This document shows, piece by piece, positions 1 through 64,000 of a stretch of 64,000 nt of DNA. The first letter of the stretch is position 1, and the number at the start of each line of letters is the position of its first letter. The DNA is from Bacteriovoracia bacterium (lineage in GTDB: Bacteria > Bdellovibrionota > Bacteriovoracia > Bacteriovoracales > Bacteriovoracaceae). The notes beneath the pieces were generated by a model that was not told the DNA's origin, made no database searches, and saw only the letters and a list, made by a program, of their open reading frames with translations. Both the position numbers and the translations under genes were made by a program. Location: the NCBI GenBank assembly GCA_030431635.1, contig JAUIIL010000003.1, positions 62,001-126,000 of the forward strand, given 5' to 3'.

Positions 1-152
1 GCGCTAATATCGCTCTCTCTTTGCCTGGTGGCATCTTGGTTCGACTTCATTTTAAAAACACCAACAACTCCCAAGGAGACGATGGAGCCAACACCAAGAG
101 CAATCATAAGTTCGGCCAGTGAAAAACCGTTATTTTTTAAAAAATTCTTCAT
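1..152 (-). CDS. Type IV pilin-like / pseudopilin protein, N-terminal part
   Basis: Runs off the left edge of the window; about 50 residues are visible. The N-terminus has a short basic leader ending in glycine, then the class III signal FSLAELMIALG with glutamate at mature position 5 and a hydrophobic helix of about 20 residues. This is the prepilin peptidase (PilD) signature of type IV pilins and type II secretion pseudopilins. The start at 152 is preceded by a GAGGA ribosome site. Pilin versus pseudopilin cannot be decided without the C-terminal half. The gene points away from the next one, so the 256 bases up to 409 are a divergent upstream region, in which I see only a perfect 10-base palindrome (CTAGGCCTAG, 319-328). 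Confidence 0.75.
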   Translation of the reverse strand, partial: MKNFLKNNGFSLAELMIALGVGSIVSLGVVGVFKMKSNQDATRQRESDIS

Positions 153-408
153 ACATCCTCAAAGATAGATATTTAGATATATTTTATCACAAAACCCCAA
201 ACATAATCTGGACTTAGCGAGATTTACCTGTCTAAGTACTTGAAAAGATGGAGAGTTTTTTTATCAACTATCTTTTTAATTTCGATGAGCGGCTTTAAGA
301 GGGCGCCAATAAAAGTTGCTAGGCCTAGGCAAATTTGTCCTTAACCAAAACCTTTATTTGATTATTTACCTTCGTTCTTCGAAAAGCCTTTAGAATGGGA
401 GGATTGCC

Positions 409-1215
409 ATGAAAGAAAAAAATCAACAACTGTATTATCAGTATAGAGCAAGTGAAGGCTTTCCCATATTTGTGAAATTAGTTGAACCACAGCTAGAAAG
501 CCAGATGAGTTCTTTTTTAAATGAAATGGGATTTGAAAAGTGTAATGAAGAAGTTCTCACAAAAGAACATGATCGCCCTGAGTACCTTCGTGTACTAAAA
601 ATATCAGTAGCTGGTCCTATGGTTTCCAAGCAAATTGGTCAGGTCAGAGAAGAAGATCGTTATGGCCTTGAAAGTATTAGTTCAAGAGGAGATTACAAGG
701 TATACCGTTTTAAAGGTGTTGGAATAATGGTGTTCTCTGAAGGGCGTTTTATTTGGGAAATGGGCTTGATGAACAGGTTCTCCCAAGAAGACTTCCATTA
801 TAAACTCAGAATTGTTTTCAATCGATTTTTAGGCTACTGCCTTGCCAGTTATAATATTATTGGGGTTTGGGGAGTTAGCGTTGATGAAGGTGCTGTTGTT
901 ATGTCCCAAGCTGAATCAAAAGGTGAAGCTGTATTTATTGACTTAGATAATCAAGTGCTTCATACAATAGAGGGATTAAAGCCTTTAAGTTTTCCACTTC
1001 AATTTTTAAAACTTGATGAGAGTATTAAAAACCAGTCAAGAAAGCTTCAAGTTGAAGAATTAGTAAGTTTGCTTACACATTACAATACTTATTTCTCTGA
1101 TGAAGGTTTTTCATCTTCATTTCAAAAAAGAATTTTTGCTCTAGCCAGAAGTTCAGAAGGGATTTTATATCCTAAAGAGAATTTTAAACCTCGAGAAAAG
1201 GAAAAAGCGGCTTAA
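409..1215 (+). CDS. Conserved-looking hypothetical cytoplasmic protein, 268 aa
   Basis: I do not recognise a family. The protein has no signal peptide or membrane segment and looks like a mixed alpha/beta soluble protein of about 31 kDa with an acidic C-terminal half and a basic tail. A clear GGGAGG ribosome site lies 6 bases before the ATG, and codon use looks like that of the neighbours, so I take it as a real gene. It is transcribed alone; its stop codon overlaps the stop of the convergent gene by four bases (TTAA at 1212-1215). No function is proposed. Confidence 0.7.
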   Translation: MKEKNQQLYYQYRASEGFPIFVKLVEPQLESQMSSFLNEMGFEKCNEEVLTKEHDRPEYLRVLKISVAGPMVSKQIGQVREEDRYGLESISSRGDYKVYRFKGVGIMVFSEGRFIWEMGLMNRFSQEDFHYKLRIVFNRFLGYCLASYNIIGVWGVSVDEGAVVMSQAESKGEAVFIDLDNQVLHTIEGLKPLSFPLQFLKLDESIKNQSRKLQVEELVSLLTHYNTYFSDEGFSSSFQKRIFALARSSEGILYPKENFKPREKEKAA

Positions 1216-1757
1216 GGTTTTTTTGTTTTATTTTCGAGTTCAGTATTCAAAACACTGTCTTTCAGCGGAATGAGTGCTTTGGGTCTCTTCTCTTTACTAA
1301 AAACACCTGAGAAAAAAATAGGGAAACAGGTTATCGTGCATGCAGCAGAATAAATATAATCAATACCGTCTTTGTTTTCCCAAGAATAAACAGAATGCTC
1401 GTTTTGGTTTAAATATTTTTGTTGAGGGCCCAATCGTTTAATAATTCCTTGATGAAAAACGTCATGAAGAAAATAGGTTGGAAGAGTTGCATAAAAATCA
1501 ACAATAATTCCTTCATTAACTTGAATAAGAACAGGAAACTTATAACGAAGCTGCGACACATAAAATTTGTAAGTAGAAATTTTTCCTTTCTTATTAACTA
1601 ATTCTTTATTTAATTTAATATCAGAGATTTTTTTACCAGGAAAAAATTTTTCAAGCTCTTTAAAACTGAAATCATAGTTTGGTGGAGTCACTTTCGCGTT
1701 AAGAGCAAAAGAAAAAGCTAAAATAATGATGAGTATTTTGGTACAAAAGAAGCTCAT
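1212..1757 (-). CDS. Secreted hypothetical protein, 181 aa
   Basis: The first 21 residues form a Sec-type signal peptide: a hydrophobic run (ILIIILAFSFAL) ending in NAK, with likely cleavage after Ala at about residue 20-21. The mature part is about 160 residues, basic, with two cysteines near residue 140 (AACTITCFP) that could form a disulphide in the periplasm. I recognise no catalytic motif or family. It converges on the preceding gene with a shared TTAA and is divergent from the symporter gene at 1791, with only about 33 bases between the two starts. Confidence 0.65.
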   Translation of the reverse strand: MSFFCTKILIIILAFSFALNAKVTPPNYDFSFKELEKFFPGKKISDIKLNKELVNKKGKISTYKFYVSQLRYKFPVLIQVNEGIIVDFYATLPTYFLHDVFHQGIIKRLGPQQKYLNQNEHSVYSWENKDGIDYIYSAACTITCFPIFFSGVFSKEKRPKALIPLKDSVLNTELENKTKKP

Positions 1758-1790
1758 ACTAAAAGAATAGTAAAAAAAGGACCAATAATC

Positions 1791-3047
1791 ATGGTTAAAT
1801 CAAAAAAGAAGCATTTTTCCTACTATATAACACTTGCCATTATAGCTGGGTTTATTATTGGTCTTACTCTGAACCTTACTCATTCTCAAGACTTAGCGAC
1901 TTATATTAAACCTTTTGGAGTTATTTTTTTAAGACTGCTTAAAATGATTATCATTCCGCTTATTTTTTCTTCAGTATATATGTCGGTTATTAATTTAGAG
2001 TCTGTGAAAAATTTGGCTTCTTTAGGAAAATATACCTTAGGCTATTATTTTGTCACAACTTCAATGGCCATTCTCAGTGGTATTATCCTTGTTTCTTTTT
2101 TGGGCCCAGGGAAAGGAGCCAATTTAGATATTTCTCAAAAACACACCTCCTCAATCTCTGAAAGTAAAGAAAATCAAAAAGAAAAAAAGCCCCAGGAGCT
2201 TCTTTCGACTGTTATTCAAGTTTTTGAAACAGCAGTTCCTCAAAACCCAATTAAGGCGATGGTTGATGGAAATATTATTCAAGTCATCGTGTTTTCTCTT
2301 TTATTAGCTTTGGTTTCACTCTCTTCTAAAGAGGATGCAGTGGGAATGATTTCCTTTACTCGATCTTTGGAGAAAATTTCTCACCACCTCACTCACGCAA
2401 TAATGAAGGTGGCCCCAATAGGAGTTTTTGCTCTTATTGTAAATGTTGTATCAAGTACGGGAATGAACTCTCTCATTTACCTGGGAAAATACACTTTAGT
2501 GGTGTTACTGGGACTTATTCTTCATGTTACTTTATTGTCCGTTTTTATTTCTCCTAAAATAAAAATGTCACCATTAATGTTTTTTAAAAATATATCGGCA
2601 GTTATGCTAACAGCATTTTCAACCTCTTCGAGTTCGGCCACTTTGCCGGTAACGATGAGTACTTTGACTGAGGACTTTGAAGTAAGTGAAAAAACAGCAA
2701 ACTTTGTTCTTCCACTCGGAGCAACAGTTAATATGGATGGAACTGCTATTTATGTTTCTATTTCAACCATATTTATCGCCCAAGTTTATGGAATAGACCT
2801 GTCCATATCACAATTATTTCTCATTTTTGTTACAGGATCTCTCGCTGCGATCGGAACAGCGTCTGTTCCAGGAGCTGGTTTTATTACAATGGGAATTGTT
2901 ATGGGAGCCGTGGGGGTTCCTTTAGAAGGAATTCAAATTGTTTTAGCGGTTGAGAGAGTACTTGATATGTCTCGTACAGTAGTTAATGTCGTTGGAGATT
3001 CTGTTGGTGCTATTTTTGTTGATTCTTTGATGAAAAAACGTTCCTAA
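1791..3047 (+). CDS. Dicarboxylate/amino acid:cation symporter (SDF/DAACS family)
   Basis: 418 aa inner-membrane carrier of the glutamate/aspartate/dicarboxylate family (GltP, GltT, DctA). It carries the serine-rich hairpin SSSSATLP (about 279-286), the NMDGT cation-binding motif (314-318), the second re-entrant loop GTASVPGAG (355-363), and the substrate segment with D392, R395, N399 and D403. These match D394, R397, N401 and D405 of archaeal GltPh. The arginine favours an acidic substrate such as aspartate, glutamate or a C4-dicarboxylate, co-transported with Na+ or H+. A hydrophilic insert at about 115-136, rich in Lys and Ser, lies between early membrane helices. AAAGGA precedes the ATG. 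It appears to be monocistronic. Substrate is inferred; family assignment is firm. Confidence 0.92.
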   Translation: MVKSKKKHFSYYITLAIIAGFIIGLTLNLTHSQDLATYIKPFGVIFLRLLKMIIIPLIFSSVYMSVINLESVKNLASLGKYTLGYYFVTTSMAILSGIILVSFLGPGKGANLDISQKHTSSISESKENQKEKKPQELLSTVIQVFETAVPQNPIKAMVDGNIIQVIVFSLLLALVSLSSKEDAVGMISFTRSLEKISHHLTHAIMKVAPIGVFALIVNVVSSTGMNSLIYLGKYTLVVLLGLILHVTLLSVFISPKIKMSPLMFFKNISAVMLTAFSTSSSSATLPVTMSTLTEDFEVSEKTANFVLPLGATVNMDGTAIYVSISTIFIAQVYGIDLSISQLFLIFVTGSLAAIGTASVPGAGFITMGIVMGAVGVPLEGIQIVLAVERVLDMSRTVVNVVGDSVGAIFVDSLMKKRS

Positions 3048-3131
3048 GAGAGTAAAATACTTAAGATACAGTATGAAAATGACGTTAAGATTTTAGCATG
3101 GATATAGCATAGAGTGGAAAAGGACATTAGG

Positions 3132-4607
3132 ATGAATTTTAGTATAGCGGCTCTACTTCTCTCTCTTACTTTAGTAGCTTGCTCAGGTATATCGACTTCA
3201 GAAAAAACACAAGCTCAAAAAGAGCGTTCTCAGATAGCTTACAATGGGAAAGTATTAGCAGAAAAAGCGCACTCTCAAACGTGTGATGGCTGTTTGGTTG
3301 GAAGTTCTTCTCATGCGACTTTAAAAGATTCAGACAAAAAAGTTTATTTTCTTTATGGAGCCGAACACCTTAACTTGAAAAACTACTACTTTGATATTCC
3401 TGTTGTTTACAATAAGGCTGTTAAGAAATGGATAAATTACTTTACAGGAAGAGGAAGAAAGCACTTTGAAAAGTACTCTGAAAGAGCAGGAAGGTATGCT
3501 CCCACTTTAAGTAAGATACTAAAAGATAATAGCATGCCTCAAGATTTAATTTATCTCGCGATGGCAGAAAGTGGCTTCAGAACAAGCGCGAAATCCTGGG
3601 CCAAAGCCGTCGGTCCATGGCAGTTTATGCCTTACACTGGTCGAAAGTTTGGATTAAGAGTTGACTGGTATATCGATCAGAGAAGAGATCCTTTTTACGC
3701 GACTCAAGCAGCTGCCAATTATCTAAAAACTCTTTATAACATGTTTGGCTCGTGGGAGCTTGCGGCTGCTGGATATAATGCTGGTGAAGGAAAAATTTCA
3801 AGGGCCATCAAACGTTACAAAACGAAAAACTTTTGGCAGATAAGAAAAGGGCGCTATTTGAAAGCTGAGACCAAAAACTATGTCCCTAAAATAATGGCGT
3901 TAGCAATTATTGGCAAAAACCTTCGCTCTTTTGGCTTTCATGAAATTGATTATCACGAACCACTGCATTTTGATGAAATTGTTGTTGATAAGAAAACAGA
4001 CCTCTATCGTGTAGCTGAAAATTTGAATATTGATTTTGAAGAGCTGAAGCGTTTAAATCCTGAAATAAGAAGATGGTATATTCCTGATGATGCTGAAACT
4101 TATCGCCTTCGAGTTCCAGAAGGAATGAAAGGAAGATGGGCCGAGTGCTGCCAGCAACAAAATCATGAGGCCTCAGATTTTCAAACTTATGTTGTGAAAA
4201 GTGGCGCTAGGCTTGAAGATGTTGCAAGAAAATTTAAATTACCTTTGGAAGTTCTTGCTTCTTTAAACCCAGAGTTAAGTACAGGCAAACAACATAAAAG
4301 AGGAACCTTTGTAAAACTTCCTTTTCGTATGGGGCAAAGCAAAAGACATGAAATGTACGCTGATCTTTATGAACTTCCTAGAAAAAGGGTGAGAAGAAGA
4401 AGGGCCTATAGAAGAAGAATTGCAAGTGCTTTAAGGAGAGGAGATACCATTGACAACCCAAGTGAGTATTATGTCGTCAAAAAAGGCGATTCATTGTGGT
4501 CTGTGTCAAGAAAAACGGGAGTATCTCTGGACACACTTATCAAGACTAATCTAAGATTGATCAAACGCAGACAGATTATGCCAGGGGACAAGCTCGCGAT
4601 AAGATAA
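3132..4607 (+). CDS. mltD: Membrane-bound lytic murein transglycosylase D-like lipoprotein with LysM domains
   Basis: 491 aa. I start it at the ATG at 3132, which has AAAGGA 7 bases upstream and gives a lipoprotein signal with lipobox LVAC (Cys17); a GTG 18 bases earlier would spoil that. The SLT domain (about 115-250) has the catalytic Glu147 in AMAESGF, followed by the AVGPWQFMP and AAGYNAGEG motifs of family 1 lytic transglycosylases, which cleave glycan strands to 1,6-anhydroMurNAc products. Three LysM-like peptidoglycan-binding repeats follow, at about 285-330, 355-400 and 445-490, separated by an Arg-rich linker. The next gene starts 25 bases downstream behind a hairpin that covers its ribosome site. 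Followed on the same strand by two more genes, the second also a murein enzyme. Confidence 0.92.
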   Translation: MNFSIAALLLSLTLVACSGISTSEKTQAQKERSQIAYNGKVLAEKAHSQTCDGCLVGSSSHATLKDSDKKVYFLYGAEHLNLKNYYFDIPVVYNKAVKKWINYFTGRGRKHFEKYSERAGRYAPTLSKILKDNSMPQDLIYLAMAESGFRTSAKSWAKAVGPWQFMPYTGRKFGLRVDWYIDQRRDPFYATQAAANYLKTLYNMFGSWELAAAGYNAGEGKISRAIKRYKTKNFWQIRKGRYLKAETKNYVPKIMALAIIGKNLRSFGFHEIDYHEPLHFDEIVVDKKTDLYRVAENLNIDFEELKRLNPEIRRWYIPDDAETYRLRVPEGMKGRWAECCQQQNHEASDFQTYVVKSGARLEDVARKFKLPLEVLASLNPELSTGKQHKRGTFVKLPFRMGQSKRHEMYADLYELPRKRVRRRRAYRRRIASALRRGDTIDNPSEYYVVKKGDSLWSVSRKTGVSLDTLIKTNLRLIKRRQIMPGDKLAIR

Positions 4608-4628
4608 CCCCTTGGAAGTATAGGGGTT
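4606..4628 (+). promoter_or_regulatory. Hairpin covering the ribosome site of the next gene
   Basis: AACCCCT (4606-4612) pairs perfectly with AGGGGTT (4622-4628) around a 9-base loop, starting inside the mltD stop codon. The 3' arm contains AGGGG, the only Shine-Dalgarno-like sequence in front of the GTG start at 4633. There is no T-run after it, so it is not a standard terminator. The likely effect is that translation of the downstream gene needs ribosomes finishing mltD to open the stem; this is inference. Confidence 0.55.
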
Positions 4629-4632
4629 CGTT

Positions 4633-5805
4633 GTGGGATTTGGGATTACTCATTTCAAAAAAATTAAAGAAGAAGCAAAAAAACAAGTTCAAGAAAAATT
4701 TTATAAAGTTATTATTGTTGGCGATGACATAAGCTGCTTTTTGTCCTTTCTTGAACTGAGAAAATCTTATAACGCAGAAGAAATGAAGTTCATTATTTCA
4801 AATGAAGTTTCTAGGCAAACACTTCTTGAGCGTTTTCAAACGAGTCTTCATGATATAAGAAACGATGAATCAGCACAGATTCTTAAAAGGTATTTTCCAG
4901 AAATCAAACTAGAAAAAAATGAAGGTCAACCTGTCTTTTATAAAGATACAGAGTTTAAGCCTTTTGGCGGAAGAACAAAAAATCCTTCGCCTTTATTAGG
5001 AGATGAGGCTTATTTTGTAAGTGACTTTTATCGTTATAATATAGAGCAAGTAATAAACTCAATCGGACTCTCTTTGAATGATTGGGAAAATCTAGATCAA
5101 CTACTCTCTCCATATAGAGAGGACAAGGAACTACTTACAATTGAAAAAACATCTCCAAGTGACTTGATAGATACTGAGCATTGGATTTTAAAAACAAAAG
5201 ATGATTTTATCATTAATTGTAAAAATCTTATTTGGGGAAGAGGACCTAAAAGTTTTCTTAAAGTTTTGGCCAGTAAAGACTCTCTTCCTGAATCTTTGGT
5301 TCAATCAATTGAAGATATAAAAACAACACCTGGCTACTTAGTTAACTTCGAATTAAATAAAAAAATAATTGAAGAGAATCAAACTTTTTTTCTCCCTCAA
5401 AGTTTAACTCATGATTGGGGACATTTTATTGGGGAGTCCTTAGAAAATGAATCAGATAAGCAAAGCCTGAGCTTTGTTGGTCAAGTGCATGAAGAGGAAA
5501 TTACCTCAGAAGACTTAGCTAAAAAAATAAAGTTACTTAAAAGAACTTTAAAAAGAGTTTTTGAAAATTTTGGTAACGAAGAAGCTAAGCACATTTATTT
5601 TTCAGAAGAAATGTTTGTCGGTGAAATTGAAGATAAATCTCTCTGTCAGTATTTGGAAAAAGAGTTTCCTTTCTTAACGTTTGTGGGAAAGAGTGCTCCT
5701 TTGAAAATAGAGGAAGTACAATCTTCTCAAACGAGTTCACTAGGCTATATCGCAAGATCTCTTTTAAGTTTTAATGAACTAAGAAAAAATCAAACATTGT
5801 TTTAA
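4633..5805 (+). CDS. Rossmann-like (degenerate FAD/NAD-binding) hypothetical protein
   Basis: 390 aa, GTG start. Residues 24-45 read YKVIIVGDDISCFLSFLEL, which looks like the first beta-alpha unit of an FAD or NAD-binding fold, but the GxGxxG glycines are replaced by G30-D-D-I-S-C, so nucleotide binding is doubtful. A second segment, NCKNLIWGRGP (about 195-205), resembles the later dinucleotide-binding strand of amine-oxidase-type flavoproteins. No signal peptide or membrane helix. It lies between a lytic transglycosylase and a glycosyltransferase, with the latter starting 5 bases after its stop, so the three are probably co-transcribed. A role tied to the cell wall is only suggested by this position. 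Confidence 0.6.
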   Translation: MGFGITHFKKIKEEAKKQVQEKFYKVIIVGDDISCFLSFLELRKSYNAEEMKFIISNEVSRQTLLERFQTSLHDIRNDESAQILKRYFPEIKLEKNEGQPVFYKDTEFKPFGGRTKNPSPLLGDEAYFVSDFYRYNIEQVINSIGLSLNDWENLDQLLSPYREDKELLTIEKTSPSDLIDTEHWILKTKDDFIINCKNLIWGRGPKSFLKVLASKDSLPESLVQSIEDIKTTPGYLVNFELNKKIIEENQTFFLPQSLTHDWGHFIGESLENESDKQSLSFVGQVHEEEITSEDLAKKIKLLKRTLKRVFENFGNEEAKHIYFSEEMFVGEIEDKSLCQYLEKEFPFLTFVGKSAPLKIEEVQSSQTSSLGYIARSLLSFNELRKNQTLF

Positions 5806-5810
5806 TTTTG

Positions 5811-6581
5811 ATGTCTAAATTATTTAAAACGCTTCTTATTGTCATTATCATTTTGCTGATAATCTTCTTCACATATGTCGGGTCCTATGATTTTACTTGT
5901 TTTGAACAGTATCCTGTTGTTCAAAAAAAAGAAGAGGGGAGAATTTATTTTGAATGTCAAAAAAAACGCCCTTCATATTGGGTCAACTTTGGAAAGATTT
6001 CACCCATTGCAATAGGGGCTATTGTTGTAAGTGAGGATTGGGCCTTTTATGAACATAAAGGGGTTGATTTTAATCAATTAAAAGTTATTTTAAGGGACTT
6101 TCTCAAAACGCATGAGTTTAGTAGAGGGGGAAGTACTATTACACAGCAAGTGATTAAAAATATATTTTTCTCTCATGAGCGAAGTTATTTGAGAAAGCTG
6201 TTAGAAATGTACCTGGCCTATAGACTTGAACAAAAATATTCAAAAGAAAAAATTTTAGAATTTTACCTAAATATAATTGAATTTGGAGAAGATCTTTATG
6301 GAATAGAGAGCGCAAGTCTCTTTTATTTCAATAAAACAGCGAGCTCTTTGACTTTAAAAGAAGGAGCTTTTCTTGCGATGCTTTTGCCAAATCCAATTCG
6401 CTATAGTGAATCCTACCGCGACAGAAAATTAACTGATTTTGCCAAGGACTCAATTCAAGAAATTAGTATCAAACTCAGACAAGCGAGGTTTATAGACGAG
6501 GAGGAAAGAATCGAGAGTCTTAAACAAAAATTTAGCTGGGAAGAGGAAGAAGTGAGTGCAAGCGATTTATGGGAGCAGTAA
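5811..6581 (+). CDS. mtgA: Monofunctional biosynthetic peptidoglycan transglycosylase (GT51)
   Basis: 256 aa. One N-terminal membrane anchor (about 5-24) is followed by a GT51 domain with its standard motifs: VVSEDWAFYEHKG with the catalytic Glu in the ED..F..H.G motif, RGGSTITQQ, the KLLEMYLAYRLE segment, and ILEFYLN. It polymerises lipid II into glycan strands on the outer face of the inner membrane; no transpeptidase domain follows, as expected for MtgA. The ATG at 5811 lies 5 bases after the stop of the preceding gene with no clear ribosome site, so it probably depends on translational coupling; an in-frame TTG at 5808 is an alternative start. Converges on trmL with a 5-base gap. Confidence 0.9.
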   Translation: MSKLFKTLLIVIIILLIIFFTYVGSYDFTCFEQYPVVQKKEEGRIYFECQKKRPSYWVNFGKISPIAIGAIVVSEDWAFYEHKGVDFNQLKVILRDFLKTHEFSRGGSTITQQVIKNIFFSHERSYLRKLLEMYLAYRLEQKYSKEKILEFYLNIIEFGEDLYGIESASLFYFNKTASSLTLKEGAFLAMLLPNPIRYSESYRDRKLTDFAKDSIQEISIKLRQARFIDEEERIESLKQKFSWEEEEVSASDLWEQ

Positions 6582-6586
6582 AAACT

Positions 6587-7057
6587 TTAAAGATTGAGTT
6601 GCCTCAGACATTCATAAGCAGCTGTCGTTGCTGTATTGGCCAAATTAAGAGAGCGGATTTGAGAAGAGAACATGGGTAGTTCAACGAAGTTTTCAGGAAA
6701 CTCCTCTCTTAAAAAACCAGGTAGCCCCTTTGTTTCAGAACCAAAAATAAGATAAGATTTTGGGTGAAACTGAGCTTGAAAAATATGTTTACTGGCTTTT
6801 TTTGAAAAAAAGAAAAGACTTTCTCTAGTAGGCTTTTCTGAATCTAGAAAACTTTCCCAATTAGAATATTCTTTCAGATTTAAGTGTTTCCAATAATCAA
6901 GTCCAGCTCTTCTGACTGATTTTTCACTGATTTCAAACCCATAAGGTTTTATTAAAATTAATTCAATCCCTAGTGCTACACATGTTCTTCCAATACTCCC
7001 TGTGTTACCTGGAATTTCTGGATTATGTAGCACTAGAGAAAAAGGCTTTTTATGCAT
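6587..7057 (-). CDS. trmL: tRNA (cytidine(34)-2'-O)-methyltransferase, SPOUT family
   Basis: 156 aa, the usual TrmL length. It has the SPOUT motifs: NPEIPGNTGSIGRTC near the N-terminus, LIFGSETKGLP in the middle and the knotted C-terminal SAM site PMFSSQIRSLNLANTA. TrmL transfers a methyl group to the 2'-O of the wobble nucleotide of tRNA-Leu isoacceptors. I place the start at the ATG at 7057, which overlaps the stop of pepA upstream as ATGCATAA (8 bases shared), rather than the TTG at 7072. It is thus the second gene of a pepA-trmL pair and probably translated by reinitiation. Confidence 0.92.
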   Translation of the reverse strand: MHKKPFSLVLHNPEIPGNTGSIGRTCVALGIELILIKPYGFEISEKSVRRAGLDYWKHLNLKEYSNWESFLDSEKPTRESLFFFSKKASKHIFQAQFHPKSYLIFGSETKGLPGFLREEFPENFVELPMFSSQIRSLNLANTATTAAYECLRQLNL

Positions 7058-8543
7058 TATGAATGTATTCAACCATTGTTCTCACCATCAATGCACTAGC
7101 TGTACCAGGTGTACAGTAGGGAAGATGATCTTGATTATTAGCAACTCCTGCAATATCAAAATGGGCCCAAGAGATTCCGTTTTTAATAAATTCTTGCAAG
7201 AATGCCCCGGCAACAGCTGTTCCGGCCCTCATTGGTTTTCCTATATTTTTAATGTCAGCTACCTTAGATTTGATATGGTCTCTGAACTCAGGAACAATAG
7301 GAAGCTCCCAAATATACTCATCTCTTGCTTGAGCCGCTTTTTTTATAGACTTAACCAACGACTCATCATTACTCATTAGTCCACAAACTTCATCTCCAAG
7401 GGCGACCAAGCAAGCCCCAGTAAGAGTAGCAGCATCAAAAATAACATCAGGTTTTAAATCGCAGGTATAATCAAGGGCATCAGCTAAAGCAAGACGTCCT
7501 TCCGCATCTGTATTGAGAATTTCAACAGTTTTCCCATTTCTAGTCTTAATCACAGAGTCCGGAAATGTTGCCTTAGAACTAACCGCATTATCAGTAATGG
7601 CCATAATACAAGTGAGTTTGTGAGGAGCTCCCTGAAGGACAGCAGCTCTAAAAGCTCCATAGACTGTACTGGAACCGGCCATGTCATATTTCATTCCCAT
7701 AATACTAGCTGAAGGTTTTAGGCTGTAACCACCAGTGTCAAAAGTAATTCCTTTGCCAACAAGAGCGATATGCTTCATTTTTCTGGTTTTCTTTTTAGGA
7801 GTGTATGTTAAATGAACGAGACGAGGTTCATAAGCTGAGCCAGCATTAACAGATAAAAAAAGCTCCATTCTCTCTTTTTTAATATCAGCTTTATTAAGAA
7901 TTTTAACTTTAACACCTTTGAGATTTTTTTTAACGTCTTGCTCAACAAGACTAGCGTATTTAACTGAATTCAAAAAATTGGGAACCTCTGTTGCATAGTC
8001 TCTGGCCAATTTCATACTCTCAATCATAGGAAGGGCATTTTTAACTATTTTACTTAATTGAGAAGCATTTTTCTTAGTTGTTTTTAAGCTTACTTCTTTG
8101 AGATTTTGTTCTTGTGAGCTTGTTTTATATTTATCGAATTTATAGTCAGAAAGGAGAGCTCCTTCAATGACTGCATTCGCATTTCTTTCAAATTGTGTTG
8201 AGAAAAAACTGTCTAAATCAATGGCAAGAGATTTTGCAGAAGCTAGGTGTGATTTGATAAAAGCAGCAACTTGTTTTCTTAAAACTTCAGAAGAGAGAGC
8301 TTTCTTATTCCCTAGTCCGATGAGAAGATAGGAATCCCCATTTGTGTTATTGAGAAAAAAACGTTCTCCTAAAGAAGCGCCAAAAGTATGAGAAGATTTG
8401 AGAGATTGGAAGAGGGTTTTGAGCTCTTTTTCTTTAATATCAGGAATTTTCTTAGACTTTGCATCGTCCTTTTGAAAAATTCCTACGACTTTTAATTCTG
8501 CTTCTTCAAATAATTTACCTGATGAATCAACTCTAATTTCCAT
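7050..8543 (-). CDS. pepA: Leucyl aminopeptidase (M17)
   Basis: 497 aa, the normal PepA length. The C-terminal catalytic domain has the two-metal motifs KGITFDTGG (metal-binding Lys and Asp), MKYDMAGSS, and NTDAEGRLAL with the D-x-E-x-R triad. The N-terminal domain (about 1-170) is more variable. It removes N-terminal residues, preferably leucine, from peptides in the cytoplasm; here it could process imported peptides. GAGGAG lies 8 bases before the ATG. The 99 bases up to lptF are a divergent intergenic region. Translationally coupled to trmL downstream. Confidence 0.95.
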   Translation of the reverse strand: MEIRVDSSGKLFEEAELKVVGIFQKDDAKSKKIPDIKEKELKTLFQSLKSSHTFGASLGERFFLNNTNGDSYLLIGLGNKKALSSEVLRKQVAAFIKSHLASAKSLAIDLDSFFSTQFERNANAVIEGALLSDYKFDKYKTSSQEQNLKEVSLKTTKKNASQLSKIVKNALPMIESMKLARDYATEVPNFLNSVKYASLVEQDVKKNLKGVKVKILNKADIKKERMELFLSVNAGSAYEPRLVHLTYTPKKKTRKMKHIALVGKGITFDTGGYSLKPSASIMGMKYDMAGSSTVYGAFRAAVLQGAPHKLTCIMAITDNAVSSKATFPDSVIKTRNGKTVEILNTDAEGRLALADALDYTCDLKPDVIFDAATLTGACLVALGDEVCGLMSNDESLVKSIKKAAQARDEYIWELPIVPEFRDHIKSKVADIKNIGKPMRAGTAVAGAFLQEFIKNGISWAHFDIAGVANNQDHLPYCTPGTASALMVRTMVEYIHNA

Positions 8544-8642
8544 ACATTAAACTCCTCATTTCTATTTACTCATTTCTATCATATTCATTGCTTTGTTGTC
8601 TAAGAAAGAACTCTCAAGTATTCTGGTCTCATAAGGATACTA

Positions 8643-9773
8643 ATGAAAACGATGCTTCAAAGATATATAGCAGCAAGCTTTATTGCTCCGTTTCTTGTGA
8701 GTTGTTTATTTTTTGTCTCTTTTCTTCTCTCTTTCAAACTCTTCTCTCTGACTAATTTAGTAGTTAATAAAGGTCTCTCAATAGGTCTAACGGTTGTTCT
8801 TTTGGCCCATATCTCTGTGACTTTCCTTCCTATGGCCTTTCCCATTTCATCTCTCTTTGCTTCACTTTTTTGCATGGGAAAATTTAGTAAGGATTCTGAG
8901 TATATTGCCATGAGATCATTTGGATTGGGAAAACGCGAAATTATTACTCCTTTTATTCTTGTTTCTTTTTTTATTGCTTTAATGATTCTTGCTTTAAATA
9001 TTAAAATTATCCCAGCATCCCAAGTTGCTTTTAATAAATCTGTCCGCTCAATAGAATCATCTAAATTCTTAGCAGAAATAAAAAGTGGTCAATTTTTTAC
9101 AGAAATCCCTGATGTTACTATTTTTTCAGAAAAAGTGATGAATAAAGGCTCACAAATGGAAAATATTTTTATTCATTTAGAATCTGAAAATGAAGATAAG
9201 GTTATTTTTTCTCAAATGGGAAATATGATTAAAAAAAGAGATTTCGAAAAATCATCTGAATCACTTAGGCTGATACTTGAAAAAGGAAATATTTCTAAAA
9301 TTGGAAAAGAGCAGGGTAAACTAGAGAAAATTATTTATAACAAGTATGATTTTCCCGTAACAATGGGAAGTTTTAAGGCTTTATTTCAAACAAAAGCCAG
9401 CATGATGTCGAGTCCCGAACTATGGAAGATAATGAATTATAGTAAAGAAGAAAAAAAAGAGAAGGGAATTGATGAAAAGTATTATTATAAAATTTGTTTT
9501 GAATTTTGGAATAGGATTAATACTCCTTTAATTTGCATGATATTTGTTTTTATCGGAATTAGTTTTGGTGTTCAAGATAATAGAGGAAAAAGAAAAAACG
9601 TAGGAGCACTAAGTTTAGGTTTTCTTGTCGCTTACTATGCTTTCTTTTTTCTTATGGTAACACTCTCTCAAAAAGGAACAGTTCCAACATGGTTTGCTGT
9701 TTTTTTCCCAACGTTAGTCATATTTTTTTATTCTTTGAAAAAATTTAAGAAGCTTGATTGGATAAGTAATTAA
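8643..9773 (+). CDS. lptF: LPS export ABC transporter permease, YjgP/YjgQ family
   Basis: 376 aa. The topology is that of LptF/LptG: three N-terminal membrane helices (about 10-30, 55-78, 98-120), a periplasmic beta-jellyroll-like domain (about 125-290) and three C-terminal helices. The segment RNTPLICMIFVFIGISFG-like motif near 300-320 (here RINTPLICMIFVFIGISF) is typical. With LptB, LptC and a second permease it extracts lipopolysaccharide from the inner membrane. Only one permease gene is present here. AAGGA precedes the ATG. F versus G is not certain. Its stop overlaps the stop of the convergent rodZ-like gene by four bases. Confidence 0.88.
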   Translation: MKTMLQRYIAASFIAPFLVSCLFFVSFLLSFKLFSLTNLVVNKGLSIGLTVVLLAHISVTFLPMAFPISSLFASLFCMGKFSKDSEYIAMRSFGLGKREIITPFILVSFFIALMILALNIKIIPASQVAFNKSVRSIESSKFLAEIKSGQFFTEIPDVTIFSEKVMNKGSQMENIFIHLESENEDKVIFSQMGNMIKKRDFEKSSESLRLILEKGNISKIGKEQGKLEKIIYNKYDFPVTMGSFKALFQTKASMMSSPELWKIMNYSKEEKKEKGIDEKYYYKICFEFWNRINTPLICMIFVFIGISFGVQDNRGKRKNVGALSLGFLVAYYAFFFLMVTLSQKGTVPTWFAVFFPTLVIFFYSLKKFKKLDWISN

Positions 9774-11065
9774 TCCTCGTCATTTTCCTTTTCTTGCATG
9801 ACAGATTTATAATCACTTGCAGTATAGAGAACTCCTTTTTTATTGGCCACAAACAAAGGAAGCTCGTAGTTAGGTGCTTTTTCTTTTGGGAAAACAAGAC
9901 TTTTAACACCCGTTTTCGTTTCAAAATCAATTTTTTTATTATTGTAAAAAATTCGTGTGACGTTAGCATTACCCATAAAAAGAAGAATGAGATCTCCTTG
10001 TAAGAAAAGTTTTTTACCTTTTCTAAGAACTAAAGATTTAACTTCTTTATTGTCAATTTTAAAAGTTAACCAACTATCTCCATCAAGAGCAATAATGAAG
10101 ACATTCTGTTTATCAGATTGAAATGCGTTTTTTGCTAACTCAGGATAGAGTTCCTCATTCTCAAGATCACTCTGATCCTTATCAATTGAAAAAACAATTC
10201 TTTGTCCCATAGGATAAAATTGAACAAAGGGAAAATCTTCTTTGGAAGGAGAAGAGTTTTCGATACTTCTTGCATCTCTTAAATCATCAGGGGTTTGAAC
10301 GAGCAAACCAGATTCTCTCATTTGAGAAACCAGAGCATCTTCGTTAGCATTATCAGTATTCTTTTTTTCATTTTCAGCAATTGGCCCTGTAAGTGTTTGC
10401 GCTTTTTTCTCTTCTTCTTTTTGGGACTCTTCTGGTTTTAAAGAGTCTTCTTCTTGGGCAATTTTTTCAATAGCCTCCATTTCAAAAAGATTGGCTTCCT
10501 GATCCTTTAGTGGTTCTTCTGTCTTATCTTCTTGTTCTTTTTTTTCTATGGTCAAATTTGTTTGTGCAACATCCTGGCTAACTTTTTGGCTCATATAATT
10601 ATAAATCGAAATAATTAAGCTTACTGTTGTAATGAGAACAATAAGTGGAATATAGACTTTTTTATTTGAAACCACTTTAAGAACTTTTTTCAAATTATCT
10701 TCTATAGCAGAGGTTTCAAGTGGGTTAGAGTCATTGGATTCTTCTTGATTATTTTTTTCTTCTTTGATTTTACGGGCTTCATTTTCTATTTTTCTTCGCT
10801 CTGATTTAAAAGGATGTCCCAGTTTTACAGAGTAAGAATAATTTAAAACATCAATAGCTTTCTCGATATCTATTTTTAAAACTTTGGCGTAACTTTGAAC
10901 GAAACCTTTGACATAAGCTTTGTTAGGGAGATTACCAAGATCATTGGCCTCAAGTTTTTTGAGAACATTAACGTTGATTTTTGTGAGATCTGATACCTGG
11001 GAAATATTCATTCCCTCTTTTTCACGAAAACCTCTAAGATACTCACCGATGTTTTTTTCAACCAT
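9770..11065 (-). CDS. rodZ: RodZ-like membrane protein with N-terminal helix-turn-helix
   Basis: 431 aa. Residues 5-70 form an Xre-type helix-turn-helix like that of RodZ (GEYLRGFREKEGMNISQVS, then LPNKAYVKGFVQSYAKVL), which binds MreB rather than DNA in known cases. One membrane helix lies at about 138-157. A strongly acidic Glu/Lys-rich linker (about 165-260) leads to a C-terminal beta domain (about 320-400) of the DUF4115 kind. The role would be linking the MreB cytoskeleton to wall growth. The TPR lipoprotein gene immediately upstream matches the pilF-rodZ neighbourhood found in many proteobacteria, which supports the call. Confidence 0.85.
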   Translation of the reverse strand: MVEKNIGEYLRGFREKEGMNISQVSDLTKINVNVLKKLEANDLGNLPNKAYVKGFVQSYAKVLKIDIEKAIDVLNYSYSVKLGHPFKSERRKIENEARKIKEEKNNQEESNDSNPLETSAIEDNLKKVLKVVSNKKVYIPLIVLITTVSLIISIYNYMSQKVSQDVAQTNLTIEKKEQEDKTEEPLKDQEANLFEMEAIEKIAQEEDSLKPEESQKEEEKKAQTLTGPIAENEKKNTDNANEDALVSQMRESGLLVQTPDDLRDARSIENSSPSKEDFPFVQFYPMGQRIVFSIDKDQSDLENEELYPELAKNAFQSDKQNVFIIALDGDSWLTFKIDNKEVKSLVLRKGKKLFLQGDLILLFMGNANVTRIFYNNKKIDFETKTGVKSLVFPKEKAPNYELPLFVANKKGVLYTASDYKSVMQEKENDED

Positions 11066-11120
11066 AAAAAAGGTAACTAAAAATTGTTAATAAATATAAT
11101 TGTATCTAACTGAGTCAAAT

Positions 11121-11936
11121 TTAAAAGTCAGGGGCAAAATGTTGTTTATTTAATTTGGCCTTTTTAGTCTGGATCTTATCTTGCTCAATGATCGAATCAA
11201 GCTCGCTCAGTTTTAGTCTGGATTTCGTATCATATTCAGTTGATTTAAACTTTCCCATTATTTGGTTAAGTTTAATTCGTGCGTCGTCATACTTTTTAAG
11301 TTTAATTAACGCCATGGCCGAATAGTAATGGGGGGCTGGCTGGTTAAAGCAGGTTCCCTTATAGCTGTTCTGAAAGTTTTCCTGAGCTTTTTTGTACTGA
11401 TTTTTTTTATAAAGGATCAATCCTAGTTGAAAAAAAGAAGGACAGTAATCATCTTTGATTTTAATAGAGCTTGAGAAATATTCTTGTGCTTGAGCAAGTT
11501 TATTTTGTTTAAGAGAAATTATCCCTAAATTATAATAAGTTCTGTAGTGATGTTGATAAATCAAGTCTTTTAAAACTTGTTCATACAACTCTTTGGCCTC
11601 ATCCAATCTCTCTTCAGTTATATAAATAGAAGCGAGATTCATTTTTGCATCAGTATTTTTAGTATTAAGCTCGATGGCCTTTCTAATATGGGCCATGGCC
11701 AGTTTTTTCTCACCTTTAAAGAAATAGGCCATACCTAGGTTGTTATGATACTCAGAGCTTTGCGGGTTGATTCTGACAGCAGCAAGGAGATGTTCAAGAG
11801 CAGTCGTGTAATCTTGTCTCATTAGACTCGATGTGCCATGGCCGTAGTGCAACTCAGCCTTCTCCATCAGTCTTTCTTCTTTTGAACTACTACAAGCAAA
11901 AAGTAAGGACAAAATAATAACTGAAATGGCCCTCAT
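11121..11936 (-). CDS. TPR-repeat lipoprotein, PilF/PilW-like
   Basis: 271 aa. Signal peptide with lipobox LFAC (Cys15) followed by SSS, then about five to six tetratricopeptide repeats from residue 25 to 235, including EYHNNLGMAYFFKGEKKLA and YYNLGIISLKQNKLAQAQEYF. PilF-type lipoproteins act as pilotins that help PilQ secretin reach and assemble in the outer membrane; NlpI-type TPR lipoproteins are an alternative. The gene sits 55 bases upstream of rodZ on the same strand, the order seen in many proteobacteria, and a pilin-like gene starts at the left edge of the window, both favouring the PilF reading. Confidence 0.75.
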   Translation of the reverse strand: MRAISVIILSLLFACSSSKEERLMEKAELHYGHGTSSLMRQDYTTALEHLLAAVRINPQSSEYHNNLGMAYFFKGEKKLAMAHIRKAIELNTKNTDAKMNLASIYITEERLDEAKELYEQVLKDLIYQHHYRTYYNLGIISLKQNKLAQAQEYFSSSIKIKDDYCPSFFQLGLILYKKNQYKKAQENFQNSYKGTCFNQPAPHYYSAMALIKLKKYDDARIKLNQIMGKFKSTEYDTKSRLKLSELDSIIEQDKIQTKKAKLNKQHFAPDF

Positions 11937-11995
11937 AAAAACTCCTTTGAGTTATGATAACGCAGTGGCAATCAAAGGGGAAGAGTATTTTACTC

Positions 11996-13081
11996 TTAGG
12001 CTTCTAGCAAAAGAAGAGTTTCATAGTGATGGGTTCCAGGGAACATGTCTAGTAAATGAGCACTTTTAATCTTCATATTTATTGCTTCTATATCTCTGGC
12101 CAGAGTTGCTGGGTTACAGCTGATATAGAGAACAAATTGAGGATTAAAGGTTTGAACCCAATCTTTTAAATGAGATAGTCCCGATCTAGGAGGATCGAGA
12201 ATGAGGAGATCGACACTACCTATTTTTTCTTTCACTCTCTCGATCGCACCTTCTTTGTATAAATCTTGCTGAAGAAAAAATTCAGGAGGATTTTTTGGAG
12301 CAAAAGAATCCACGAGGAGTTTATTTTGAAATTTAAGGTTTTTTGTTAAGTTTCCTTCACCTGAAAAGAGCTCTAGAAATGAGAGGTCAGAAATTTGGCA
12401 TTCTTTAACAATATCAATGAGTTTATCTTTCAGAAGGAGATTAACTTCTTGATTAACTTGTCTAAAACCTTCGGGAGAATAAAAAGAGTTAAGCTCAGTT
12501 CTCACTTGGCCAGACTTTTCATAAATAACAAAATATCCTTCTTTCATATTTTTTGAATCATTCTGCCACTTCTGTGTTGAATAAAGGTCTTCGATTTCTT
12601 TTTTTATTTTCTCTGAAGGCAGTAAGCAACCAGGAACTTCGATAATCTGAGACTGAGAGTCTTGGTAGCCTATTTTTCTGCCTTTGAAATGTAATTGAAC
12701 TCTATTTCTATACCCGAGTCTTTGGGGAGAGGGGATAAGTTCAATCTCAAATTGTTCAGGTAGTGATTTTTGCAGGTATTTTTTTAAAGAATTAAGCTTA
12801 AAAGAGAGTTCATTTTTATAGTCAGTATGTAGATAAGAGCATCCGTTACAAAACTTAAAATGAGGGCAAGCTGGCTCAATCCTAAGAGCAGAGGGCTCCT
12901 GAATTTCTTTTAGGTGAGCAAAATGCACTCCTTTTTTGCTTTTAAAAACTTCTGCGACCCCTTTTTCTTCCGGTAGGGTTTTTTTGATAAAATAGATCTG
13001 AGAGTTTTCTTTATGAACACCTTGTCCCATAGGATCAAGATGATTTATATTAAAATTTAAGTAGTTATCTTTTTTTCCCAT
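11996..13081 (-). CDS. RumA/TrmA-class RNA (uracil-5)-methyltransferase with Fe-S cluster
   Basis: 361 aa. It has cluster cysteines C72, C78 and C81 (CPHFKFCNGC) plus C152 in VPGCLLP, the four-Cys pattern of RlmD/RlmC. An N-terminal TRAM-like strand region precedes them. The C-terminal methyltransferase domain shows FLELFSGEGNLT (SAM site), LILDPPRSGL, and the catalytic nucleophile in YISCNPATLARD, with the final HHYETLLLLE supplying the general base. It methylates a uridine in 23S rRNA (or tRNA) at C5. At 361 residues it is shorter than RlmD of E. coli (433), so the exact target site is open. First gene of a minus-strand run with the TPR lipoprotein and rodZ. Confidence 0.88.
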   Translation of the reverse strand: MGKKDNYLNFNINHLDPMGQGVHKENSQIYFIKKTLPEEKGVAEVFKSKKGVHFAHLKEIQEPSALRIEPACPHFKFCNGCSYLHTDYKNELSFKLNSLKKYLQKSLPEQFEIELIPSPQRLGYRNRVQLHFKGRKIGYQDSQSQIIEVPGCLLPSEKIKKEIEDLYSTQKWQNDSKNMKEGYFVIYEKSGQVRTELNSFYSPEGFRQVNQEVNLLLKDKLIDIVKECQISDLSFLELFSGEGNLTKNLKFQNKLLVDSFAPKNPPEFFLQQDLYKEGAIERVKEKIGSVDLLILDPPRSGLSHLKDWVQTFNPQFVLYISCNPATLARDIEAINMKIKSAHLLDMFPGTHHYETLLLLEA

Positions 13082-13120
13082 TATTTATTGTTCACTAAAA
13101 AAGAATTAAACTAAAACTAT

Positions 13121-14839
13121 ATGAAATCATTTTACAGTAAATTGTCTTTTTTGGTAGAGCTTGTCATTAATGGGTTCTATATCTTTATTTACGCCCTTAA
13201 CGAAAACAATAAAATTCCAAGTTATATTTCTCTCAAAAATGTTCAGTTTATCTTAGATACTGGTAAGTATATTGTCCCAATCGTCATTTTGGGAGTTATT
13301 CTCGATAACTTCCGAAACAGTAAGGGGGTGGATGAGTTTTTTCGAAGGCACGTCTTCTCTCTTATCGTGTTTATCCCCCTTCTTGTGACTTGGGGTGAAG
13401 GGGAATTTACCTATTGGCTTGGGACAGTTCATCTTTTTTCTTCTCTGCTTTCTCTCTACGATGTCCAAGATAAAGAAGTAAAGCAAATTGAGAATAACCT
13501 GCTTTATAAACTTAAATTAAAGCCAGCTCAGTTTGTGATTATCTCTTTCGGTCTGATTGTATTAACGGGAGCCTTACTTCTTGTACTTCCTGTTTCAGCG
13601 GCTCCTGGTAAGTCGATTAATTTCACCGATGCTCTTTTTACAGCAACTTCTGCTGTTTGTGTGACTGGTCTCTCAACCCTCTCCCTTGTGGATAATTTTA
13701 GTCTTTTTGGTCAACTTGTCGTTTTGATGCTGATTCAGGTGGGGGGACTTGGGATTATGACTTTGTATTCGTCGATGACAATTCTTCTTGGTCGCTCAAT
13801 GGGAATGAAGCATCAAGTTGTTATGCAAGATGTTCTTGATGTTTCAAGTATGGAAGATCTCGTAACAATGATTGTTGATATCGTAAAGTACACTCTTATT
13901 ATTGAACTTTGGGGAGCTGTTGTTTTAACAATTGCTTTCTCTTTTGAAGGACATGAGTTCGGCCAGTCTCTTTACTTTGGTTTTTTTCATAGTATTTCTG
14001 CTTTTTGTAACGCTGGTTTTGCTTTGTTTAACAACTCTCTGGAGAGTTTTGCAACAAGCCCTCTCATCTACGGAACTATTTCGACACTGATAATTTTAGG
14101 AGGATTAGGTTTTATTGTGCTTAAAGAAGTCAAAAACGCTATTGCCTACAGGAGATCTTTTGTGCTTTTAAGTTCTCACTCTAAGATTGTTTTGATTTCA
14201 ACTCTTGTTCTAATTAGTCTTGGAACTTTGGTGCTCTTTTTTAGTGAATTCCTTCACGCTTTTCATGATTATTCTCTCTGGGATAAATTTCAAATGGCTT
14301 TTTTCCAATCGGTAACAGCTAGAACCGCAGGTTTTAATACAGTAGGCCTTAATAGCTTCCATGCTCATTCTCTTTATTTGATAAGTTTGTTTATGTTTAT
14401 TGGAGCTTCGCCGGGCTCAACTGGAGGAGGAATAAAAACATCGACTTTTGCTATTTTGGTCCAATCAGTTCGATCGACTCTAAGAGGAAGAAGTAGTGTT
14501 GAGTTTTTTGATAGAAAAATTCCAAACTCAATTGTCGTGAGTAGCACGGCCATTATTATTATCTCACTGATGATTGTAAGTTTCTTTCTTCTAATAATGA
14601 TGAAAGTTGAACCAGAGCACTCTTTTATTACACTTTTTTTTGAAGTCATTAGCGCTTTTGCAACTACCGGACTGAGTTTAGGCGTAACTCCTTATTTGAG
14701 TGTAATTGGCAAGTTTGTTATTATTGCTTTAATGTTTATTGGAAGGGTTGGGCCATTAACTTTGGCGCTAGCGATTGGGCAAAAAAGTACCATCGAAGGT
14801 TCCCTTGAATACCCAGAATCAAGAGTCATGATAGGATAA
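13121..14839 (+). CDS. Trk/Ktr-type potassium uptake channel subunit
   Basis: 572 aa integral membrane protein. The core has four pore loops, each with the filter glycine of this superfamily: SAVCVTGL (G183), SAFCNAGF (G299), TARTAGF (G404) and SAFATTGL (near 515). About 130 extra N-terminal residues with three or four additional membrane helices precede the first core helix, which is longer than KtrB. Together with the TrkA-type subunit encoded 6 bases downstream it would form a nucleotide-gated K+ (or Na+-coupled K+) uptake system. Start at the ATG at 13121. The third gene of the operon is a membrane receptor without output domain. Confidence 0.92.
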   Translation: MKSFYSKLSFLVELVINGFYIFIYALNENNKIPSYISLKNVQFILDTGKYIVPIVILGVILDNFRNSKGVDEFFRRHVFSLIVFIPLLVTWGEGEFTYWLGTVHLFSSLLSLYDVQDKEVKQIENNLLYKLKLKPAQFVIISFGLIVLTGALLLVLPVSAAPGKSINFTDALFTATSAVCVTGLSTLSLVDNFSLFGQLVVLMLIQVGGLGIMTLYSSMTILLGRSMGMKHQVVMQDVLDVSSMEDLVTMIVDIVKYTLIIELWGAVVLTIAFSFEGHEFGQSLYFGFFHSISAFCNAGFALFNNSLESFATSPLIYGTISTLIILGGLGFIVLKEVKNAIAYRRSFVLLSSHSKIVLISTLVLISLGTLVLFFSEFLHAFHDYSLWDKFQMAFFQSVTARTAGFNTVGLNSFHAHSLYLISLFMFIGASPGSTGGGIKTSTFAILVQSVRSTLRGRSSVEFFDRKIPNSIVVSSTAIIIISLMIVSFFLLIMMKVEPEHSFITLFFEVISAFATTGLSLGVTPYLSVIGKFVIIALMFIGRVGPLTLALAIGQKSTIEGSLEYPESRVMIG

Positions 14840-14845
14840 GAGTAT

Positions 14846-15541
14846 ATGATAGTTGCAGTAATTGGATTAGGAACATTTGGGGCTAAAACAGCTACCCGTC
14901 TTTTTGAAAAAGGTGCAGAAGTTGTTGCTATTGATAGTAATAGTGAGTTGGTCGAAAAAATTAAAGATAGGGTAACTCATGCTGTCTGTATTGATATTAC
15001 TGAAGAAAAAGCAGCTCGTTCTATTAATATTTCTGATTGTGACGTGGCCATTGTTGGGATTGGGGATAATATTGAGATGAGTATTTTAGCGGTCGCGATG
15101 CTAAGAAAACTAGGCGTTGGAAGGGTTATTGCCAGGGCCACGGATAAACTTCATGAGCACGTTTTGAAAGAAATTGGAGCGAGTGAAATTATTAAAGTAG
15201 AAGAAGAAATGGGGGAAATCACGGCTTCTCGAGTTGTTGCTCCTCATGTTCTTCAACGTTATAACTTTGCAGCTGGTTACTCCATCGTAGAGCTTAAACT
15301 TGGAAAAAAATTCGCAGGACGTACTTTGGTTGAAAGCCAAATTCGACAAAATTATTCCCTTAATATTGTTGCTCTTCAAAAAAGAGTGCCTTTTATTACA
15401 GAAGAAGGTAGAGCTTCCTATCGAATTGAAATCAACGACAGCCCTCTTCCCATGGATATTATCGAGGAAGATGATATTGTCGTTCTTGTTGGGAGTGAGA
15501 TAAACTTCAATAAATTATTTACGGATTTAGAAGAGTCATAA
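14846..15541 (+). CDS. TrkA-type potassium channel regulatory subunit (KtrA-like)
   Basis: 231 aa, the size of KtrA. An N-terminal RCK/TrkA-N Rossmann domain carries GLGTFGAKTATRLFEKG and the acidic residue in VVAIDSN, which bind NAD(H) or ATP/ADP; a TrkA-C domain follows at about 140-225. It forms the cytoplasmic gating ring under the channel encoded 6 bases upstream. Its stop is followed by a single base and then the next ATG, so three genes form one translationally tight operon. Confidence 0.92.
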   Translation: MIVAVIGLGTFGAKTATRLFEKGAEVVAIDSNSELVEKIKDRVTHAVCIDITEEKAARSINISDCDVAIVGIGDNIEMSILAVAMLRKLGVGRVIARATDKLHEHVLKEIGASEIIKVEEEMGEITASRVVAPHVLQRYNFAAGYSIVELKLGKKFAGRTLVESQIRQNYSLNIVALQKRVPFITEEGRASYRIEINDSPLPMDIIEEDDIVVLVGSEINFNKLFTDLEES

Positions 15542-15542
15542 T

Positions 15543-16700
15543 ATGAATATATCGCTGAAAAGCAGAATTGCAGCTAGTTTTGTTGGTGTTACGGCCATGG
15601 TTGTTGCCCTTGGGGTCACCGTTTTTTTCTTTTTACATAAACTTAATAAAGAAATCAAAAAAATCACTAAAGAATCCAACAATGTGAAAGTTTTAACAAC
15701 AGAAGTTAGGATTTCAGCTGTTTCGATCCTAAAAACTCAACGAAAAATTCTCTCTTACAGTGCTAAGCCAAGTGATGTGGAAGAACTTGTTTCTCTTTGT
15801 GAGGATTTCCAAGGACAACTTCAAAGGTTGGATACTTTCTACTCAGAAGTTGAAATCAAAAAGATTATTGCCACGATGAATGGTTATGCTGAAGCTTTGA
15901 AAACAGTTGTGAGCAAGGCTTCTGTTTACAATAGAGATAGTGCGGCCCTCTCCTCTATTGAGGAGTTAGCGGATAAAATTTTAGAGGCCTATGATCAGTT
16001 TCAAAATATTCAATACATTCAAAGCGAAAAAAGGGATGAGAGGATTAACAACATTATTGAAGAAACAAACAAATATATGTTGATAACTCTTATTATTACT
16101 TTCTTCTTTGCTATTTTACTCTCTCTCGTTATTCCTGGAAAAATTGCTCTTCCCTTCAAAAAAATCAATGATGCTATTAGGGAGCTTCAAGACTGTAATT
16201 TTGACGTTTCTATTTATTACAATCAAGACGATGAGATAGGAGAGCTAGCTCAAGAGATTAACAAAATGATCCATTCTATGAAAACTTTTGATGAACTTAG
16301 GGCCTCAAGAATACAAATGGAGCATAGAAAATTTGATGCTCTCGCCAATATGGTTGATAGGCTTGTCATCATCTCTAATGACAAGGGTGAAATTATTTAT
16401 ATGAATAATAAAATGTATTCACTTATTGATTTACAATCAGATGATATTCTCAATAAAAGTTATACTGATACGCTTATTCCAAGCTGTGTAAAAGAGACTT
16501 TTGATATTGCCATTAAAAGACGTTCTAAAATTGAAAACACTCCTGTTGTGATTTATGATAGAACTCCTGAAGAAGAAATTGAAAACGAAGAAGAAAAACA
16601 AGTGACTTTTAGTGGTCATTCAACGGTGATTCCTATTAGAGGGAAAGATAGTTCGTCAGATTTCTATCTTATGATCATGACAAAAGAGATAATGACCTAG
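15543..16700 (+). CDS. Orphan membrane receptor: sensor domain, HAMP and PAS, no output domain
   Basis: 385 aa. Membrane helices at about 9-31 and 178-198 enclose a 145-residue helical periplasmic domain like the four-helix-bundle sensors of chemoreceptors and kinases. A HAMP linker (about 199-250, DDEIGELAQEINKM) and a coiled connector lead to a PAS fold (about 262-380, LVIISNDKGEIIYMNNKM). An acidic stretch EEEIENEEE lies near 343-351. There is no histidine kinase, GGDEF, EAL, methyl-accepting or HTH domain; the protein ends within or just after the PAS fold. It starts one base after the potassium-gating gene, which suggests it senses ions, osmolarity or turgor for that channel; that is inference. 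Confidence 0.8.
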   Translation: MNISLKSRIAASFVGVTAMVVALGVTVFFFLHKLNKEIKKITKESNNVKVLTTEVRISAVSILKTQRKILSYSAKPSDVEELVSLCEDFQGQLQRLDTFYSEVEIKKIIATMNGYAEALKTVVSKASVYNRDSAALSSIEELADKILEAYDQFQNIQYIQSEKRDERINNIIEETNKYMLITLIITFFFAILLSLVIPGKIALPFKKINDAIRELQDCNFDVSIYYNQDDEIGELAQEINKMIHSMKTFDELRASRIQMEHRKFDALANMVDRLVIISNDKGEIIYMNNKMYSLIDLQSDDILNKSYTDTLIPSCVKETFDIAIKRRSKIENTPVVIYDRTPEEEIENEEEKQVTFSGHSTVIPIRGKDSSSDFYLMIMTKEIMT

Positions 16701-16704
16701 AGTT

Positions 16705-16724
16705 GTGCGGCGCGCACGGTTTTA
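16705..16724 (+). terminator. Short GC-rich hairpin, possible weak terminator
   Basis: GTGCG (16705-16709) and CGCAC (16713-16717) form a perfect 5-bp stem with a three-base GCG loop, followed by GG and TTTT. It lies 5 bases after the HAMP-PAS stop and before lepA. The stem is short and the T-run weak, so termination may be partial. Confidence 0.35.
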
Positions 16725-16766
16725 AGACTCCCCAATTTAGAGATTTCAGTATAAAAAGAACAATCC

Positions 16767-18566
16767 ATGAAAATTGAAAATATAAGAAACTTTTCCATTA
16801 TTGCTCATATCGATCACGGGAAATCGACTCTTGCTGATAGGTTAATCGAGATGACTAAATCTATCACTGATAGAGAAATGAAGGCCCAGTTTCTTGATAA
16901 TATGGATATTGAAAAGGAAAGAGGGATAACCATTAAGGCCCAGACGGTTAGGCTAAAATATGAAGCCAACAACGGTGAGGTTTATTACTTTAATTTAATT
17001 GATACTCCAGGGCATGTTGATTTTACTTATGAAGTTTCAAGATCCTTGGCTTCTTGTGAAGGAGCGTTGTTGGTTGTTGATGCCTCTCAAGGTGTTGAAG
17101 CTCAAACTCTGGCCAACGTCTACCTGGCTCTTGATAACGATTTAGAGATCCTTCCCGTATTAAACAAGGCCGACCTCCCCCATGCTGATCCAGAAAAAGT
17201 TAGAGCTGAGATCGAAAATATTATTGGACTAGACGCAAGTGAAGCTTTACTTGTTTCGGCCAAATCTGGAATGGGAGTAGAGAACTTACTGGAAGAGCTT
17301 GTCAAAAAAATACCTCCTCCTAATGGCAAAAGCGAAAACCCTCTTCAAGCACTTATTTTTGATTCTTGGTTCGATCCTTATCGAGGGGTTGTTGTTCTCG
17401 TTCGAGTTTTTGAAGGAAAAATGAAACTCAAAGATAAGATTTATTTCAAGCATTCTGAAGGAGAATATGAGGTTATCAAGCTTGCAGTTCATGAACCCTT
17501 TTATTCAGAGGTTAAAGAGCTCGGTGCTGGAGAGGTTGGAATTATTGTTTGTGGGATAAAAACAATTCGGGATGTAAAAATTGGAGATACAATCGTTCAT
17601 TCAAAGGCCAAGCAAACTCCAATGCTCGCTGGTTACCAAGAGGTTAAGCCCATGGTTTTCTGCGGGATCTTTCCTGTAGAGTCAAATGATTATGAAGAAT
17701 TAAAAGAAGCCTTAGAAAAGCTGGCCCTCAACGACTCTTCGTTTTCCTATGAACCAGAGACTTCAAATGCGCTCGGTTTTGGCTTTCGATGTGGCTTTCT
17801 TGGACTTCTTCACATGAATATTATTCAAGAAAGACTAGAAAGAGAGTTTTTTCTGAACCTTATCTCAACAGCACCTTCAGTGAGTTATGAAGTCAATAAA
17901 ACTGATGGCGAAAAAATCATGGTCCAAAACCCTTCGGAACTTCCAGAGGTCGGGGTGATAGAGAGCATCAGTGAACCAATTGTTAAAATCTCGATTCACG
18001 TTCCCAATGAATATGTTGGAAAAATTATAAAACTTTGTGAAGAGAAGAGAGGAATCCAAAAAGGCATTGATTATATCACTGAAGAGAGAGTTCAAATTAC
18101 TTATGATCTCCCTTTAAGTGAAATGGTCTTCGATTTTTATGACAGGTTAAAGAGCATGACTAAAGGTTATGCTAGTATGGACTATGATTATCAAGGTTAT
18201 CAAAAATCAAATCTGGTTAAACTTGATATCTTACTTAATGGCGACAAAGTAGATGCTCTTTCTCTTATTTGTCACAAAGATAATGCTTTCTACAAAGGAA
18301 GAGAATTAACTGAGAAATTGAAAAAGATTATTGATAGGCAGCAATTTGATATTGCAATCCAGGCAGCTGTAGGGGCAAAGGTTATTTCAAGGGAAACTGT
18401 AAAGGCACTTAGAAAAAATGTTCTTGCTAAGTGTTATGGTGGTGATGTGAGTCGTAAACGTAAGCTCTTGGAAAAACAAAAAGAAGGAAAGAAGAGGATG
18501 AAAATGGTCGGAAATGTTGAAGTTCCTCAAGAAGCTTTCTTGGCAGTTCTTAAAGTTGATGAGTAA
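16767..18566 (+). CDS. lepA: Elongation factor 4 (LepA), ribosome back-translocating GTPase
   Basis: 599 aa, the expected LepA length. GTPase motifs are present: [10 protein letters not shown] (P-loop), RGITI (switch I), DTPGHVDF (G3) and NKAD (G4). The LepA-specific C-terminal domain is complete, ending with basic residues [17 protein letters not shown]. It acts on stalled or mistranslocated ribosomes and helps 30S biogenesis. Its stop overlaps the start of the next gene as ATGAGTAA. Confidence 0.97.
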
Positions 18567-19212
18567 AATAGAGCCCATGGTTGTAGAAGAAATTGAAAAT
18601 TCCATAGATAAAATCCTCTCTCAGTTTTCAACGGGAGATTTTTACCAAAGTCTTAGTGAGGCCAAGAAAGAATATTTTAAATTAACAGGCCAAGTGACTG
18701 AAGAAGATGATGAGTACGAATCTCGAATGAATTGCTTTAATAACTGGTATCTTTTTCAACGTCATGATGAGGATGGTAGAACAATCATCGATAATTTTGA
18801 AAACTTCTTAGGCAGTGAGAAAATAGACGAATTACTTATTGATTCTTTAAAAAATGTTCATCACTCGTTATTTGAGTTTTCTAAGGTTAGTTTTAGAAAA
18901 AATATTGTTTTGAAAGATATCCTTCATGATAAAAAAATTATTTTGGCCAAAGAACAGTCTTCAATTGGTTTATTAGAAGGTGATTTATTTACAGGACGCA
19001 CCATTGAATACAAAGAGCAAACATATTTACTGAGAGGTGTTTGTGACCTTCCCACAAGTGTAAAGTCAGTTTTAAAAAAACAATGTAAAAAAATTAGAAA
19101 GTATAATAATGAAAAAGAGGAAATATCTTTTTTGTTAGAACTTGAATCATTAAAAACAAAATATTTGAGATACTCTCATATCGAACCCTCACGAATTTTT
19201 ACATTTAGTTAA
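18559..19212 (+). CDS. Hypothetical protein coupled to lepA, 217 aa
   Basis: Not recognised. I choose the ATG at 18559, which overlaps the lepA stop by 8 bases (ATGAGTAA); ATG 18577 is an alternative, and an open frame extends further upstream inside lepA. The protein is acidic, soluble and mostly helical, with no signal peptide. A central segment includes [15 protein letters not shown] and later [19 protein letters not shown]. The segment from about residue 55 to 215 looks like one compact domain. It lies between lepA and ugd and runs in the same direction as both. Confidence 0.65.
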
Positions 19213-19260
19213 GAAGTTTAACGAGGAAATTATTAATTAGTAAGGAAAAGGGTAGTAAAA

Positions 19261-20571
19261 TTGAAAATTTCAGTAATCGGAACCGGATATGTTGGACTTG
19301 TTTCTGGAACTTGTTTTGCGGAATTAGGCCATGATGTTTGTTGCATCGATGTTGATGAAAATAAGATAAAAACTCTTAATGAAGGGAAATGTCCTATTTA
19401 TGAACCAGGGTTAACTGATCTATTAAAAAGAAATAAAGAGTCTAAAAGGCTCACTTTTGCGACAAACTATAAATCTATCAATGAATCTCAGGTTGTGTTT
19501 CTGGCCGTTGGAACTCCTTCAAGTGAGGATGGGCAAGCAAACTTAGACTATCTTTATCAAGCGGCCAAAACAACGGCAGAAAATATTAGTGAAGAAACAA
19601 TTATTGTTATTAAATCAACCGTTCCTGTAGGAACTGCTCATAAACTTAATAATTTTCTCAAAGAAATAACGTCAAAAACATTTTATATCGTGAATAACCC
19701 TGAGTTCTTGAAAGAAGGGGCTGCGATTGATGACTTTATGAAGCCTGATAGAGTTGTTATAGGTTCAAGCTCAGATTTCGCTTTTCAAGTAATGGATGAA
19801 GTTTATTCTCCTCTTGTAAGGCAGGGAAATCCTCTGCTTAAAATGTCTAATCTTTCAGCAGAGATGACAAAATACGCAGCCAATTGCTTTCTTGCCACAA
19901 AGATTTCTTTCATTAACGAAATAGCTCGTTTGTGTGACAAAACAGGTGCTGACATTGAAGAAGTGAGAGATGGAATTAAGACAGATCCCCGAATTGGAGC
20001 TCACTTTCTTTATCCTGGTCCAGGGTACGGAGGAAGTTGTTTTCCCAAGGATGTAAAAGCTCTTATTAAAACGGCTCAAGACTTTGATGTTAATTTAGAT
20101 ATTGTGAAAGCTGCAGAGAAAGTTAATGAATCTCAAAAAGAGTATATGTTTGAAAAAATGAAACATTACTTTCAAGGAAATTTGAAAGGAAAAACATTTG
20201 CTTTTTGGGGAGTTGCTTTTAAGGCCAATACCGATGATATTAGAGAGACTGCGGCCATTAAGGTTGCCCATAACCTTGTTGGTGAAGGCGCAAAGGTGAG
20301 GTTTTACGATCCCGAAGCTTCCCATAATTATCATCAATATATGTCTTCTCTTGGAATCGAAGTAACTCCTTATCAGGATAAGTATGAATGTCTTGAAAGC
20401 TGTGATGCTCTTGTTATTCTCACAGAGTGGCGGGAGTTTAATAACCCTGATTTTAAAAAAATTAAATCTCAGCTTAAAAGTGCCGTTATTTTTGACACGA
20501 GAAATCTTTTAAAAACTAAAGTCGTTTTATCAAATGGCATTGATTACGTGGCCGTAGGGAAAAGAATTTAA
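19261..20571 (+). CDS. ugd: UDP-glucose 6-dehydrogenase
   Basis: 436 aa with a TTG start; AAGGG lies about 8 bases upstream. N-terminal NAD-binding motif GTGYVGLVSGTCFAELGH (residues 7-24), the NNPEFLKEG substrate segment (145-153), and the catalytic cysteine C260 in PGPGYGGSCFPKD. The C-terminal UDP-binding domain is complete. It oxidises UDP-glucose to UDP-glucuronate in two NAD-dependent steps, for envelope polysaccharide or lipid A decoration. Its last base is the first base of the next gene (TAATG), so the two are co-translated. Confidence 0.95.
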   Translation: MKISVIGTGYVGLVSGTCFAELGHDVCCIDVDENKIKTLNEGKCPIYEPGLTDLLKRNKESKRLTFATNYKSINESQVVFLAVGTPSSEDGQANLDYLYQAAKTTAENISEETIIVIKSTVPVGTAHKLNNFLKEITSKTFYIVNNPEFLKEGAAIDDFMKPDRVVIGSSSDFAFQVMDEVYSPLVRQGNPLLKMSNLSAEMTKYAANCFLATKISFINEIARLCDKTGADIEEVRDGIKTDPRIGAHFLYPGPGYGGSCFPKDVKALIKTAQDFDVNLDIVKAAEKVNESQKEYMFEKMKHYFQGNLKGKTFAFWGVAFKANTDDIRETAAIKVAHNLVGEGAKVRFYDPEASHNYHQYMSSLGIEVTPYQDKYECLESCDALVILTEWREFNNPDFKKIKSQLKSAVIFDTRNLLKTKVVLSNGIDYVAVGKRI

Positions 20572-21368
20572 TGAAGATCGGTTTAGTACAAATGACCTCA
20601 GTACTGGAGCCGAGTACGAACCTGGAAAAGATTAAACTTTTTTTACAAGAAGCCAAAAAAGAAAAAGCTGAAGCCGTTTTTTTGCCAGAGGTCTTCTACT
20701 CTATGTCTAATGCCAAAGAAGCAACACCTTATCTTCTTGATGATGTAGAAGCCACCAAAGAAATAGGAAAAATAGCGAAGGAATTTGGGCTCTATCTTTT
20801 AGGTGGAAGTGCAGCAACGAAAAAAGAAAATCAAGTTATCAATAGATCCTATAATTTTGATCCAGCAGGAAATCTTATTGGCACTTACGATAAAAAACAT
20901 CTATTTGCTGTTAATTTATCAAAAACAGAAAGTAAAACAGTTATTGATGAGTCAGATGTCTATACAGCAGGAAGTGAGACAAAAGTTGTTTGTTGGGATA
21001 ACTGGACAATGGGGATGTGTATTTGTTTCGATCTTCGCTTTCCCGAAATGTTTCGTCATTACTACTCTCTGGGAGTAAATCTTTTTACTGTTTCTTCAGC
21101 TTTTACAGTCCCAACAGGAAAGGCCCATTGGGAAACATTATTAAGGGCCAGGGCCATCGAAAACCAGGCCTATGTTGTTGCCAGTGCCCAGTGGGGTGAA
21201 CATAACGAAGTCATTAAAACCTATGGTCACTCTATGGTTATCGATCCTTGGGGAAGTGTTATTGCAAATGCCCAAGAAGGAGAGAAGATTATTTTTGCAG
21301 ATATTGATGTTTCAACGGTTCAAAAGTTCAGGGAAAGAATGAAAGTCCCTGTTGATAATTTTAACTAA
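20571..21368 (+). CDS. Carbon-nitrogen hydrolase, NIT1-type deaminated glutathione amidase
   Basis: 265 aa nitrilase-superfamily enzyme with the catalytic triad Glu40 (LPEVFYS), Lys108 (YDKKHLF) and Cys152 (ICFDLRFPEMFR). The later segment RARAIENQAYVVASAQWG and the GHSMVIDPWG motif match the NIT1 branch, which hydrolyses deaminated glutathione, a metabolite repair reaction. Other omega-amidase activity is possible. Start shares one base with the ugd stop. Its end overlaps the end of the convergent cupin gene by 8 bases. Confidence 0.88.
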   Translation: MKIGLVQMTSVLEPSTNLEKIKLFLQEAKKEKAEAVFLPEVFYSMSNAKEATPYLLDDVEATKEIGKIAKEFGLYLLGGSAATKKENQVINRSYNFDPAGNLIGTYDKKHLFAVNLSKTESKTVIDESDVYTAGSETKVVCWDNWTMGMCICFDLRFPEMFRHYYSLGVNLFTVSSAFTVPTGKAHWETLLRARAIENQAYVVASAQWGEHNEVIKTYGHSMVIDPWGSVIANAQEGEKIIFADIDVSTVQKFRERMKVPVDNFN

Positions 21369-21723
21369 AAATGGAACACTCCTTTGTCCAAGGAGGAACA
21401 CAAACGGCAAGAAAACGAAGAGTATTAACTTCTGTATTAAAGATTTGATGTTTTTGATTTTTCTGAATACAAACACAGTCATGAGGTTTCATAAAGTACT
21501 CTTCTTCCTCTATCACAATGCGAGCTTCGCCTTCTAAAATATAATAAGACTCTTCAGCAACAGGATGAAAATGCTCTAAAGAAGATTTGCCTGGCGCAAT
21601 TTCAATAAAGGCCAGGCTGTGTTGAGCGCTATTTGGGCCAGCTGACTCGCCAATAAGCTCTCTTACACTTTCACCATGAGTAGAGAGAAAGGGAGGAAGT
21701 TCAAAAGTATTTTTAATGTGCAT
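21361..21723 (-). CDS. Cupin-domain protein
   Basis: 120 aa single cupin. Motif 1 reads G-x5-HFHP-x4-E-x6-G (about 45-66: SLEHFHPVAEESYYILEG) with two His and a Glu as metal ligands, and motif 2 is PHDCVCIQKNQKHQIFN with a His. Small cupins of this type bind a divalent metal and may be isomerases or dioxygenase-like, or only sugar binders; function is not predictable. I choose the ATG at 21723; an ATG at 21756 overlaps the upstream nifU-like gene and would add 11 unusual residues. Confidence 0.8.
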   Translation of the reverse strand: MHIKNTFELPPFLSTHGESVRELIGESAGPNSAQHSLAFIEIAPGKSSLEHFHPVAEESYYILEGEARIVIEEEEYFMKPHDCVCIQKNQKHQIFNTEVNTLRFLAVCVPPWTKECSIFS

Positions 21724-21727
21724 AAAT

Positions 21728-21982
21728 TTACATGTATGGGTTTTCGCCCTGGTCATGTTCTGTTAAGTCGATAATCTCTTCAATTTCAGGAAATTTACTT
21801 TTAACGAGCTGCTCAATTCCGCCTTTTAAGGTGGCCTTTGAACTCGAGCATCCCTGGCATCCACCATGCAATTTAACAAAGAGTTTGCCGTTATCAACAT
21901 CAACTATCTCAACATTTCCACCATGAGCAGCAAGAGCAGGTCTAATTTGTTCATCAAAAATTTTTTCTAATTGAAAAATCAT
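21728..21982 (-). CDS. NifU-like (Nfu) Fe-S scaffold domain protein
   Basis: 84 aa, only the NifU C-terminal domain. It has the conserved IRPALAAHGGNVEIVDVDNG segment and the CxxC motif in GGCQGCSSS (Cys at about 42 and 45), followed by ATLKGGIEQLVK. Such proteins carry a [4Fe-4S] cluster between two subunits and deliver it to target enzymes; possible clients nearby include the ferredoxin and the Fe-S RNA methyltransferase of this window. Short spacing of 4 bases to the cupin gene suggests a two-gene operon. Confidence 0.9.
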   Translation of the reverse strand: MIFQLEKIFDEQIRPALAAHGGNVEIVDVDNGKLFVKLHGGCQGCSSSKATLKGGIEQLVKSKFPEIEEIIDLTEHDQGENPYM

Positions 21983-22023
21983 AACAGTCTTATAACACGA
22001 GAAAAGAGATGGGTAAATCCCTC

Positions 22024-22548
22024 TTATTTTTGGGCAGTTATATTAAAGCCTTTCTCCTGAGAAAGGATATTTTCAAGCGGATGCATCGGAGTTTGTGCTT
22101 CAAAAGGAGCTTGCCAAGAAACGTGTTGTATTAATCCCTGAGGAGTAAGTTCCCAAATAAGTCCAAGTTCAGCCGAAGCGATAATAAAGCTTTTTTCAGT
22201 TTTAAACTTTGTACTTGGGTTTAAATGGATAAAATGCTTAGTTGGGAAAAGGTGGTTTTTATAATGAGGCTTTTGAGAAAATGTAAGTGAGGCCTCTGAG
22301 AGTTTTTTCTTATCAAAACGAAGACTTAAAACTGCTTCTTTTTTTAAGTAATAAACCCATGTTTTTTCTTTAACTTGTGAAGGAGTCCCAAGTAACTCTT
22401 CAATCTCAAGAGTACTTTTTCCTATTTGAATTTTATAAACTTGCTCGTTTAATTGCGCCTGTGACTCTATTCTATTTCCTACAATCCAGAGTGCACACAA
22501 AAAAGAGAGCAAACCTGGAATCCATTTTTTAAAATAACTAAAACTCAT
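22024..22548 (-). CDS. Membrane-anchored or secreted hypothetical protein with SmpA/BamE-like fold
   Basis: 174 aa. One hydrophobic N-terminal segment (about 10-28) could be a signal peptide or anchor. Residues 38-80 (IQIGKSTLEIEELLGTPSQ, then TWVYYLKKEAVLSLRFD) have the pattern of the SmpA/OmlA (BamE-like) fold, in which a G-x(3)-EE-x-LG-TP turn is followed by a strand with W-Y-Y. The rest is unknown. The match is by eye only. Confidence 0.5.
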   Translation of the reverse strand: MSFSYFKKWIPGLLSFLCALWIVGNRIESQAQLNEQVYKIQIGKSTLEIEELLGTPSQVKEKTWVYYLKKEAVLSLRFDKKKLSEASLTFSQKPHYKNHLFPTKHFIHLNPSTKFKTEKSFIIASAELGLIWELTPQGLIQHVSWQAPFEAQTPMHPLENILSQEKGFNITAQK

Positions 22549-22705
22549 AATAAGATATCGGCTAGTTATTTAGTATTCTTAAAGTTTTCCTATTTATATT
22601 TCTTGCCGTTTATAACGGGAAAAAGGAATCAGGCCGTAAATAAATGAGCGTAATATTAAAGAGTTAATAGATTAAAAGGTGAGGTGAACTTGCATTATAT
22701 ACAGA

Positions 22706-23701
22706 GTGGACTGTTTTACTCAGATTTTACATATTCCCAATTGCGCCTTTCTCTTTATTGCCCCTCCTGCATGGGGGAAAACTCAAATGATAAAGACTTT
22801 GCTTTCAAAGAGTTCAAAAACATTCGTCTATCTGTCTCCTCTAAGGGCGTTGGCCGAAGAATTCACCTTAAGTATTAGTAAAGTTAAAACAACATTAACT
22901 TTTAATGAAATTGAAAAAAAACTTTTTCCTAACATTATTTATGTAGGAACAGTTGAAAAATGGCTTTCGCAAAAAAAGAACTACAACCCCCAAGAAACGA
23001 TTTTTATTTTTGATGAATTTCATTTGTATTACTACTGGGGAGAAGAGTTTCGTCCACTTCTTCAAATGTGTTATGAAGAAGTGGCTTCAAGTGAATCGAG
23101 TTGTCTTTATTTAAGTGCGACGATGAATAAAGTTAATTTTCAAAAATGGAGGAATGAATCACTCTTAAACTTTAATGAAGTTCTTTGTTTAAATTTAGGA
23201 AATCAAAAATTAAAAAATAGGCCTTATCAAAAATTTTATGTGAATCACTATTTTAAAAAAACTTATGATTTAGTGATAAAAAAACAGATTCATCGTAATC
23301 AGAAGGGAGCGATTCTTATTTTTGTTAAAAAAAGAGAAGATGTTGATAAGTGGGGGACATATCTTAAGAAAAACAATGTGAATTTTTTAACCTGTAAAGG
23401 AGGGGAAGCGAAAGAGTTTACTCAAAAGTTGATCCTAAACCCAGAAGTTAAAGTTATTGTGGCCACTTCTGTTTTAAGCCATGGGGTTAATCTTCCCGCC
23501 GTGTCATCTCTTTTTTTATGCTATAGCCTAGAGAATAGGGATTTCTGGATTCAAAATGTGGGAAGAGGAGGTCGAAGAGGTGAGAGATTCCAGCTCTATT
23601 CTATGGATAAGGAGGATTTTTCTTTTAGGGAAATTGCGTATTCTTGTTTCAAACTTCTATTTTTAAGTCTTTGGTATAAAATGGTTGCCTTATATGAATA
23701 G
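22706..23701 (+). CDS. Small superfamily 2 (DEAD/DEAH-like) helicase
   Basis: 331 aa. Motifs appear in order: Q near residue 6, Walker A APPAWGKT (19-26), YLSPLRALAEEF (Ia), IFDEFHLYY (II, with DEFH), LYLSATM (III), ILIFVKKREDV (IV), VIVATSVLSHGVNLP (V) and QNVGRGGRRG (VI). It therefore has both RecA-like lobes but almost no flanking domains. The start is uncertain: GTG 22706 has no ribosome site, while a GAGG lies 9 bases before an in-frame ATT at 22694 and before an out-of-frame GTG at 22684. Its stop overlaps recO as ATGAATAG. The proximity to recO suggests a repair role. Confidence 0.75.
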   Translation: MDCFTQILHIPNCAFLFIAPPAWGKTQMIKTLLSKSSKTFVYLSPLRALAEEFTLSISKVKTTLTFNEIEKKLFPNIIYVGTVEKWLSQKKNYNPQETIFIFDEFHLYYYWGEEFRPLLQMCYEEVASSESSCLYLSATMNKVNFQKWRNESLLNFNEVLCLNLGNQKLKNRPYQKFYVNHYFKKTYDLVIKKQIHRNQKGAILIFVKKREDVDKWGTYLKKNNVNFLTCKGGEAKEFTQKLILNPEVKVIVATSVLSHGVNLPAVSSLFLCYSLENRDFWIQNVGRGGRRGERFQLYSMDKEDFSFREIAYSCFKLLFLSLWYKMVALYE

Positions 23702-24476
23702 TTTAGATTTTAAAACTCAGGCTCTTGTACTGCATAAGACTCCTTTTCGAGATAGAGATTTGGTTGTGAAGCTAATCTCTCAATCCGGAAGCTTGATGAG
23801 TGTTCTTTTTTATGGAGGCCGCGGTGGAGGAGTTAAAAAGAAATCATCTTTAGTTGAAGTTGGTCACTGTTTGAACCTTAATTTAAGAAAAAGCTCTAAA
23901 CTGGAAAATAATCTTTTAACGGCCAAAGAGTGGAGTTTAAAGTGGTCTCCCAATCACATTCGTTTAAATCATACGGCTTTTTATTTAATGAGTTTCTTCT
24001 CTGAAATTTTTTTAAAACTAGGTCAAGAGGCCCATGATTATGAAGAGGATGAGCATAAAGAGCTTTATATTATTTTATCAAATGCACTTTTTTACTTAGA
24101 TGAGAGTGTTCAACAATCAGATTTTAAAATTTATGCCCATTTAAGTACTTTTCTCTCAAAACTCATCTATCAACTTGGAATTTCTCCAGATTATGAAAGT
24201 TGTTATAACTGTTCAAAGGAATTAAAAAACGATTTCACATTTAATGTGCAAAATGGAGTTTTTAGTTGTTGTGAAAATGAAGGATTTAATAAGAGTGAAT
24301 TTGAAAGTGCTTTTAAACTTTATAGAAAACTTAAAAGCTCCTTTAGCCTGAAATACCCTCAATCCCTAGAGGAAGATGATAACGACTATAGCGTATCAAA
24401 GAATTTATTTCATTTTTTTTGTTATCAATATCAATTCAATCCAAGTAACTATAAATCATATTCTTTAGTTTTTTAA
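23694..24476 (+). CDS. recO: DNA repair protein RecO
   Basis: 260 aa. The N-terminal OB-fold begins with the standard FKTQALVLHKTPFRDRDLVVKL and GSLMSVLFYGGRG segments. The central helical domain is followed by a cysteine pair CYNCSKEL and CCEN, the remains of the RecO zinc motif. RecO anneals single strands and, with RecR, loads RecA on SSB-coated DNA. Start at ATG 23694, overlapping the helicase stop by 8 bases, rather than TTG 23685. Overlaps the end of the convergent gmhB by 12 bases. Confidence 0.88.
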   Translation: MNSLDFKTQALVLHKTPFRDRDLVVKLISQSGSLMSVLFYGGRGGGVKKKSSLVEVGHCLNLNLRKSSKLENNLLTAKEWSLKWSPNHIRLNHTAFYLMSFFSEIFLKLGQEAHDYEEDEHKELYIILSNALFYLDESVQQSDFKIYAHLSTFLSKLIYQLGISPDYESCYNCSKELKNDFTFNVQNGVFSCCENEGFNKSEFESAFKLYRKLKSSFSLKYPQSLEEDDNDYSVSKNLFHFFCYQYQFNPSNYKSYSLVF

Positions 24477-24971
24477 ATAAAGAACAAAATCAGAAAGACT
24501 TTGAAAACTTGTTTTCCCTTTTGGATCTATGTTTCTAGTATTAATGAGAATACCTTGAACCTTTGCGTTTTCTGCACACTCTATATCAGAAATCTTATCC
24601 CCTAACATAAAACTCTCTTGAAGGTTTATTTCCCATTTTTGCGCAAGTTGAAGAAGCATTTTGGGCCTTGGTTTGCGACAATCACAATTATCCTCAGGAG
24701 CATGAGGGCAGTAGGCAAGATCTTTAATTTGAAACCCCATTGGGGCAAAATCTTGCTGCATTCTCTCGTGAATAAGATGAATACACTCTTCTGAGAAAAT
24801 TCCTCTTCCAACTCCTGACTGGTTAGTGACAATAAAAAGCTCAAAACCCATATGAGAGAGCTCTTTAAGAGAATTTTTCACATCATCAAAATAGTGTATA
24901 TCCTCATGGTCATGGAAATAACCCGGGTCTTTATTGATAGTTCCGTCTCGGTCAAGAAATATGGCCTTCAT
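24465..24971 (-). CDS. gmhB: D-glycero-beta-D-manno-heptose-1,7-bisphosphate 7-phosphatase
   Basis: 168 aa HAD phosphatase. Nucleophile motif LDRDGTIN (Asp7, Asp9), motif II IVTNQSG, the zinc-binding loop CPHAPEDNCDCRKP with three Cys and a His, and the final MLGDKISDIECA. These are the marks of the histidinol-phosphatase/GmhB family; the zinc loop is of the GmhB type. It makes heptose 1-phosphate for lipopolysaccharide inner core. Sits opposite an MsbA-like exporter, with 43 bases between their starts. Confidence 0.9.
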   Translation of the reverse strand: MKAIFLDRDGTINKDPGYFHDHEDIHYFDDVKNSLKELSHMGFELFIVTNQSGVGRGIFSEECIHLIHERMQQDFAPMGFQIKDLAYCPHAPEDNCDCRKPRPKMLLQLAQKWEINLQESFMLGDKISDIECAENAKVQGILINTRNIDPKGKTSFQSLSDFVLYLKN

Positions 24972-25014
24972 ATTAATATTTTACAGTAGATGAGCTAAAA
25001 AGTATCATCATTTC

Positions 25015-26727
25015 ATGATTGAATTTATTAAAAAGACTTTCCCCTATATTAAGCCTTATTGGGTAAGGGGACTCATCGGGGTTCTTCTTGCTATTCCTAT
25101 GGCCGGAATCAAAGCCGCTCAGGCTTATTTACTTAAACCTCTTTTTGATAAAGGACTCAGTAGCACATCAACCTTTGATGATGCTCTTTATTACGCAATT
25201 ATTTTTGTAGGATTTGCTCTACTAAATTACCCGATTCGTTTTTTGCATTACTATTATATTAAAGGTGTGTGTGAAAAAGGAATTTGTTCTCTCAGAGAGA
25301 GAATCAATCAGACATTTCAACGTCTTCCCTTGAAGTTTTACTCCACGAGTAAGCAAGGAGAGTTAATGTCAATTGCAATGAATGATACTTTAATCGTATC
25401 AAATGGTTTTAAATTCGCCGTTGATCTTATTCGTGAACCTTTAACAGCTTTAGGTCTTTTTGGTGTTCTTCTTTACAATGACTGGCAGTTAACACTTGTC
25501 TTTTTTGCTATTGTTCCAGTGATCTTAATGGTGATGAATTTTACAGGGAAATGGGTTAAGCATTATGAATCAGAATTGCGTGAGCAAATGGGGCTTATTA
25601 ATCATGAAATAGCTGAAACTATTCAAGGACAAAAAATTATTAAGGCCTTCAATCTACAATCTTTTGTAGATGGACGATTTAAAAAGAGCCTTGATAAATA
25701 CCTTTTCTTTTGGAAGCGTTACGCCCGTGTTGAAGAAAATGCCCATCCTCTAATTGAACTGCTCTCTGCTCTGGGATTTTCAGCTGTCATTCTCTTTGCT
25801 CATTCTCGTATCGTTTCAGGTGAGTTAACAAATGGTGGCTTTTTAAGTTTCATTGGCTCTCTGGTTTTTTTAAGTGATCCTATCAGGAGATTATCAGATG
25901 CAGTGGTAAGATTAAATCAAGCTAGGGCCTCAGGTGATAGAGTTTATCGTATTATAGATACACCTTTAGAGATTGATGAGGGCAATGAAGAAATACAAGA
26001 ATTCAAAGAAAGACTGGAATTTAAGAATGTTACTTTTTCTTATGGAGAAGGGGATGTTTTAAAAGATTTTAATCTCAGTGTTGAAAAAGGGCAAAGGGTT
26101 GCCCTTGTTGGCTTATCTGGCTCTGGAAAATCGACATTAGTTAATCTTATCTTAAGGCTTTATGATATAGAAAAAGGTGAAATCCTGATTGATTCAAAAC
26201 CAATTCAAAAAATTAAAATGAGCTCGCTTCGTTCGTTATTTTCTCTTGTGAGCCAAGATGTTTTTCTTTTTAATGACACAGTTAAAGAGAATCTTCTTGT
26301 GGGAGACAATCACTCAGAGGGAGAACTTGAACAAGCGCTTGAAGTTTCTTACGCCAAAGAGTTTACCCAAAAACTCCCAGGTCAACTTGAAACTCAAATA
26401 GGGGATAGAGGAACAAGGCTCTCTGGTGGCCAGTCCCAACGGATTACGATAGCAAGAGCTTTTTTAAAAGATACTCCGATACTCTTATTTGATGAAGCCA
26501 CATCTGCTCTTGATAATGAATCAGAAAAAATTGTTCAAAAAGCTCTTGATGAAGTCGCTGGAAATAAAACAGTGATTGCAATTGCCCACAGGCTCTCAAC
26601 GATTCAAAACTATGACAAAATTGTTGTCATGAACGAAGGTCGAAAAATTGAAGAAGGAACCCACGAAGAACTAATAGCTCTTCGTGGTGAGTATTTTAAA
26701 CTTTATGAGCTTTCAAAAAGGGATTAA
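25015..26727 (+). CDS. msbA: ABC exporter, MsbA-like lipid flippase
   Basis: 570 aa half-transporter with six membrane helices (about 15-290) and a C-terminal ATPase. Walker A is VGLSGSGKS (about 366-374), Q-loop SLVSQDVFLF, signature LSGGQSQR (about 470-477), Walker B ILLFDEATSALD and the H-loop AIAHRLST. Length and fusion order fit MsbA, which flips lipid A-core across the inner membrane; a drug exporter of the same architecture cannot be excluded. Neighbouring gmhB and lptF point to lipopolysaccharide. Ribosome site weak. Confidence 0.88.
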   Translation: MIEFIKKTFPYIKPYWVRGLIGVLLAIPMAGIKAAQAYLLKPLFDKGLSSTSTFDDALYYAIIFVGFALLNYPIRFLHYYYIKGVCEKGICSLRERINQTFQRLPLKFYSTSKQGELMSIAMNDTLIVSNGFKFAVDLIREPLTALGLFGVLLYNDWQLTLVFFAIVPVILMVMNFTGKWVKHYESELREQMGLINHEIAETIQGQKIIKAFNLQSFVDGRFKKSLDKYLFFWKRYARVEENAHPLIELLSALGFSAVILFAHSRIVSGELTNGGFLSFIGSLVFLSDPIRRLSDAVVRLNQARASGDRVYRIIDTPLEIDEGNEEIQEFKERLEFKNVTFSYGEGDVLKDFNLSVEKGQRVALVGLSGSGKSTLVNLILRLYDIEKGEILIDSKPIQKIKMSSLRSLFSLVSQDVFLFNDTVKENLLVGDNHSEGELEQALEVSYAKEFTQKLPGQLETQIGDRGTRLSGGQSQRITIARAFLKDTPILLFDEATSALDNESEKIVQKALDEVAGNKTVIAIAHRLSTIQNYDKIVVMNEGRKIEEGTHEELIALRGEYFKLYELSKRD

Positions 26728-26734
26728 TCATTTC

Positions 26735-29700
26735 TTAGTTTTCTTCTGGCAATATGCCTTTCGATCTTAATATCGCGTTAGGATCTGGCTTCTTCCCTTG
26801 CTTAAATTTATCATAATTATCCATTGGGTGATCTAGGCCACCTTTCTCAAGAATATTCTTTCTCCATCTCATCATGACGTCTTTACTAAACCCAGCGTTT
26901 TTCATTTCTTGAAAAGCATCAGAAGCCAAAAAATCACTCCAATAGTAGAGGTAGTAGCCTGCGCTATAACCAGCATGAAACCCACCCCAAATATGGTTGA
27001 ATTGAAAGACACGGTGAAGATTGCTATCAGTTACAGGAAATCCACCTTCTTCAAAAACTTCATCTTCAAATTGAGCAAGGTCTTTAACTCCTTGATACTC
27101 TTTTGTATGCAGCTTCATATCCATGAGGGCCCACAGGTATAAACTCAGGTCAGAACGAGCCGTATGAAAGTTTTTATTAGCAATGATTCTCTCAATTAAA
27201 TCTGAAGGAATAGGTTCATTTGTTTGGTAATGTTTCGCAAATGATTTAAGAAACCACTCTTCATAAAGAAAGCTCTCCATGATAGTTGAAGGAACTTCAA
27301 CAAAGTCCCAAATAACACTTGTTCCAGAGTAAGTGCTATATTTCACTTGGGAGAGCAGTCCATGAAGACCATGGCCAAGTTCATGCAGAAGAGTTTCAAC
27401 CTCATAAAGAGTCAAAAGAGTAGGTCTTCCTTTTTTAGGTCTCGAAACATTCAGAACATTAATGATATGAGGTCTTCTTTTTTGACTCTGATCAAGATAG
27501 GAACTCATCCAAGCGCCATCTCTTTTATTTTCTCTTTGATAAATATCTAAATAAAACAAACCTTGCTCTTTACCTGTTTTAGAGTCAACAACAATAAATG
27601 TTTTCACTCCGTCTTCTAGAGTTGGGATATTAGTGACCTCTCTAAATTCGACATTAAACTTCTCCTTAACCATATTCTGAATTCCCTTCAGCGTCTGTTC
27701 AAATTCAAAGTATGGCTTTAACATTTCATCAGAGAGGTTCGCTTTCTCCTCCTTGAAAATTCTGAAGTAGTAAGATCTATTCCAAGGCTTTATCTGGACT
27801 TCTCCGTTATACTTAGTTTGAATAAACTCTTTAAATTCCAGCTCATCCTTCTCCATCTTGATTCGAGTTTTTTCAATAAGCTCCCCTAAAAAGTCATAAA
27901 CAGTCTCTTTATTTCGTACCATCTTCTTAGAAGTAGAGTAACTAGCGTAGTCCTCAAACCCCATGAGTTCAGAAAACTCTTGTCGGTATTCAAGAAGCTT
28001 TAACATCTCTTCATGAGTATTGTTTTCTCCCGCTTTGGCGACATTTGTATAAACACGATAGAGTTCTTTTTGTGTCGCTTCATCGCTAATATACTGAAGT
28101 GTTTGGCTAGTAAGTCGGCCTTGACCGTCAAAAAGATAGCCTTCTAAGCCTTGTTCTTGAGCATTTTCCTGGGCCATTTCTAACATCTCTTTAGGAACTT
28201 CATCTAAGTAAGTATCATCGTGAATAAGAAATTTATTTTCTTGTCTTGATACTTGAAGTTTTTTTGTCCAATCTTGAGAAACTTTAGTGGCTTCAATCTC
28301 AATTTCAAGTAATCTTCTCTTCACTTCAGGGTCTTTAATCTGGACACCACTCTCTTCCAGAGTTTCTTTGTATTTAGTTACTAAAAAGCGATCTTCTTTT
28401 GAAAGTCTTTTAAAAGAGGGAGCTTCCATTACATCAATAATTTTCTTGTAAATTGTTTCGTTTTTACTAAAAAGATCACCAAAAACAGCGAGCTTCTCAC
28501 TCATATAGGAATTAAGTTTCTCAATTTCTGGACTTTTACTCATTGAATAACGATTAAAGACGATACCAGATGCCTTTTCAAGCTCTTCATTCATAGATTC
28601 AAGCTCAAGAATAAAATTTTTAAATGTCGGTTTTTTTGGAGAATCTATTAACTCTTGAAGCTTAACCATCATTTGATCGTATTCAGAATCAAAATAGCTT
28701 TTTAAAATTTTATGATCTATTTGATCAAGTGGAAGAGCATTAAGTGGATTAACGCCAGTTTGTTTAAAAAGCTCTCTGGCCTTATCGGCGACAAGGTCAA
28801 TTCCTTTGTTTTTTATCAGGGCTTCAACATCAGGTTCGCTTCCAGTGAGTTTAATAAACTCTTCCATTGGAGACATGACTGTCCCCTGACTAAGCATATT
28901 CTCTCTAAAGCGCTTAAAAAACTCTCTATCATAGAGAAGACCATTACTCTTGATATGCTCAAAGAGTGCAGCCGAGATGATTTCAGAGTACATATAAACA
29001 TAGTACCCGGCAGCATACTCAGAAGAAGCAAAGTAATGTCCAATTCTTAGAGAGAGTAGTGGTCTATCAAATTCTCTGGTGTACTCATCTAAATCAAAAA
29101 TATTATATTCAAAATCTTTAACATCTCCTATTTTGTTTGCGCTCTCTGAATGCCAGGCAAGATCAAGGAGGTTTGTGGCGGCCCAGCGATCAAGAAAAGC
29201 GGCACTTCCATAATCTTGAGATTTCTTCATCGCTTGAATGAGTTCAGCTGGGATGCTCTCGCCTGTTTCATAATGCTTGGCCCATTGTGAAAGAAAATCA
29301 ATTTCAGAGAAGTAGTTTTCCATAAAAGTAGAAGGAGCTTCAGAGAAATCCATCAATTCTGAAGTTTCATGCAAGTCACTTGGTCCAGAGATACTGGCCA
29401 TTGATTTCATTTCAACATCTGAAAAAATCCCATGAAGGACATGTCCCCACTCATGGGCCAGCGTTTCGACTTCTCCGTGAGTGAGAAGAAGAGGTCCACT
29501 ATCTGGTTTCACAAAGTTCATGACAGCTGAAGCGAAAGGAACTTTTCTTTTCCCATTCTCCGTCGACTGAAGTCCCATTGTGAGCATCCATGCGCCACCT
29601 TTTTTGCCATCTCTAGTTTGATAATCAAGATAGACATAACCCACGACCTCTCCAGTTTCGTTGTTCTCTACTTTGATCACAGGAGAGTCTTTCGTAAAAC

Positions 29701-32700
29701 CAGGAAGGTCTGTGATAGTTGCTTTAACGTTATAGAGTTTTTCCGTCAGATCAAAAACAGCTTGAAGAGTATTGTTAAACTCAAAATAGGGTTTTAATTG
29801 GTCCCCATCAAAGCTGTATTTCTCTTTCATGAGAAGTTTACTGTAATAAGACTTATCCCATGGTTTCATCTTTGGAGCATCAGCCCCTTCTAATTGGTGA
29901 TAATAGTCTTCGAGTATTTTTTCATCTTTCTCTAGGTAAGGTTTTACTTTCTCTCTTACTTGAATTGAGAGCTCATAAGCTTTCTCAGGAGAGCCAACCA
30001 TTCGATCATCTTCATTAATGATCATATGAGCATAGCTTTTATACCCAAGAAGAGTGGCCCTTTCATGGCGAAGCTTTGCAATTTCCTTAATAACAGGAGC
30101 ATTCTGATAGTTTTTGTAACGTCCTATGAGAGAGAGAGCATTATAAACTTTTTCTCTGGTTGCTGGGCTCTTCGCATTAGAGAGAATTTGACTAGCGAGA
30201 ACCTGGCTTTGATAGGTGAGTAAATAACTTCCCTCTGGAAGCTTTTTTTTCTGAGCTAAGTCAGCGAGCGAGTCAAGAACAGACTTAGGCACTCCTTCAA
30301 GTTCACTAACTTCAAACTCTGTACTAAGTTCTTTGATTGTTTCTTTGAGATTTTCTGAGAACTTAGAATAATTTTCTTGAAGAGTGGCATCAATCTGAGA
30401 AAGTCTTTGACGAGCTTCTTTTTCTAAATAGAACCCTTCTTTTTGAAATCTCTTAAGAATTCTTTGGATATAGACCTGTCTTTCATGACTAAGGTTTTTA
30501 AAAGCGGCAGAATTGGCAACTTCATTAAACTTATTAAAAATAGCTTCATTTTGGTAGATTTCTTTTTTAAAACGACCAAATTCAATAAGCATATCTTTAT
30601 AGAGAGCTTCGTTTTTCTCACCTCCAATAGCTTGGGAAATATTAAGAGGGTGACTAAAAATATAAGAAAGCTCATCATCTAATTTTTCAAATGGTTTTAT
30701 GAAATTATTAAATGTCGTGTTTTTTGTTTTCTTTTCAGAGAGCTCTTGAATCCCTTTTCTTGCTCTCTCGAAAGCATCAACGGCAAACTTGGCCACATCA
30801 TCAGTTGTTAACTTGTCAAAGGCCCATGTATTATCAGGATTTTTATTATTTAAAATGAGCTCTCGGATTTCCTCTATAGGTTTTGCTTGATTAGCATCAA
30901 ACTTAATGGTCATTTTCGAAGCCTCGTCTTCTACAAGTCCATTAAGACGTAAAAGTGCAGCAGGATCTGGTTCTGAGCCAGTAATTTTCTTGAAAGCCTT
31001 AAGAGGTTCTATTGTTAAACCTCTTGAGAGCATGTTATCCCTATAGCTTTTAAAAAAGTTTTTATCATAAAGAAGATTATTCTTTTTCACATACTCAAAT
31101 AAGGCAGCTGATATTCCTTCTGACATTAAATAACTATAGTAACCAGCCGAGTAGGCCATAGGTTCACTAAAAAAATGACTGAACGTTGTAGAGCGAATAA
31201 ACTCTGGTGTTAACTCTCTATCTTCTTGAGTTCTTTCAAAGATTTTTTGTTCAAATTCATAAATATCATCAACTTTCTCCCCACCAGGAGTGTGCCAAGC
31301 GAGATCGAGTAGAGCATAATTGGCTTGAACTACAAAACGATTTCCCTGACCAAAAACAGAAGCTTGCTTGAGTTTTTCCACGAGCTCCATAGGAATAACT
31401 TCTCCTGTCTCATAGTGCTTAGCGAATGTTTTTAAAAAACTCTCTTCCATTAGATAGTTTTCCATAAAAGTTGAGGGGACTTCCACAAAGTCAAGAAGCT
31501 CAGAGGTACTGTAAAGCTCACTCGCTCCTGCAACACTGGCCATACTTTTAAGTCTCACATCTGAGAGAAGTCCATGCAGACCGTGGCCTAGTTCATGTAA
31601 GAGAGTGTTAACTTCATCAAAACTTAATAGAGTTGGGCCTTCAGCGGGTTTGGTAATATTAAGAGCATTAAGAATTAAAGGTTGAATTCTTTTATCTCCT
31701 TCAAGAGCTTGAAGTCTAAAACTATACATCCAAGCACCACCCTTCTTTCCTTCTCGGGCAAAAAGGTCATGGTAAAAAAGACCAATGTCTTGTTTTAGTT
31801 TTTTGTCATAAACTCTATAGGTAAGAACATCGTCTCTATATTTAGGGAGAGAGACCTTGATGAATTCAATATCATAAAGAGTTGCAGCTAATTGAAAAAC
31901 TCCCTCTAGGGTTTGCTCCAATTCAAAATAGGGCTTAAGCGCTTCTGAATCAAAACGATAGGTTTCGTTTTGATAAAGCCTACTATAATAAGCACGCTCC
32001 CATGGTTTAATGGAACTTCTTCCCGTTTTCTCTTTGAAGAAGGTCATAAGGGCTTCATCGTCTTTTTCTTTAAAATATTTTGCACTCTCTTTGATTCCTT
32101 GAATAAACTCAGTGGCCTTCTCTGGAGTTTCTGCCATTCTCTCCATAGAAAGAACATAATGAGCATGGCTTTTGTAACCCAAAAGCTTTGCTTTCTCATC
32201 TCTGAGTCTTGCAATTTTTTTTGTGAGCTCTTTGTTATCAAAAGTAGGAGTGTTTCCTAAGAGAAAGGAGGTCTTGTAAATTTTTTCCTGGGTCTTAGGG
32301 TTAGAAGCAAATGACATAACCGAGTAGTAATCATTGTTTAGATAATCGATGACGTATTTACCAACGTGTCCTTTCTCTTTTGCCTTGGCGGCCATATTTT
32401 TCATATAGCTCTTAGGAACACCTTCAAGTTCATCTGCTGATAGAACGACATAAACAAAATTTTTACTCTCAGAAAGATTCAAAACCCATTTTTCGGTGGC
32501 TTCTTGCAGTTCTTTTGTCAGCTTAGCAAAAAGGATTTTATTCTCAGGACTTAAGTTCAGACCTTGGTTTTTAAACCTGTTATAAACTTTTTCAACATAC
32601 TTATTAATTTCTTCTTGGTAGTTAGATTTTTTCTCATAAAGTTTCTTAACTCTTTTATAAAGTTTTTCATTTTGATAAATTTCTCTAGAGAATTGATCAA

Positions 32701-33094
32701 ATTCAGCTCTAACCTCACTTAATAATTGAGAAAGCCTCTCATTTGATTGATCAAATAATTTCAAATTATCAGCGTAAAGAAAGGTAAAAAGAATATTGTT
32801 ATCAAGTTTTTCTAGTGGGAGGAGGGTGTTTTCAATCGTCGGTTTTGATTTTGAGTTAATAATTTTTTGAAGCTGCGCTCTGGCTTCATTAAAAGATTCA
32901 GACGCAAACTTGGCCATATCTTCAATACTGAGTTCATCAAAAGCAACAGCGTTGTGAAGTTTGCCATTATCAAAAATAAGCTTGGAGATTTTCTCTGAGG
33001 ATTTAGCGATAGAGCTATCAAAGTGGATGTTACACTCATCTGCGTAACTTGAAAGAGTAAAAAGAAAACACAACAGGGCCCAAAACCTATTCAT
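26735..33094 (-). CDS. Secreted giant protein with three tandem M3 zinc metallopeptidase units
   Basis: 2119 aa in one uninterrupted frame. I start it at ATG 33094, with AAAGGA 7 bases before it, giving a Sec signal peptide cut after about Ala18 (TLSSYA). Three full-length units of about 690-710 residues follow, at about 25-710, 725-1425 and 1430-2119. Each resembles thimet oligopeptidase / oligopeptidase A / Dcp. Each keeps the zinc site: H500-E501-H504 with E538, H1214-E1215-H1218 with E1252, and H1904-E1905-H1908 with E1933. Each also keeps a GAWM strand before the site, a DF[VS]E[VA]PS helix and an AGYY motif after it. Each unit ends in a G[SK][EK]PD motif. M3 enzymes are normally single-unit cytoplasmic or mitochondrial proteins of about 680 residues. 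A role in digesting peptides outside the inner membrane is inferred. Confidence 0.93.
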   Translation of the reverse strand: MNRFWALLCFLFTLSSYADECNIHFDSSIAKSSEKISKLIFDNGKLHNAVAFDELSIEDMAKFASESFNEARAQLQKIINSKSKPTIENTLLPLEKLDNNILFTFLYADNLKLFDQSNERLSQLLSEVRAEFDQFSREIYQNEKLYKRVKKLYEKKSNYQEEINKYVEKVYNRFKNQGLNLSPENKILFAKLTKELQEATEKWVLNLSESKNFVYVVLSADELEGVPKSYMKNMAAKAKEKGHVGKYVIDYLNNDYYSVMSFASNPKTQEKIYKTSFLLGNTPTFDNKELTKKIARLRDEKAKLLGYKSHAHYVLSMERMAETPEKATEFIQGIKESAKYFKEKDDEALMTFFKEKTGRSSIKPWERAYYSRLYQNETYRFDSEALKPYFELEQTLEGVFQLAATLYDIEFIKVSLPKYRDDVLTYRVYDKKLKQDIGLFYHDLFAREGKKGGAWMYSFRLQALEGDKRIQPLILNALNITKPAEGPTLLSFDEVNTLLHELGHGLHGLLSDVRLKSMASVAGASELYSTSELLDFVEVPSTFMENYLMEESFLKTFAKHYETGEVIPMELVEKLKQASVFGQGNRFVVQANYALLDLAWHTPGGEKVDDIYEFEQKIFERTQEDRELTPEFIRSTTFSHFFSEPMAYSAGYYSYLMSEGISAALFEYVKKNNLLYDKNFFKSYRDNMLSRGLTIEPLKAFKKITGSEPDPAALLRLNGLVEDEASKMTIKFDANQAKPIEEIRELILNNKNPDNTWAFDKLTTDDVAKFAVDAFERARKGIQELSEKKTKNTTFNNFIKPFEKLDDELSYIFSHPLNISQAIGGEKNEALYKDMLIEFGRFKKEIYQNEAIFNKFNEVANSAAFKNLSHERQVYIQRILKRFQKEGFYLEKEARQRLSQIDATLQENYSKFSENLKETIKELSTEFEVSELEGVPKSVLDSLADLAQKKKLPEGSYLLTYQSQVLASQILSNAKSPATREKVYNALSLIGRYKNYQNAPVIKEIAKLRHERATLLGYKSYAHMIINEDDRMVGSPEKAYELSIQVREKVKPYLEKDEKILEDYYHQLEGADAPKMKPWDKSYYSKLLMKEKYSFDGDQLKPYFEFNNTLQAVFDLTEKLYNVKATITDLPGFTKDSPVIKVENNETGEVVGYVYLDYQTRDGKKGGAWMLTMGLQSTENGKRKVPFASAVMNFVKPDSGPLLLTHGEVETLAHEWGHVLHGIFSDVEMKSMASISGPSDLHETSELMDFSEAPSTFMENYFSEIDFLSQWAKHYETGESIPAELIQAMKKSQDYGSAAFLDRWAATNLLDLAWHSESANKIGDVKDFEYNIFDLDEYTREFDRPLLSLRIGHYFASSEYAAGYYVYMYSEIISAALFEHIKSNGLLYDREFFKRFRENMLSQGTVMSPMEEFIKLTGSEPDVEALIKNKGIDLVADKARELFKQTGVNPLNALPLDQIDHKILKSYFDSEYDQMMVKLQELIDSPKKPTFKNFILELESMNEELEKASGIVFNRYSMSKSPEIEKLNSYMSEKLAVFGDLFSKNETIYKKIIDVMEAPSFKRLSKEDRFLVTKYKETLEESGVQIKDPEVKRRLLEIEIEATKVSQDWTKKLQVSRQENKFLIHDDTYLDEVPKEMLEMAQENAQEQGLEGYLFDGQGRLTSQTLQYISDEATQKELYRVYTNVAKAGENNTHEEMLKLLEYRQEFSELMGFEDYASYSTSKKMVRNKETVYDFLGELIEKTRIKMEKDELEFKEFIQTKYNGEVQIKPWNRSYYFRIFKEEKANLSDEMLKPYFEFEQTLKGIQNMVKEKFNVEFREVTNIPTLEDGVKTFIVVDSKTGKEQGLFYLDIYQRENKRDGAWMSSYLDQSQKRRPHIINVLNVSRPKKGRPTLLTLYEVETLLHELGHGLHGLLSQVKYSTYSGTSVIWDFVEVPSTIMESFLYEEWFLKSFAKHYQTNEPIPSDLIERIIANKNFHTARSDLSLYLWALMDMKLHTKEYQGVKDLAQFEDEVFEEGGFPVTDSNLHRVFQFNHIWGGFHAGYSAGYYLYYWSDFLASDAFQEMKNAGFSKDVMMRWRKNILEKGGLDHPMDNYDKFKQGKKPDPNAILRSKGILPEEN

Positions 33095-33200
33095 GATAGA
33101 ATCCTTTGTCTTTTCCTCTCTCTCAGAAAGTGTGCATGGTATCAAAAAGGAGGAAAGAGTCGATTTTTTATTTTTCTGCAGTCGGTCATTTACATTCAAA

Positions 33201-33228
33201 TTGCTTCTTCTTTTAAATGAGTTATGAT
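33201..33228 (+). promoter_or_regulatory. Sigma-70-like promoter for glyS
   Basis: TTGCTT (33201-33206) and TATGAT (33223-33228) are separated by 16 bases, about 35 bases before the glyS start. The region is between two divergent genes. Confidence 0.4.
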
Positions 33229-33263
33229 AGGTAACTGCTTATAATTCCAAAAGGGGACTCTTT

Positions 33264-34580
33264 GTGTCAGAACAAAATTTATTGAATATGAGTGATCTCG
33301 TTAGTTTATGCAAAAGAAGGGGTTTTATTTTTCAAAGCTCAGAGATCTACGGAGGCCTTGGTTCGTGCTGGGATTATGGCCCACTTGGAATTGAATTAAA
33401 GAATAATATCAAAAACAGTTGGTGGCGCTCGATGACTTACAGAGAAGATGTCGAGGGAGTTGATGCTTCTATTTTAATGCATCCAACAACTTGGAAAGCT
33501 TCCGGTCATATCGATAATTTTTCTGATCCTTTAGTTGATTGTAAGGCTTGTAAGTCCCGCTTTAGAGCCGATCAGATTGATCTGAAGGCTGCTTGTCCAA
33601 ATTGTGCAGAAAAAGACTCCTTCACAGAGCCTCGAGAATTTAATCTTATGTTTCAAACTTTTATGGGACCAGTGCAAGACTCAGCTTCTGTTGTTTACTT
33701 AAGACCTGAGACAGCCCAGGGGATATTTGTAAACTTTTTAAATGTTCAATCAACAATGAGAAAAAAGCTACCCTTTGGTATTGCTCAGATTGGTAAAGCT
33801 TTTAGGAACGAAATTACTCCAGGGAACTTTATTTTTAGAACCAGGGAGTTTGAACAAATGGAAATGCAGTATTTTGTAAAGCCTGGAACTCAAAAAGAAT
33901 CTATGGAATCATGGAAGGAAATCCGCTACAACTGGCATCTTAATAATGGTCTTCGGGCGGAAAAATTGCGTTTTCATCCCCATGGTGAAGGAGAGCTTGC
34001 TCACTATGCTGATGCAGCACTCGATATTGAATACGAATTTCCTATTGGTTGGGGAGAAATGGAAGGAATTCACTCCCGAACAGACTTTGATCTAAAACAA
34101 CACCAAGAGTTCTCAGGAAAAAATTTACATTATGTTGATCAATTAGATGGAAACAATAAATACCTCCCTTACGTGATAGAGACATCTGTAGGATGTGATA
34201 GATCTCTTCTGGCGATACTATGTGATGCTTACCGTTTAGAAAATAAAGGGCAAGAGGATGAGAGGGTTGTGATGAAATTCAAGCCTTCTTTGGCCCCGAT
34301 AAAAGTCGCTGTTCTTCCACTAGTGAAAAAAGAAAAGCTTGATACTCCTGCTAAAAAGCTACTGGCCGATTTGCAGCAAGATTATAAGTGTGAATATGAT
34401 GTGGCAGGTTCCATTGGTAAGCGCTACAGAAGACAAGACGAAATCGGAACACCTTTTTGTATCACTTTTGATTTTGATTCACTTGAAGACAATGCCGTGA
34501 CTATTAGAGATAGAGATTCTATGAAGCAAGAAAGAATTTCTTTAGATAAAGTGAAAGAGTATTTAAAGCAAAAGATTTAA
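33264..34580 (+). CDS. glyS: Glycyl-tRNA synthetase, dimeric class II type
   Basis: 438 aa, GTG start with AAGGGG 7 bases upstream. N-terminal segment [20 protein letters not shown] and WDYGPLG are typical of the alpha2 GlyRS found in Gram-positives, archaea, eukaryotes and some proteobacteria, not the alpha2beta2 GlyQS type. Class II motifs follow: [23 protein letters not shown]-type motif 2 region (about 190-215), and the final motif 3 [11 protein letters not shown] Cys-x2-Cys pair (CKAC, CPNC) near 93-115 may bind zinc. The anticodon-binding domain is at about 350-438. It charges tRNA-Gly. Confidence 0.95.
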
Positions 34581-34585
34581 ACTCT

Positions 34586-34921
34586 CTAATTGAGCAGTTC
34601 ATCAATAGCTTTTTTGTCCTCTTTATTTAAAGGCGTTCTCATTTTGTACTCAATATAATTATAAAGACACATTGGTCCAATCCCTTTGACAAACTTATAA
34701 GTAGAGCGAGCGAGTACTAATTCAAAATCCCTACCAACTTCCTTTCTGGTTTTGTTAATGACACTTTGTTTGCAGTGCTCTCGACGAAGTCCTTCGTTCC
34801 ATGGAACGCTGTTTCTCTCATTTGGTTGAAACTCAAAATCATCTGGACGTTCAATATAAACATCACCTCTTCTTTCAGTGCTACTACAGTTAAATAAAAG
34901 AAAAAATATCAATAGACGCAT
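34586..34921 (-). CDS. Small hypothetical lipoprotein, 111 aa
   Basis: Start at ATG 34921: MRLLIFFLLFNC is a lipoprotein signal with lipobox LFNC (Cys12) then SSTERR. The mature part, about 100 residues, is basic and hydrophilic with a hydrophobic patch and two further cysteines (EHCKQS, GPMCLYN). An earlier ATG at 34957 would put 12 residues before the signal and is less likely. No family recognised. Convergent with glyS. Confidence 0.6.
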   Translation of the reverse strand: MRLLIFFLLFNCSSTERRGDVYIERPDDFEFQPNERNSVPWNEGLRREHCKQSVINKTRKEVGRDFELVLARSTYKFVKGIGPMCLYNYIEYKMRTPLNKEDKKAIDELLN

Positions 34922-35057
34922 GAATATGATGCTCTCCGAGAATAGCTTAAGTGTCACAATGCCATGGGTTACTAAAAAATGGAAATGTAAGAAGGAAATA
35001 CTACCGAAATCAAGTTAGTGAATGATATATTATGTGCGAATCAAAAAAGAGGTTTGT

Positions 35058-37730
35058 ATGAGTCAGAAATGGGTTTATTCTTTTAGTTCTCAGTCAACGC
35101 AAGGAAATAGGTCAATGAAAAACCTCTTGGGAGGAAAAGGGGCTAATCTTGCTGAGATGTGTTCTCTTGGTTTGCCTGTTCCTCCAGGATTTACCATTTC
35201 AACTGAAGCCTGTCTGCACTTCTATGAAACAAACAAAGAGATAGCTCCAGAGATAAGAGAAGAAGTTCTTCTTGCTTTAAAAGAAGTTGAGAAAATAACG
35301 GGAAAAGTTTTTGGCGGTAAAGAAAACCCTCTTCTTTTTTCAGTCCGATCTGGTGCTCGAGTATCAATGCCAGGAATGATGGATACCGTTTTAAACTTAG
35401 GACTAAACGATCAGAGTACTTTAGCCTTGGCCAAGAAAACAAATAATGAACGCTTTGCCTGGGATTCGTACCGAAGATTCATTCAAATGTTCGCTAATGT
35501 TGTCATGGGAATCAATATCTCTTTACTGGAATCTCAGCTTGAAGACCTCAAAGAAGCCAGAGGAGTTCATGAAGATACAGAACTATCAGCTCAAGATCTT
35601 AAAGAGCTTTGTGATGTTTATAAAAGTGTTATTCACGAAGAGCTTGGAAAAAGATTTCCCACAGATCCGATGGAGCAGTTATGGCAAGCCATAGGAGCTG
35701 TTTTTGGCTCTTGGAATAATTCACGAGCAATAAAATACAGACAGATGAATGGTTTTGATGATTCCTGGGGAACGGCGGTGAATGTCCAATCAATGGTTTT
35801 TGGAAATATGGGTGATAATTGTGCGACGGGAGTTTGCTTTACCAGAGATCCTTCAACTGGAGAGAAGATTTTCTTTGGAGAGTATCTTGTTAATGCTCAA
35901 GGAGAAGATGTTGTTGCCGGGATAAGAACTCCGGCTCCAATAAATGAGAAGTCAAAAAATAACTCAAACATGAATTTTAAAACATTAGAAGAAATTATGC
36001 CAAAAACTTTTAACGAGCTTGTTCAAATGTATCAAAAACTTGAAGCTCACTATAAAGATATGCAGGATATTGAGTTTACAATTGAAGAAGGAAAACTCTA
36101 CCTTCTTCAAACGAGAAACGGAAAAAGAACAGTTAACGCCGGATTAAAAATAGCAGTTGATTTAGTTCATGAAGGTGTGTTGAGTAAGGAAGAAGCGCTT
36201 TTAAAAATTAATCCAGAAGATTTAAATCAAATGCTTCACCCAAGGCTTGATCCTCAAGCAGAAAAAACACTTTTAGCAACTGGACTACCAGCTTCTCCTG
36301 GTGCCGCTTCAGGTGAAATTGTATTTGATTCAGAGACTGCCCAAAACCTACAAAATGAAGGACGTAGAGTCATTTTAGTTAGGCAAGAAACTTCCCCTGA
36401 AGATATTGGAGGAATGAGCGCTGCTGTTGGTGTCCTAACTGCGAGAGGTGGAATGACTTCTCATGCAGCAGTAGTGGCCAGAGGAATGGGAAAACCATGT
36501 GTCGCTGGTTGCTCGTCTCTGTTAATAGACTATCAAGCCAAAAAGCTAACGATACAAGGTAATGTTTTTCATGAGGGTGATTTTCTCACTTTTGATGGAG
36601 CAACTGGAGCTATCTATCAAGGAGTTGTGAATACAATAGAAGCTCAGCTTAGCGATACTTTCGCTGAGTTCATGAGTTGGGCCGATGAAGCTAAAACATT
36701 AGGTGTTCGAACAAATGCTGATACACCAGAGGATTCTCTTGTTGCTCGTGAATTTGGAGCAAAGGGAATAGGGCTTTGTCGAACAGAGCATATGTTTTTT
36801 GCACCAGAGAGAATTTTAGCAGTAAGACAGATGATTTTTTCTCAAACCTTAGAGGAAAGAAAAAAAGCATTAGATGTTCTCCTACCTTTTCAAAAAGAAG
36901 ATTTTATTGGCATTTTTAGAGCAATGGATGGTTATCCTGTTAATATAAGACTACTCGATCCTCCTTTGCATGAGTTTTTACCAACAAAAGATGAAGAGAT
37001 TTCTCAACTAGCATTATCACTTGGAGTTGATAAAAAAGAAATTTTAGAAAGAAAAGAAGCCCTTCATGAGTTTAATCCAATGCTTGGTCATAGAGGATGT
37101 CGATTAGGAATTACCTTCAGTGAAATTTATCAAATGCAAGTGAGGGCCATCGTGGAAGCTGCAATGATTGTTGCTCAAGATGGTGTTAAAGTTTTTCCTG
37201 AAATTATGATTCCTCTTATAAGTGATAAGAGTGAATTACGAATTTTAAGAGCAGAAGCTTTAGAAGTTATTGAAGAACTCCTTAAAGATTTCAAAGGAGA
37301 GGTTCGTTATAAAATTGGTACAATGATTGAGTTACCAAGGGCCGCGATTACTGCCGATGAGATTGCTCCTCATGCCGATTTTTTCTCTTTTGGAACAAAC
37401 GACTTAACTCAAACAACTTTTGGTCTTTCTCGTGATGATGCTGGAAAGTTTCTTCCTGTTTACACGAGTAAACAGATTTACCACCAAGATCCTTTTGTCA
37501 CTATTGATAGAGACGGAGTTGGTTTTTTAGTAAAAAGAGCAGTAGAGCTAGGTAAAAAAACAAAGTCAGAGCTTCATTGCGGAATTTGTGGAGAACATGG
37601 AGGAGATCCGAGTTCTGTTGAGTTTTGCCATGAGATAGGACTAGATTATGTGAGCTGTTCTCCTTTTCGTGTTCCTATTGCGAGGCTCTCCGCAGCTCAA
37701 GCAAGGATTAAAAGTGCAAGAGGCCTTTAA
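35058..37730 (+). CDS. ppdK: Pyruvate, phosphate dikinase
   Basis: 890 aa. The ATG at 35058 has AGAGG 5 bases upstream; an earlier ATG would add 12 residues. N-terminal ATP-binding domain starts at LLGGKGANLAEM; the phosphohistidine is H469 in GGMTSHAAVVARGMGKPC; the C-terminal PEP/pyruvate TIM barrel has C841 in CGICGEHGGDP. It interconverts pyruvate, ATP and phosphate with PEP, AMP and PPi, allowing gluconeogenesis or PPi-linked glycolysis. It begins a five-gene run on the plus strand; the next gene starts 17 bases before its end. Confidence 0.97.
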   Translation: MSQKWVYSFSSQSTQGNRSMKNLLGGKGANLAEMCSLGLPVPPGFTISTEACLHFYETNKEIAPEIREEVLLALKEVEKITGKVFGGKENPLLFSVRSGARVSMPGMMDTVLNLGLNDQSTLALAKKTNNERFAWDSYRRFIQMFANVVMGINISLLESQLEDLKEARGVHEDTELSAQDLKELCDVYKSVIHEELGKRFPTDPMEQLWQAIGAVFGSWNNSRAIKYRQMNGFDDSWGTAVNVQSMVFGNMGDNCATGVCFTRDPSTGEKIFFGEYLVNAQGEDVVAGIRTPAPINEKSKNNSNMNFKTLEEIMPKTFNELVQMYQKLEAHYKDMQDIEFTIEEGKLYLLQTRNGKRTVNAGLKIAVDLVHEGVLSKEEALLKINPEDLNQMLHPRLDPQAEKTLLATGLPASPGAASGEIVFDSETAQNLQNEGRRVILVRQETSPEDIGGMSAAVGVLTARGGMTSHAAVVARGMGKPCVAGCSSLLIDYQAKKLTIQGNVFHEGDFLTFDGATGAIYQGVVNTIEAQLSDTFAEFMSWADEAKTLGVRTNADTPEDSLVAREFGAKGIGLCRTEHMFFAPERILAVRQMIFSQTLEERKKALDVLLPFQKEDFIGIFRAMDGYPVNIRLLDPPLHEFLPTKDEEISQLALSLGVDKKEILERKEALHEFNPMLGHRGCRLGITFSEIYQMQVRAIVEAAMIVAQDGVKVFPEIMIPLISDKSELRILRAEALEVIEELLKDFKGEVRYKIGTMIELPRAAITADEIAPHADFFSFGTNDLTQTTFGLSRDDAGKFLPVYTSKQIYHQDPFVTIDRDGVGFLVKRAVELGKKTKSELHCGICGEHGGDPSSVEFCHEIGLDYVSCSPFRVPIARLSAAQARIKSARGL

Positions 37731-38664
37731 AAAACAAGCTTTCGATCTTTTGATTGAGCAAAATTTTGACTGCTTGGCCGTTGGGGTTGTTGATTTTTCA
37801 ACTAATAAATATGACTGTCTTGAAATGGTGAAATATCCTCATGTAATAGAGGAGTCTTTAAATCCGATTCTTTATTTTGATCTCGCTAGTGTTACCAAAC
37901 CCCTGACGATGTCATTAGCTTTTTTTCTTCATGAAGGAGATCTTGATTCAAAACTTAAGCTTTTGTTAAACCACGAAGGCGGATTGCCTGACTGGGGACT
38001 TTTGTCGAAAAAATCATGGAGGAATGAAGTTTCATCTTACAAAATAGAAAAATCAGCTCCTGTGTATTCAGATTACTCAGCTTTAAGATTTATGTTGGAG
38101 TATGAAAAACAAACACAGAATTCTATTCATGAGATAGGAAAAAAAATCTGGGATAAAGAGCTCGTTTTTTGGAAAAACCTCCCAGAAACAGCCGTATGTC
38201 CTCCAACGGGGTTTCGAAAAGGAAGGCCTATTGTTGGAGAAGTTCACGATCCTAATGCCTATACTATTGGAGAGTTTTGTACTCATGCAGGACTTTTTGC
38301 AACGATTAATGGGTTATGTAAAACACTTCTCAATTTTAATAATGAATGTAATCTTGTAGAGAAAATGCAAGAAGCGATGAAGAAAAAAAACTCAGGCTCT
38401 CTTTTTGTTAACGGATGGGATACAACTCTGCCTCGTGAACATCAGCGCATAAAAAATAGGGATGCTTCGCTAGCAGGAAAAGGTTGTTCTGAGTTTACTT
38501 TTGGATTTTTAGGCTTTACTGGCACATCGATATGGATAGATCCTCTTCTTCAAAGAGGCAGTGTCATCCTGACAAATGGAACGAAGAACTATTGGTATAG
38601 TCGGTCAGGATTAAATAAATTAAGGAGAGATTTAGGTGAGAGTATTTGGAAAATGGATTTGTAG
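37714..38664 (+). CDS. Serine hydrolase of the beta-lactamase / penicillin-binding fold
   Basis: 316 aa, GTG at 37714 with AAGGA 5 bases upstream, overlapping ppdK by 17 bases. The SxxK motif is S59-V-T-K62 and the second motif is Y118-S-D-Y-S. The usual third motif K/H-T-G, in GHTGFTGTS of relatives, reads GFLGFTGTS here, so the catalytic-site glycine strand has lost its His and Thr. No signal peptide is visible. It could be a weak esterase/amidase or a binding protein; a function in amidating or recycling muropeptides is suggested only by the neighbouring mpl. It overlaps the next gene by 29 bases. Confidence 0.8.
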   Translation: MQEAFKKQAFDLLIEQNFDCLAVGVVDFSTNKYDCLEMVKYPHVIEESLNPILYFDLASVTKPLTMSLAFFLHEGDLDSKLKLLLNHEGGLPDWGLLSKKSWRNEVSSYKIEKSAPVYSDYSALRFMLEYEKQTQNSIHEIGKKIWDKELVFWKNLPETAVCPPTGFRKGRPIVGEVHDPNAYTIGEFCTHAGLFATINGLCKTLLNFNNECNLVEKMQEAMKKKNSGSLFVNGWDTTLPREHQRIKNRDASLAGKGCSEFTFGFLGFTGTSIWIDPLLQRGSVILTNGTKNYWYSRSGLNKLRRDLGESIWKMDL

Positions 38665-39394
38665 TTTTTTACTTCTTTATCAATTTAATCTTTATGCAGG
38701 GATTTCTGTTATTTCTGATTTAGATGACACTATCAAACTAACAAATGTTCAAAATAAATTTCAAGCAATTAAAAACGCTTTATGGGGCGATAAAATTTTT
38801 TCTGGGGCCTTTGAGTTTTACAGCTCTTATGAAAAATCAAATCTTTTTATTCTAACGGCTTCACCCTCAATCTTACGGTTTCAAATAAAGAAAACACTAA
38901 AAAAGCGCGAAATCTTTTATGAATCTCTTAAAACAAGAGTTTATCTTTGGCATTGGGATAAATATAAATTTAAGTATAATCAAATAAAGAAAGTTTTTGC
39001 TCTCTATCCAAAAGAAAAATTTATTTTAATTGGAGATGATGTTGGTCTTGATCCTGAGGTTTATGATGGGATTTCAAATGATTTTCCAGAAAGAGTTGAG
39101 GCCATATATATTAGAAGAGTTAAAAACCGAGTTTTATCCTCTTCAACTATTTTGGGTTTTTCTCATTTTCTCGAAATCGCTGGCCATGAAATTCAAAACG
39201 GAAGGATGGAAGAAGAAGTGGCTTCAGCATTACTGAAAATTTATTTGAAAGAGGCCAATGTCGAAAACATTGTCCCCAAGTTTGCTTACTGCCCTGCTTG
39301 GAACGAAATGGATCATAAGGCCATCTCTTATGTTGATGACTCTTCTTATTTAAAGTTTGTGTCTAAGATTGGGGATGATTGTCAAAATCGCTAG
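38636..39394 (+). CDS. Secreted HAD-like protein with APP1 phosphatase catalytic domain (DUF2183)
   Basis: 252 aa, GTG start after AGGAGAG, 29 bases inside the end of the preceding gene. Signal peptide at 1-21 (SFLLLYQFNLYA). The domain begins with ISDLDDTI, the nucleophile motif of App1-type phosphatidate phosphatases, followed by FILTASPS (motif II), the KYKFKYNQIKKVF helix, and LIGDDVGLDPEVY (motif III/IV) and PERVEAIYIRRV. It may remove phosphate from lipids or other substrates in the periplasm. Substrate not known. Two cysteines near the C-terminus could pair. Confidence 0.8.
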   Translation: MRVFGKWICSFLLLYQFNLYAGISVISDLDDTIKLTNVQNKFQAIKNALWGDKIFSGAFEFYSSYEKSNLFILTASPSILRFQIKKTLKKREIFYESLKTRVYLWHWDKYKFKYNQIKKVFALYPKEKFILIGDDVGLDPEVYDGISNDFPERVEAIYIRRVKNRVLSSSTILGFSHFLEIAGHEIQNGRMEEEVASALLKIYLKEANVENIVPKFAYCPAWNEMDHKAISYVDDSSYLKFVSKIGDDCQNR

Positions 39395-39449
39395 ACTCAA
39401 ATAAGTCAATGCGTTACTCTAAAGAAAAGCCTCTATAAAAGGATTTGAT

Positions 39450-40886
39450 GTGAATCTTCAAAATATGATTTCTGCTCAAGAGCTTATTGAGCGTAAAAAT
39501 AGCATAAAAAAAATTTTTTTCTATCGAATTTGCGGGACCGGTATGGGAGCTTGTGCTTGTCTTCTTAAAGAACAAGGATACGAGGTTGAAGGAGCCGATT
39601 TAAGTTTTGGCCCCCCCATGGATGCCTATTTAAGAAAATCAGGCATTGCTTTGTACGATTTGAAAGAAGTTGATTCTCAATTCTTGCAAAAATATGATCT
39701 TATTGTGGTAGGTAACTCTGTTCCAAGAGTTAGTGAACATGCACAACTCATCGAAGAGTGCTCTGTTGCTTTTACTTCTTTTCCCACAATTCTAGGGAGT
39801 TTTGTTTTAAACAAACAAAATGTCATTGGAGTTGCAGGAACCCATGGCAAAACAACCACTACTTATTTTTTAACCCAAATGCTAGAGAAACTTGGAAAAA
39901 AGCCAGGCTACCTTATTGGTGGAATTATGGATGGTCGCCCTCCTTCAAGGTTAGGGGATGGGAGTTACTTTGTCATTGAGTCAGATGAATATGACAGTGC
40001 TTACTTTCAAAAATATTCCAAGTTTAGACAATATGAAATTGATCACCTGATTTTAACTTCTCTGGAATTTGATCACGCTGATATTTTCAATGATATTAGC
40101 GATATTGAGAATGAATTCATTGAGGGGATAAAAACTATTAACTCGACCTTTATTTTCAATAATGACTACCCTTCTTGTTTAAAACTTCACGATCTATTTA
40201 AATCAAAAGGGGTTTGGTTTTTATATGGAGAGACTTCTCCTATCGGTCCAGTAGATATGAAGTCAACCAATACAGGAAGTACATTTGGTCTTAATCTCGA
40301 TGGAAATATAACTATTTTTGAAACAAATATTATAGGCAAGCATAATATTTTAAACCTAACAGCTTGTATTCTTTTTTGTTTAAATGAAGGTTTTTCAGTC
40401 GATGAAATCAAAAAATCATTGAAGGAACTCAAGCTTGTTAAAAGAAGACAAGAACTCCGAGGAAAGTATAGAGGTGTTAATGTTATAGATGATTTTGCTC
40501 ACCATCCCCGTGCTGTCTCTCTTACTATTGAGGCCATAAAGCAAACTTATGAAAATAAAATAGTTGTTGTTTTTGATCCTGTTTCTGCTACAGCAAGGAG
40601 TAACCTTTTTCAGAATGAGTTTCTTGAGAGTTTATCTGGAGCGAACAAAGTAATTACCTGTGAGCCTCAAATAAAAACAACGGCTCAAAATAGAGAAAAC
40701 TTAGATACTCTTTTTATTGTTAATGAACTCAATAAGAAAGGAATAGAATCTGTTAATGTTTCAAGTTTAGAGCAGTTAAGAGAAAAAATAGATAGCTTTA
40801 TTGACGAAGAGTCGACTTTATTAATCTTGAGTAATCGTAATGCTTTAGGGTTGTGGCAATCAGCTTTCATCGATGAAATACATTAA
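39450..40886 (+). CDS. mpl: UDP-N-acetylmuramate:L-Ala-gamma-D-Glu-meso-DAP ligase
   Basis: 478 aa, GTG start with AAAGGA 6 bases upstream. Mur ligase family: N-terminal ICGTGMGACACLLKEQGYEVEG-like Rossmann segment (about 28-50, CGTGMGACACLL), P-loop GVAGTHGKTTTT (about 128-139), ESDEYDSAYF and the later FAHHPRAV motif, which is the Mpl/MurC signature. Mpl attaches recycled murein tripeptide to UDP-MurNAc; in a predator this would let peptides from prey or own wall re-enter synthesis. Its end overlaps the next gene by 14 bases. Confidence 0.92.
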   Translation: MNLQNMISAQELIERKNSIKKIFFYRICGTGMGACACLLKEQGYEVEGADLSFGPPMDAYLRKSGIALYDLKEVDSQFLQKYDLIVVGNSVPRVSEHAQLIEECSVAFTSFPTILGSFVLNKQNVIGVAGTHGKTTTTYFLTQMLEKLGKKPGYLIGGIMDGRPPSRLGDGSYFVIESDEYDSAYFQKYSKFRQYEIDHLILTSLEFDHADIFNDISDIENEFIEGIKTINSTFIFNNDYPSCLKLHDLFKSKGVWFLYGETSPIGPVDMKSTNTGSTFGLNLDGNITIFETNIIGKHNILNLTACILFCLNEGFSVDEIKKSLKELKLVKRRQELRGKYRGVNVIDDFAHHPRAVSLTIEAIKQTYENKIVVVFDPVSATARSNLFQNEFLESLSGANKVITCEPQIKTTAQNRENLDTLFIVNELNKKGIESVNVSSLEQLREKIDSFIDEESTLLILSNRNALGLWQSAFIDEIH

Positions 40887-42573
40887 TACGACTTTATTTC
40901 TGATTTTTTTCAACGCCTATAGTTCTTTGGGAACTGTATTTAAGCATTTGGATATAAAAAAAACTCAACAAGAGTATCAAAAGCTTCACCACGACTTTTT
41001 TAAGAAAGCTTGTCAGAATGGAGCCGATCATCGGTATCAAAAACTGCTTAAAGTCTACCGAGGAAGTGGGTACTACCTTCCATCCAATAACAGTGATATC
41101 GATATAAAAGTTATCAAAAAAAACTTACCTCTTATTAAAGAGAAGATGTCGTGGCAAAAAAAACAATTAGAAGGAATACGAAAGAGTAAGTTTCCTAAAT
41201 TTGAAAAGATTTCTCAAAAATTGAAAAGTAATGTAGATGCTTTACTTGAAATGAAAAAAGAATATCAACTGGCCCTGAGTTCTTCTGAAAGACAAAATTA
41301 TTTATTAAAATCAAGAACATTGTTGCGAGATCTTAAAACAGAGTTTGATATCTTTTTAAATAAAATTCCTTTTTTACTTAGTTTTGGTTATCCCGTTGAT
41401 CATTTAGAAAATAGAAAAAGCTTTGATAAGTACAAGTCATTGGGGAAAAAGTATAAACACAAGGCCAATGATATTTTTTTTCAAAGAAAAATTTATGAAG
41501 ATGGAGCTCAAGATCCAAACCATTCTCGATCGGATGGTTTTTTAAGATCAACGATTGATACAGTTTTTTTAGAAATGAAAACTCAAAAAGATTTTATTTC
41601 TGAAAACCTTCGTTACGATCTGGAATATATTTTGAAATCTATTAAATATGTTTTAGGAAGAGGGAGAACCATCCAAATAAAACGACAAAGAGAGTGGTTA
41701 GCAAGAACACAAAAAGCTTATCAGTACTATGAAAATTTGATTAAGGACTCGAAGGAAAAATCTGATGAAAGCGCAAAATTAGGCTTAACAAAGACACAAT
41801 TACTCATGAAGAAAAAAGCAAAATCTACTTATGAATTAAAAGATTTTGTTTTAGAAAAACAAGCCTTCACTTATGATTATTGGAGACAAAAATCGGAGTT
41901 AATGAAAGCTATTTTTGTTATTGAAACCATTCTTTTTAATGAAGTGGGTGATGTTGATGGTCCTGAGGCCCTTGAGAGAGATGATGTTGCTCAAGTTGTG
42001 ATAAACAGAAAAGGAGAAAAGTTTTACCGAACGATTCAAAGAAATGAAGCCCTCTATCATTATTTAAATAAAAAATTATCTGATAAAGAAATTCAACAAG
42101 AGCACTGGTTAAATGTTCTTTTTAAAACTGCCGAATTCTCTTTTACTTTTTACTATATCCCTGGAGTTTCTCATATCTTTTGTCCAGATATGTCCAGAAG
42201 AGGAAAAAAACTAAGACAGAAGAATATAGAGATAGCTATTAAGCGCCTTATGAAGCCCAGGGAAGAATTTAAGGCCATCCGTTATTTTTCAAGAGCTTCA
42301 ATGAGAGGCCGAATTGATATGACTGAAATTTGGAGCAAGCATAAGGCAATCCCTGAAAGAGCAGGAAAAAAAATTGGTTACCAGGGTCATTGGATTAAAA
42401 AATACCAAAGAAAGAAATATACTTATCTTTACAGCTTTATTGATCCTAAGAATAGGCAGTATGAGGTTTTAAAATTTGATGAAAAATATCTTGTTCTTAG
42501 AAAAGAAAAAAAAGGGCCTGTGTTTTATCAATACAGAGATCCTCATCTTTTTACTTATTTTGTTAAAAACTGA
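40873..42573 (+). CDS. Secreted helical protein with possible SleB-like hydrolase segment
   Basis: 566 aa, signal peptide at 1-20 (LFLIFFNAYSSLG). The first 330 residues are Lys/Glu-rich helices, likely coiled coils. Residues about 355-400 read ETILFNEVGDVDGPEALERD then VAQVVINRKGEKFYRTIQ, which resembles the E-x-G-E...VA-x-VV-x-NR pattern of SleB/cell-wall hydrolase 2 proteins, and FTFYYIPGVSHIFCPD could be the matching later strand. The call is by eye. A basic C-terminal domain (about 480-566) follows. The operon partner mpl suggests the wall. Confidence 0.55.
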   Translation: MKYINTTLFLIFFNAYSSLGTVFKHLDIKKTQQEYQKLHHDFFKKACQNGADHRYQKLLKVYRGSGYYLPSNNSDIDIKVIKKNLPLIKEKMSWQKKQLEGIRKSKFPKFEKISQKLKSNVDALLEMKKEYQLALSSSERQNYLLKSRTLLRDLKTEFDIFLNKIPFLLSFGYPVDHLENRKSFDKYKSLGKKYKHKANDIFFQRKIYEDGAQDPNHSRSDGFLRSTIDTVFLEMKTQKDFISENLRYDLEYILKSIKYVLGRGRTIQIKRQREWLARTQKAYQYYENLIKDSKEKSDESAKLGLTKTQLLMKKKAKSTYELKDFVLEKQAFTYDYWRQKSELMKAIFVIETILFNEVGDVDGPEALERDDVAQVVINRKGEKFYRTIQRNEALYHYLNKKLSDKEIQQEHWLNVLFKTAEFSFTFYYIPGVSHIFCPDMSRRGKKLRQKNIEIAIKRLMKPREEFKAIRYFSRASMRGRIDMTEIWSKHKAIPERAGKKIGYQGHWIKKYQRKKYTYLYSFIDPKNRQYEVLKFDEKYLVLRKEKKGPVFYQYRDPHLFTYFVKN

Positions 42574-42614
42574 TACCTAGACTATTATTTATTTATTTTT
42601 TATCTGAACTTTCC

Positions 42615-42643
42615 TTGCTTCATCTTTGTATAAATTGTATAAA
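42615..42643 (+). promoter_or_regulatory. Sigma-70-like promoter for metK
   Basis: TTGCTT (42615-42620) and TATAAA (42638-42643) with a 17-base spacer, ending 28 bases before the metK start. This is the best-matched promoter I see in the window. Confidence 0.5.
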
Positions 42644-42671
42644 ACCCTAATATTTTATGACGGAGGCAGCT

Positions 42672-43835
42672 ATGCTTAAAGATTACTTATTTACTTCTGA
42701 ATCAGTTACTGAGGGTCACCCAGACAAAATGGCCGATCAGATCAGTGACGCTGTGCTTGATGCTTATTTAACTGGAGACCCAAGTTCACGTGTTGCGTGT
42801 GAAACTATGATTACGACTGGTCTTGTTGTTTTGGCCGGAGAAGTGACTTCTAAAACAAACGTTGATTTTCAAAATGTTGTAAGAGAAAAGATTAGAGATA
42901 TTGGTTATGACCACTCAGATAAAGGCTTTGACTGTAATACTTGTTCAGTTATGGTTTCTCTTGATAAGCAATCTCCTGATATATCAATGGGAGTGACGGA
43001 AGGACAAGGCTCTTTTACAGAAATGGGAGCTGGTGACCAAGGTCTTATGTTTGGTTACGCTGTCAATGAAACTGATAATCAACTTCCACTGACGACAGAG
43101 CTCTCTCACAAGCTTGCTCATAAGTTATCGGAAGTGAGAAAAAATGGTGTTCTTCCTCTTTTAAGAGCTGATGGGAAAACCCAAGTGACTGCCCAATATG
43201 AAAACGGAAAGATCAAAAGAATAGATGCTATTGTTGTTTCAAGCCAGCATGCCGAAGAAATGTCTTTAAAAGACGTTCAAGAAGGAATTAGAGAAGAAGT
43301 TATTAATAAAATCGTTCCTGCTGAGCTTATTGATAACAAAACAAATATCTATATTAACCCAACTGGTCGTTTTGTTATTGGTGGCCCAATGGGAGACTGT
43401 GGGCTAACGGGGAGAAAAATTATTGTTGATACCTACGGTGGACACGGTGCTCATGGTGGAGGAGCTTTTTCAGGAAAAGATCCATCAAAAGTAGATCGTT
43501 CTGCTGCTTATGCCGCTAGGCAAATTGCTAAGCATATTGTGGCCGCTGGTCTTGCTGATAAGGCCCTTGTTCAAGTTGCTTATGCTATTGGTGTAGCAAA
43601 GCCAATGTCTCTTTTAGTTGAAACATACGGAACAAATAAAGTTGATAGTGATAAATTAAATGCTGCTGTGAATGAAATTTTTGATATGACTCCAAAGGGA
43701 ATTATTAAAAGGCTTGATTTATTGAGACCTATTTACTCAGAAACAGCTGCCTACGGACACTTTGGAAGAACAAGTGAGTCTGGCTTTACTTGGGAAAACC
43801 TTGATTACCTAGAGAAGCTTAAGTCCTTCTTCTAG
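42672..43835 (+). CDS. metK: S-adenosylmethionine synthase
   Basis: 387 aa; I start at ATG 42672, placed 5 bases after GGAGG, since the ATG at 42657 would put the ribosome site inside the gene. Motifs: [15 protein letters not shown] (ATP/Met site), [17 protein letters not shown]-like centre with [12 protein letters not shown] (about 120-131), and the phosphate loop [16 protein letters not shown]. The enzyme makes SAM from methionine and ATP. Own promoter upstream and terminator downstream make it a single-gene unit. Confidence 0.97.
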
Positions 43836-43867
43836 AGAGCGAAGAGAATTAAAATTAATGCAGATAT

Positions 43868-43892
43868 AGGGAGGTTACGACCTCCCTTTTTT
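43868..43892 (+). terminator. Rho-independent terminator after metK
   Basis: AGGGAGGT (43868-43875) pairs fully with ACCTCCCT (43880-43887) around the tetraloop TACG, followed by six T. Confidence 0.9.
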
Positions 43893-43908
43893 ATTGTATT
43901 CTTTTATC

Positions 43909-44151
43909 ATGTTAGATATTTCAGGTCTTTATTTGATTGTGCGCTACATTCCTTTTTGGGCCGTTCCTATCTGTATTATTTCTGCTGAATATGCTTATGT
44001 TTATTGGCTCAGAGAGAAAAAAAAGACCTATAGAACATTGGTTTGTCTCTCCCTTTGTTGCTTTGCATTCGTTGTTTTTTATTACTGGGTCGGTGGGCCT
44101 GAAAGATCGGTTCGCTTTGTGATTGAATTGGTCAAGTATTTAAGTTTTTAA
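43909..44151 (+). CDS. Small two-helix membrane protein, 80 aa
   Basis: Start at ATG 43909; the frame is open from TTG 43894. Hydrophobic segments at about 14-33 (FWAVPICIISAEYAYVYW) and 45-60 (VCLSLCCFAFVVFYYWV), separated by a basic loop REKKKTYRT, then a short tail. No clear ribosome site and only 17 bases after the metK terminator T-run. Composition is plausible for a membrane protein but I cannot name it. Confidence 0.45.
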   Translation: MLDISGLYLIVRYIPFWAVPICIISAEYAYVYWLREKKKTYRTLVCLSLCCFAFVVFYYWVGGPERSVRFVIELVKYLSF

Positions 44152-44180
44152 AATTATTCATTTAAGAAACTTTTTCTCTG

Positions 44181-44199
44181 TGTCTAAAAATTGACACTA
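44181..44199. promoter_or_regulatory. Palindromic motif copy 1, TGTC...GACA
   Basis: TGTCTAAAAATTGACACTA, 44 bases before the sigma-54 regulator gene. It differs by one base deletion from the copy at 61016. GTGTC and GACAC form the inverted arms here. It includes a TTGACA that could also serve as a -35 hexamer, but no good -10 follows at 17 bases. Confidence 0.4.
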
Positions 44200-44242
44200 C
44201 CGCCAGCTTTACGATAGCCTTATAGTGGAGTGAGGGAACGTT

Positions 44243-45781
44243 ATGGATGATCTAAAATTCCTGCAAAGTTCATTTAGTGAGACACAATCAGGTTCAAAAT
44301 CTGAAATTCCTTTTTTAGCGAATTGTCCAAAAGTTATTATTGTTGAAGATGACAGAATCTTGGGTATTTCAATAAAAAAATTTCTTTCTAAAAAGCTTGA
44401 ATCAGAAGTCTTGTTATTTACAAGGGCTTCTGATTGCTTAGAAGTGCTCTCTTCAAGTGATATTAATGAGCCTTTTTGTCTTGTGACAGATATTTCTCTA
44501 GAGCAAGGCTCAGACGGACTCTTATTATTAGATATTTTAAAAGAAAAAAACTATCGATTTGTTTCTATTGCGATGACTGGATTTGCTAGTATTGAAACTG
44601 CAATTTCCGCAACCAAAAAAGGTGTTTTTCATTACCTAACCAAACCTTTTGAGTTAGAAGACTTGTATAAGGTTATTATTGATGGTTTAGACAAGAAGCT
44701 TGGGTTTAAAAATGAACTGACCCAGGTTCAAATAAAAAACGTCGCCCAAGAAAACATTCAAAACAGTATTGTTGTTGATAAGCTTAAATTAGAGCCTCCC
44801 CGAGAAGAGGACATGTTTTGTGGAATGATAGGTCGTTCAAGAATCATGAGAGAAGTTTTTGATAGAATTGAAAAAGTCTCTCAGTCCGATTCAACGATAC
44901 TTATCTCTGGAGCATCTGGAACAGGGAAAGAACTTGTTGCCAACGCTGTTCATATCCTTTCAACAAGAAATCGCAAAACAAGAGTCTCTGTTAACTGTGG
45001 GGCCATCCCTGGAGAGCTATTAGAGAGCGAGTTGTTCGGTCATATGAAAGGCTCTTTTACTGGAGCAATTTCCGATCGAAAGGGAAGATTTGAGCTGGCC
45101 AACCATGGGACTATTTTTTTAGATGAAATAGGTGATATGCCTCTTATTTTGCAAGTGAAGCTCCTAAGAGTCATACAAAGCCGTCAAATTGAGCCAGTTG
45201 GTGGATCTCTTCCTATTAATGTCAACGTTCGCATTATAGCAGCGACACACAGGGATCTTGAGCAAGCAGTTAATGAAGGAAGATTTAGAGAAGACTTATT
45301 TTATAGACTTAATGTTATTCCAATTAAAATACCAGCTCTAAAAGAGAGAAGAGAAGATATCCCGCTTCTTATTTCTTATTTCTTAGAAAAATTTGTCAGT
45401 GCCGATAAAAGAAATGAAATAGAGTTGTCTGAAGAAGCCCTTGAGTTACTCTTATCCTATGATTGGCCAGGAAATGTACGAGAGCTTGAAAACGTTATTG
45501 AAAGGCTAGTTATCCTAAGAGGGGGAAATAGAATTCTTCCAGAAGATTTGCCTGCTAAAATTTACAGACATAATCCCCTGGCCTCATCACTTTATAAACA
45601 TATCTTTGAATTACCTGATGAGGGAGTTGATTTGAAAAAAGTCATATCTGATATAGAAGATTCTCTTATTATGCAGGCCCTTGGAAGAACTAAAGGGAAT
45701 AAAAATCAAGCCTCAAAGCTTCTTCAACTTAATAGAACAACTCTTATCGAGAAAATTAAGAAAAAAGATCTAACTGTTTAA
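44243..45781 (+). CDS. Sigma-54-dependent response regulator (NtrC/FlgR type)
   Basis: 512 aa. An N-terminal receiver (about 28-150) has the acidic pair E35-D36, phospho-acceptor D83 (VTDIS), T112 and K134. The AAA+ domain has Walker A GASGTGKE (about 223-230), the sigma-54 contact loop GSFTGA (270-275, GAFTGA family), Walker B IFLDEIGD and the arginine-finger stretch GRFREDLFYRL. A Fis-type helix-turn-helix (about 475-508) ends it. It would activate sigma-54 promoters when phosphorylated. The flagellar run starting at 48.7 kb on the same strand makes a flagellar role likely, but a partner kinase is not in the window. Confidence 0.92.
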   Translation: MDDLKFLQSSFSETQSGSKSEIPFLANCPKVIIVEDDRILGISIKKFLSKKLESEVLLFTRASDCLEVLSSSDINEPFCLVTDISLEQGSDGLLLLDILKEKNYRFVSIAMTGFASIETAISATKKGVFHYLTKPFELEDLYKVIIDGLDKKLGFKNELTQVQIKNVAQENIQNSIVVDKLKLEPPREEDMFCGMIGRSRIMREVFDRIEKVSQSDSTILISGASGTGKELVANAVHILSTRNRKTRVSVNCGAIPGELLESELFGHMKGSFTGAISDRKGRFELANHGTIFLDEIGDMPLILQVKLLRVIQSRQIEPVGGSLPINVNVRIIAATHRDLEQAVNEGRFREDLFYRLNVIPIKIPALKERREDIPLLISYFLEKFVSADKRNEIELSEEALELLLSYDWPGNVRELENVIERLVILRGGNRILPEDLPAKIYRHNPLASSLYKHIFELPDEGVDLKKVISDIEDSLIMQALGRTKGNKNQASKLLQLNRTTLIEKIKKKDLTV

Positions 45782-46009
45782 GCGACCCTGCACTATATAG
45801 GCAGAAATTAACTGACTAAGTTTGGTTGGATATTCAATAAGTTATTGGAATATAAAAGTGTCAAACAGGTGACTGGAAAAAAAATGCCTACCAGTAAAAA
45901 ATTCCTTTTTTCTGGCCCAGATATCTGTACAATAGAAAGAGGAGTTGGGTTTATCAGGAAGATGAATCACCCTTTTTATGATTTATTAGAGACAGGAAGT
46001 TTCAAAATC

Positions 46010-48715
46010 ATGCAGCATCACTTGTTCAAAATTTTGACGATGATCTTTGTGTTGCTAACACTTTGTTCCTCACGTGTTAGTGCTCAAACGATTTATCAAG
46101 AAAGTTTTTCCACTCACCATCGATGGAATATTAAGATCCCAAGAGAACAAGTTCTTGTTAAAAAAGATGATAACGAAATTAAGATTCAAACTTTAAATAT
46201 TGAGCTATTTAATAAGTTGGCAGATGACTTAAGTAAAGTCAGTTTAGATAAAGGTTATTTCTCTGACCTAAAGTTCAATCGAGAGCAATACCCTCAAGAA
46301 CCAGCGACGGTCTCCTTTATTCTTAGTAATCCTAACATTGAAATGTTTAGTTTTTATCAAGACAAAGATAAAAAATACATTTTAGATTTCTGGAAGAATG
46401 AAGAAGTTTCATTTGATGAACCTATTAAGAAGAAAGAAGTTCAAAAACCTTTGTTGGCCAAGATTACCAAGCCAGTGAAGGCCAATAAAAAAGATTCTAA
46501 AAAACAAGAGAAAAAAATTAATTATAATAAGGAGCTTTCTGAAAATAAAAATCCTCTTTCTAGTATTATTGCAACCAAGAAAGTTGAGAGTAAGGGATAT
46601 CGTGATTTTAGATACGGGGCTTCCTTTATATGGGACTATAGACCTCTTCGACCTACACTAGAGCAAGATGTGAACTTAAAAAGCAAAATTCCGGCTTCTC
46701 TTTATAAAATTAAGGATAGAGAATACGATAAAGATGAGAAAGAAGCTCATATGCAGCTAACCATTAATCTTTTCAGAAAAGAGAAGTGGGGACTTCTTGC
46801 AAAATCAGTGAAATTATATGAAACAAAGTTCGGCAAAGATAGTAATCATGAGCTTAACGAATTTTTAAAAGCTAACTCTTTATTAAAGAAAAATCTTAAA
46901 GAGCAAAATAAAGGTGTTGCTGCTTCTGCCTATAACATTCTAAATAACTTACTCGAAACAAGTACAAATTATGAACTCAAAAAAGCAATCGGTCGATATC
47001 TAATTCAGGCTTCTTTAGATAGAGATAATTATATAGAATCTCTATCTTTTGCTAGAAAACTCTTTTTTGAATCAAAAGAAGAGTTTGATAAGGAGATGAC
47101 TATCTATAGCTCTCGAGTTATTTTGCATTGTTTGGCCAGTCTCAAGCAAAATGATAAAATTAATGAATTTCTTGAGGATAAATATATTAAAAAAATTCTT
47201 CCTCAACAAATAGGACATTCTTATAGCTCTTTTGCTTTGTTAGAAGTGGGTGACACCGAAAAGGTCATAGAGCTTTATGAAAGTAGAAAGAAAGGTTTGG
47301 TAGGAATTATTGAACCTGCAATTTTGTTTAATACAGCAGAAGCTTATTTTAGAAATTCACAGTATGAAAAATCAATTACTCTTTTTGATAGCTTTGTTAA
47401 AGAATATTCTTACCTAAATAAAGCTCCTCATGCAAGATTAAGAATTGCCTTGAGTTATGAGGTTTTAGAAAAACCGATAAAAAAAGTAGTCAAGCTCTAT
47501 AAAGATGCGTTGGATAGGTCTCCGGACGATCAAATTCGTTATGAAGCAAAATTACGTTATTTAGGAGTAGAGCTTCTTCGAAAACAAGAGCTTGCAAAAA
47601 CAGATTTAGAAAAAGAAATATTCTTTGAAATGTCTCCGGGTGAAAGAAAGTCTGTATCTAAAGAACTGAAAAAACTACTTTGGCTTGTTAGATTAAGAAC
47701 TTATATTAACAAAAAACAATACAGTAAGGGGTTAACGTATTTAAGCAGTATACCTCTTAATTCATTGAAGCCTCTTAGACGCCAAGTTTTTCAAGCTGAT
47801 GGAGCTGAAATCATCTATGGTCTTATTAATGAAGCTCATGCAAAAGAGAATTTTTCAAAGGCAATAAAACTTTGGAAAACTTATCATGATATTTACGACA
47901 ACAAAGTGGCCATTAATCCTCATATCAATTTCCTTGTGGCCGATTCTTATTTAAAATTGGGACTTGTAAAAAGTTTTGATGAAACACTAGAAAACTTTCA
48001 AGGTCTTAAATCTTATGCAACAAGAGTTTTTCCAGCTTGGATTAAAAGAAATAAAGATATCCAAATTACAAATATGCTAAAGGAACTTATTTTAATTAGA
48101 CACCTAAATAAAAAACAATGGGACTTGGCCAGTACAATGTTAGAGAAGTTAAATAATGAGGATAAAAAAGAAATTAACTATTCTTACTACCGGGGGATTG
48201 TTGATTTTGAACAAAATAAGCATAAACAAGCAGCGGACTCATTTGAAAATATGTTAATAGACCCCAATGCTAAAAACCAATTGGATATGGCCCAGTTAGC
48301 AAACTTAATAACTAAGTATGTGGAGTCTTTGCATAAAACATCTCAAACAGAAAGATTGGTAAAAACAGTTAAAGCGATCATTAAAGATTTAGATAGAGAA
48401 GAAGTGAAATTAGAATCATTAAAGAACGCTAAGAAAAGGATTCACTATCTTCTCATTGAAAATCTTTACGCTTCTAAACAAGAAAATTATCCTCAGTTAG
48501 AAGAGAATGCTCAAAGCTTTTTAAATAATTATAAAAAGTCCGAGTATGCAGATAGAGTGAAGTATATTTATGGGCTTGCAATGATAAAGAATTTAAAAGT
48601 CGAACAAGGAAGTGAGGTTTTAAATTCAATGATTTCAGATAAGGATGTACCTGGTTATTTAAAAGAAATGGCCAAGACGGAACTATCTGCAATCAAACTT
48701 GGAGTTGGAATTTAA
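46010..48715 (+). CDS. Large secreted TPR-repeat protein
   Basis: 901 aa from ATG 46010, which gives a clean signal peptide (IFVLLTLCSSRVSA, cut before QT). The frame is open from 45845, and ATG 45962 is an alternative. A 130-residue N-terminal beta-rich region (IYQESFSTHHRWNIKIP...) resembles an AMIN-like domain and is followed by a Lys-rich linker. Beyond about residue 210 the sequence is helical TPR-like repeats to the end, including YEKSITLFDSFVKEYSYLNKAPHARL. It likely sits in the periplasm as a binding scaffold. It stands between the two sigma-54 activator genes and just before the flagellar operon, so a flagellar assembly role is inferred. Confidence 0.7.
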   Translation: MQHHLFKILTMIFVLLTLCSSRVSAQTIYQESFSTHHRWNIKIPREQVLVKKDDNEIKIQTLNIELFNKLADDLSKVSLDKGYFSDLKFNREQYPQEPATVSFILSNPNIEMFSFYQDKDKKYILDFWKNEEVSFDEPIKKKEVQKPLLAKITKPVKANKKDSKKQEKKINYNKELSENKNPLSSIIATKKVESKGYRDFRYGASFIWDYRPLRPTLEQDVNLKSKIPASLYKIKDREYDKDEKEAHMQLTINLFRKEKWGLLAKSVKLYETKFGKDSNHELNEFLKANSLLKKNLKEQNKGVAASAYNILNNLLETSTNYELKKAIGRYLIQASLDRDNYIESLSFARKLFFESKEEFDKEMTIYSSRVILHCLASLKQNDKINEFLEDKYIKKILPQQIGHSYSSFALLEVGDTEKVIELYESRKKGLVGIIEPAILFNTAEAYFRNSQYEKSITLFDSFVKEYSYLNKAPHARLRIALSYEVLEKPIKKVVKLYKDALDRSPDDQIRYEAKLRYLGVELLRKQELAKTDLEKEIFFEMSPGERKSVSKELKKLLWLVRLRTYINKKQYSKGLTYLSSIPLNSLKPLRRQVFQADGAEIIYGLINEAHAKENFSKAIKLWKTYHDIYDNKVAINPHINFLVADSYLKLGLVKSFDETLENFQGLKSYATRVFPAWIKRNKDIQITNMLKELILIRHLNKKQWDLASTMLEKLNNEDKKEINYSYYRGIVDFEQNKHKQAADSFENMLIDPNAKNQLDMAQLANLITKYVESLHKTSQTERLVKTVKAIIKDLDREEVKLESLKNAKKRIHYLLIENLYASKQENYPQLEENAQSFLNNYKKSEYADRVKYIYGLAMIKNLKVEQGSEVLNSMISDKDVPGYLKEMAKTELSAIKLGVGI

Positions 48716-48738
48716 ATACATAAAAGACAGGAGGTCGA

Positions 48739-49680
48739 ATGTTTGCATCAGAATTAGAGCTAGTAGGGTCTAGTCAAAAGTTTCAGAAATCAGTTGATTT
48801 TGCCGAAAATGTAGCCGTTACCAAATCATCAGCCCTTATTGTTGGTGAATCAGGGACAGGAAAGAAAACATTTTGTCGGTATATTCACTCACTATCGGCT
48901 AGAAAGAATGGTGAGTTTTATGTGGTTGATTGTTCTCAAGATGCAAAAAGAGTTGAACAAGAGATCCTTGGTTACAGAGATGTTGAAACAGGTCGTTTTA
49001 ATAAAGGTGTCCTTGAAAAAGCGAATCATGGTACGGTTGTTTTTTCAAATATAGATGGTTTAGATGAGAACTTTCAAAAAAGACTTTTTACAATTATTCA
49101 AGAATTAACTGATTATGATATTGATGTAAGAATTTTAGCAACGACTTCAAAAAATCTTTCAAAATATGTTGGTGCGGGACGTTTTTATAGAGCGCTTTAT
49201 ACACACTTCTCTGGAACGCAAATCAATCTTTCTCCTTTGAGAGAGAGACCTGAAGACATTCAAAACCTAGCTCAGTATTTTGTTAATAAATTTTGTAATG
49301 AAAGAAATGAAAGTAGTTATCTCATTACAGATGAAGCTAGAGAGAAGATTTCTTCATTTTATTGGACTCACAATATAGCTGAACTGAAATCTGTGATTGA
49401 AAGCGCAATTGAGAATGCAGAGAATGGAAAAATTGATTTAAATGCTATTGAACTTGGAGAAAAGAAAGCAGAAAGTTTTATTGTCGATGATGATGATGAT
49501 GGGATTCGGTTGATGTCTTTAAAAGATGCCGAAAAATTACTTATTAAAAAGGCTCTTATTCATACTTCCGAGAATAGAACTCAAGCAGCAAAAATTCTTG
49601 GCGTATCAATCAGAACTTTAAGAAACAAAATAAACGAATATAGACATGATGGACATAGTTACTTTGTTAACTTGAGATAA
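48739..49680 (+). CDS. Degenerate sigma-54 activator-like AAA+ protein
   Basis: 313 aa with no receiver domain. Walker A is intact, GESGTGKK (36-43), and the Fis-type HTH at the C-terminus is intact (ENRTQAAKILGVSIRTLRNKI). Against the activator at 44243, the sigma-54 contact loop GAFTGA is absent (GYRDVETGRFNKG instead), Walker B reads VVFSNIDG so both acidic residues are lost (S103, N104), and the arginine-finger stretch reads GRFYRALYTHF. ATP hydrolysis and open-complex remodelling are thus unlikely. AGGAGG lies 4 bases upstream. Its stop is 2 bases from flgB, so it heads the flagellar run. It also has a run of five Asp codons near residue 250. Confidence 0.85.
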   Translation: MFASELELVGSSQKFQKSVDFAENVAVTKSSALIVGESGTGKKTFCRYIHSLSARKNGEFYVVDCSQDAKRVEQEILGYRDVETGRFNKGVLEKANHGTVVFSNIDGLDENFQKRLFTIIQELTDYDIDVRILATTSKNLSKYVGAGRFYRALYTHFSGTQINLSPLRERPEDIQNLAQYFVNKFCNERNESSYLITDEAREKISSFYWTHNIAELKSVIESAIENAENGKIDLNAIELGEKKAESFIVDDDDDGIRLMSLKDAEKLLIKKALIHTSENRTQAAKILGVSIRTLRNKINEYRHDGHSYFVNLR

Positions 49681-49682
49681 GT

Positions 49683-50090
49683 ATGGATATTAATAACAAA
49701 ACATTACAGGCATTGGCACAATCTTTGAACTTCAGACAAATGAAGCAAGAGCTTATATCAAGCAACGTGGCCAATGCACAAACTCCTGGTTATAAGGCTA
49801 AACGTCTTGATTTTGAAGAAGCTCTAGCAAGGGCCTTAAATATTGATGGAAAACAAGGAATGAATACGACTCATGAAAAACATTTTAATGTTGGTAATGG
49901 GGGATTTTCAAACTTAGAGCCAGAAGTTTATACAGACCCTAATGGAATTGTTAGTGAAAATGGAAATACTGTTGATGTGGAACAAGAGATGGCCAAGTTG
50001 GCAGAAAACAAAATTCTCTACGATGCTTTAGTCCAGTTGGTGAATAAGAAGATGGGATTAATGAAATATGCGGTATCAGCAGAGAAATAA
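49683..50090 (+). CDS. flgB: Flagellar proximal rod protein FlgB
   Basis: 135 aa, matching FlgB. Contains the rod-protein N-terminal motif ISSNVANAQTPGYKAKRLDFEE-like (SNVANAQTPGYKA at about 28-40) and the C-terminal MAKLAENKILYDALVQLVNKK helix used for axial packing. It forms the first rod segment above the MS-ring. It begins 2 bases after the preceding stop and is followed by flgC after 10 bases. Confidence 0.95.
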   Translation: MDINNKTLQALAQSLNFRQMKQELISSNVANAQTPGYKAKRLDFEEALARALNIDGKQGMNTTHEKHFNVGNGGFSNLEPEVYTDPNGIVSENGNTVDVEQEMAKLAENKILYDALVQLVNKKMGLMKYAVSAEK

Positions 50091-50100
50091 GAGGTATTAG

Positions 50101-50538
50101 ATGGATCTATTAACAAGTTTAAGAATTAGCTCTTCAGGTCTTGCTGCCCAGAGGAAGCGAATGGAAACGATATCTTCTAATATTGCGAATGCTCAGACGA
50201 CAAGAACAGCAGAAGGTGGGCCTTACCGTCCGAAAGAAGTTGTTTTTGGAGCAGAGCCTGCGAGAGAGAGTTTTTCTGAAATTCTTGAGGGAGAGTTAGA
50301 TGCTAATGGACAAGAAGTTCATGTAACTGAAGTTATTTCAACTAATAAACCTCCTATTTTAAAGTATGAACCCAATCACGCGGATGCAGATGAGAATGGG
50401 TATGTGGCCTATCCCAATATTAACGTCATGTCCGAGATGGCCAATATGATGAATGCACAAAGAAGTTATGAAGCTAACGTTTCTGCAATAAATACAGCAA
50501 AGAGTATGGCCATTAAAGCTTTAGAGATAGGTAGGTAA
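50101..50538 (+). CDS. flgC: Flagellar proximal rod protein FlgC
   Basis: 145 aa, slightly longer than the usual 134. N-terminal motif RISSSGLAAQRKRMETISSNIANAQ (motif positions about 7-31, key SSNIANAQTT) and C-terminal MSEMANMMNAQRSYEANVSAI mark a rod protein of the FlgC type. GAGGT precedes the ATG. Two bases separate its stop from fliE. Confidence 0.95.
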   Translation: MDLLTSLRISSSGLAAQRKRMETISSNIANAQTTRTAEGGPYRPKEVVFGAEPARESFSEILEGELDANGQEVHVTEVISTNKPPILKYEPNHADADENGYVAYPNINVMSEMANMMNAQRSYEANVSAINTAKSMAIKALEIGR

Positions 50539-50540
50539 CC

Positions 50541-50903
50541 ATGATTAAAACAGAAGCAGGCATTAATCAAGTATTGAAAAACTATGATTCGAAGGGATGG
50601 AATCGAAAAACAGATTTCAAATTGAATACTGAATTTAATAATTTCCCTTCACCGGCATCTCCTGAGGCGAATCCTGCCAATACAAAATCTTTTGGAGATT
50701 TTCTCTCAGAATCCATCGGGAAAGTGAATGAACTCCAAAAGAACGCAGATGTGGCCATGCAGAAGCTAGCAAGCGGAGAAAGTAAGAACTTACATGAGAC
50801 AATGATTGCTGTCGAGCAAGCTGATATTGCTTTTAAAGCAATGAACCAGATTCGATTGAAAGTCATTGATGCTTATAAAGAAATAATGAGAATGCAAATA
50901 TAA
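50541..50903 (+). CDS. fliE: Flagellar hook-basal body protein FliE
   Basis: 120 aa. The conserved part is the C-terminal half: FGDFLSESIGKVNELQKNAD, the MQKLASGESKNLHETMIAVEQAD helix (key residues G-x5-LH-x2-MIAVEQA) and the RLKVIDAYKEIMRMQI end. FliE joins the MS-ring to the rod and is exported early. The first 40 residues are variable. Confidence 0.93.
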   Translation: MIKTEAGINQVLKNYDSKGWNRKTDFKLNTEFNNFPSPASPEANPANTKSFGDFLSESIGKVNELQKNADVAMQKLASGESKNLHETMIAVEQADIAFKAMNQIRLKVIDAYKEIMRMQI

Positions 50904-50939
50904 TTTAGTTGATCAGTAAAGAAAGCTCAGGAGGGCGTT

Positions 50940-52628
50940 TTGGAAAACTTTTTTAAACAGATCGTAACCAATTTTGGAGAATTCTTCAGTTCTCTTGACG
51001 TTGTCAGACGTGTTGGTGTTATTGCCCTTGCCCTTATTACCGTAACAATAATTGTTGCAATCATTACTTGGGCCGCAAAAACTCAATATAAAGTTCTTTA
51101 TACTGATTTAACGAAAGAAGACTCGGCCCTCATCGCACAAATGCTAGAAGAGGCCAAAATCAGTTATCAAATAGCTGATGAAGGTAAAACTATTAAAGTT
51201 CCGGAAGATAAAACAGAAGTTTGGAGATTGGAAATTGCGAAGAAAGGAGTTAATTTTTCTTCAACTGTTGGATATGAAGTTTTTGATAACCAAAGTTTTG
51301 GAACAACAAGTTTTGTCCAAAAAATTAACAAACAAAGAGCCCTTGAAGGTGAACTTATTAAAACAATTAAACATATTAGAGGTGTTGAAAGAGCGAGAGT
51401 TCACTTGTCTATCCCTGAATCCTCTCCTTTTGTTTCAGAACAAAAACCTCCCGGTGCATCAGTCGTTCTTGAACTCTCACCAGGAGTTGTTCCAACGTCA
51501 GGTGAAATAAGAGGGATTCAGCAATTGGTTTCAGCAGCTGTTGAGAGAATGAGAACTGAAGATGTTATTATTATCAATTCGAGAGGAAAGAAGTTATCTG
51601 AAAATCTTGGTGATAGCATGACTGCTGAAACGGCCAATCGTATGGCCCTTGAATCAAAACTAAACGCTCAGTATGAAAAACAAGTTGAAGAGATTCTCTC
51701 AAGAGTTGTAGGTGAAGGAAAAGTTATCGCTAAAGTTTCTGCTAAACTTGATTTTACGGAGAGAATTGAAACTCAGACAACTTATGATAATGAAAATAAG
51801 GCGATTATTTCTGAGGTTGCCAATAAACAAAAACTTCTAGGAACAAGACCTTCTCCTCAAGGAATCCCAGGGGCAAGAAGTAATCTACCAGGAGAGAAAC
51901 CTCAACCAGGAATTCCTGAAACAAAAAATGATGTTGATAAAAGTTTAACAACTAGAAACTATGGTGTACCTTCAAAAGTAACAAAATCAAAGAAACCAAC
52001 AGCAGAACTCAAAAATTTAAGTGTTGCTGTTATGCTTGATGGAAAAAGAGCTCCAGTTCTTGATGAAAATGGAGTTCAAAAAGTAAGTGAACAAGGAATT
52101 CCTTTAACTAAGTATGAACCTTGGTCAAAAGCAGAGATTGAAAACTTCAGACAAGTGGTGGCTTCTGCTTTAGGAATAAGTTTGACTAGGGGAGATCAAT
52201 TAACGATTAAGAACATGGAGTTTGCAGAAGAAGATCTTGCTGCTGTTGAAGCAATTCTTGAGAGACGTGAGAATCGTGAAATCATTAAAAACTTAACAAA
52301 ATACCTCATGATAGGTCTTATCATTTCTTTATTCTTCCTTGTGGTTGTAAGACCATTTATCGCATGGGTAACAGAGAACACTGTTGAGACGATCGATGAT
52401 TATCTTCCTAAAACAATCGAGGAGTTGGAGAAAATCCAAGCAGGCCAAAAGCTACCAGGACTCGAGGATGCGCTACCTACGATTGAAGAGAAAATCAATC
52501 CAGAAAAGATTGAAGGGAATTTACTTAGAGAAAAGATTGTTAACCTTGTGGAGCAAAACCCTGCAAAAGCAGCTCATATTTTGCATGAAATGATTCATTC
52601 AGTTGATGAAAATAAACAAATAGCTTAA
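50940..52628 (+). CDS. fliF: Flagellar MS-ring protein FliF
   Basis: 562 aa, TTG start behind AGGAGG with a 6-base gap. Membrane helices at about 25-47 and 455-475 flank the large periplasmic region, with ring-building motifs LYTDLTKEDSALIAQMLEEA near 60 and SSPFVSEQKPPGASV-type region near 165-180. A Pro/Gly-rich stretch at about 300-330 is as expected. The C-terminal cytoplasmic tail ends in a helix for binding FliG. Followed by fliG after 10 bases. Confidence 0.95.
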   Translation: MENFFKQIVTNFGEFFSSLDVVRRVGVIALALITVTIIVAIITWAAKTQYKVLYTDLTKEDSALIAQMLEEAKISYQIADEGKTIKVPEDKTEVWRLEIAKKGVNFSSTVGYEVFDNQSFGTTSFVQKINKQRALEGELIKTIKHIRGVERARVHLSIPESSPFVSEQKPPGASVVLELSPGVVPTSGEIRGIQQLVSAAVERMRTEDVIIINSRGKKLSENLGDSMTAETANRMALESKLNAQYEKQVEEILSRVVGEGKVIAKVSAKLDFTERIETQTTYDNENKAIISEVANKQKLLGTRPSPQGIPGARSNLPGEKPQPGIPETKNDVDKSLTTRNYGVPSKVTKSKKPTAELKNLSVAVMLDGKRAPVLDENGVQKVSEQGIPLTKYEPWSKAEIENFRQVVASALGISLTRGDQLTIKNMEFAEEDLAAVEAILERRENREIIKNLTKYLMIGLIISLFFLVVVRPFIAWVTENTVETIDDYLPKTIEELEKIQAGQKLPGLEDALPTIEEKINPEKIEGNLLREKIVNLVEQNPAKAAHILHEMIHSVDENKQIA

Positions 52629-52638
52629 GGAGAAAAGC

Positions 52639-53676
52639 GTGGCAGCAGAAGAAACAAACGTCGACCAAGATACAGAGTATGCCCTCCTATCAGGCCAGGA
52701 TAAAGCCGCTATTCTTTTGAGTTCTCTTGGTTCAAAAACATCAAAGTTAGTTTTTGATCATTTGAAAGATAACGATGTCAAAAGAATGATTAATGCAATG
52801 TCGACAGTTTCAAAATCTCCGATTTGGATGGTAAAAAAAGTTCTTGAAGAATTTTATGGTCTTATTAATGAAGAGAACAGTTTACTTTTTTCAGATAACA
52901 AAGGAAAAGATTTTATTATTCAAACCTTAGGTGAGGATCGTGCAAAGCAACTATTGGGACAAATCGTTGAAGTTGGTAACGCAAATACTTTAGAGTCTCT
53001 TGAGCTAGTTGATACGAGAACATTATCAAACTTTTTAATTAATGAACATCCTCAAACAATTGCTTTGATTGTGGCACATTTAAATGCTGAAAGAAAAGTT
53101 GATGTTTTAAGAAAATTACCAGAAGGACTTCAAGCTGAGGTTGTTTTAAGAGTGGCCAACCTTGATTTCGTTTCTCCTGAATTAATTGCACAACTTGATG
53201 ATGTTCTTAAAACAGAGCTCAGTACGCTTGGCTCTATTGATACTCAACAACTCGGAGGGGTTGAGCCAATTGCTGACATGCTCAACATGATGGATAAAAA
53301 CTCTGAGAAAAATGTTATGGCCAGAGTTGAGGAAAAAGATCCTGAACTTGCGGAAGAAATCAGAAAACTCATGTTTGTTTTCGAAGACCTTATCTTTGTT
53401 GATGATAAGGGGATTCAAGAAATGCTTAAGATTGTGGATAACCAAAAACTGGTTATCGCACTTAAAACAGCCCCAGAGGATATCAAAGCTAAACTATTTA
53501 AAAATATGTCTAACAGAGCTGCCGGATTACTTGCTGAAGACTTAGATGCGTTGGGGCCAACAAAACTATCTGATGTAGAGAAAGCACAACAAGAAATCGT
53601 TCAAATGGTTAAAGATCTTGAAGCAAAAGGTAAGGCCATTATTGCCAGAGGTGGTGAAGGTGATGCGCTTGTTTAA
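52639..53676 (+). CDS. fliG: Flagellar motor switch protein FliG
   Basis: 345 aa, GTG start with AAGGAG upstream. The N domain (SGQDKAAILLSSLGS), the middle domain with EHPQTIALIVAHL near 130, and the C-terminal torque domain with the charged helix EIRKLMFVFEDLIFVDD are all present. It forms the rotor ring between FliF and the stators and sets torque and switching. Followed by fliH after 12 bases. Confidence 0.96.
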   Translation: MAAEETNVDQDTEYALLSGQDKAAILLSSLGSKTSKLVFDHLKDNDVKRMINAMSTVSKSPIWMVKKVLEEFYGLINEENSLLFSDNKGKDFIIQTLGEDRAKQLLGQIVEVGNANTLESLELVDTRTLSNFLINEHPQTIALIVAHLNAERKVDVLRKLPEGLQAEVVLRVANLDFVSPELIAQLDDVLKTELSTLGSIDTQQLGGVEPIADMLNMMDKNSEKNVMARVEEKDPELAEEIRKLMFVFEDLIFVDDKGIQEMLKIVDNQKLVIALKTAPEDIKAKLFKNMSNRAAGLLAEDLDALGPTKLSDVEKAQQEIVQMVKDLEAKGKAIIARGGEGDALV

Positions 53677-53688
53677 TAAGGAGTTGTT

Positions 53689-54570
53689 TTGGGTATAAAA
53701 AACGAGAGTATTCTCAACCATGAATTTGAATCTTTTGATATAAATTTGTCGAATGAAAAGGTTCGTAAGTTTGAATTAAAAGAGCTTACTGGTTCAGTTG
53801 TGAATAACCAGAGGAAACCTTCGCAAGAAATAATAAGAACAGAAAGAAAAAATGCGAGAGCAACTAGTTTTCAAATTGATAATACTGTTTATGAACATAG
53901 AGGGCTTCGACAACAAGAATTAGACGATTTTGAGAAAACGGTAGAAGCGGAAGTTCAAAGAAGGTTGAATCAAAAAGTTGATCAAGCGGTTAAGGAAGGG
54001 TTTGAAGAGGGAATAAAACTTGGTACAGAAAAATCTTACCAGGAGTCAAAACAGATCCATGAATCACAAATAGAAAGTCTAACTCAAATATTAAATGAGT
54101 TAAAAGAGAACCGTAAAAATATATTTCTTCAAAACCAGAATGAGTGTTACGAAATGGTTAGAGCATTAACTAAGTGGATGCTTTTAAAAGAAATTGATGG
54201 AGCTGATTACTTAAAAAGATTACTTGAAAAAGTTATTTATGAAATAGGAGAGAAATCTCACCTTTTAGTCAGAGTAAATAAATCTTCCTTTGCACAAATG
54301 CCTGAGGTCATTAAAAGTGTTGAAGAAAAGATTGGCCAGCTGCCTAATATTCGCGTTGAAATCGAACATGATATGCATAATCCGGGCCTTATTGTTGAGT
54401 CAGGATCGAAGCTCATTAATGCAAGTGTTTCCTCTCAATTTAATGCAATTGATGAAGTCTTTAAATCTGTTGGAATTTTACCTCAAGAAAACTCATTAGA
54501 TGAAATAAATAAAATAGATCCAAAAGAAGAAAGCAACTCAGGTGATGATGAAGATGAGAACGGAGCTTAA
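53689..54570 (+). CDS. fliH: Flagellar export ATPase regulator FliH
   Basis: 293 aa, TTG start behind AAGGAG. The N-terminal 90 residues are variable; a helical middle (KVDQAVKEGFEEGIKLGTEK) has the FliH glycine-repeat look, and the C-terminal domain (about 150-260) has the strand pattern of FliH/HrpE. It holds FliI in an inactive form near the export gate. Length is longer than the E. coli protein, with an acidic tail GDDEDENGA. Overlaps fliI by about 26 bases. Confidence 0.85.
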   Translation: MGIKNESILNHEFESFDINLSNEKVRKFELKELTGSVVNNQRKPSQEIIRTERKNARATSFQIDNTVYEHRGLRQQELDDFEKTVEAEVQRRLNQKVDQAVKEGFEEGIKLGTEKSYQESKQIHESQIESLTQILNELKENRKNIFLQNQNECYEMVRALTKWMLLKEIDGADYLKRLLEKVIYEIGEKSHLLVRVNKSSFAQMPEVIKSVEEKIGQLPNIRVEIEHDMHNPGLIVESGSKLINASVSSQFNAIDEVFKSVGILPQENSLDEINKIDPKEESNSGDDEDENGA

Positions 54571-55927
54571 TTTAAAACCTTTATATTCTGCCTTTGATAG
54601 CGCCTCCCCCTATTTAAAAGTAGGCAAAATAACAGCTAGTCATGGTCTAGTCTATGAAGCTGTTTTGCCTGGAGCTTCAATTGGAAATAACGTAGAGTTT
54701 GTCACTGATACAAATCAAACCTACAGAGGTGAAGTGGTTTCAATTAAGCATGATACTTGTTTTGTCATGCCTTATGATGACATCACTGGAATTAATTCAA
54801 ATACAAAAGTTTACTTAAAAGAGAGTACTCATCGAATTAGAACGGGACATGCTCTTCTTGGAAGAGTCGTCGACTTTCAAGGAAATCCTATCGATGGTAA
54901 AGGCCCTATTTACTTTGAAGAGGGAGATGAATATAGAAGTATATATGGACAACCTATAAATCCTCTTAAAAGACCTCCCATCAGACAGCCACTTGATACA
55001 GGAGTAAGGTCAATCAATTGCTTTATGACAGCAGGAAGAGGTCAAAGGCTCGCTATTATGGCCGGTTCTGGTGTTGGGAAATCTGTTTTAATGGGAATGA
55101 TAGCAAAAAATACTGATGCAGATATAAACGTTATCGCACTTATTGGAGAAAGAGGAAGAGAAGTTCTTGAATTTATCGAATCAGAGTTGGGAGAAGAAGG
55201 CCTGAAAAGATCAGTTGTTGTTGTTGCAACATCAGATTCTTCTTCTTTAATTAGATCTAAAGCTGCCTATACAGCAACAACAATTGCGGAGTATTTTAGA
55301 GATCAAAATCTAGATGTCATGTTTATGATGGACTCAATTACGCGTTTTGCAATGGCCAACAGAGAAATTGGAATGAGCTCAGGTGAGCCTCCTGGACAAA
55401 AAGGCTACGGTCCAAGTGTTTTTGCTAAACTCCCAAAGTTAATGGAGAGAGCTGGGACAAAGAAAGGGGCAGGTTCAATAACAGGAATTTATACTGTTCT
55501 AGTTGAAGGTGGAGATATGGACGAGCCTATTGCTGATGCAGTAAGGGCCATTGCTGATGGTCACCTTGTCTTAAGCCGTGAGCTTGCTGCTAAAAACCAT
55601 TATCCTGCAATAGATGTTCTTCAGTCGGTTTCAAGGGTCATGACTAAAGTTCTTCCCAAGGAGCATTTGATTGTCGCTTCCCACTTGAGAGATTTATTGG
55701 CGGCCTACAAGGATTCAGAAGATCTGATAAATGTTGGAGCTTATGTTCGAGGCAGTAATCAGAAAGTTGATAAAGCTGTCGCTATTTATGAAGAATTAGA
55801 AGCTCTTCTTAAGCAAGATATGGATGAGAAGAATACAATCGATGAGCTCTATGACAGGATGGTTGATATTGCGAGAAAGGCAGAAGCTTCAGTTAATCCT
55901 AATTTTCTTAACGAAGTTGAGGATTAA
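54545..55927 (+). CDS. fliI: Flagellar export ATPase FliI
   Basis: About 460 aa; the start is uncertain because GTG 54542, ATG 54545, ATG 54548 and ATG 54554 are all in frame and lie inside fliH. Walker A GSGVGKS (about 178-184 of the frame), GERGREVLEFIE, the Walker B segment MFMMDSITRFA and GEPPGQKGYGPSVF place it with F1-like export ATPases. It supplies energy and substrate ordering to flagellar type III export. Its stop is 2 bases before fliJ. Confidence 0.96.
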   Translation: MMKMRTELNLKPLYSAFDSASPYLKVGKITASHGLVYEAVLPGASIGNNVEFVTDTNQTYRGEVVSIKHDTCFVMPYDDITGINSNTKVYLKESTHRIRTGHALLGRVVDFQGNPIDGKGPIYFEEGDEYRSIYGQPINPLKRPPIRQPLDTGVRSINCFMTAGRGQRLAIMAGSGVGKSVLMGMIAKNTDADINVIALIGERGREVLEFIESELGEEGLKRSVVVVATSDSSSLIRSKAAYTATTIAEYFRDQNLDVMFMMDSITRFAMANREIGMSSGEPPGQKGYGPSVFAKLPKLMERAGTKKGAGSITGIYTVLVEGGDMDEPIADAVRAIADGHLVLSRELAAKNHYPAIDVLQSVSRVMTKVLPKEHLIVASHLRDLLAAYKDSEDLINVGAYVRGSNQKVDKAVAIYEELEALLKQDMDEKNTIDELYDRMVDIARKAEASVNPNFLNEVED

Positions 55928-55929
55928 GA

Positions 55930-56379
55930 ATGAAAAATTTCAAATTCAAATTAGAAGGTCTATTAAAAATAAGAAAAGCCAAAGAGCAGATTTGTAAATC
56001 AGAGATAGGCCAAGTTCAAAAAAATATTCAAACTTGTAGAAACCAAATAAGTTATGAACGAGAAGGAATTTCAGCTGCTCAAGATGCACATAATAAAATG
56101 CTTGAGCACGGAAGTGGTGGACGAGAAATCCAGTTTTTCCCTCGTTTTATTAGAGGAAAAGAAATTAATGTTGAGTTGTTAAAAAAAGAAATTAAAAAAA
56201 ATGAAGAAATACTTGCCGAAAAACTCAGGGAATTAAGTTCGTTAAGAGCAGATGTGAAAGTGATTGAAAATTTAAAAGAGAAAGCAAAAATAATTTTTAA
56301 AAAAGAATTATTTAAAAAAGAAGAGCAGCGCAGAGAAGAGAATTTACTTATTTGGAATAGTTATAAAAAAGAGGTTTAA
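55930..56379 (+). CDS. fliJ: FliJ-like flagellar export chaperone
   Basis: 149 aa, almost entirely charged coiled coil (KLEGLLKIRKAKEQICKSEIG at the start), the length and shape of FliJ. The call leans on the position after fliI and on the N-terminal FKLEGLLKIRKAKE pattern that is common in FliJ. FliJ sits in the FliI ring and binds FlhA. Followed after 3 bases by the next gene. Confidence 0.82.
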   Translation: MKNFKFKLEGLLKIRKAKEQICKSEIGQVQKNIQTCRNQISYEREGISAAQDAHNKMLEHGSGGREIQFFPRFIRGKEINVELLKKEIKKNEEILAEKLRELSSLRADVKVIENLKEKAKIIFKKELFKKEEQRREENLLIWNSYKKEV

Positions 56380-56382
56380 AAA

Positions 56383-56901
56383 ATGAAAGCAATAATCTTT
56401 TTCCTTTTTATTTTTCAGGTTCATGCAGATGAAAAAATTTATAGTGAACTGCAAATGAAAGAAAAAGTGAAAGAAGAAGTCTTAAAAAAAATAGAGGGCA
56501 TAAAAAAGAAAAGTGTTGCCGATTTAACAAAAGAGTTGTTGGAGAGAGAAAGTGAACTGAATAAAAGAGAGTCAGAGATCAAACAACGTGAAGAATTACT
56601 TAAGGCCAGTGTTGATGGCTTTGAAAGAAGAGTCAGTCTTTTTGAACAAGAACAAAATAAGATAATTGGGTGTCTTGATGAAAATAAAGCTAGGAAAGCA
56701 CAAAGAGTTGCCAAGCTTGTAAAAATGGTTTCAGGAATGAAACCTGATAAGGCCGCTGAGTTATTAAGTGTTCAAGATATTGATATTTCAGTTAGTCTCA
56801 TTTCTCAACTAGAACCTGACAAAGCCTCTAAGATATTTAATCTTATGAATAAGGAAACATCTGCCCGGCTTCAAAAACAGTACCTAAATATGAAAAGATA
56901 G
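56383..56901 (+). CDS. MotE-like flagellar protein with MgtE-N-like helices
   Basis: 172 aa. N-terminal hydrophobic signal or anchor (IIFFLFIFQVHA), then a long coiled coil (about 35-95), and a C-terminal region with the repeated helix pattern MVSGMKPDKAAELLSVQD and LISQLEPDKASKIFNLMNK, typical of MotE. MotE is a stator chaperone acting with MotC in other groups; no motA/motB-type genes are in this window. One Cys near residue 105. Position after fliJ and before fliK is the usual one. Confidence 0.7.
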   Translation: MKAIIFFLFIFQVHADEKIYSELQMKEKVKEEVLKKIEGIKKKSVADLTKELLERESELNKRESEIKQREELLKASVDGFERRVSLFEQEQNKIIGCLDENKARKAQRVAKLVKMVSGMKPDKAAELLSVQDIDISVSLISQLEPDKASKIFNLMNKETSARLQKQYLNMKR

Positions 56902-56935
56902 ACACTGGACGTTATAAAAAAAGAGATAACTTTTA

Positions 56936-58258
56936 ATGATGAAAAAACCTATTAACCTTGATTCAACTGCAATGCCAAGCTCCTCTAAAGGAGTGAGTCA
57001 ATCTTCCAATAATGATTTATTGGCGCTGTTACAAGGTGCAGGTAAAGGAAAAGAGAAAGAAGGTCTCTTTGATTTTTCTAGTGAGCTAGATAAGCAGATT
57101 GGAGATATTGAAGAGGGAGCTGCTGATTTTCTTAATAAGCTTGTTGAAAAGACACAAAGTAAAGAGGTACAAGCTGAAAACTTTTTTGCTCCTCAAAAGA
57201 CAAAAGAGAACAAGGTTCTATCAGAGCTTTTAAGTAAAAAATCAAAAGAAATAGATAATGAATTTGTTAAGGCCAAAAGTGCTTTTAATGAATTAGATGT
57301 TGTTGGTAAAAATCTAGAAGTATCAGAAAAAGGGTTTAAATCTCCTTATTCTCCTTCGTCTTCAGAAAAAGTTGTTCAAAATTCTATCATCCCTAACAAG
57401 CCTCAGAAAGAGTCTGGTGAAACTTTTTATAAGGGAGCTGAGAAGTTAAACTACAAATCTATTTTTAATGTAGAAACTCCTAAAAAAGAAATCGTTAAAG
57501 AATCAAAGAACATAAATGATTTTTTCAATCTAGTCGAAAAAGCTCAAACAAATCAAAGACAAATTCCTTTAATTCAGGCACAAAAAGCTTATGGACAAAA
57601 TACTCTTCCAACACCGTTGTTAAAAAATAAAAATGTTCCCGGTAATGTAGATTTAAAAGATTCTACAGTGAAAGAAATAGAAGATTCTCTCTTTAAATCA
57701 GAGTCTCTTCCTTTTAATCAGTTAAGACAGCATTCTGAACTTATTAGTTCTTTAGAGACTAATCCAACTTTTAAGACAAGTGAGCGCGTGAATACTCTTG
57801 ATATGGGGCAAATAAATTCAGGCCAGACAGAGCAGATAATAGAGAAAATTAGTGATTATATCACTCAAAAAAGATTTGAGGCCAACCCTTACGTTGAGCT
57901 CAATGTAAAACATCAAGAGCTGGGCGATATTAATATTGCTGTCGAAAGACTTAGTAATGAAACTTTAAATATAGCAATAAATACTGCTAGTCATGAAGGG
58001 CGTAAATTCTTTGCTTCAAATCAAAACGATCTTTTCCAATCATTAACGAAATCAGGGTTAATGGTTAATGATTTAAAGATAGAGTCCTCTTCTTCTTTTG
58101 CTCAAACATCAAGAGATGGAAGCTCAAGCGGTTTTGGTGGACAAAGTTTTTCTCAATCTCAAGGACAATTTATGTCTGAAGATGGTCAAAGAAGACATGA
58201 CTCCCAAAGACGACAAGAAATTTGGTCTTACTACCAACAACATGAGGATGTAGCCTGA
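56936..58258 (+). CDS. fliK: Flagellar hook-length control protein FliK
   Basis: 440 aa. The first 300 residues are low in order with many Lys, Ser, Asn and Glu. The C-terminal domain (about 305-395) has the Flg_hook pattern: YVELNVKHQELGDINIAVER then LNIAINTASHEGRKFFASNQ and LFQSLTKSGL. The end is rich in Gly, Gln and Ser. FliK measures the hook and switches export to late substrates. ATG 56936 and ATG 56939 are both possible. It stops one base before flgD. Confidence 0.88.
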   Translation: MMKKPINLDSTAMPSSSKGVSQSSNNDLLALLQGAGKGKEKEGLFDFSSELDKQIGDIEEGAADFLNKLVEKTQSKEVQAENFFAPQKTKENKVLSELLSKKSKEIDNEFVKAKSAFNELDVVGKNLEVSEKGFKSPYSPSSSEKVVQNSIIPNKPQKESGETFYKGAEKLNYKSIFNVETPKKEIVKESKNINDFFNLVEKAQTNQRQIPLIQAQKAYGQNTLPTPLLKNKNVPGNVDLKDSTVKEIEDSLFKSESLPFNQLRQHSELISSLETNPTFKTSERVNTLDMGQINSGQTEQIIEKISDYITQKRFEANPYVELNVKHQELGDINIAVERLSNETLNIAINTASHEGRKFFASNQNDLFQSLTKSGLMVNDLKIESSSSFAQTSRDGSSSGFGGQSFSQSQGQFMSEDGQRRHDSQRRQEIWSYYQQHEDVA

Positions 58259-58259
58259 T

Positions 58260-59162
58260 ATGCCTAAGATGGGAAGGGCCCCTTTGGCCAAAGACAATCG
58301 TAATAATGTTGGAATCGGTCTAAGAAGAAATAATAGAAAAAATCCCAAATCACCGACGGCGCAAGTCGATCGGAGTCGTCAATACGATGATGGACTAGTT
58401 AATAAATTAACGGGAAGAAAAGCAGAGACCGTTTATAGAAATGGTCCTCATAATGAGATGGGAAAAGATGAGTTTTTAAAACTTCTTTCTCACCAATTGA
58501 GAAATCAAGATCCAATGAATCCAATGGATCAAAATAAATTCGCAGCTGACCTTGCTCAATTTGCTCAGCTAGAGCAGCTTTCAAATATGAATACGAAGTT
58601 TGATAAACTCAATCCAAATGTTGGAGTCGAAGATAAATTTTATGGTGCCAGCTTTTTAGGGAAAAAGGTAGTGACGAGTGGCAACACCGTTAATTACAAA
58701 GGTAATGGGGAAAAAGCTGAAATTTATTTTAATTTAGAAAAGCCAGCAGCTAAGGCCGTTGTAAGAGTTCTTGATAAACAGGGAAATATCATAACGGAGC
58801 AATGGAAAGAAAAGCTGTCAGCGGGTGCGCATCAAAGTGTTTGGGATGGAGATGATTTGGCCGGGAATCCGGAAAATGCTGGGGAGTATAGAATTGCCAT
58901 TCAGGCGTGGGATGAGACCGGGGGGCTCATTCCTGCACAAACAAAAGTTGAAGGAATTGTTGAATCAGTTCTTTTTGAGAATGGTGAAAGCCTATTTATT
59001 GTTGATGGTAAAAAAGTTTTCTTAAGAGATATTGAAAGCTTTCACATGCCTAAGTCTCAAGCGAAAAACGAAGTGGCAAAAAAAATGCCGCAACAGGCAA
59101 TTAATACCTATAAAAATAATGCACCACTAGATCAGGGAGAAAAATCGGTTTACGATAATTAA
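58260..59162 (+). CDS. flgD: Flagellar hook capping protein FlgD
   Basis: 300 aa. Residues about 55-110 hold the FlgD export/cap motif GKDEFLKLLSHQLRNQDPMNP followed by MDQNKFAADLAQFAQLEQLSN (both conserved). FlgD Ig-like and tudor-like repeats follow (about 130-250). A basic N-terminal 45-residue extension (MPKMGRAPLAKDNRNN...) is longer than in enteric FlgD. It caps the growing hook. Only one base separates it from the fliK stop. Confidence 0.93.
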   Translation: MPKMGRAPLAKDNRNNVGIGLRRNNRKNPKSPTAQVDRSRQYDDGLVNKLTGRKAETVYRNGPHNEMGKDEFLKLLSHQLRNQDPMNPMDQNKFAADLAQFAQLEQLSNMNTKFDKLNPNVGVEDKFYGASFLGKKVVTSGNTVNYKGNGEKAEIYFNLEKPAAKAVVRVLDKQGNIITEQWKEKLSAGAHQSVWDGDDLAGNPENAGEYRIAIQAWDETGGLIPAQTKVEGIVESVLFENGESLFIVDGKKVFLRDIESFHMPKSQAKNEVAKKMPQQAINTYKNNAPLDQGEKSVYDN

Positions 59163-59165
59163 GAA

Positions 59166-59570
59166 ATGAAAAATAAGATTAACCAGGCCCTTATTCCTCA
59201 GATTAATAAGCTTCCTTCGAAGAAGCCAAGCAATCGTTTAGAAAGTTTAAAAAATGGAGCGAAGCCTGAGTTTAAAGAGCTATTTAATAAGCATGTTGAT
59301 GAAGTTCAAGAAAAAGAAATTACGGTTTCAAAACATGCAGCTAAAAGACTTGAAGAAAGAAATTTAAAAATTGATGGTGATGAATATTTAAAACTCAAAC
59401 AAGCAATGCAGAAGTTACAGAACAAAGGGGGGAGAGAGTCGCTGGTTGTGACAAACAACGCAGCCTATATAGTGGATGTGAATAATAGTAAAGTTGTGAC
59501 AGCTATTGATAAAGAGAAAATGAACGAAAACATTTTCACCAATATCGATTCGACTGTTTTTATGATGTAG
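59166..59570 (+). CDS. Flagellar operon protein, TIGR02530-like
   Basis: 134 aa. The central segment VSKHAAKRLEERNLKIDGDEY followed by LKQAMQKLQNKGGRESLVV, AYIVDV and VVTAID matches the small family found next to flgD and flgE in many flagellar operons. Role unclear, possibly a hook-assembly helper. The spacing of 3 bases after flgD and 105 before flgE shows that flgE has a separate leader. Confidence 0.8.
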   Translation: MKNKINQALIPQINKLPSKKPSNRLESLKNGAKPEFKELFNKHVDEVQEKEITVSKHAAKRLEERNLKIDGDEYLKLKQAMQKLQNKGGRESLVVTNNAAYIVDVNNSKVVTAIDKEKMNENIFTNIDSTVFMM

Positions 59571-59591
59571 TTTTAAATAATTTTACTGAGA

Positions 59592-59646
59592 AGAGACCGG
59601 TCCTTACTGGAGGTCTTTAGAGAAAAGTCTGTAGTTACTTTTCTCT
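59592..59646 (+). promoter_or_regulatory. Two stem-loops in the flgE leader
   Basis: First stem: AGACC (59594-59598) with GGTCT (59612-59616), plus an inner TCC/GGA around loop TTACT and a two-G bulge. Second stem: AGAGAAAAGT (59619-59628) with ACTTTTCTCT (59637-59646), ten perfect pairs around the loop CTGTAGTT. No T-run follows, so termination is unlikely. They end 17 bases before the AGGAGG of flgE and may stabilise or control its message. Confidence 0.5.
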
Positions 59647-59675
59647 CTCAGGATTGATTGTCTAGGAGGGACATA

Positions 59676-60956
59676 ATGGGAATTCTAAGCTCATTTAACA
59701 TTGGTGTAACTGGTTTACACGCTTCAGGTCAAAGTATGAGTGTTGTGGGTGATAATATCGCCAACGCTAACACTTACGGTTTTAAGGCTTCACGTGCAGA
59801 GTTTCAAGATCAGTTAGCTCGTTCGCTAAAAGGTATTGATGGTGGGGACCAGATTGGTACCGGTACAAAACTAGCGCACATTAAACCTAATTTCACTCAA
59901 GGTAACGTAATGAGAACTGAAAACATTACAGACATGGCCATGGATGGGAATGGTTTTTTTGCTGCTGAAACTCCTTTTGGTAAAGGGTACACAAGAGATG
60001 GGAGTTTTCACTTTGATAAAGAAGGAAATCTTATCACTGGTGATAACTATAAAGTACTTGGTTTTCAAGCTGATGAACAAGGTAAAATGACGAATAAAGT
60101 GGGACACATTAAGCTTGGAAACACAACAATTCCGGCAAAAGCTTCTAGTGAAATAAAGATGTCAATGAACTTAGATTCAAGAGCTAAAGTTCAGCAATTT
60201 GACCCTAAGAATGCTTCAGAAACATCTAACTACAGCACCAGTGTAACTGCTTATGACAACGTTGGTACTGCTAGAGTTTTAACTGTTTATTTCAATAAGA
60301 CAGCTCCAAACGTATGGGAATACCATGCGATGGTTGATGGAAAAGATGCTGCTAATGGGAAAGAAGGTGAATTAGTTGAAATGGCAAAAGGGCAATTAAA
60401 ATTTAACGATAAAGGTCTTCTTGATGAAGAAGTTAAAGTATCAAACTCTTTCAACTTCAACGAAGGAGCTGCTCCTGGACAAGAAATTAAGTTTGATTTT
60501 GGACAGACTTTGAAAGAAGGTGGAGATGGAAGTCTTGCTTCAACTCAATATGGTTCAAAATCCTCAGTTGCTCGTCACTCACAAGATGGATTTACAGCTG
60601 CTACATTAGCTTCTCTCTCTTTTAGTGATGATGCTGTACTAACAGCCGTCTATAGTAACGGTGTGACTAAAGATGTGGCCCAAGTGGCAGTTGCAAAATT
60701 TGATAACTCAGAAGGGTTATTGAAAATGGGAAAAAACCTCTTTAAAGAAACAAGAAAATCTGGTCAAGGTGTCTTAGGACAACCAGGAGTTGATGGAAGA
60801 GGAACAATTCTCTCTAAGTCGATTGAGCAATCAAACGTTGATATTGCGACAGAGTTTATCAATTTGATGACTGCTCAAAGAAACTTCCAGGCCAACACAA
60901 GAACGATCACAACAAGTGACCAAATGCTGAACGAAGTTTTCAATATTAAGAGATAA
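59676..60956 (+). CDS. flgE: Flagellar hook protein FlgE
   Basis: 426 aa; ATG 59676 lies 6 bases after AGGAGG. N-terminal SSFNIGVTGLHASGQSMSVVG and NIANANTYGFKASRAEFQD (key residues about 4-50) form the axial D0 domain, and the C-terminal EFINLMTAQRNFQANTRTIT (about 385-415) completes it. The middle holds the hook D1/D2 domains, including GYTRDGSFHFDKEGNLI. It polymerises into the hook below the FlgD cap. Ends 22 bases before the terminator, so the flagellar run stops here. Confidence 0.96.
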   Translation: MGILSSFNIGVTGLHASGQSMSVVGDNIANANTYGFKASRAEFQDQLARSLKGIDGGDQIGTGTKLAHIKPNFTQGNVMRTENITDMAMDGNGFFAAETPFGKGYTRDGSFHFDKEGNLITGDNYKVLGFQADEQGKMTNKVGHIKLGNTTIPAKASSEIKMSMNLDSRAKVQQFDPKNASETSNYSTSVTAYDNVGTARVLTVYFNKTAPNVWEYHAMVDGKDAANGKEGELVEMAKGQLKFNDKGLLDEEVKVSNSFNFNEGAAPGQEIKFDFGQTLKEGGDGSLASTQYGSKSSVARHSQDGFTAATLASLSFSDDAVLTAVYSNGVTKDVAQVAVAKFDNSEGLLKMGKNLFKETRKSGQGVLGQPGVDGRGTILSKSIEQSNVDIATEFINLMTAQRNFQANTRTITTSDQMLNEVFNIKR

Positions 60957-60978
60957 TTTGAATAACTTTTAAAGTTTT

Positions 60979-61007
60979 AAGCCCTCACTTTATGTGGGGG
61001 CTTTTTT
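60979..61007 (+). terminator. Rho-independent terminator after flgE
   Basis: AAGCCCTCAC (60979-60988) pairs with GTGGGGGCTT (60994-61003), with one T-G wobble, around loop TTTAT, followed by six T (61002-61007). Confidence 0.9.
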
Positions 61008-61015
61008 GTTAAAAC

Positions 61016-61035
61016 TGTCTAAAAATTAGACACTA
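61016..61035. promoter_or_regulatory. Palindromic motif copy 2, TGTCTAA-AAA-TTAGACA
   Basis: TGTCTAAAAATTAGACACTA: seven-base arms TGTCTAA and TTAGACA around AAA, directly behind the flgE terminator and 83 bases before the next gene. It matches the copy at 44181 over its whole length except for one extra A. Confidence 0.45.
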
Positions 61036-61088
61036 ATCTAGAAAATTTCATCAATACAAGGACATGAAGAAGATAATTTAATGGAGAC

Positions 61089-61117
61089 TTGGCATCAATA
61101 TTGAATACTTTTATGAT
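61089..61117 (+). promoter_or_regulatory. Sigma-70-like promoter abutting the next start codon
   Basis: TTGGCA (61089-61094) and TATGAT (61112-61117) with a 17-base spacer. The -10 box ends at the base before ATG 61118, so transcription from it would start within the frame; it could be chance, or the protein starts elsewhere. The same stretch is near a sigma-54 site but the -12 base is A, not C. Confidence 0.3.
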
Positions 61118-61954
61118 ATGTTTTTATTAAGTTTTTTATTTTATAGTCTTTTTTCTTTTAATGTTCAGGCACAATGGATAGCTGGAGAAGGTTGTAAGGT
61201 AGGGGAAGAAAATAGTTTTTTAAAGGAAATTAATGAGCTTGAACAAAGTTTAGAACAACAAGTTAAGCCTGAATTTTTAGTTATGACTCCAACAATAAAA
61301 GAAGGAATAATTTTTTTTTATCAATGGGCCAACGAGGAAACAAAAAAAAACGCTTTCCAAAATTCTACGATTAAAAAAAGTATTGAATCCCAAGATATTT
61401 TTCTAAATGAAGAGAATTTAAACAAGAAGATTTTGGTTCAGTATAATCAGGGTAATCTTAAATACTTTTTTTTCACAGCTCTCAAGGAAGTGAAAAATAA
61501 GGCTTTTGTCATTCAAAGGATTAAGAAAGTTGTAGAAACATTTGAAGAAGGCAACCCAGAGCCGATAAGTACTCGGACAACCTATTTGGTTGAAGTCTTT
61601 AAAACGTGGAAAGGCGCCTTTAGCGAAGATTCTGAAATGAATAATCAAATGAAAAAAGCAGATCTTCATTCAGGTGATTTTTATTTAACTCGAGAAGGCT
61701 ATACCAAGGTCGTAACAAAGTACTTTGAAACAGGATTAGGAACAATAAATGAAATCTTTCCTGATGAAAATAAATGGAGTCATGAATCTTCAAAACTTTA
61801 TTGGGGAACAGAATATCTTGAAGATAACGATTATTTTAATAAAGTAAATTTCATTGAAAAAAATGACTGGGTTTTAGAAACGAAAATAACCAACAAGGGA
61901 TTTACGCTCAAAAGCGAAGAACTAGGTTTGGATGAGAAGGGTGGTTCTTTATAG
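61118..61954 (+). CDS. Secreted hypothetical protein, 278 aa
   Basis: Signal peptide LLSFLFYSLFSFNVQA (1-18, cut before QW). The mature protein is Lys/Glu-rich with one cysteine near the N-terminus (GEGCKVG). No recognised domain. No ribosome site is visible before ATG 61118, and a promoter-like -10 box abuts it. The gene holds a 9-T run (61311-61319) and a 9-A run (61342-61350) within 40 bases, which could be sites of slippage. Its end is 6 bases from the end of the convergent ferredoxin gene. Confidence 0.6.
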   Translation: MFLLSFLFYSLFSFNVQAQWIAGEGCKVGEENSFLKEINELEQSLEQQVKPEFLVMTPTIKEGIIFFYQWANEETKKNAFQNSTIKKSIESQDIFLNEENLNKKILVQYNQGNLKYFFFTALKEVKNKAFVIQRIKKVVETFEEGNPEPISTRTTYLVEVFKTWKGAFSEDSEMNNQMKKADLHSGDFYLTREGYTKVVTKYFETGLGTINEIFPDENKWSHESSKLYWGTEYLEDNDYFNKVNFIEKNDWVLETKITNKGFTLKSEELGLDEKGGSL

Positions 61955-61960
61955 CAGTGT

Positions 61961-62215
61961 CTAGACTGAAGCCTGTTGTTCATCGTCCCCATCACGGCCA
62001 ATAGCTTCAACGGGACAGCTTTCTAGTGCGCTTTCACACTCTTGAATTTCAGAAGGTGATTGAGGTTGTTTTTTGACAAAAGCATGGCCGTCATCATCGT
62101 TCATTTCAAAAAAACGATCTGCTTCCATGACACAAGCATCGCATGCAATACACTGGTCATCGACATAGTACTTACCAGGAATATTATCTTTAAACTTTGC
62201 TGATTTATCAGCCAT
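61961..62215 (-). CDS. Ferredoxin, single [4Fe-4S] type
   Basis: 84 aa; ATG 62215 lies close behind AAAGGTGAG. The cluster site is CIACDAC with three cysteines at about 22-28, completed by ESCPVEAI near 68-74. The acidic tail (GDDEQQASV) and overall shape are those of monocluster ferredoxins of the Fer4_15 type. It is a soluble electron carrier; its redox partners are not visible here. A GTG at 62221 would add two residues. Confidence 0.9.
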   Translation of the reverse strand: MADKSAKFKDNIPGKYYVDDQCIACDACVMEADRFFEMNDDDGHAFVKKQPQSPSEIQECESALESCPVEAIGRDGDDEQQASV

Positions 62216-62267
62216 AACCACTCACCTTTAGATAAGTGGCTATGTACCATAGATTTTTTGTTTTTGG

Positions 62268-63764
62268 CTAGTTTTTACAAACGTCAACGCTGTTAAAATC
62301 GGGAATACAGTCAATATTTGAGTTCTTAGTTAACTTAGAAATAAGGGTGCTTCTGTACTGCCTTGAAATCTTTGAGCTAAGCTGAGACTCTTGATTTTTC
62401 GCAAGAGCGTCAAGATCTTTTCTTGTTCCTTTAGAGTTAACTTTAACGAGCCAAATATAACTTGGAGTTTTAAAGCTGATAATATCGCCATCTGTAGCCG
62501 AAAATAATTGCTGGGTTTGCTCATTATTAAGTTCATAACGAGAGAGTTTGCTATCAAAAGCATTGACTTCAAATTTTTCTGTCAAATCCAAGTTATACTC
62601 AGAAGCTAATTTTTTAGCATTTCCTTGTTTTAAACTTTTTTCAAAATTTTGCGCTACTTGATTCATTAATTCATCAAGTTCTTTAGATTTCTTCTTTCTT
62701 ATAGACTCTTCGGCCAATTCTTTTTTGGCAGCTTCAAATGGAGTTACTTGTGCTGCTTTTTTATCTTCTACATAAATGATGTGGTAACCAAAATCTGTTT
62801 TAACAGGTTGTGATATTTCACCTTTTTTAAGCTCAAAAGCCACTTTTTCAAACTCTGGTACCATCCTTCCTTTAGAGAACCACCCTAAACTTCCTTCCTT
62901 TCCTTTTCCTGAAGGATCTTGAGTTTCTTTATTGGCGACGCTCTTAAAGTTCGTTGCTGAAAGAGTTTTCCTTAGTTCTTGTAATTTTTTAAGAGAGGCA
63001 GGTGAAGTGTCTCTATAGAGAATGTGGTAAGCTTTCACTTCTTCAGGTTTGTGATAAACATTTTTTTTACCATCATACATAACTTTAAGAACACCAATGT
63101 TTTTTTCATCTTTTAAGTAATCTTCAATTTCTTTAGATGAAACTTTAACGAAGTCCTGAAGCTTATTTTTCTCAACTCGAACTGAGTCAACGTTAACAAC
63201 TTTACTTTTAAATTGAGTAACTTCAGAAGCAAAGCTCTCAGAAACAGGACTCTCAAAGAGAATTTCTTCAATTTTTTTGACTTGAAGATCTTCTTTAACC
63301 ATATTTTCAAATTTCTGTGGAGTTAGATTATTACTTCTTAAAACAAGTCGGTACTGTTCAACATTAAAGCCGTTAGGGGCATCTTTAAAATAAACATCCT
63401 TGATATAATCCCTAATTTCTTGAGAACCAGTGATAACCCCCATGTTTTCGGTAAGGTTAAAAAGCATTTTTTTCTCAATGAGTTGCTTAATAGTTGAGCC
63501 ATATAGTCCGAATTGCTGTAATTGCTGAGGTGAAAGCTCCTTACCTCCAAAAAGCTGAGAGTATCTTTGGGCCATTTGAGAAAGCATCATTTGGAACTCT
63601 CTATAGGTAATCGGGGTTGAATCAACGGTCGCAACGTTTTCATCTGCTTTAAAAAAAGAGCCCCCCTGTCTTGTTGTGAAGACAAAACCAATAATAATGG
63701 CGAAAACAAAAATGGAAGCAATAATTCTTGCAGAAGTACTAGTAAATTGAGTTGGCATTGGCAT
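62268..63764 (-). CDS. PpiD/SurA-like periplasmic peptidyl-prolyl isomerase
   Basis: 498 aa. One N-terminal membrane anchor (about 12-30) with a periplasmic remainder, a SurA N-like helical domain (about 40-190), and a parvulin domain at about 230-330. Parvulin motifs: VKAYHILYRDTS, LGWFSKGRMVPEFEKVAF and KTDFGYHIIYVED. This architecture is that of PpiD, which helps newly exported proteins fold at the Sec exit. AAAGGA is 8 bases before the ATG. The C-terminal third has no isomerase motif. Confidence 0.88.
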   Translation of the reverse strand: MPMPTQFTSTSARIIASIFVFAIIIGFVFTTRQGGSFFKADENVATVDSTPITYREFQMMLSQMAQRYSQLFGGKELSPQQLQQFGLYGSTIKQLIEKKMLFNLTENMGVITGSQEIRDYIKDVYFKDAPNGFNVEQYRLVLRSNNLTPQKFENMVKEDLQVKKIEEILFESPVSESFASEVTQFKSKVVNVDSVRVEKNKLQDFVKVSSKEIEDYLKDEKNIGVLKVMYDGKKNVYHKPEEVKAYHILYRDTSPASLKKLQELRKTLSATNFKSVANKETQDPSGKGKEGSLGWFSKGRMVPEFEKVAFELKKGEISQPVKTDFGYHIIYVEDKKAAQVTPFEAAKKELAEESIRKKKSKELDELMNQVAQNFEKSLKQGNAKKLASEYNLDLTEKFEVNAFDSKLSRYELNNEQTQQLFSATDGDIISFKTPSYIWLVKVNSKGTRKDLDALAKNQESQLSSKISRQYRSTLISKLTKNSNIDCIPDFNSVDVCKN

Positions 63765-63845
63765 AGTTATAATCCTTTTTCTATCAAGGGATTTTATCTC
63801 CCCTCTCAGGAGGCGTCAAAGCGCTTTTTTTAACCTATCATTTAT

Positions 63846-63874
63846 TTGGCAGCTTAGCACTCTTTAGATAATCT
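63846..63874 (+). promoter_or_regulatory. Sigma-70-like promoter for the right-edge gene
   Basis: TTGGCA (63846-63851) and TAATCT (63869-63874), 17-base spacer, about 40 bases before the TTG start at 63915. Confidence 0.35.
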
Positions 63875-63914
63875 ATATATCTAGGAAATATCCCATAGTT
63901 TAAAGGACTGAAAA

Positions 63915-64000
63915 TTGAAAATAGCTATTTCTGAGAACTCAAAAATAAAACTGATTAATATACTCCTTGTTCTCATTTTCTCTATTTATGGTGTGTCAAA
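63915..64000 (+). CDS. N-terminal part of a membrane or secreted protein
   Basis: TTG start with AAAGGA 7 bases upstream; 28 codons are visible before the window ends. The start is a short basic segment followed by a hydrophobic run (LINILLVLIFSIYGV), so a signal peptide or membrane anchor. No family can be given. Confidence 0.5.
   Translation, partial: MKIAISENSKIKLINILLVLIFSIYGVS

What the first reader, a model, noticed from the sequence alone, without database searches (positions are those of the whole stretch)
26735..33094. One secreted polypeptide with three complete M3 zinc peptidase units
Seen: an uninterrupted 2119-codon frame with a Sec signal peptide and three tandem units of about 700 residues. 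Each keeps HExxH, the third zinc ligand Glu, a GAWM strand and an AGYY motif. Known: M3 peptidases (thimet oligopeptidase, oligopeptidase A, Dcp) are single-unit, mostly intracellular enzymes of about 680 residues. Inference: a chain of three active sites outside the inner membrane could pass peptides between sites with different cleavage preferences, which fits a predator digesting prey proteins. I know of no described triple-unit M3 protein.
Basis: partly seen in the sequence, partly recalled or inferred. Interest (0 to 1): 0.88.

Follow-up and report, generated by a model that had tools for sequence, protein, structure and literature searches.

The report
Exported triple-unit M3 zinc peptidase
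A bacterium of the Bacteriovoracaceae group carries one exported protein made of three complete, diverged copies of a well-known zinc peptide-cutting enzyme, where all other members of the enzyme family seen in this study have one copy per protein; it is a new arrangement of a familiar enzyme, not a new kind of enzyme.

Summary
Pfam Peptidase_M3 matches three times over nearly its full length. Every catalytic residue invariant in a 46-sequence M3 alignment is present in all three units. AlphaFold models of units 2 and 3 (pLDDT 91, 93) match crystal structures of Dcp, plant oligopeptidase and neurolysin over the whole length. The units are only 28-40% identical and the frame is clean, so an assembly or frameshift artefact is very unlikely. 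No other multi-unit M3 protein was seen in 129 genomes of the class, among the listed best matches in 369 genomes of the phylum, or in 79 loci from a wider scan. Synteny and tree give an origin: an exported M3 gene sits between ABC-transporter and GlyRS genes in this genome and one relative (there a single unit, split beside an integrase gene); 25 other relatives have the ABC gene near GlyRS without it. Units 1 and 2 are sisters. Best reading: an exported three-site oligopeptidase trimming short peptides, with diverged specificity. Predator role and peptide hand-over are untested. Exported single-unit M3s are common. New variant of a known kind.

The parts
26735..33094 (-). triple-unit exported M3 peptidase gene (2119 aa)
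   Evidence: open frame, SD-like site, three PF01432 matches
33035..33094 (-). putative Sec signal peptide, about residues 1-20 (cleavage probably SYA|DE)
   Evidence: sequence read by eye; the G034 homologues have similar signal peptides
30875..33034 (-). unit 1 (residues 21-740): H500, E501, H504, E538, H640, Y648, Y652, Y655; 9-residue insert before the Glu ligand; His-Tyr loop SEPMAY
28775..30874 (-). unit 2 (residues 741-1440): H1214, E1215, H1218, E1252, H1353, Y1360, Y1364, Y1367; the same 9-residue insert; loop ASSEY
   Evidence: model pLDDT 90.9, TM-score 0.84-0.87 to 4ka7, 5l43, 1y79
26738..28774 (-). unit 3 (residues 1441-2119): H1904, E1905, H1908, E1933, H2034, Y2043, Y2047, Y2050; no insert before Glu; loop WGGFHAGY
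   Evidence: model pLDDT 92.9, TM-score 0.90-0.92 to 1y79, 4ka8, 5l43
25015..26727 (+). ABC transporter gene on the downstream side, convergent (synteny anchor)
   Evidence: PF00664 and PF00005; 58% identical to the ABC beside the G034 C-part
33264..34580 (+). glycyl-tRNA synthetase-like gene on the upstream side, divergent (synteny anchor)
   Evidence: class II synthetase domains; 83% identical to the gene beside the G034 N-part
24465..24971 (-). HAD phosphatase gene (synteny anchor)

Best explanation
The protein is an exported multi-site oligopeptidase: after Sec export three M3 units, each with its own zinc site, work side by side in one chain on short peptides in the periplasm or beyond it. 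Shown: three full-length M3 domains, all family-invariant catalytic residues in each, a clean single frame, and the M3 fold for units 2 and 3 by model. Supported by tree and synteny: the units belong to one lineage of exported M3s that entered the ABC/GlyRS interval before the split from the relative G034, and the fused chain arose by in-frame duplication of the mature part (units 1 and 2 last). Inferred: all three are active, with partly different subsite preferences because the loops lining S1 and S2 differ; the products would be short peptides for uptake.
For: Pfam and the genome search: three near-complete domains in one frame. Invariant columns of the 46-sequence alignment, including HE.GH, D, E, His and three Tyr, hold in all units. 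Models and PDB fold matches over the whole length. Five-member clade of U1, U2, U3 and two exported G034 M3s, support 100/98; U1+U2 100/99. Same site in G034 with a single unit; sites without M3 in 25 relatives. Unit 2 begins with MTIKFDANQAKPIEEIRELILNN, matching CNIHFDSSIAKSSEKISKLIFDN just behind the unit 1 signal peptide, as a duplication of the mature part would give. The units differ where the K-26-DCP structure has ligand contacts (Thr484, Val486, Arg488, Ser597; PMC5157764): the 9-residue insert of U1 and U2, and three different His-Tyr loops. Somatic ACE is a precedent for paired domains with different specificities (PMC4950319).
Against: No activity data. Units 1 and 2 lack the Gly-Gly of the His-Tyr loop that most M3s keep, so one or both could be weak or inactive; carboxypeptidase D and polyserase-2 have inactive domains (PMC1435904). 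No second sequence of the triple protein is held, so selection on each unit cannot be measured. Monophyly of the three units without G034 is neither shown nor rejected (AU p 0.41), so the order of duplications is open.
Confidence: 0.6

Rival explanations
1. Only one or two units are active; the others are structural or regulatory, as in polyserase-2 (one of three active) and carboxypeptidase D (two of three).
For: Units 1 and 2 have altered, longer His-Tyr loops without Gly-Gly and a 9-residue insert beside the zinc Glu; precedents in PMC1435904.
Against: No catalytic residue is lost in any unit; degenerate peptidase domains usually lose catalytic residues (general knowledge).
Confidence: 0.2
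2. The chain is a precursor cut after export into three separate enzymes, as polyserase-1 is.
For: Linkers between the domains exist (about 20 residues between units 1 and 2, about 7 between 2 and 3); polyserase-1 is processed this way (PMC1435904).
Against: The linkers are short, above all between 2 and 3; no processing site could be recognised.
Confidence: 0.08
3. Gene dosage: three equivalent sites, no division of labour.
For: Tandem duplication is the apparent origin; separate M3 gene arrays exist elsewhere (five adjacent genes in Akkermansia glycaniphila, L115).
Against: The units are only 28-40% identical and differ in the subsite loops, which is a lot for equal copies.
Confidence: 0.1
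4. Artefact: separate genes joined by a sequencing or assembly error, or a repeated assembly block.
For: The assembly is a draft (19 contigs) and no second copy of the triple gene is held.
Against: Units too different to be an assembly repeat; no stop in 2119 codons and none at either junction; no start codon at the unit 2/3 junction, only one ATG (728) at the unit 1/2 junction; no signal peptide before units 2 and 3.
Confidence: 0.02

Closest known systems
Single-unit M3A peptidases: E. coli Dcp and oligopeptidase A, K-26-DCP, thimet oligopeptidase, neurolysin, plant organellar oligopeptidase
   Same: Each unit has the zinc site and the His/Tyr catalytic residues; units 2 and 3 have the whole fold by model.
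   Different: One unit per chain; the window protein has three, with a signal peptide; units 1 and 2 have a 9-residue insert between HExxH and the Glu ligand.
Exported or lipoprotein single-unit M3s (e.g. Rheinheimera, Marinifaba, Bacteroidales; G034 C31)
   Same: Same domain, exported; G034 C31 is in the same clade.
   Different: One unit per chain.
Somatic ACE (family M2, two catalytic domains)
   Same: Works-like parallel: tandem zinc peptidase domains with different specificities in one exported chain (PMC4950319).
   Different: Different family (M2), two units, membrane-anchored, animal.
Carboxypeptidase D; polyserase-1 and -2
   Same: Three tandem peptidase domains in one chain (PMC1435904).
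   Different: Unrelated peptidase families; some of their domains are inactive.

Membership tests
Peptidase family M3 (Pfam PF01432) | Profile match above the curated cut-off over the whole domain | tested here: met
   Three stretches, each 302-344 bits against a cut-off of 27, profile 2-456, 5-455, 2-456 of 457
Peptidase family M3 (Pfam PF01432) | HExxH plus downstream Glu zinc ligand | tested here: met
   H500/H504/E538, H1214/H1218/E1252, H1904/H1908/E1933; the spacing in units 1 and 2 is 38 instead of 29
Peptidase family M3 (Pfam PF01432) | Conserved His and Tyr of the Dcp/TOP catalytic loop | tested here: met
   Invariant in the 46-sequence alignments
Peptidase family M3 (Pfam PF01432) | M3 fold | tested here: met
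   Units 2 and 3 by AlphaFold and Foldseek; unit 1 by sequence only (its best single-unit relatives are 36-38% identical)
Peptidase family M3 (Pfam PF01432) | Peptide cleavage | not testable with these tools
   Needs purified protein
Dcp or oligopeptidase A equivalog (NCBIfam NF007624, NF008159) | Score above the equivalog cut-off | tested here: not met
   912.2 against 944 and 870.8 against 927, summed over the whole three-unit protein; it should not be named dcp or opdA
Dcp-type peptidyl-dipeptidase | Arg at K-26-DCP position 488 (a substrate-channel contact shared with E. coli Dcp) | tested here: not met
   Leu, Met and Trp in units 1-3; an M3 enzyme, but not shown to be a dipeptidyl carboxypeptidase

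The most novel reading that the evidence does not exclude
A three-site exported M3 peptidase, confined to one Bacteriovoracaceae lineage, in which duplicated units have diverged into three complementary specificities that together reduce peptides to transportable pieces.
Probability: 0.3. Interest if true: 0.65.

Novelty: new variant of a known kind. Interest (0 to 1): 0.47.

Why it matters
It would be three full catalytic units of the M3 family in one chain, a bacterial parallel to ACE and carboxypeptidase D, with natural controls: a single-unit homologue at the same site in a near relative, and the same site without it in the rest of the family. It makes the question of why peptidases are fused in tandem testable in a simple system.

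Tried and rejected
Assembly or frameshift artefact: rejected. Units lacking the M3 fold: rejected for units 2 and 3. Search for other multi-unit M3s: class, phylum with unit 2 (only the best matches are listed, none in a frame over 800 aa except this one), genome contigs (its patterns fell largely on the general HELGHGLH motif, so it sampled ordinary M3s), plasmids (in the rows listed the three parts of the query fall on single 2-kb genes). A triple gene in G034 broken later: N- and C-parts complement to one unit and half-by-half trees show no conflict, but the C-part's nearest unit cannot be told. Literature searches for tandem M3 proteins found none in the held open-access papers.

Full report
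Observation. The region's long frame is on the minus strand, 33094 down to 26735. The ATG at 33094 follows AAAGGA and opens a typical Sec signal peptide (read by eye). 2119 codons carry no internal stop where about 155 would be expected in a shuffle. Pfam PF01432 matches three times, each over nearly the whole 457-position profile. The genome has one more M3 gene of ordinary 670-aa length on another contig.

Anatomy. Unit 1 is residues 21-740, unit 2 741-1440, unit 3 1441-2119. Identities: U1-U2 40%, U1-U3 32%, U2-U3 29%. All columns invariant in an alignment with 43 other M3 proteins, including E. coli Dcp and oligopeptidase A, are kept in all three units: HE.GH, the Asp and Glu of DFxE, the His and the three Tyr of the catalytic loop. 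Differences are local. U1 and U2 have 38 instead of 29 residues from the first His to the Glu ligand. The His-to-Tyr loop reads HFFSEPMAYSAGYY, HYFASSEYAAGYY and HIWGGFHAGYSAGYY in U1-U3, where ordinary M3s have HIFxGGYSAGYY. In K-26-DCP the corresponding places hold ligand contacts of subsites S1 and S2 (PMC5157764). U3 has Trp before DFVE as in ordinary members of the same taxonomic family; U1 and U2 have Leu and Met; Dcp has Arg. These mappings are inferences from alignment.

Fold. AlphaFold models of U2 (pLDDT 90.9) and U3 (92.9) match M3 crystal structures over the full length, TM-score 0.80-0.92 by query length, with Dcp, K-26-DCP, plant oligopeptidases and neurolysin at the top. The insert of U2 is among the least certain parts (pLDDT about 67-70).

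Artefact check. The units are too different to be an assembly repeat; both junctions are in frame without stops; one start-like codon lies at the first junction and none at the second. Codon usage of the units correlates with that of the window's genes (0.94, 0.84, 0.83).

Relatives. Within the class (129 genomes) all listed full-length M3 hits are in frames of ordinary length except this gene. Among the listed best matches of 369 phylum genomes to U2, none but the window's own lies in a frame over 800 aa. Of 79 loci from a wider scan none holds two M3 motif sets in one frame. These searches do not cover UniProt or eukaryotes.

Origin. In the nearest relative by GlyRS (G034; its contig of 190,295 bases has the length of the record 'Bacteriovoracaceae bacterium isolate new MAG-398'), the N-part of an M3 gene with a signal peptide lies beside GlyRS and its C-part beside the same ABC, HAD and RecO genes as in the window. 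Together they make one unit, broken just after GGAW; an integrase gene stands directly beside the C-part, so a mobile element probably split it. Of 28 further GlyRS loci, 19 have the ABC gene within about 140 bp of GlyRS and 6 within about 650-1170 bp; none has an M3. The tree puts U1, U2, U3, the G034 locus copy and a further exported G034 M3 (C31) in one clade, 100/98, apart from the housekeeping M3 of the same genomes; U1 and U2 are sisters, 100/99. Whether U3 split off before or after the G034 divergence is open (AU p 0.41); branches are long.

Mechanism. Established knowledge: M3 enzymes enclose their site in a channel and take peptides under about 17-20 residues (PMC9266445; PMC5157764). 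An exported chain of three such sites would trim oligopeptides left by other proteases. Three complementary specificities are plausible from the loops; hand-over between sites is not supported by anything seen. That the host is a predator was not tested; its family includes known predators (general knowledge).

Comparison. By sequence it is M3; it scores below the equivalog cut-offs for Dcp and OpdA. In architecture it resembles somatic ACE, carboxypeptidase D and the polyserases. Exported single-unit M3s, many of them lipoproteins, are frequent in the loci read here. Verdict: real, a new domain arrangement of a known family, moderately interesting.

Noticed in passing
L115:45-10654 (Akkermansia glycaniphila): Five adjacent M3 peptidase genes on one strand, forming one clade: a gene array instead of a fused chain.
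   Followed up: partly
L126:3215-5746 and L127:1288-5674 (G034): An M3 gene split after GGAW, with a tyrosine-recombinase gene and an excisionase-like gene (by eye) beside the C-part; the other side holds an alpha/beta-hydrolase gene and a possibly SIR2-like gene (by eye). Probable large integrative element.
   Followed up: partly
L063:8576-12839: Two adjacent M3 genes with apparent signal peptides in an Acidobacteria MAG.
   Followed up: no
window 26738-30874: Codon usage of units 2 and 3 correlates less with the window's genes (0.84, 0.83) than that of unit 1 (0.94).
   Followed up: no
window 40873-42573: 566-aa protein with no Pfam match, overlapping the end of a Mur-ligase-like gene.
   Followed up: no

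Follow-up and report, generated by a model that had tools for sequence, protein, structure and literature searches.

The gene at 48739-49680 of the window (the whole 64,000-nucleotide stretch of DNA analysed) encodes a 313-residue homologue of the sigma-54 activators that appears to have lost sigma-54 activation while retaining DNA binding, a conclusion we regard as well supported. We propose, giving the idea about an even chance, that this protein is a sigma-54-independent DNA-binding autoregulator, probably acting at the promoter of its own operon and more readily as an activator than as a repressor.

Domain content and lost motifs

Pfam matches in the protein are to Sigma54_activat (PF00158, 2.6e-25), AAA_lid_14 and HTH_8, with no receiver domain and no partner kinase gene adjoining. 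FlrC was among the best PDB matches for its AAA+ fold in a fold search, the one purpose for which we used a modest AlphaFold model (pLDDT 70.5, from an alignment of three sequences). The features of the gene are as follows.

48739-49680 (+): predicted ATPase-dead, receiver-less FlrC/FleR-type sigma-54-activator homologue, 313 aa
48844-48864 (+): Walker A motif GESGTGK (residues 36-42), in which the glycines and the lysine do not vary among 35 orthologues
48976-48999 (+): former GAFTGA-loop region, here RDVETGRF; lost in all orthologues
49045-49050 (+): Walker B acid positions, here S103-N104
49186-49206 (+): arginine-finger region, residues 150-156, YRALYTH; canonical arginines gone, R151 invariant
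49510-49641 (+): Fis-type helix-turn-helix (HTH), residues 258-301; mean column conservation 97%

We compared these motifs with those of the intact regulator at 44243 and then across all 35 Bacteriovoracaceae sequences. The sequence-only reading had held that Walker A and the Fis-type helix are kept and that GAFTGA, the Walker B acids and the arginine fingers are lost, and both comparisons bear this out; the same losses recur in every one of the 35, and elsewhere in the phylum most families are intact. The Walker A residues G36, G39, G41 and K42 are present in 35/35 orthologues and FTGA in 0/35. The Walker B Asp-Glu pair has become a variable residue followed by Asn (33/35) or His (2/35), the second acid never being Glu, and arginine occurs at positions 150 and 156 in none of the 35. 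The second sigma-54 loop, expected some 8 residues ahead of sensor I, is missing throughout, with the HTH left intact. As the losses are a family-wide character they are not due to chance, and together they strongly indicate that the protein is ATPase-dead. An acid is nevertheless invariant at residue 106, two past the Walker B pair (Asp in 31, Glu in 4), and R151, one residue past the first arginine-finger position, is found in 35/35; given these two residues just off the canonical positions, we infer the absence of ATP hydrolysis, and residual ATPase activity is possible. The label 'sigma-54 dependent regulator' is misleading as an annotation for these motor-less genes.

Conservation in Bacteriovoracaceae

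A search of 59 genomes yielded one clear orthologue in each of 34 other Bacteriovoracaceae genera (51-71% identity, E < 1e-93; paralogues at most 38%). Among the 35 sequences, column conservation is far from uniform, averaging 97% in the HTH, 51% in the lid and ∼68-85% in parts of the ATPase core. Eighty positions are invariant, and K138, N139 and R151 are newly so. The reading frame is open in every orthologue found and the gene is conserved in at least 37 species. Given the 97% conservation of the HTH and the 80 invariant positions, the gene is not decaying. Two further enhancer-binding proteins (EBPs) without GAFTGA, of 514 and 663 aa (L010 and L012), are encoded in the same genome.

The operon and its promoter

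Gene order in Bacteriovoracaceae is, with few exceptions, metK - FleQ-like regulator - TPR - 313-aa gene - flgB - flgC - fliE - fliF - fliG, and the order TPR-activator-flgB-flgC-fliE-fliF-fliG is found across the phylum. Two positional claims made from the sequence alone need correcting here. The gene had been said to head the operon and to start 2 bases before flgB, but it is the second gene, preceded by the promoter and by the TPR gene (ATG at 46010), and it is its end that lies 2 bases from flgB (49680 and 49683).

44243-45781 (+): FleQ/FlrA-like intact sigma-54 activator with receiver domain
45857-45940 (+): composite sigma-70-like operon promoter, conserved (model R1, E 1.5e-14, unique in the genome)
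45860-45873 (+): FleQ-type box GTCAAACAGGTGAC
45875-45888 (+): AT-cored site 1 GGAAAAAAAATGCC, centred at ∼-58 from an inferred +1
45893-45906 (+): AT-cored site 2 AGTAAAAAATTCCT, family consensus AGnAAAATTTTCCT, centred at ∼-40 from the inferred +1
45928-45933 (+): -10 element TACAAT; TANAAT across Bacteriovoracaceae
46010-48715 (+): TPR-repeat protein, first gene of the operon; the ORF as extended mechanically begins at 45845
49683-50090 (+): flgB
50101-53676 (+): flgC, fliE, fliF and fliG; order conserved, names assigned from similarity and synteny

The composite promoter is common to 28 Bacteriovoracaceae genera and reads TGTCA...TGAC, GGAAAAANTTNCC, AGnAAAATTTTCCT, a stretch of ∼20 nt and GTANAAT. 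In these genera there is no indel between site 2 and the -10, and the composite has no recognisable -35. The +1 was placed ∼7 nt past the -10, from which the centres of sites 1 and 2 follow; a site centred near -40 is typical of class-II activators. No consistent sigma-54 promoter lies before the TPR gene or the 313-aa gene in any Bacteriovoracaceae genome, a TGGCACAATCTTTGAA match at 49714 being rejected because it sits within the flgB coding sequence. Sigma-54 itself has not been lost, as RpoN is present in 23/23 genomes tested.

The promoter model is essentially specific to this operon in the other genomes searched. We also considered a wider regulon, and set it aside since the secondary matches in the same genome are far weaker (E of at least 0.03, the next-best match being at 0.03 versus 1.5e-14) and two in genomes G031 and G155 have non-homologous surroundings. 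A second conserved target of the 313-aa protein was not found by the promoter model, which is odd for so frozen an HTH. One flagella-less genome carries a second tandem match to sites 1 and 2 (L084:12953-12982, minus strand), upstream of the homologue of window 40873-42573; it was not seen in the sister species.

The GTCA-N6-TGAC box was rejected as the leading candidate for the site of the 313-aa protein. It matches the box described for FleQ (PMC10723142), and a FleQ-type HTH is found in the regulator next door, its best match among solved structures being Pseudomonas aeruginosa FleQ. Motif finding with no prior input in 56 sigma-54 TPR promoters from outside the family recovered the palindrome ccGTCAAanntTTGACgg ∼85 nt upstream (score 217 versus ∼28 for shuffled sequences), which corresponds to the described FleQ box (PMC10723142). 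The presence of this box at sigma-54 promoters outside the family indicates an ancestral origin, the box having survived replacement of the sigma-54 part of the promoter.

The FleQ-like regulator itself lacks GAFTGA in six genera (L067, L068, L077, L079, L080 and L083), and in two of these it has shrunk to an HTH-only ORF of 126-141 aa. Three of these six genera were searched for a flgF/flgG sigma-54 promoter, and the region covered contained none. Such a promoter is present in several genera with an intact regulator, and in some other genera it may lie outside the region covered. A conserved TTTTTGCCTATGTAG element precedes the sigma-54 promoter of the flgF/flgG operon in several genera (L139:6757-6773, L227-L246).

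GGA hairpins in the leaders

Three CsrA-like elements lie in the leaders of the TPR gene and the 313-aa gene.

45948-45968 (+): GGA-loop hairpin in the TPR leader, CsrA-like
45989-46003 (+): CsrA-like hairpin GAGAC-AGGAA-GUUUC, immediately ahead of the TPR start
48726-48736 (+): GACAGGAGGTC, Shine-Dalgarno element with GAC/GUC stem arms and a CsrA-like GGA loop; invariant

At the start codon of the 313-aa gene, GACAGGAGGUC is found in 35/35 orthologues (one with an extra A), and the next flanking pair around it is complementary in 26/35, compared with 16.5 expected. An upstream GGA-loop hairpin accompanies this gene in 17/35 (0.9 expected); in our window this upstream hairpin is weak and both TPR hairpins are present. 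The TPR leaders carry a GGA-loop hairpin in 27 of 29 cases, against 3.5 expected and 6% in coding controls, and outside Bacteriovoracaceae it recurs, for example, in 13/17 leaders of family f8 and 7/12 of f6. The possibility that GACAGGAGGTC is a general ribosome site was rejected, since a single exact copy exists in the 3.3-Mb genome. The csrA gene is present in nearly all genomes examined. The hairpins ahead of the TPR gene, in the window and in TPR leaders of f1, f6 and f8, suggest an ancient CsrA control of the basal-body operon and make CsrA a little-examined candidate controller of flagellar genes in predatory bacteria.

The same locus across the phylum

We took the flgB region from ∼73 genomes of other families. 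An intact activator stands before flgB in families f3, f8 (apart from genome G119, where the loop is altered), f9, f11, f14, f15, f18, f19, f21 and f22; these relatives share with the 313-aa protein the place directly before flgB and a closely similar HTH. In f9 the activator is a complete response regulator and a kinase-like gene adjoins it, as in FlrBC/FleSR. At the TPR start, most families with an intact activator carry a good sigma-54 promoter. Bdellovibrionaceae (f6) have lost the contact loop and kept the sigma-54 promoter, copies like that of B. bacteriovorus HD100 retaining an E-D pair and one arginine finger. In f12 the contact loop is gone, together with the Walker B Asp and the sigma-54 promoter. 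Point changes within the GAFTGA motif occur in f20 and f23, and the gene is absent from f7. Apart from f6, promoter state and activator state thus mostly go hand in hand. The variants GAFVGA, DAFAGA and GAFAGT, seen in L143 (f23), L176 (f8, G119) and L180 (f20), resemble early stages of this loss.

In a tree of FlgB, FlgC, FliF and FliG from 24 loci in eight families, f6 stands beside the intact f11, f12 beside the intact f8, and f1 outside f8 and f12 (each with 100% support), positions that imply at least three independent losses of the contact loop unless function was regained. The HTH is kept in every lineage with such a loss. One locus thus presents a graded series, from kinase plus full activator through receiver-less active activator, loop-less activator and motor-less protein to loss of the gene, and with this series the way in which an ATP-driven activator came apart from sigma-54 in evolution can be tested directly, laboratory Bdellovibrio included.

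Retention in genomes without flagella

FlgB and FlhA are missing from genome G027 (91% complete) and from the three genomes of genus g32 (94-99%), all four of which keep the 313-aa orthologue at 51-59% identity. The Shine-Dalgarno element is the same in all four, with one extra A in G027. The g32 genomes retain promoter sites 1 and 2 and the -10 and have lost the FleQ box, which ties sites 1 and 2, and not the FleQ box, to the 313-aa protein; the promoter of G027 was matched weakly. This retention suggests that the protein has a flagellum-independent role and was recast as another type of gene switch. A fast-evolving FliF-like ORF follows the gene in flagella-less genomes (L084:4642-6135, L225:4032-5324 and L226:915-2411, minus strand; L086:6596-8191, plus strand), and the TPR gene of g32 is reduced to 205-294 aa.

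Proposed function and alternative explanations

The gene descends from a FlrC/FleR-type class-III flagellar activator that, in the ancestor of Bacteriovoracaceae, lost all the parts with which sigma-54 polymerase is remodelled (contact loops, Walker B and arginine fingers) and kept the ATP-binding residues, through which ATP may still play a role, the AAA+ scaffold and a near-frozen HTH. Its most likely target is the pair of AT-cored palindromes at 45875-45906, suggested by their co-retention with the gene and by their position just upstream of the -10 of what would be a sigma-70-type promoter. These sites could instead serve the FleQ-like regulator or some other factor, or work as an UP element. 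Since the spacing between site 2, near -40, and the -10 does not vary, an arrangement known from class-II activators, positive autoregulation is our first guess and repression the second. Synthesis would probably be capped by CsrA, acting on the operon-leader hairpins and over the gene's own Shine-Dalgarno element. More tentatively, and with less than even confidence, we suggest that a flagellar activator was repeatedly converted to a motor-less autoregulator as the operon passed from sigma-54 to sigma-70, and that the protein gained a flagellum-independent function and so outlived the flagellum.

Other accounts of the protein have to be weighed against this autoregulator. Autorepression, in which site 2 overlaps the -35 region and binding occludes polymerase, agrees with the position of that site and with the repressing activity of GAFTGA-less relatives such as TyrR (PMC3162934), but we consider it unlikely because the missing -35 suggests that the promoter needs an activator and the spacing from site 2 to the -10 is strictly fixed. 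The sequence-only reading had offered a brake or scaffold for flagellar sigma-54 transcription, through mixed rings or through occupancy of enhancers; the partner in such rings would be the FleQ-like 44243 regulator. A ring containing subunits with Walker A and the AAA+ fold and without arginine fingers would indeed stall, and sigma-54 promoters do exist elsewhere in the Bacteriovoracaceae flagellar regulon, such as TTGGCACTAATATTGCT at flgF/flgG. At its own operon, however, such a brake is unlikely, because the family has a conserved sigma-70-like promoter there in place of any consistent sigma-54 promoter. The protein also persists in the four species without FlgB and FlhA and where the FleQ-like partner is GAFTGA-less or reduced to its HTH, and the HTHs of the two proteins are of different types. 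The brake as a whole is rather unlikely. A brake on sigma-54 promoters elsewhere in the flagellar regulon, such as that of flgF/flgG, may still operate, as may mixed rings in certain genera.

If sites 1 and 2 were instead those of another factor or UP elements, the protein might act elsewhere, for instance with FliF or on a flagellum-independent target. This is quite improbable: TTTTGCC elements upstream of the sigma-54 promoters of other families (15/56 versus 0.3 expected) and the FliF-like remnant beside the gene in flagella-less genomes speak for it, but the remnant diverges fast and the gene is retained together with sites 1 and 2 in three of those genomes. That the gene is a decaying, functionless relic is hardly credible, for all the catalytic residues it has lost, in view of the open frames, the invariant positions old and new, the invariant Shine-Dalgarno element and conservation in at least 37 species.

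Comparison with known systems

GAFTGA-less bacterial EBPs are already known; as far as our searches show, what is new is that such conversion recurred at a single flagellar locus, that the promoter was replaced and that the protein survived without flagella. In the papers searched, no earlier account of this gene from Bdellovibrionota turned up. For the predicted translational control, the closest parallel is the CsrA-controlled leader of Escherichia coli glgC, with a GGA hairpin upstream and a second GGA over the Shine-Dalgarno sequence (PMC7652899). The putative CsrA leader here has the same arrangement but, unlike glgC, places its GGA hairpins on a TPR gene and a degenerate activator, and CsrA binding is predicted from sequence.

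The protein resembles FlrC/FleR (FlgR) in its AAA+ fold, its Fis-type HTH and its place next to flgB, and differs in having no receiver, kinase, GAFTGA, Walker B acids, arginine fingers or operon sigma-54 promoter. In FlrBC/FleSR the activator requires that the FliF-FliG ring and the export apparatus be assembled (PMC7064773). Here fliF, fliG and the 313-aa gene lie in one operon, a parallel that is suggestive only. TyrR, DhaR, HupR and YplP are likewise GAFTGA-defective EBP homologues (PMC3162934), but have different regulons and sensor domains. Also comparable are the GAFTGA-less proteins reported to act at sigma-70 promoters (PMC10274813), VpsR of Vibrio cholerae and NtrC of Rhodobacter capsulatus and Caulobacter, which have also lost the contact loop and kept the DNA-binding domain. 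These keep their receiver, whereas the 313-aa protein is receiver-less, is without Walker B and arginine fingers and belongs to a flagellar operon, the promoter of which is sigma-70-like; regulation of the VpsR type is predicted there.
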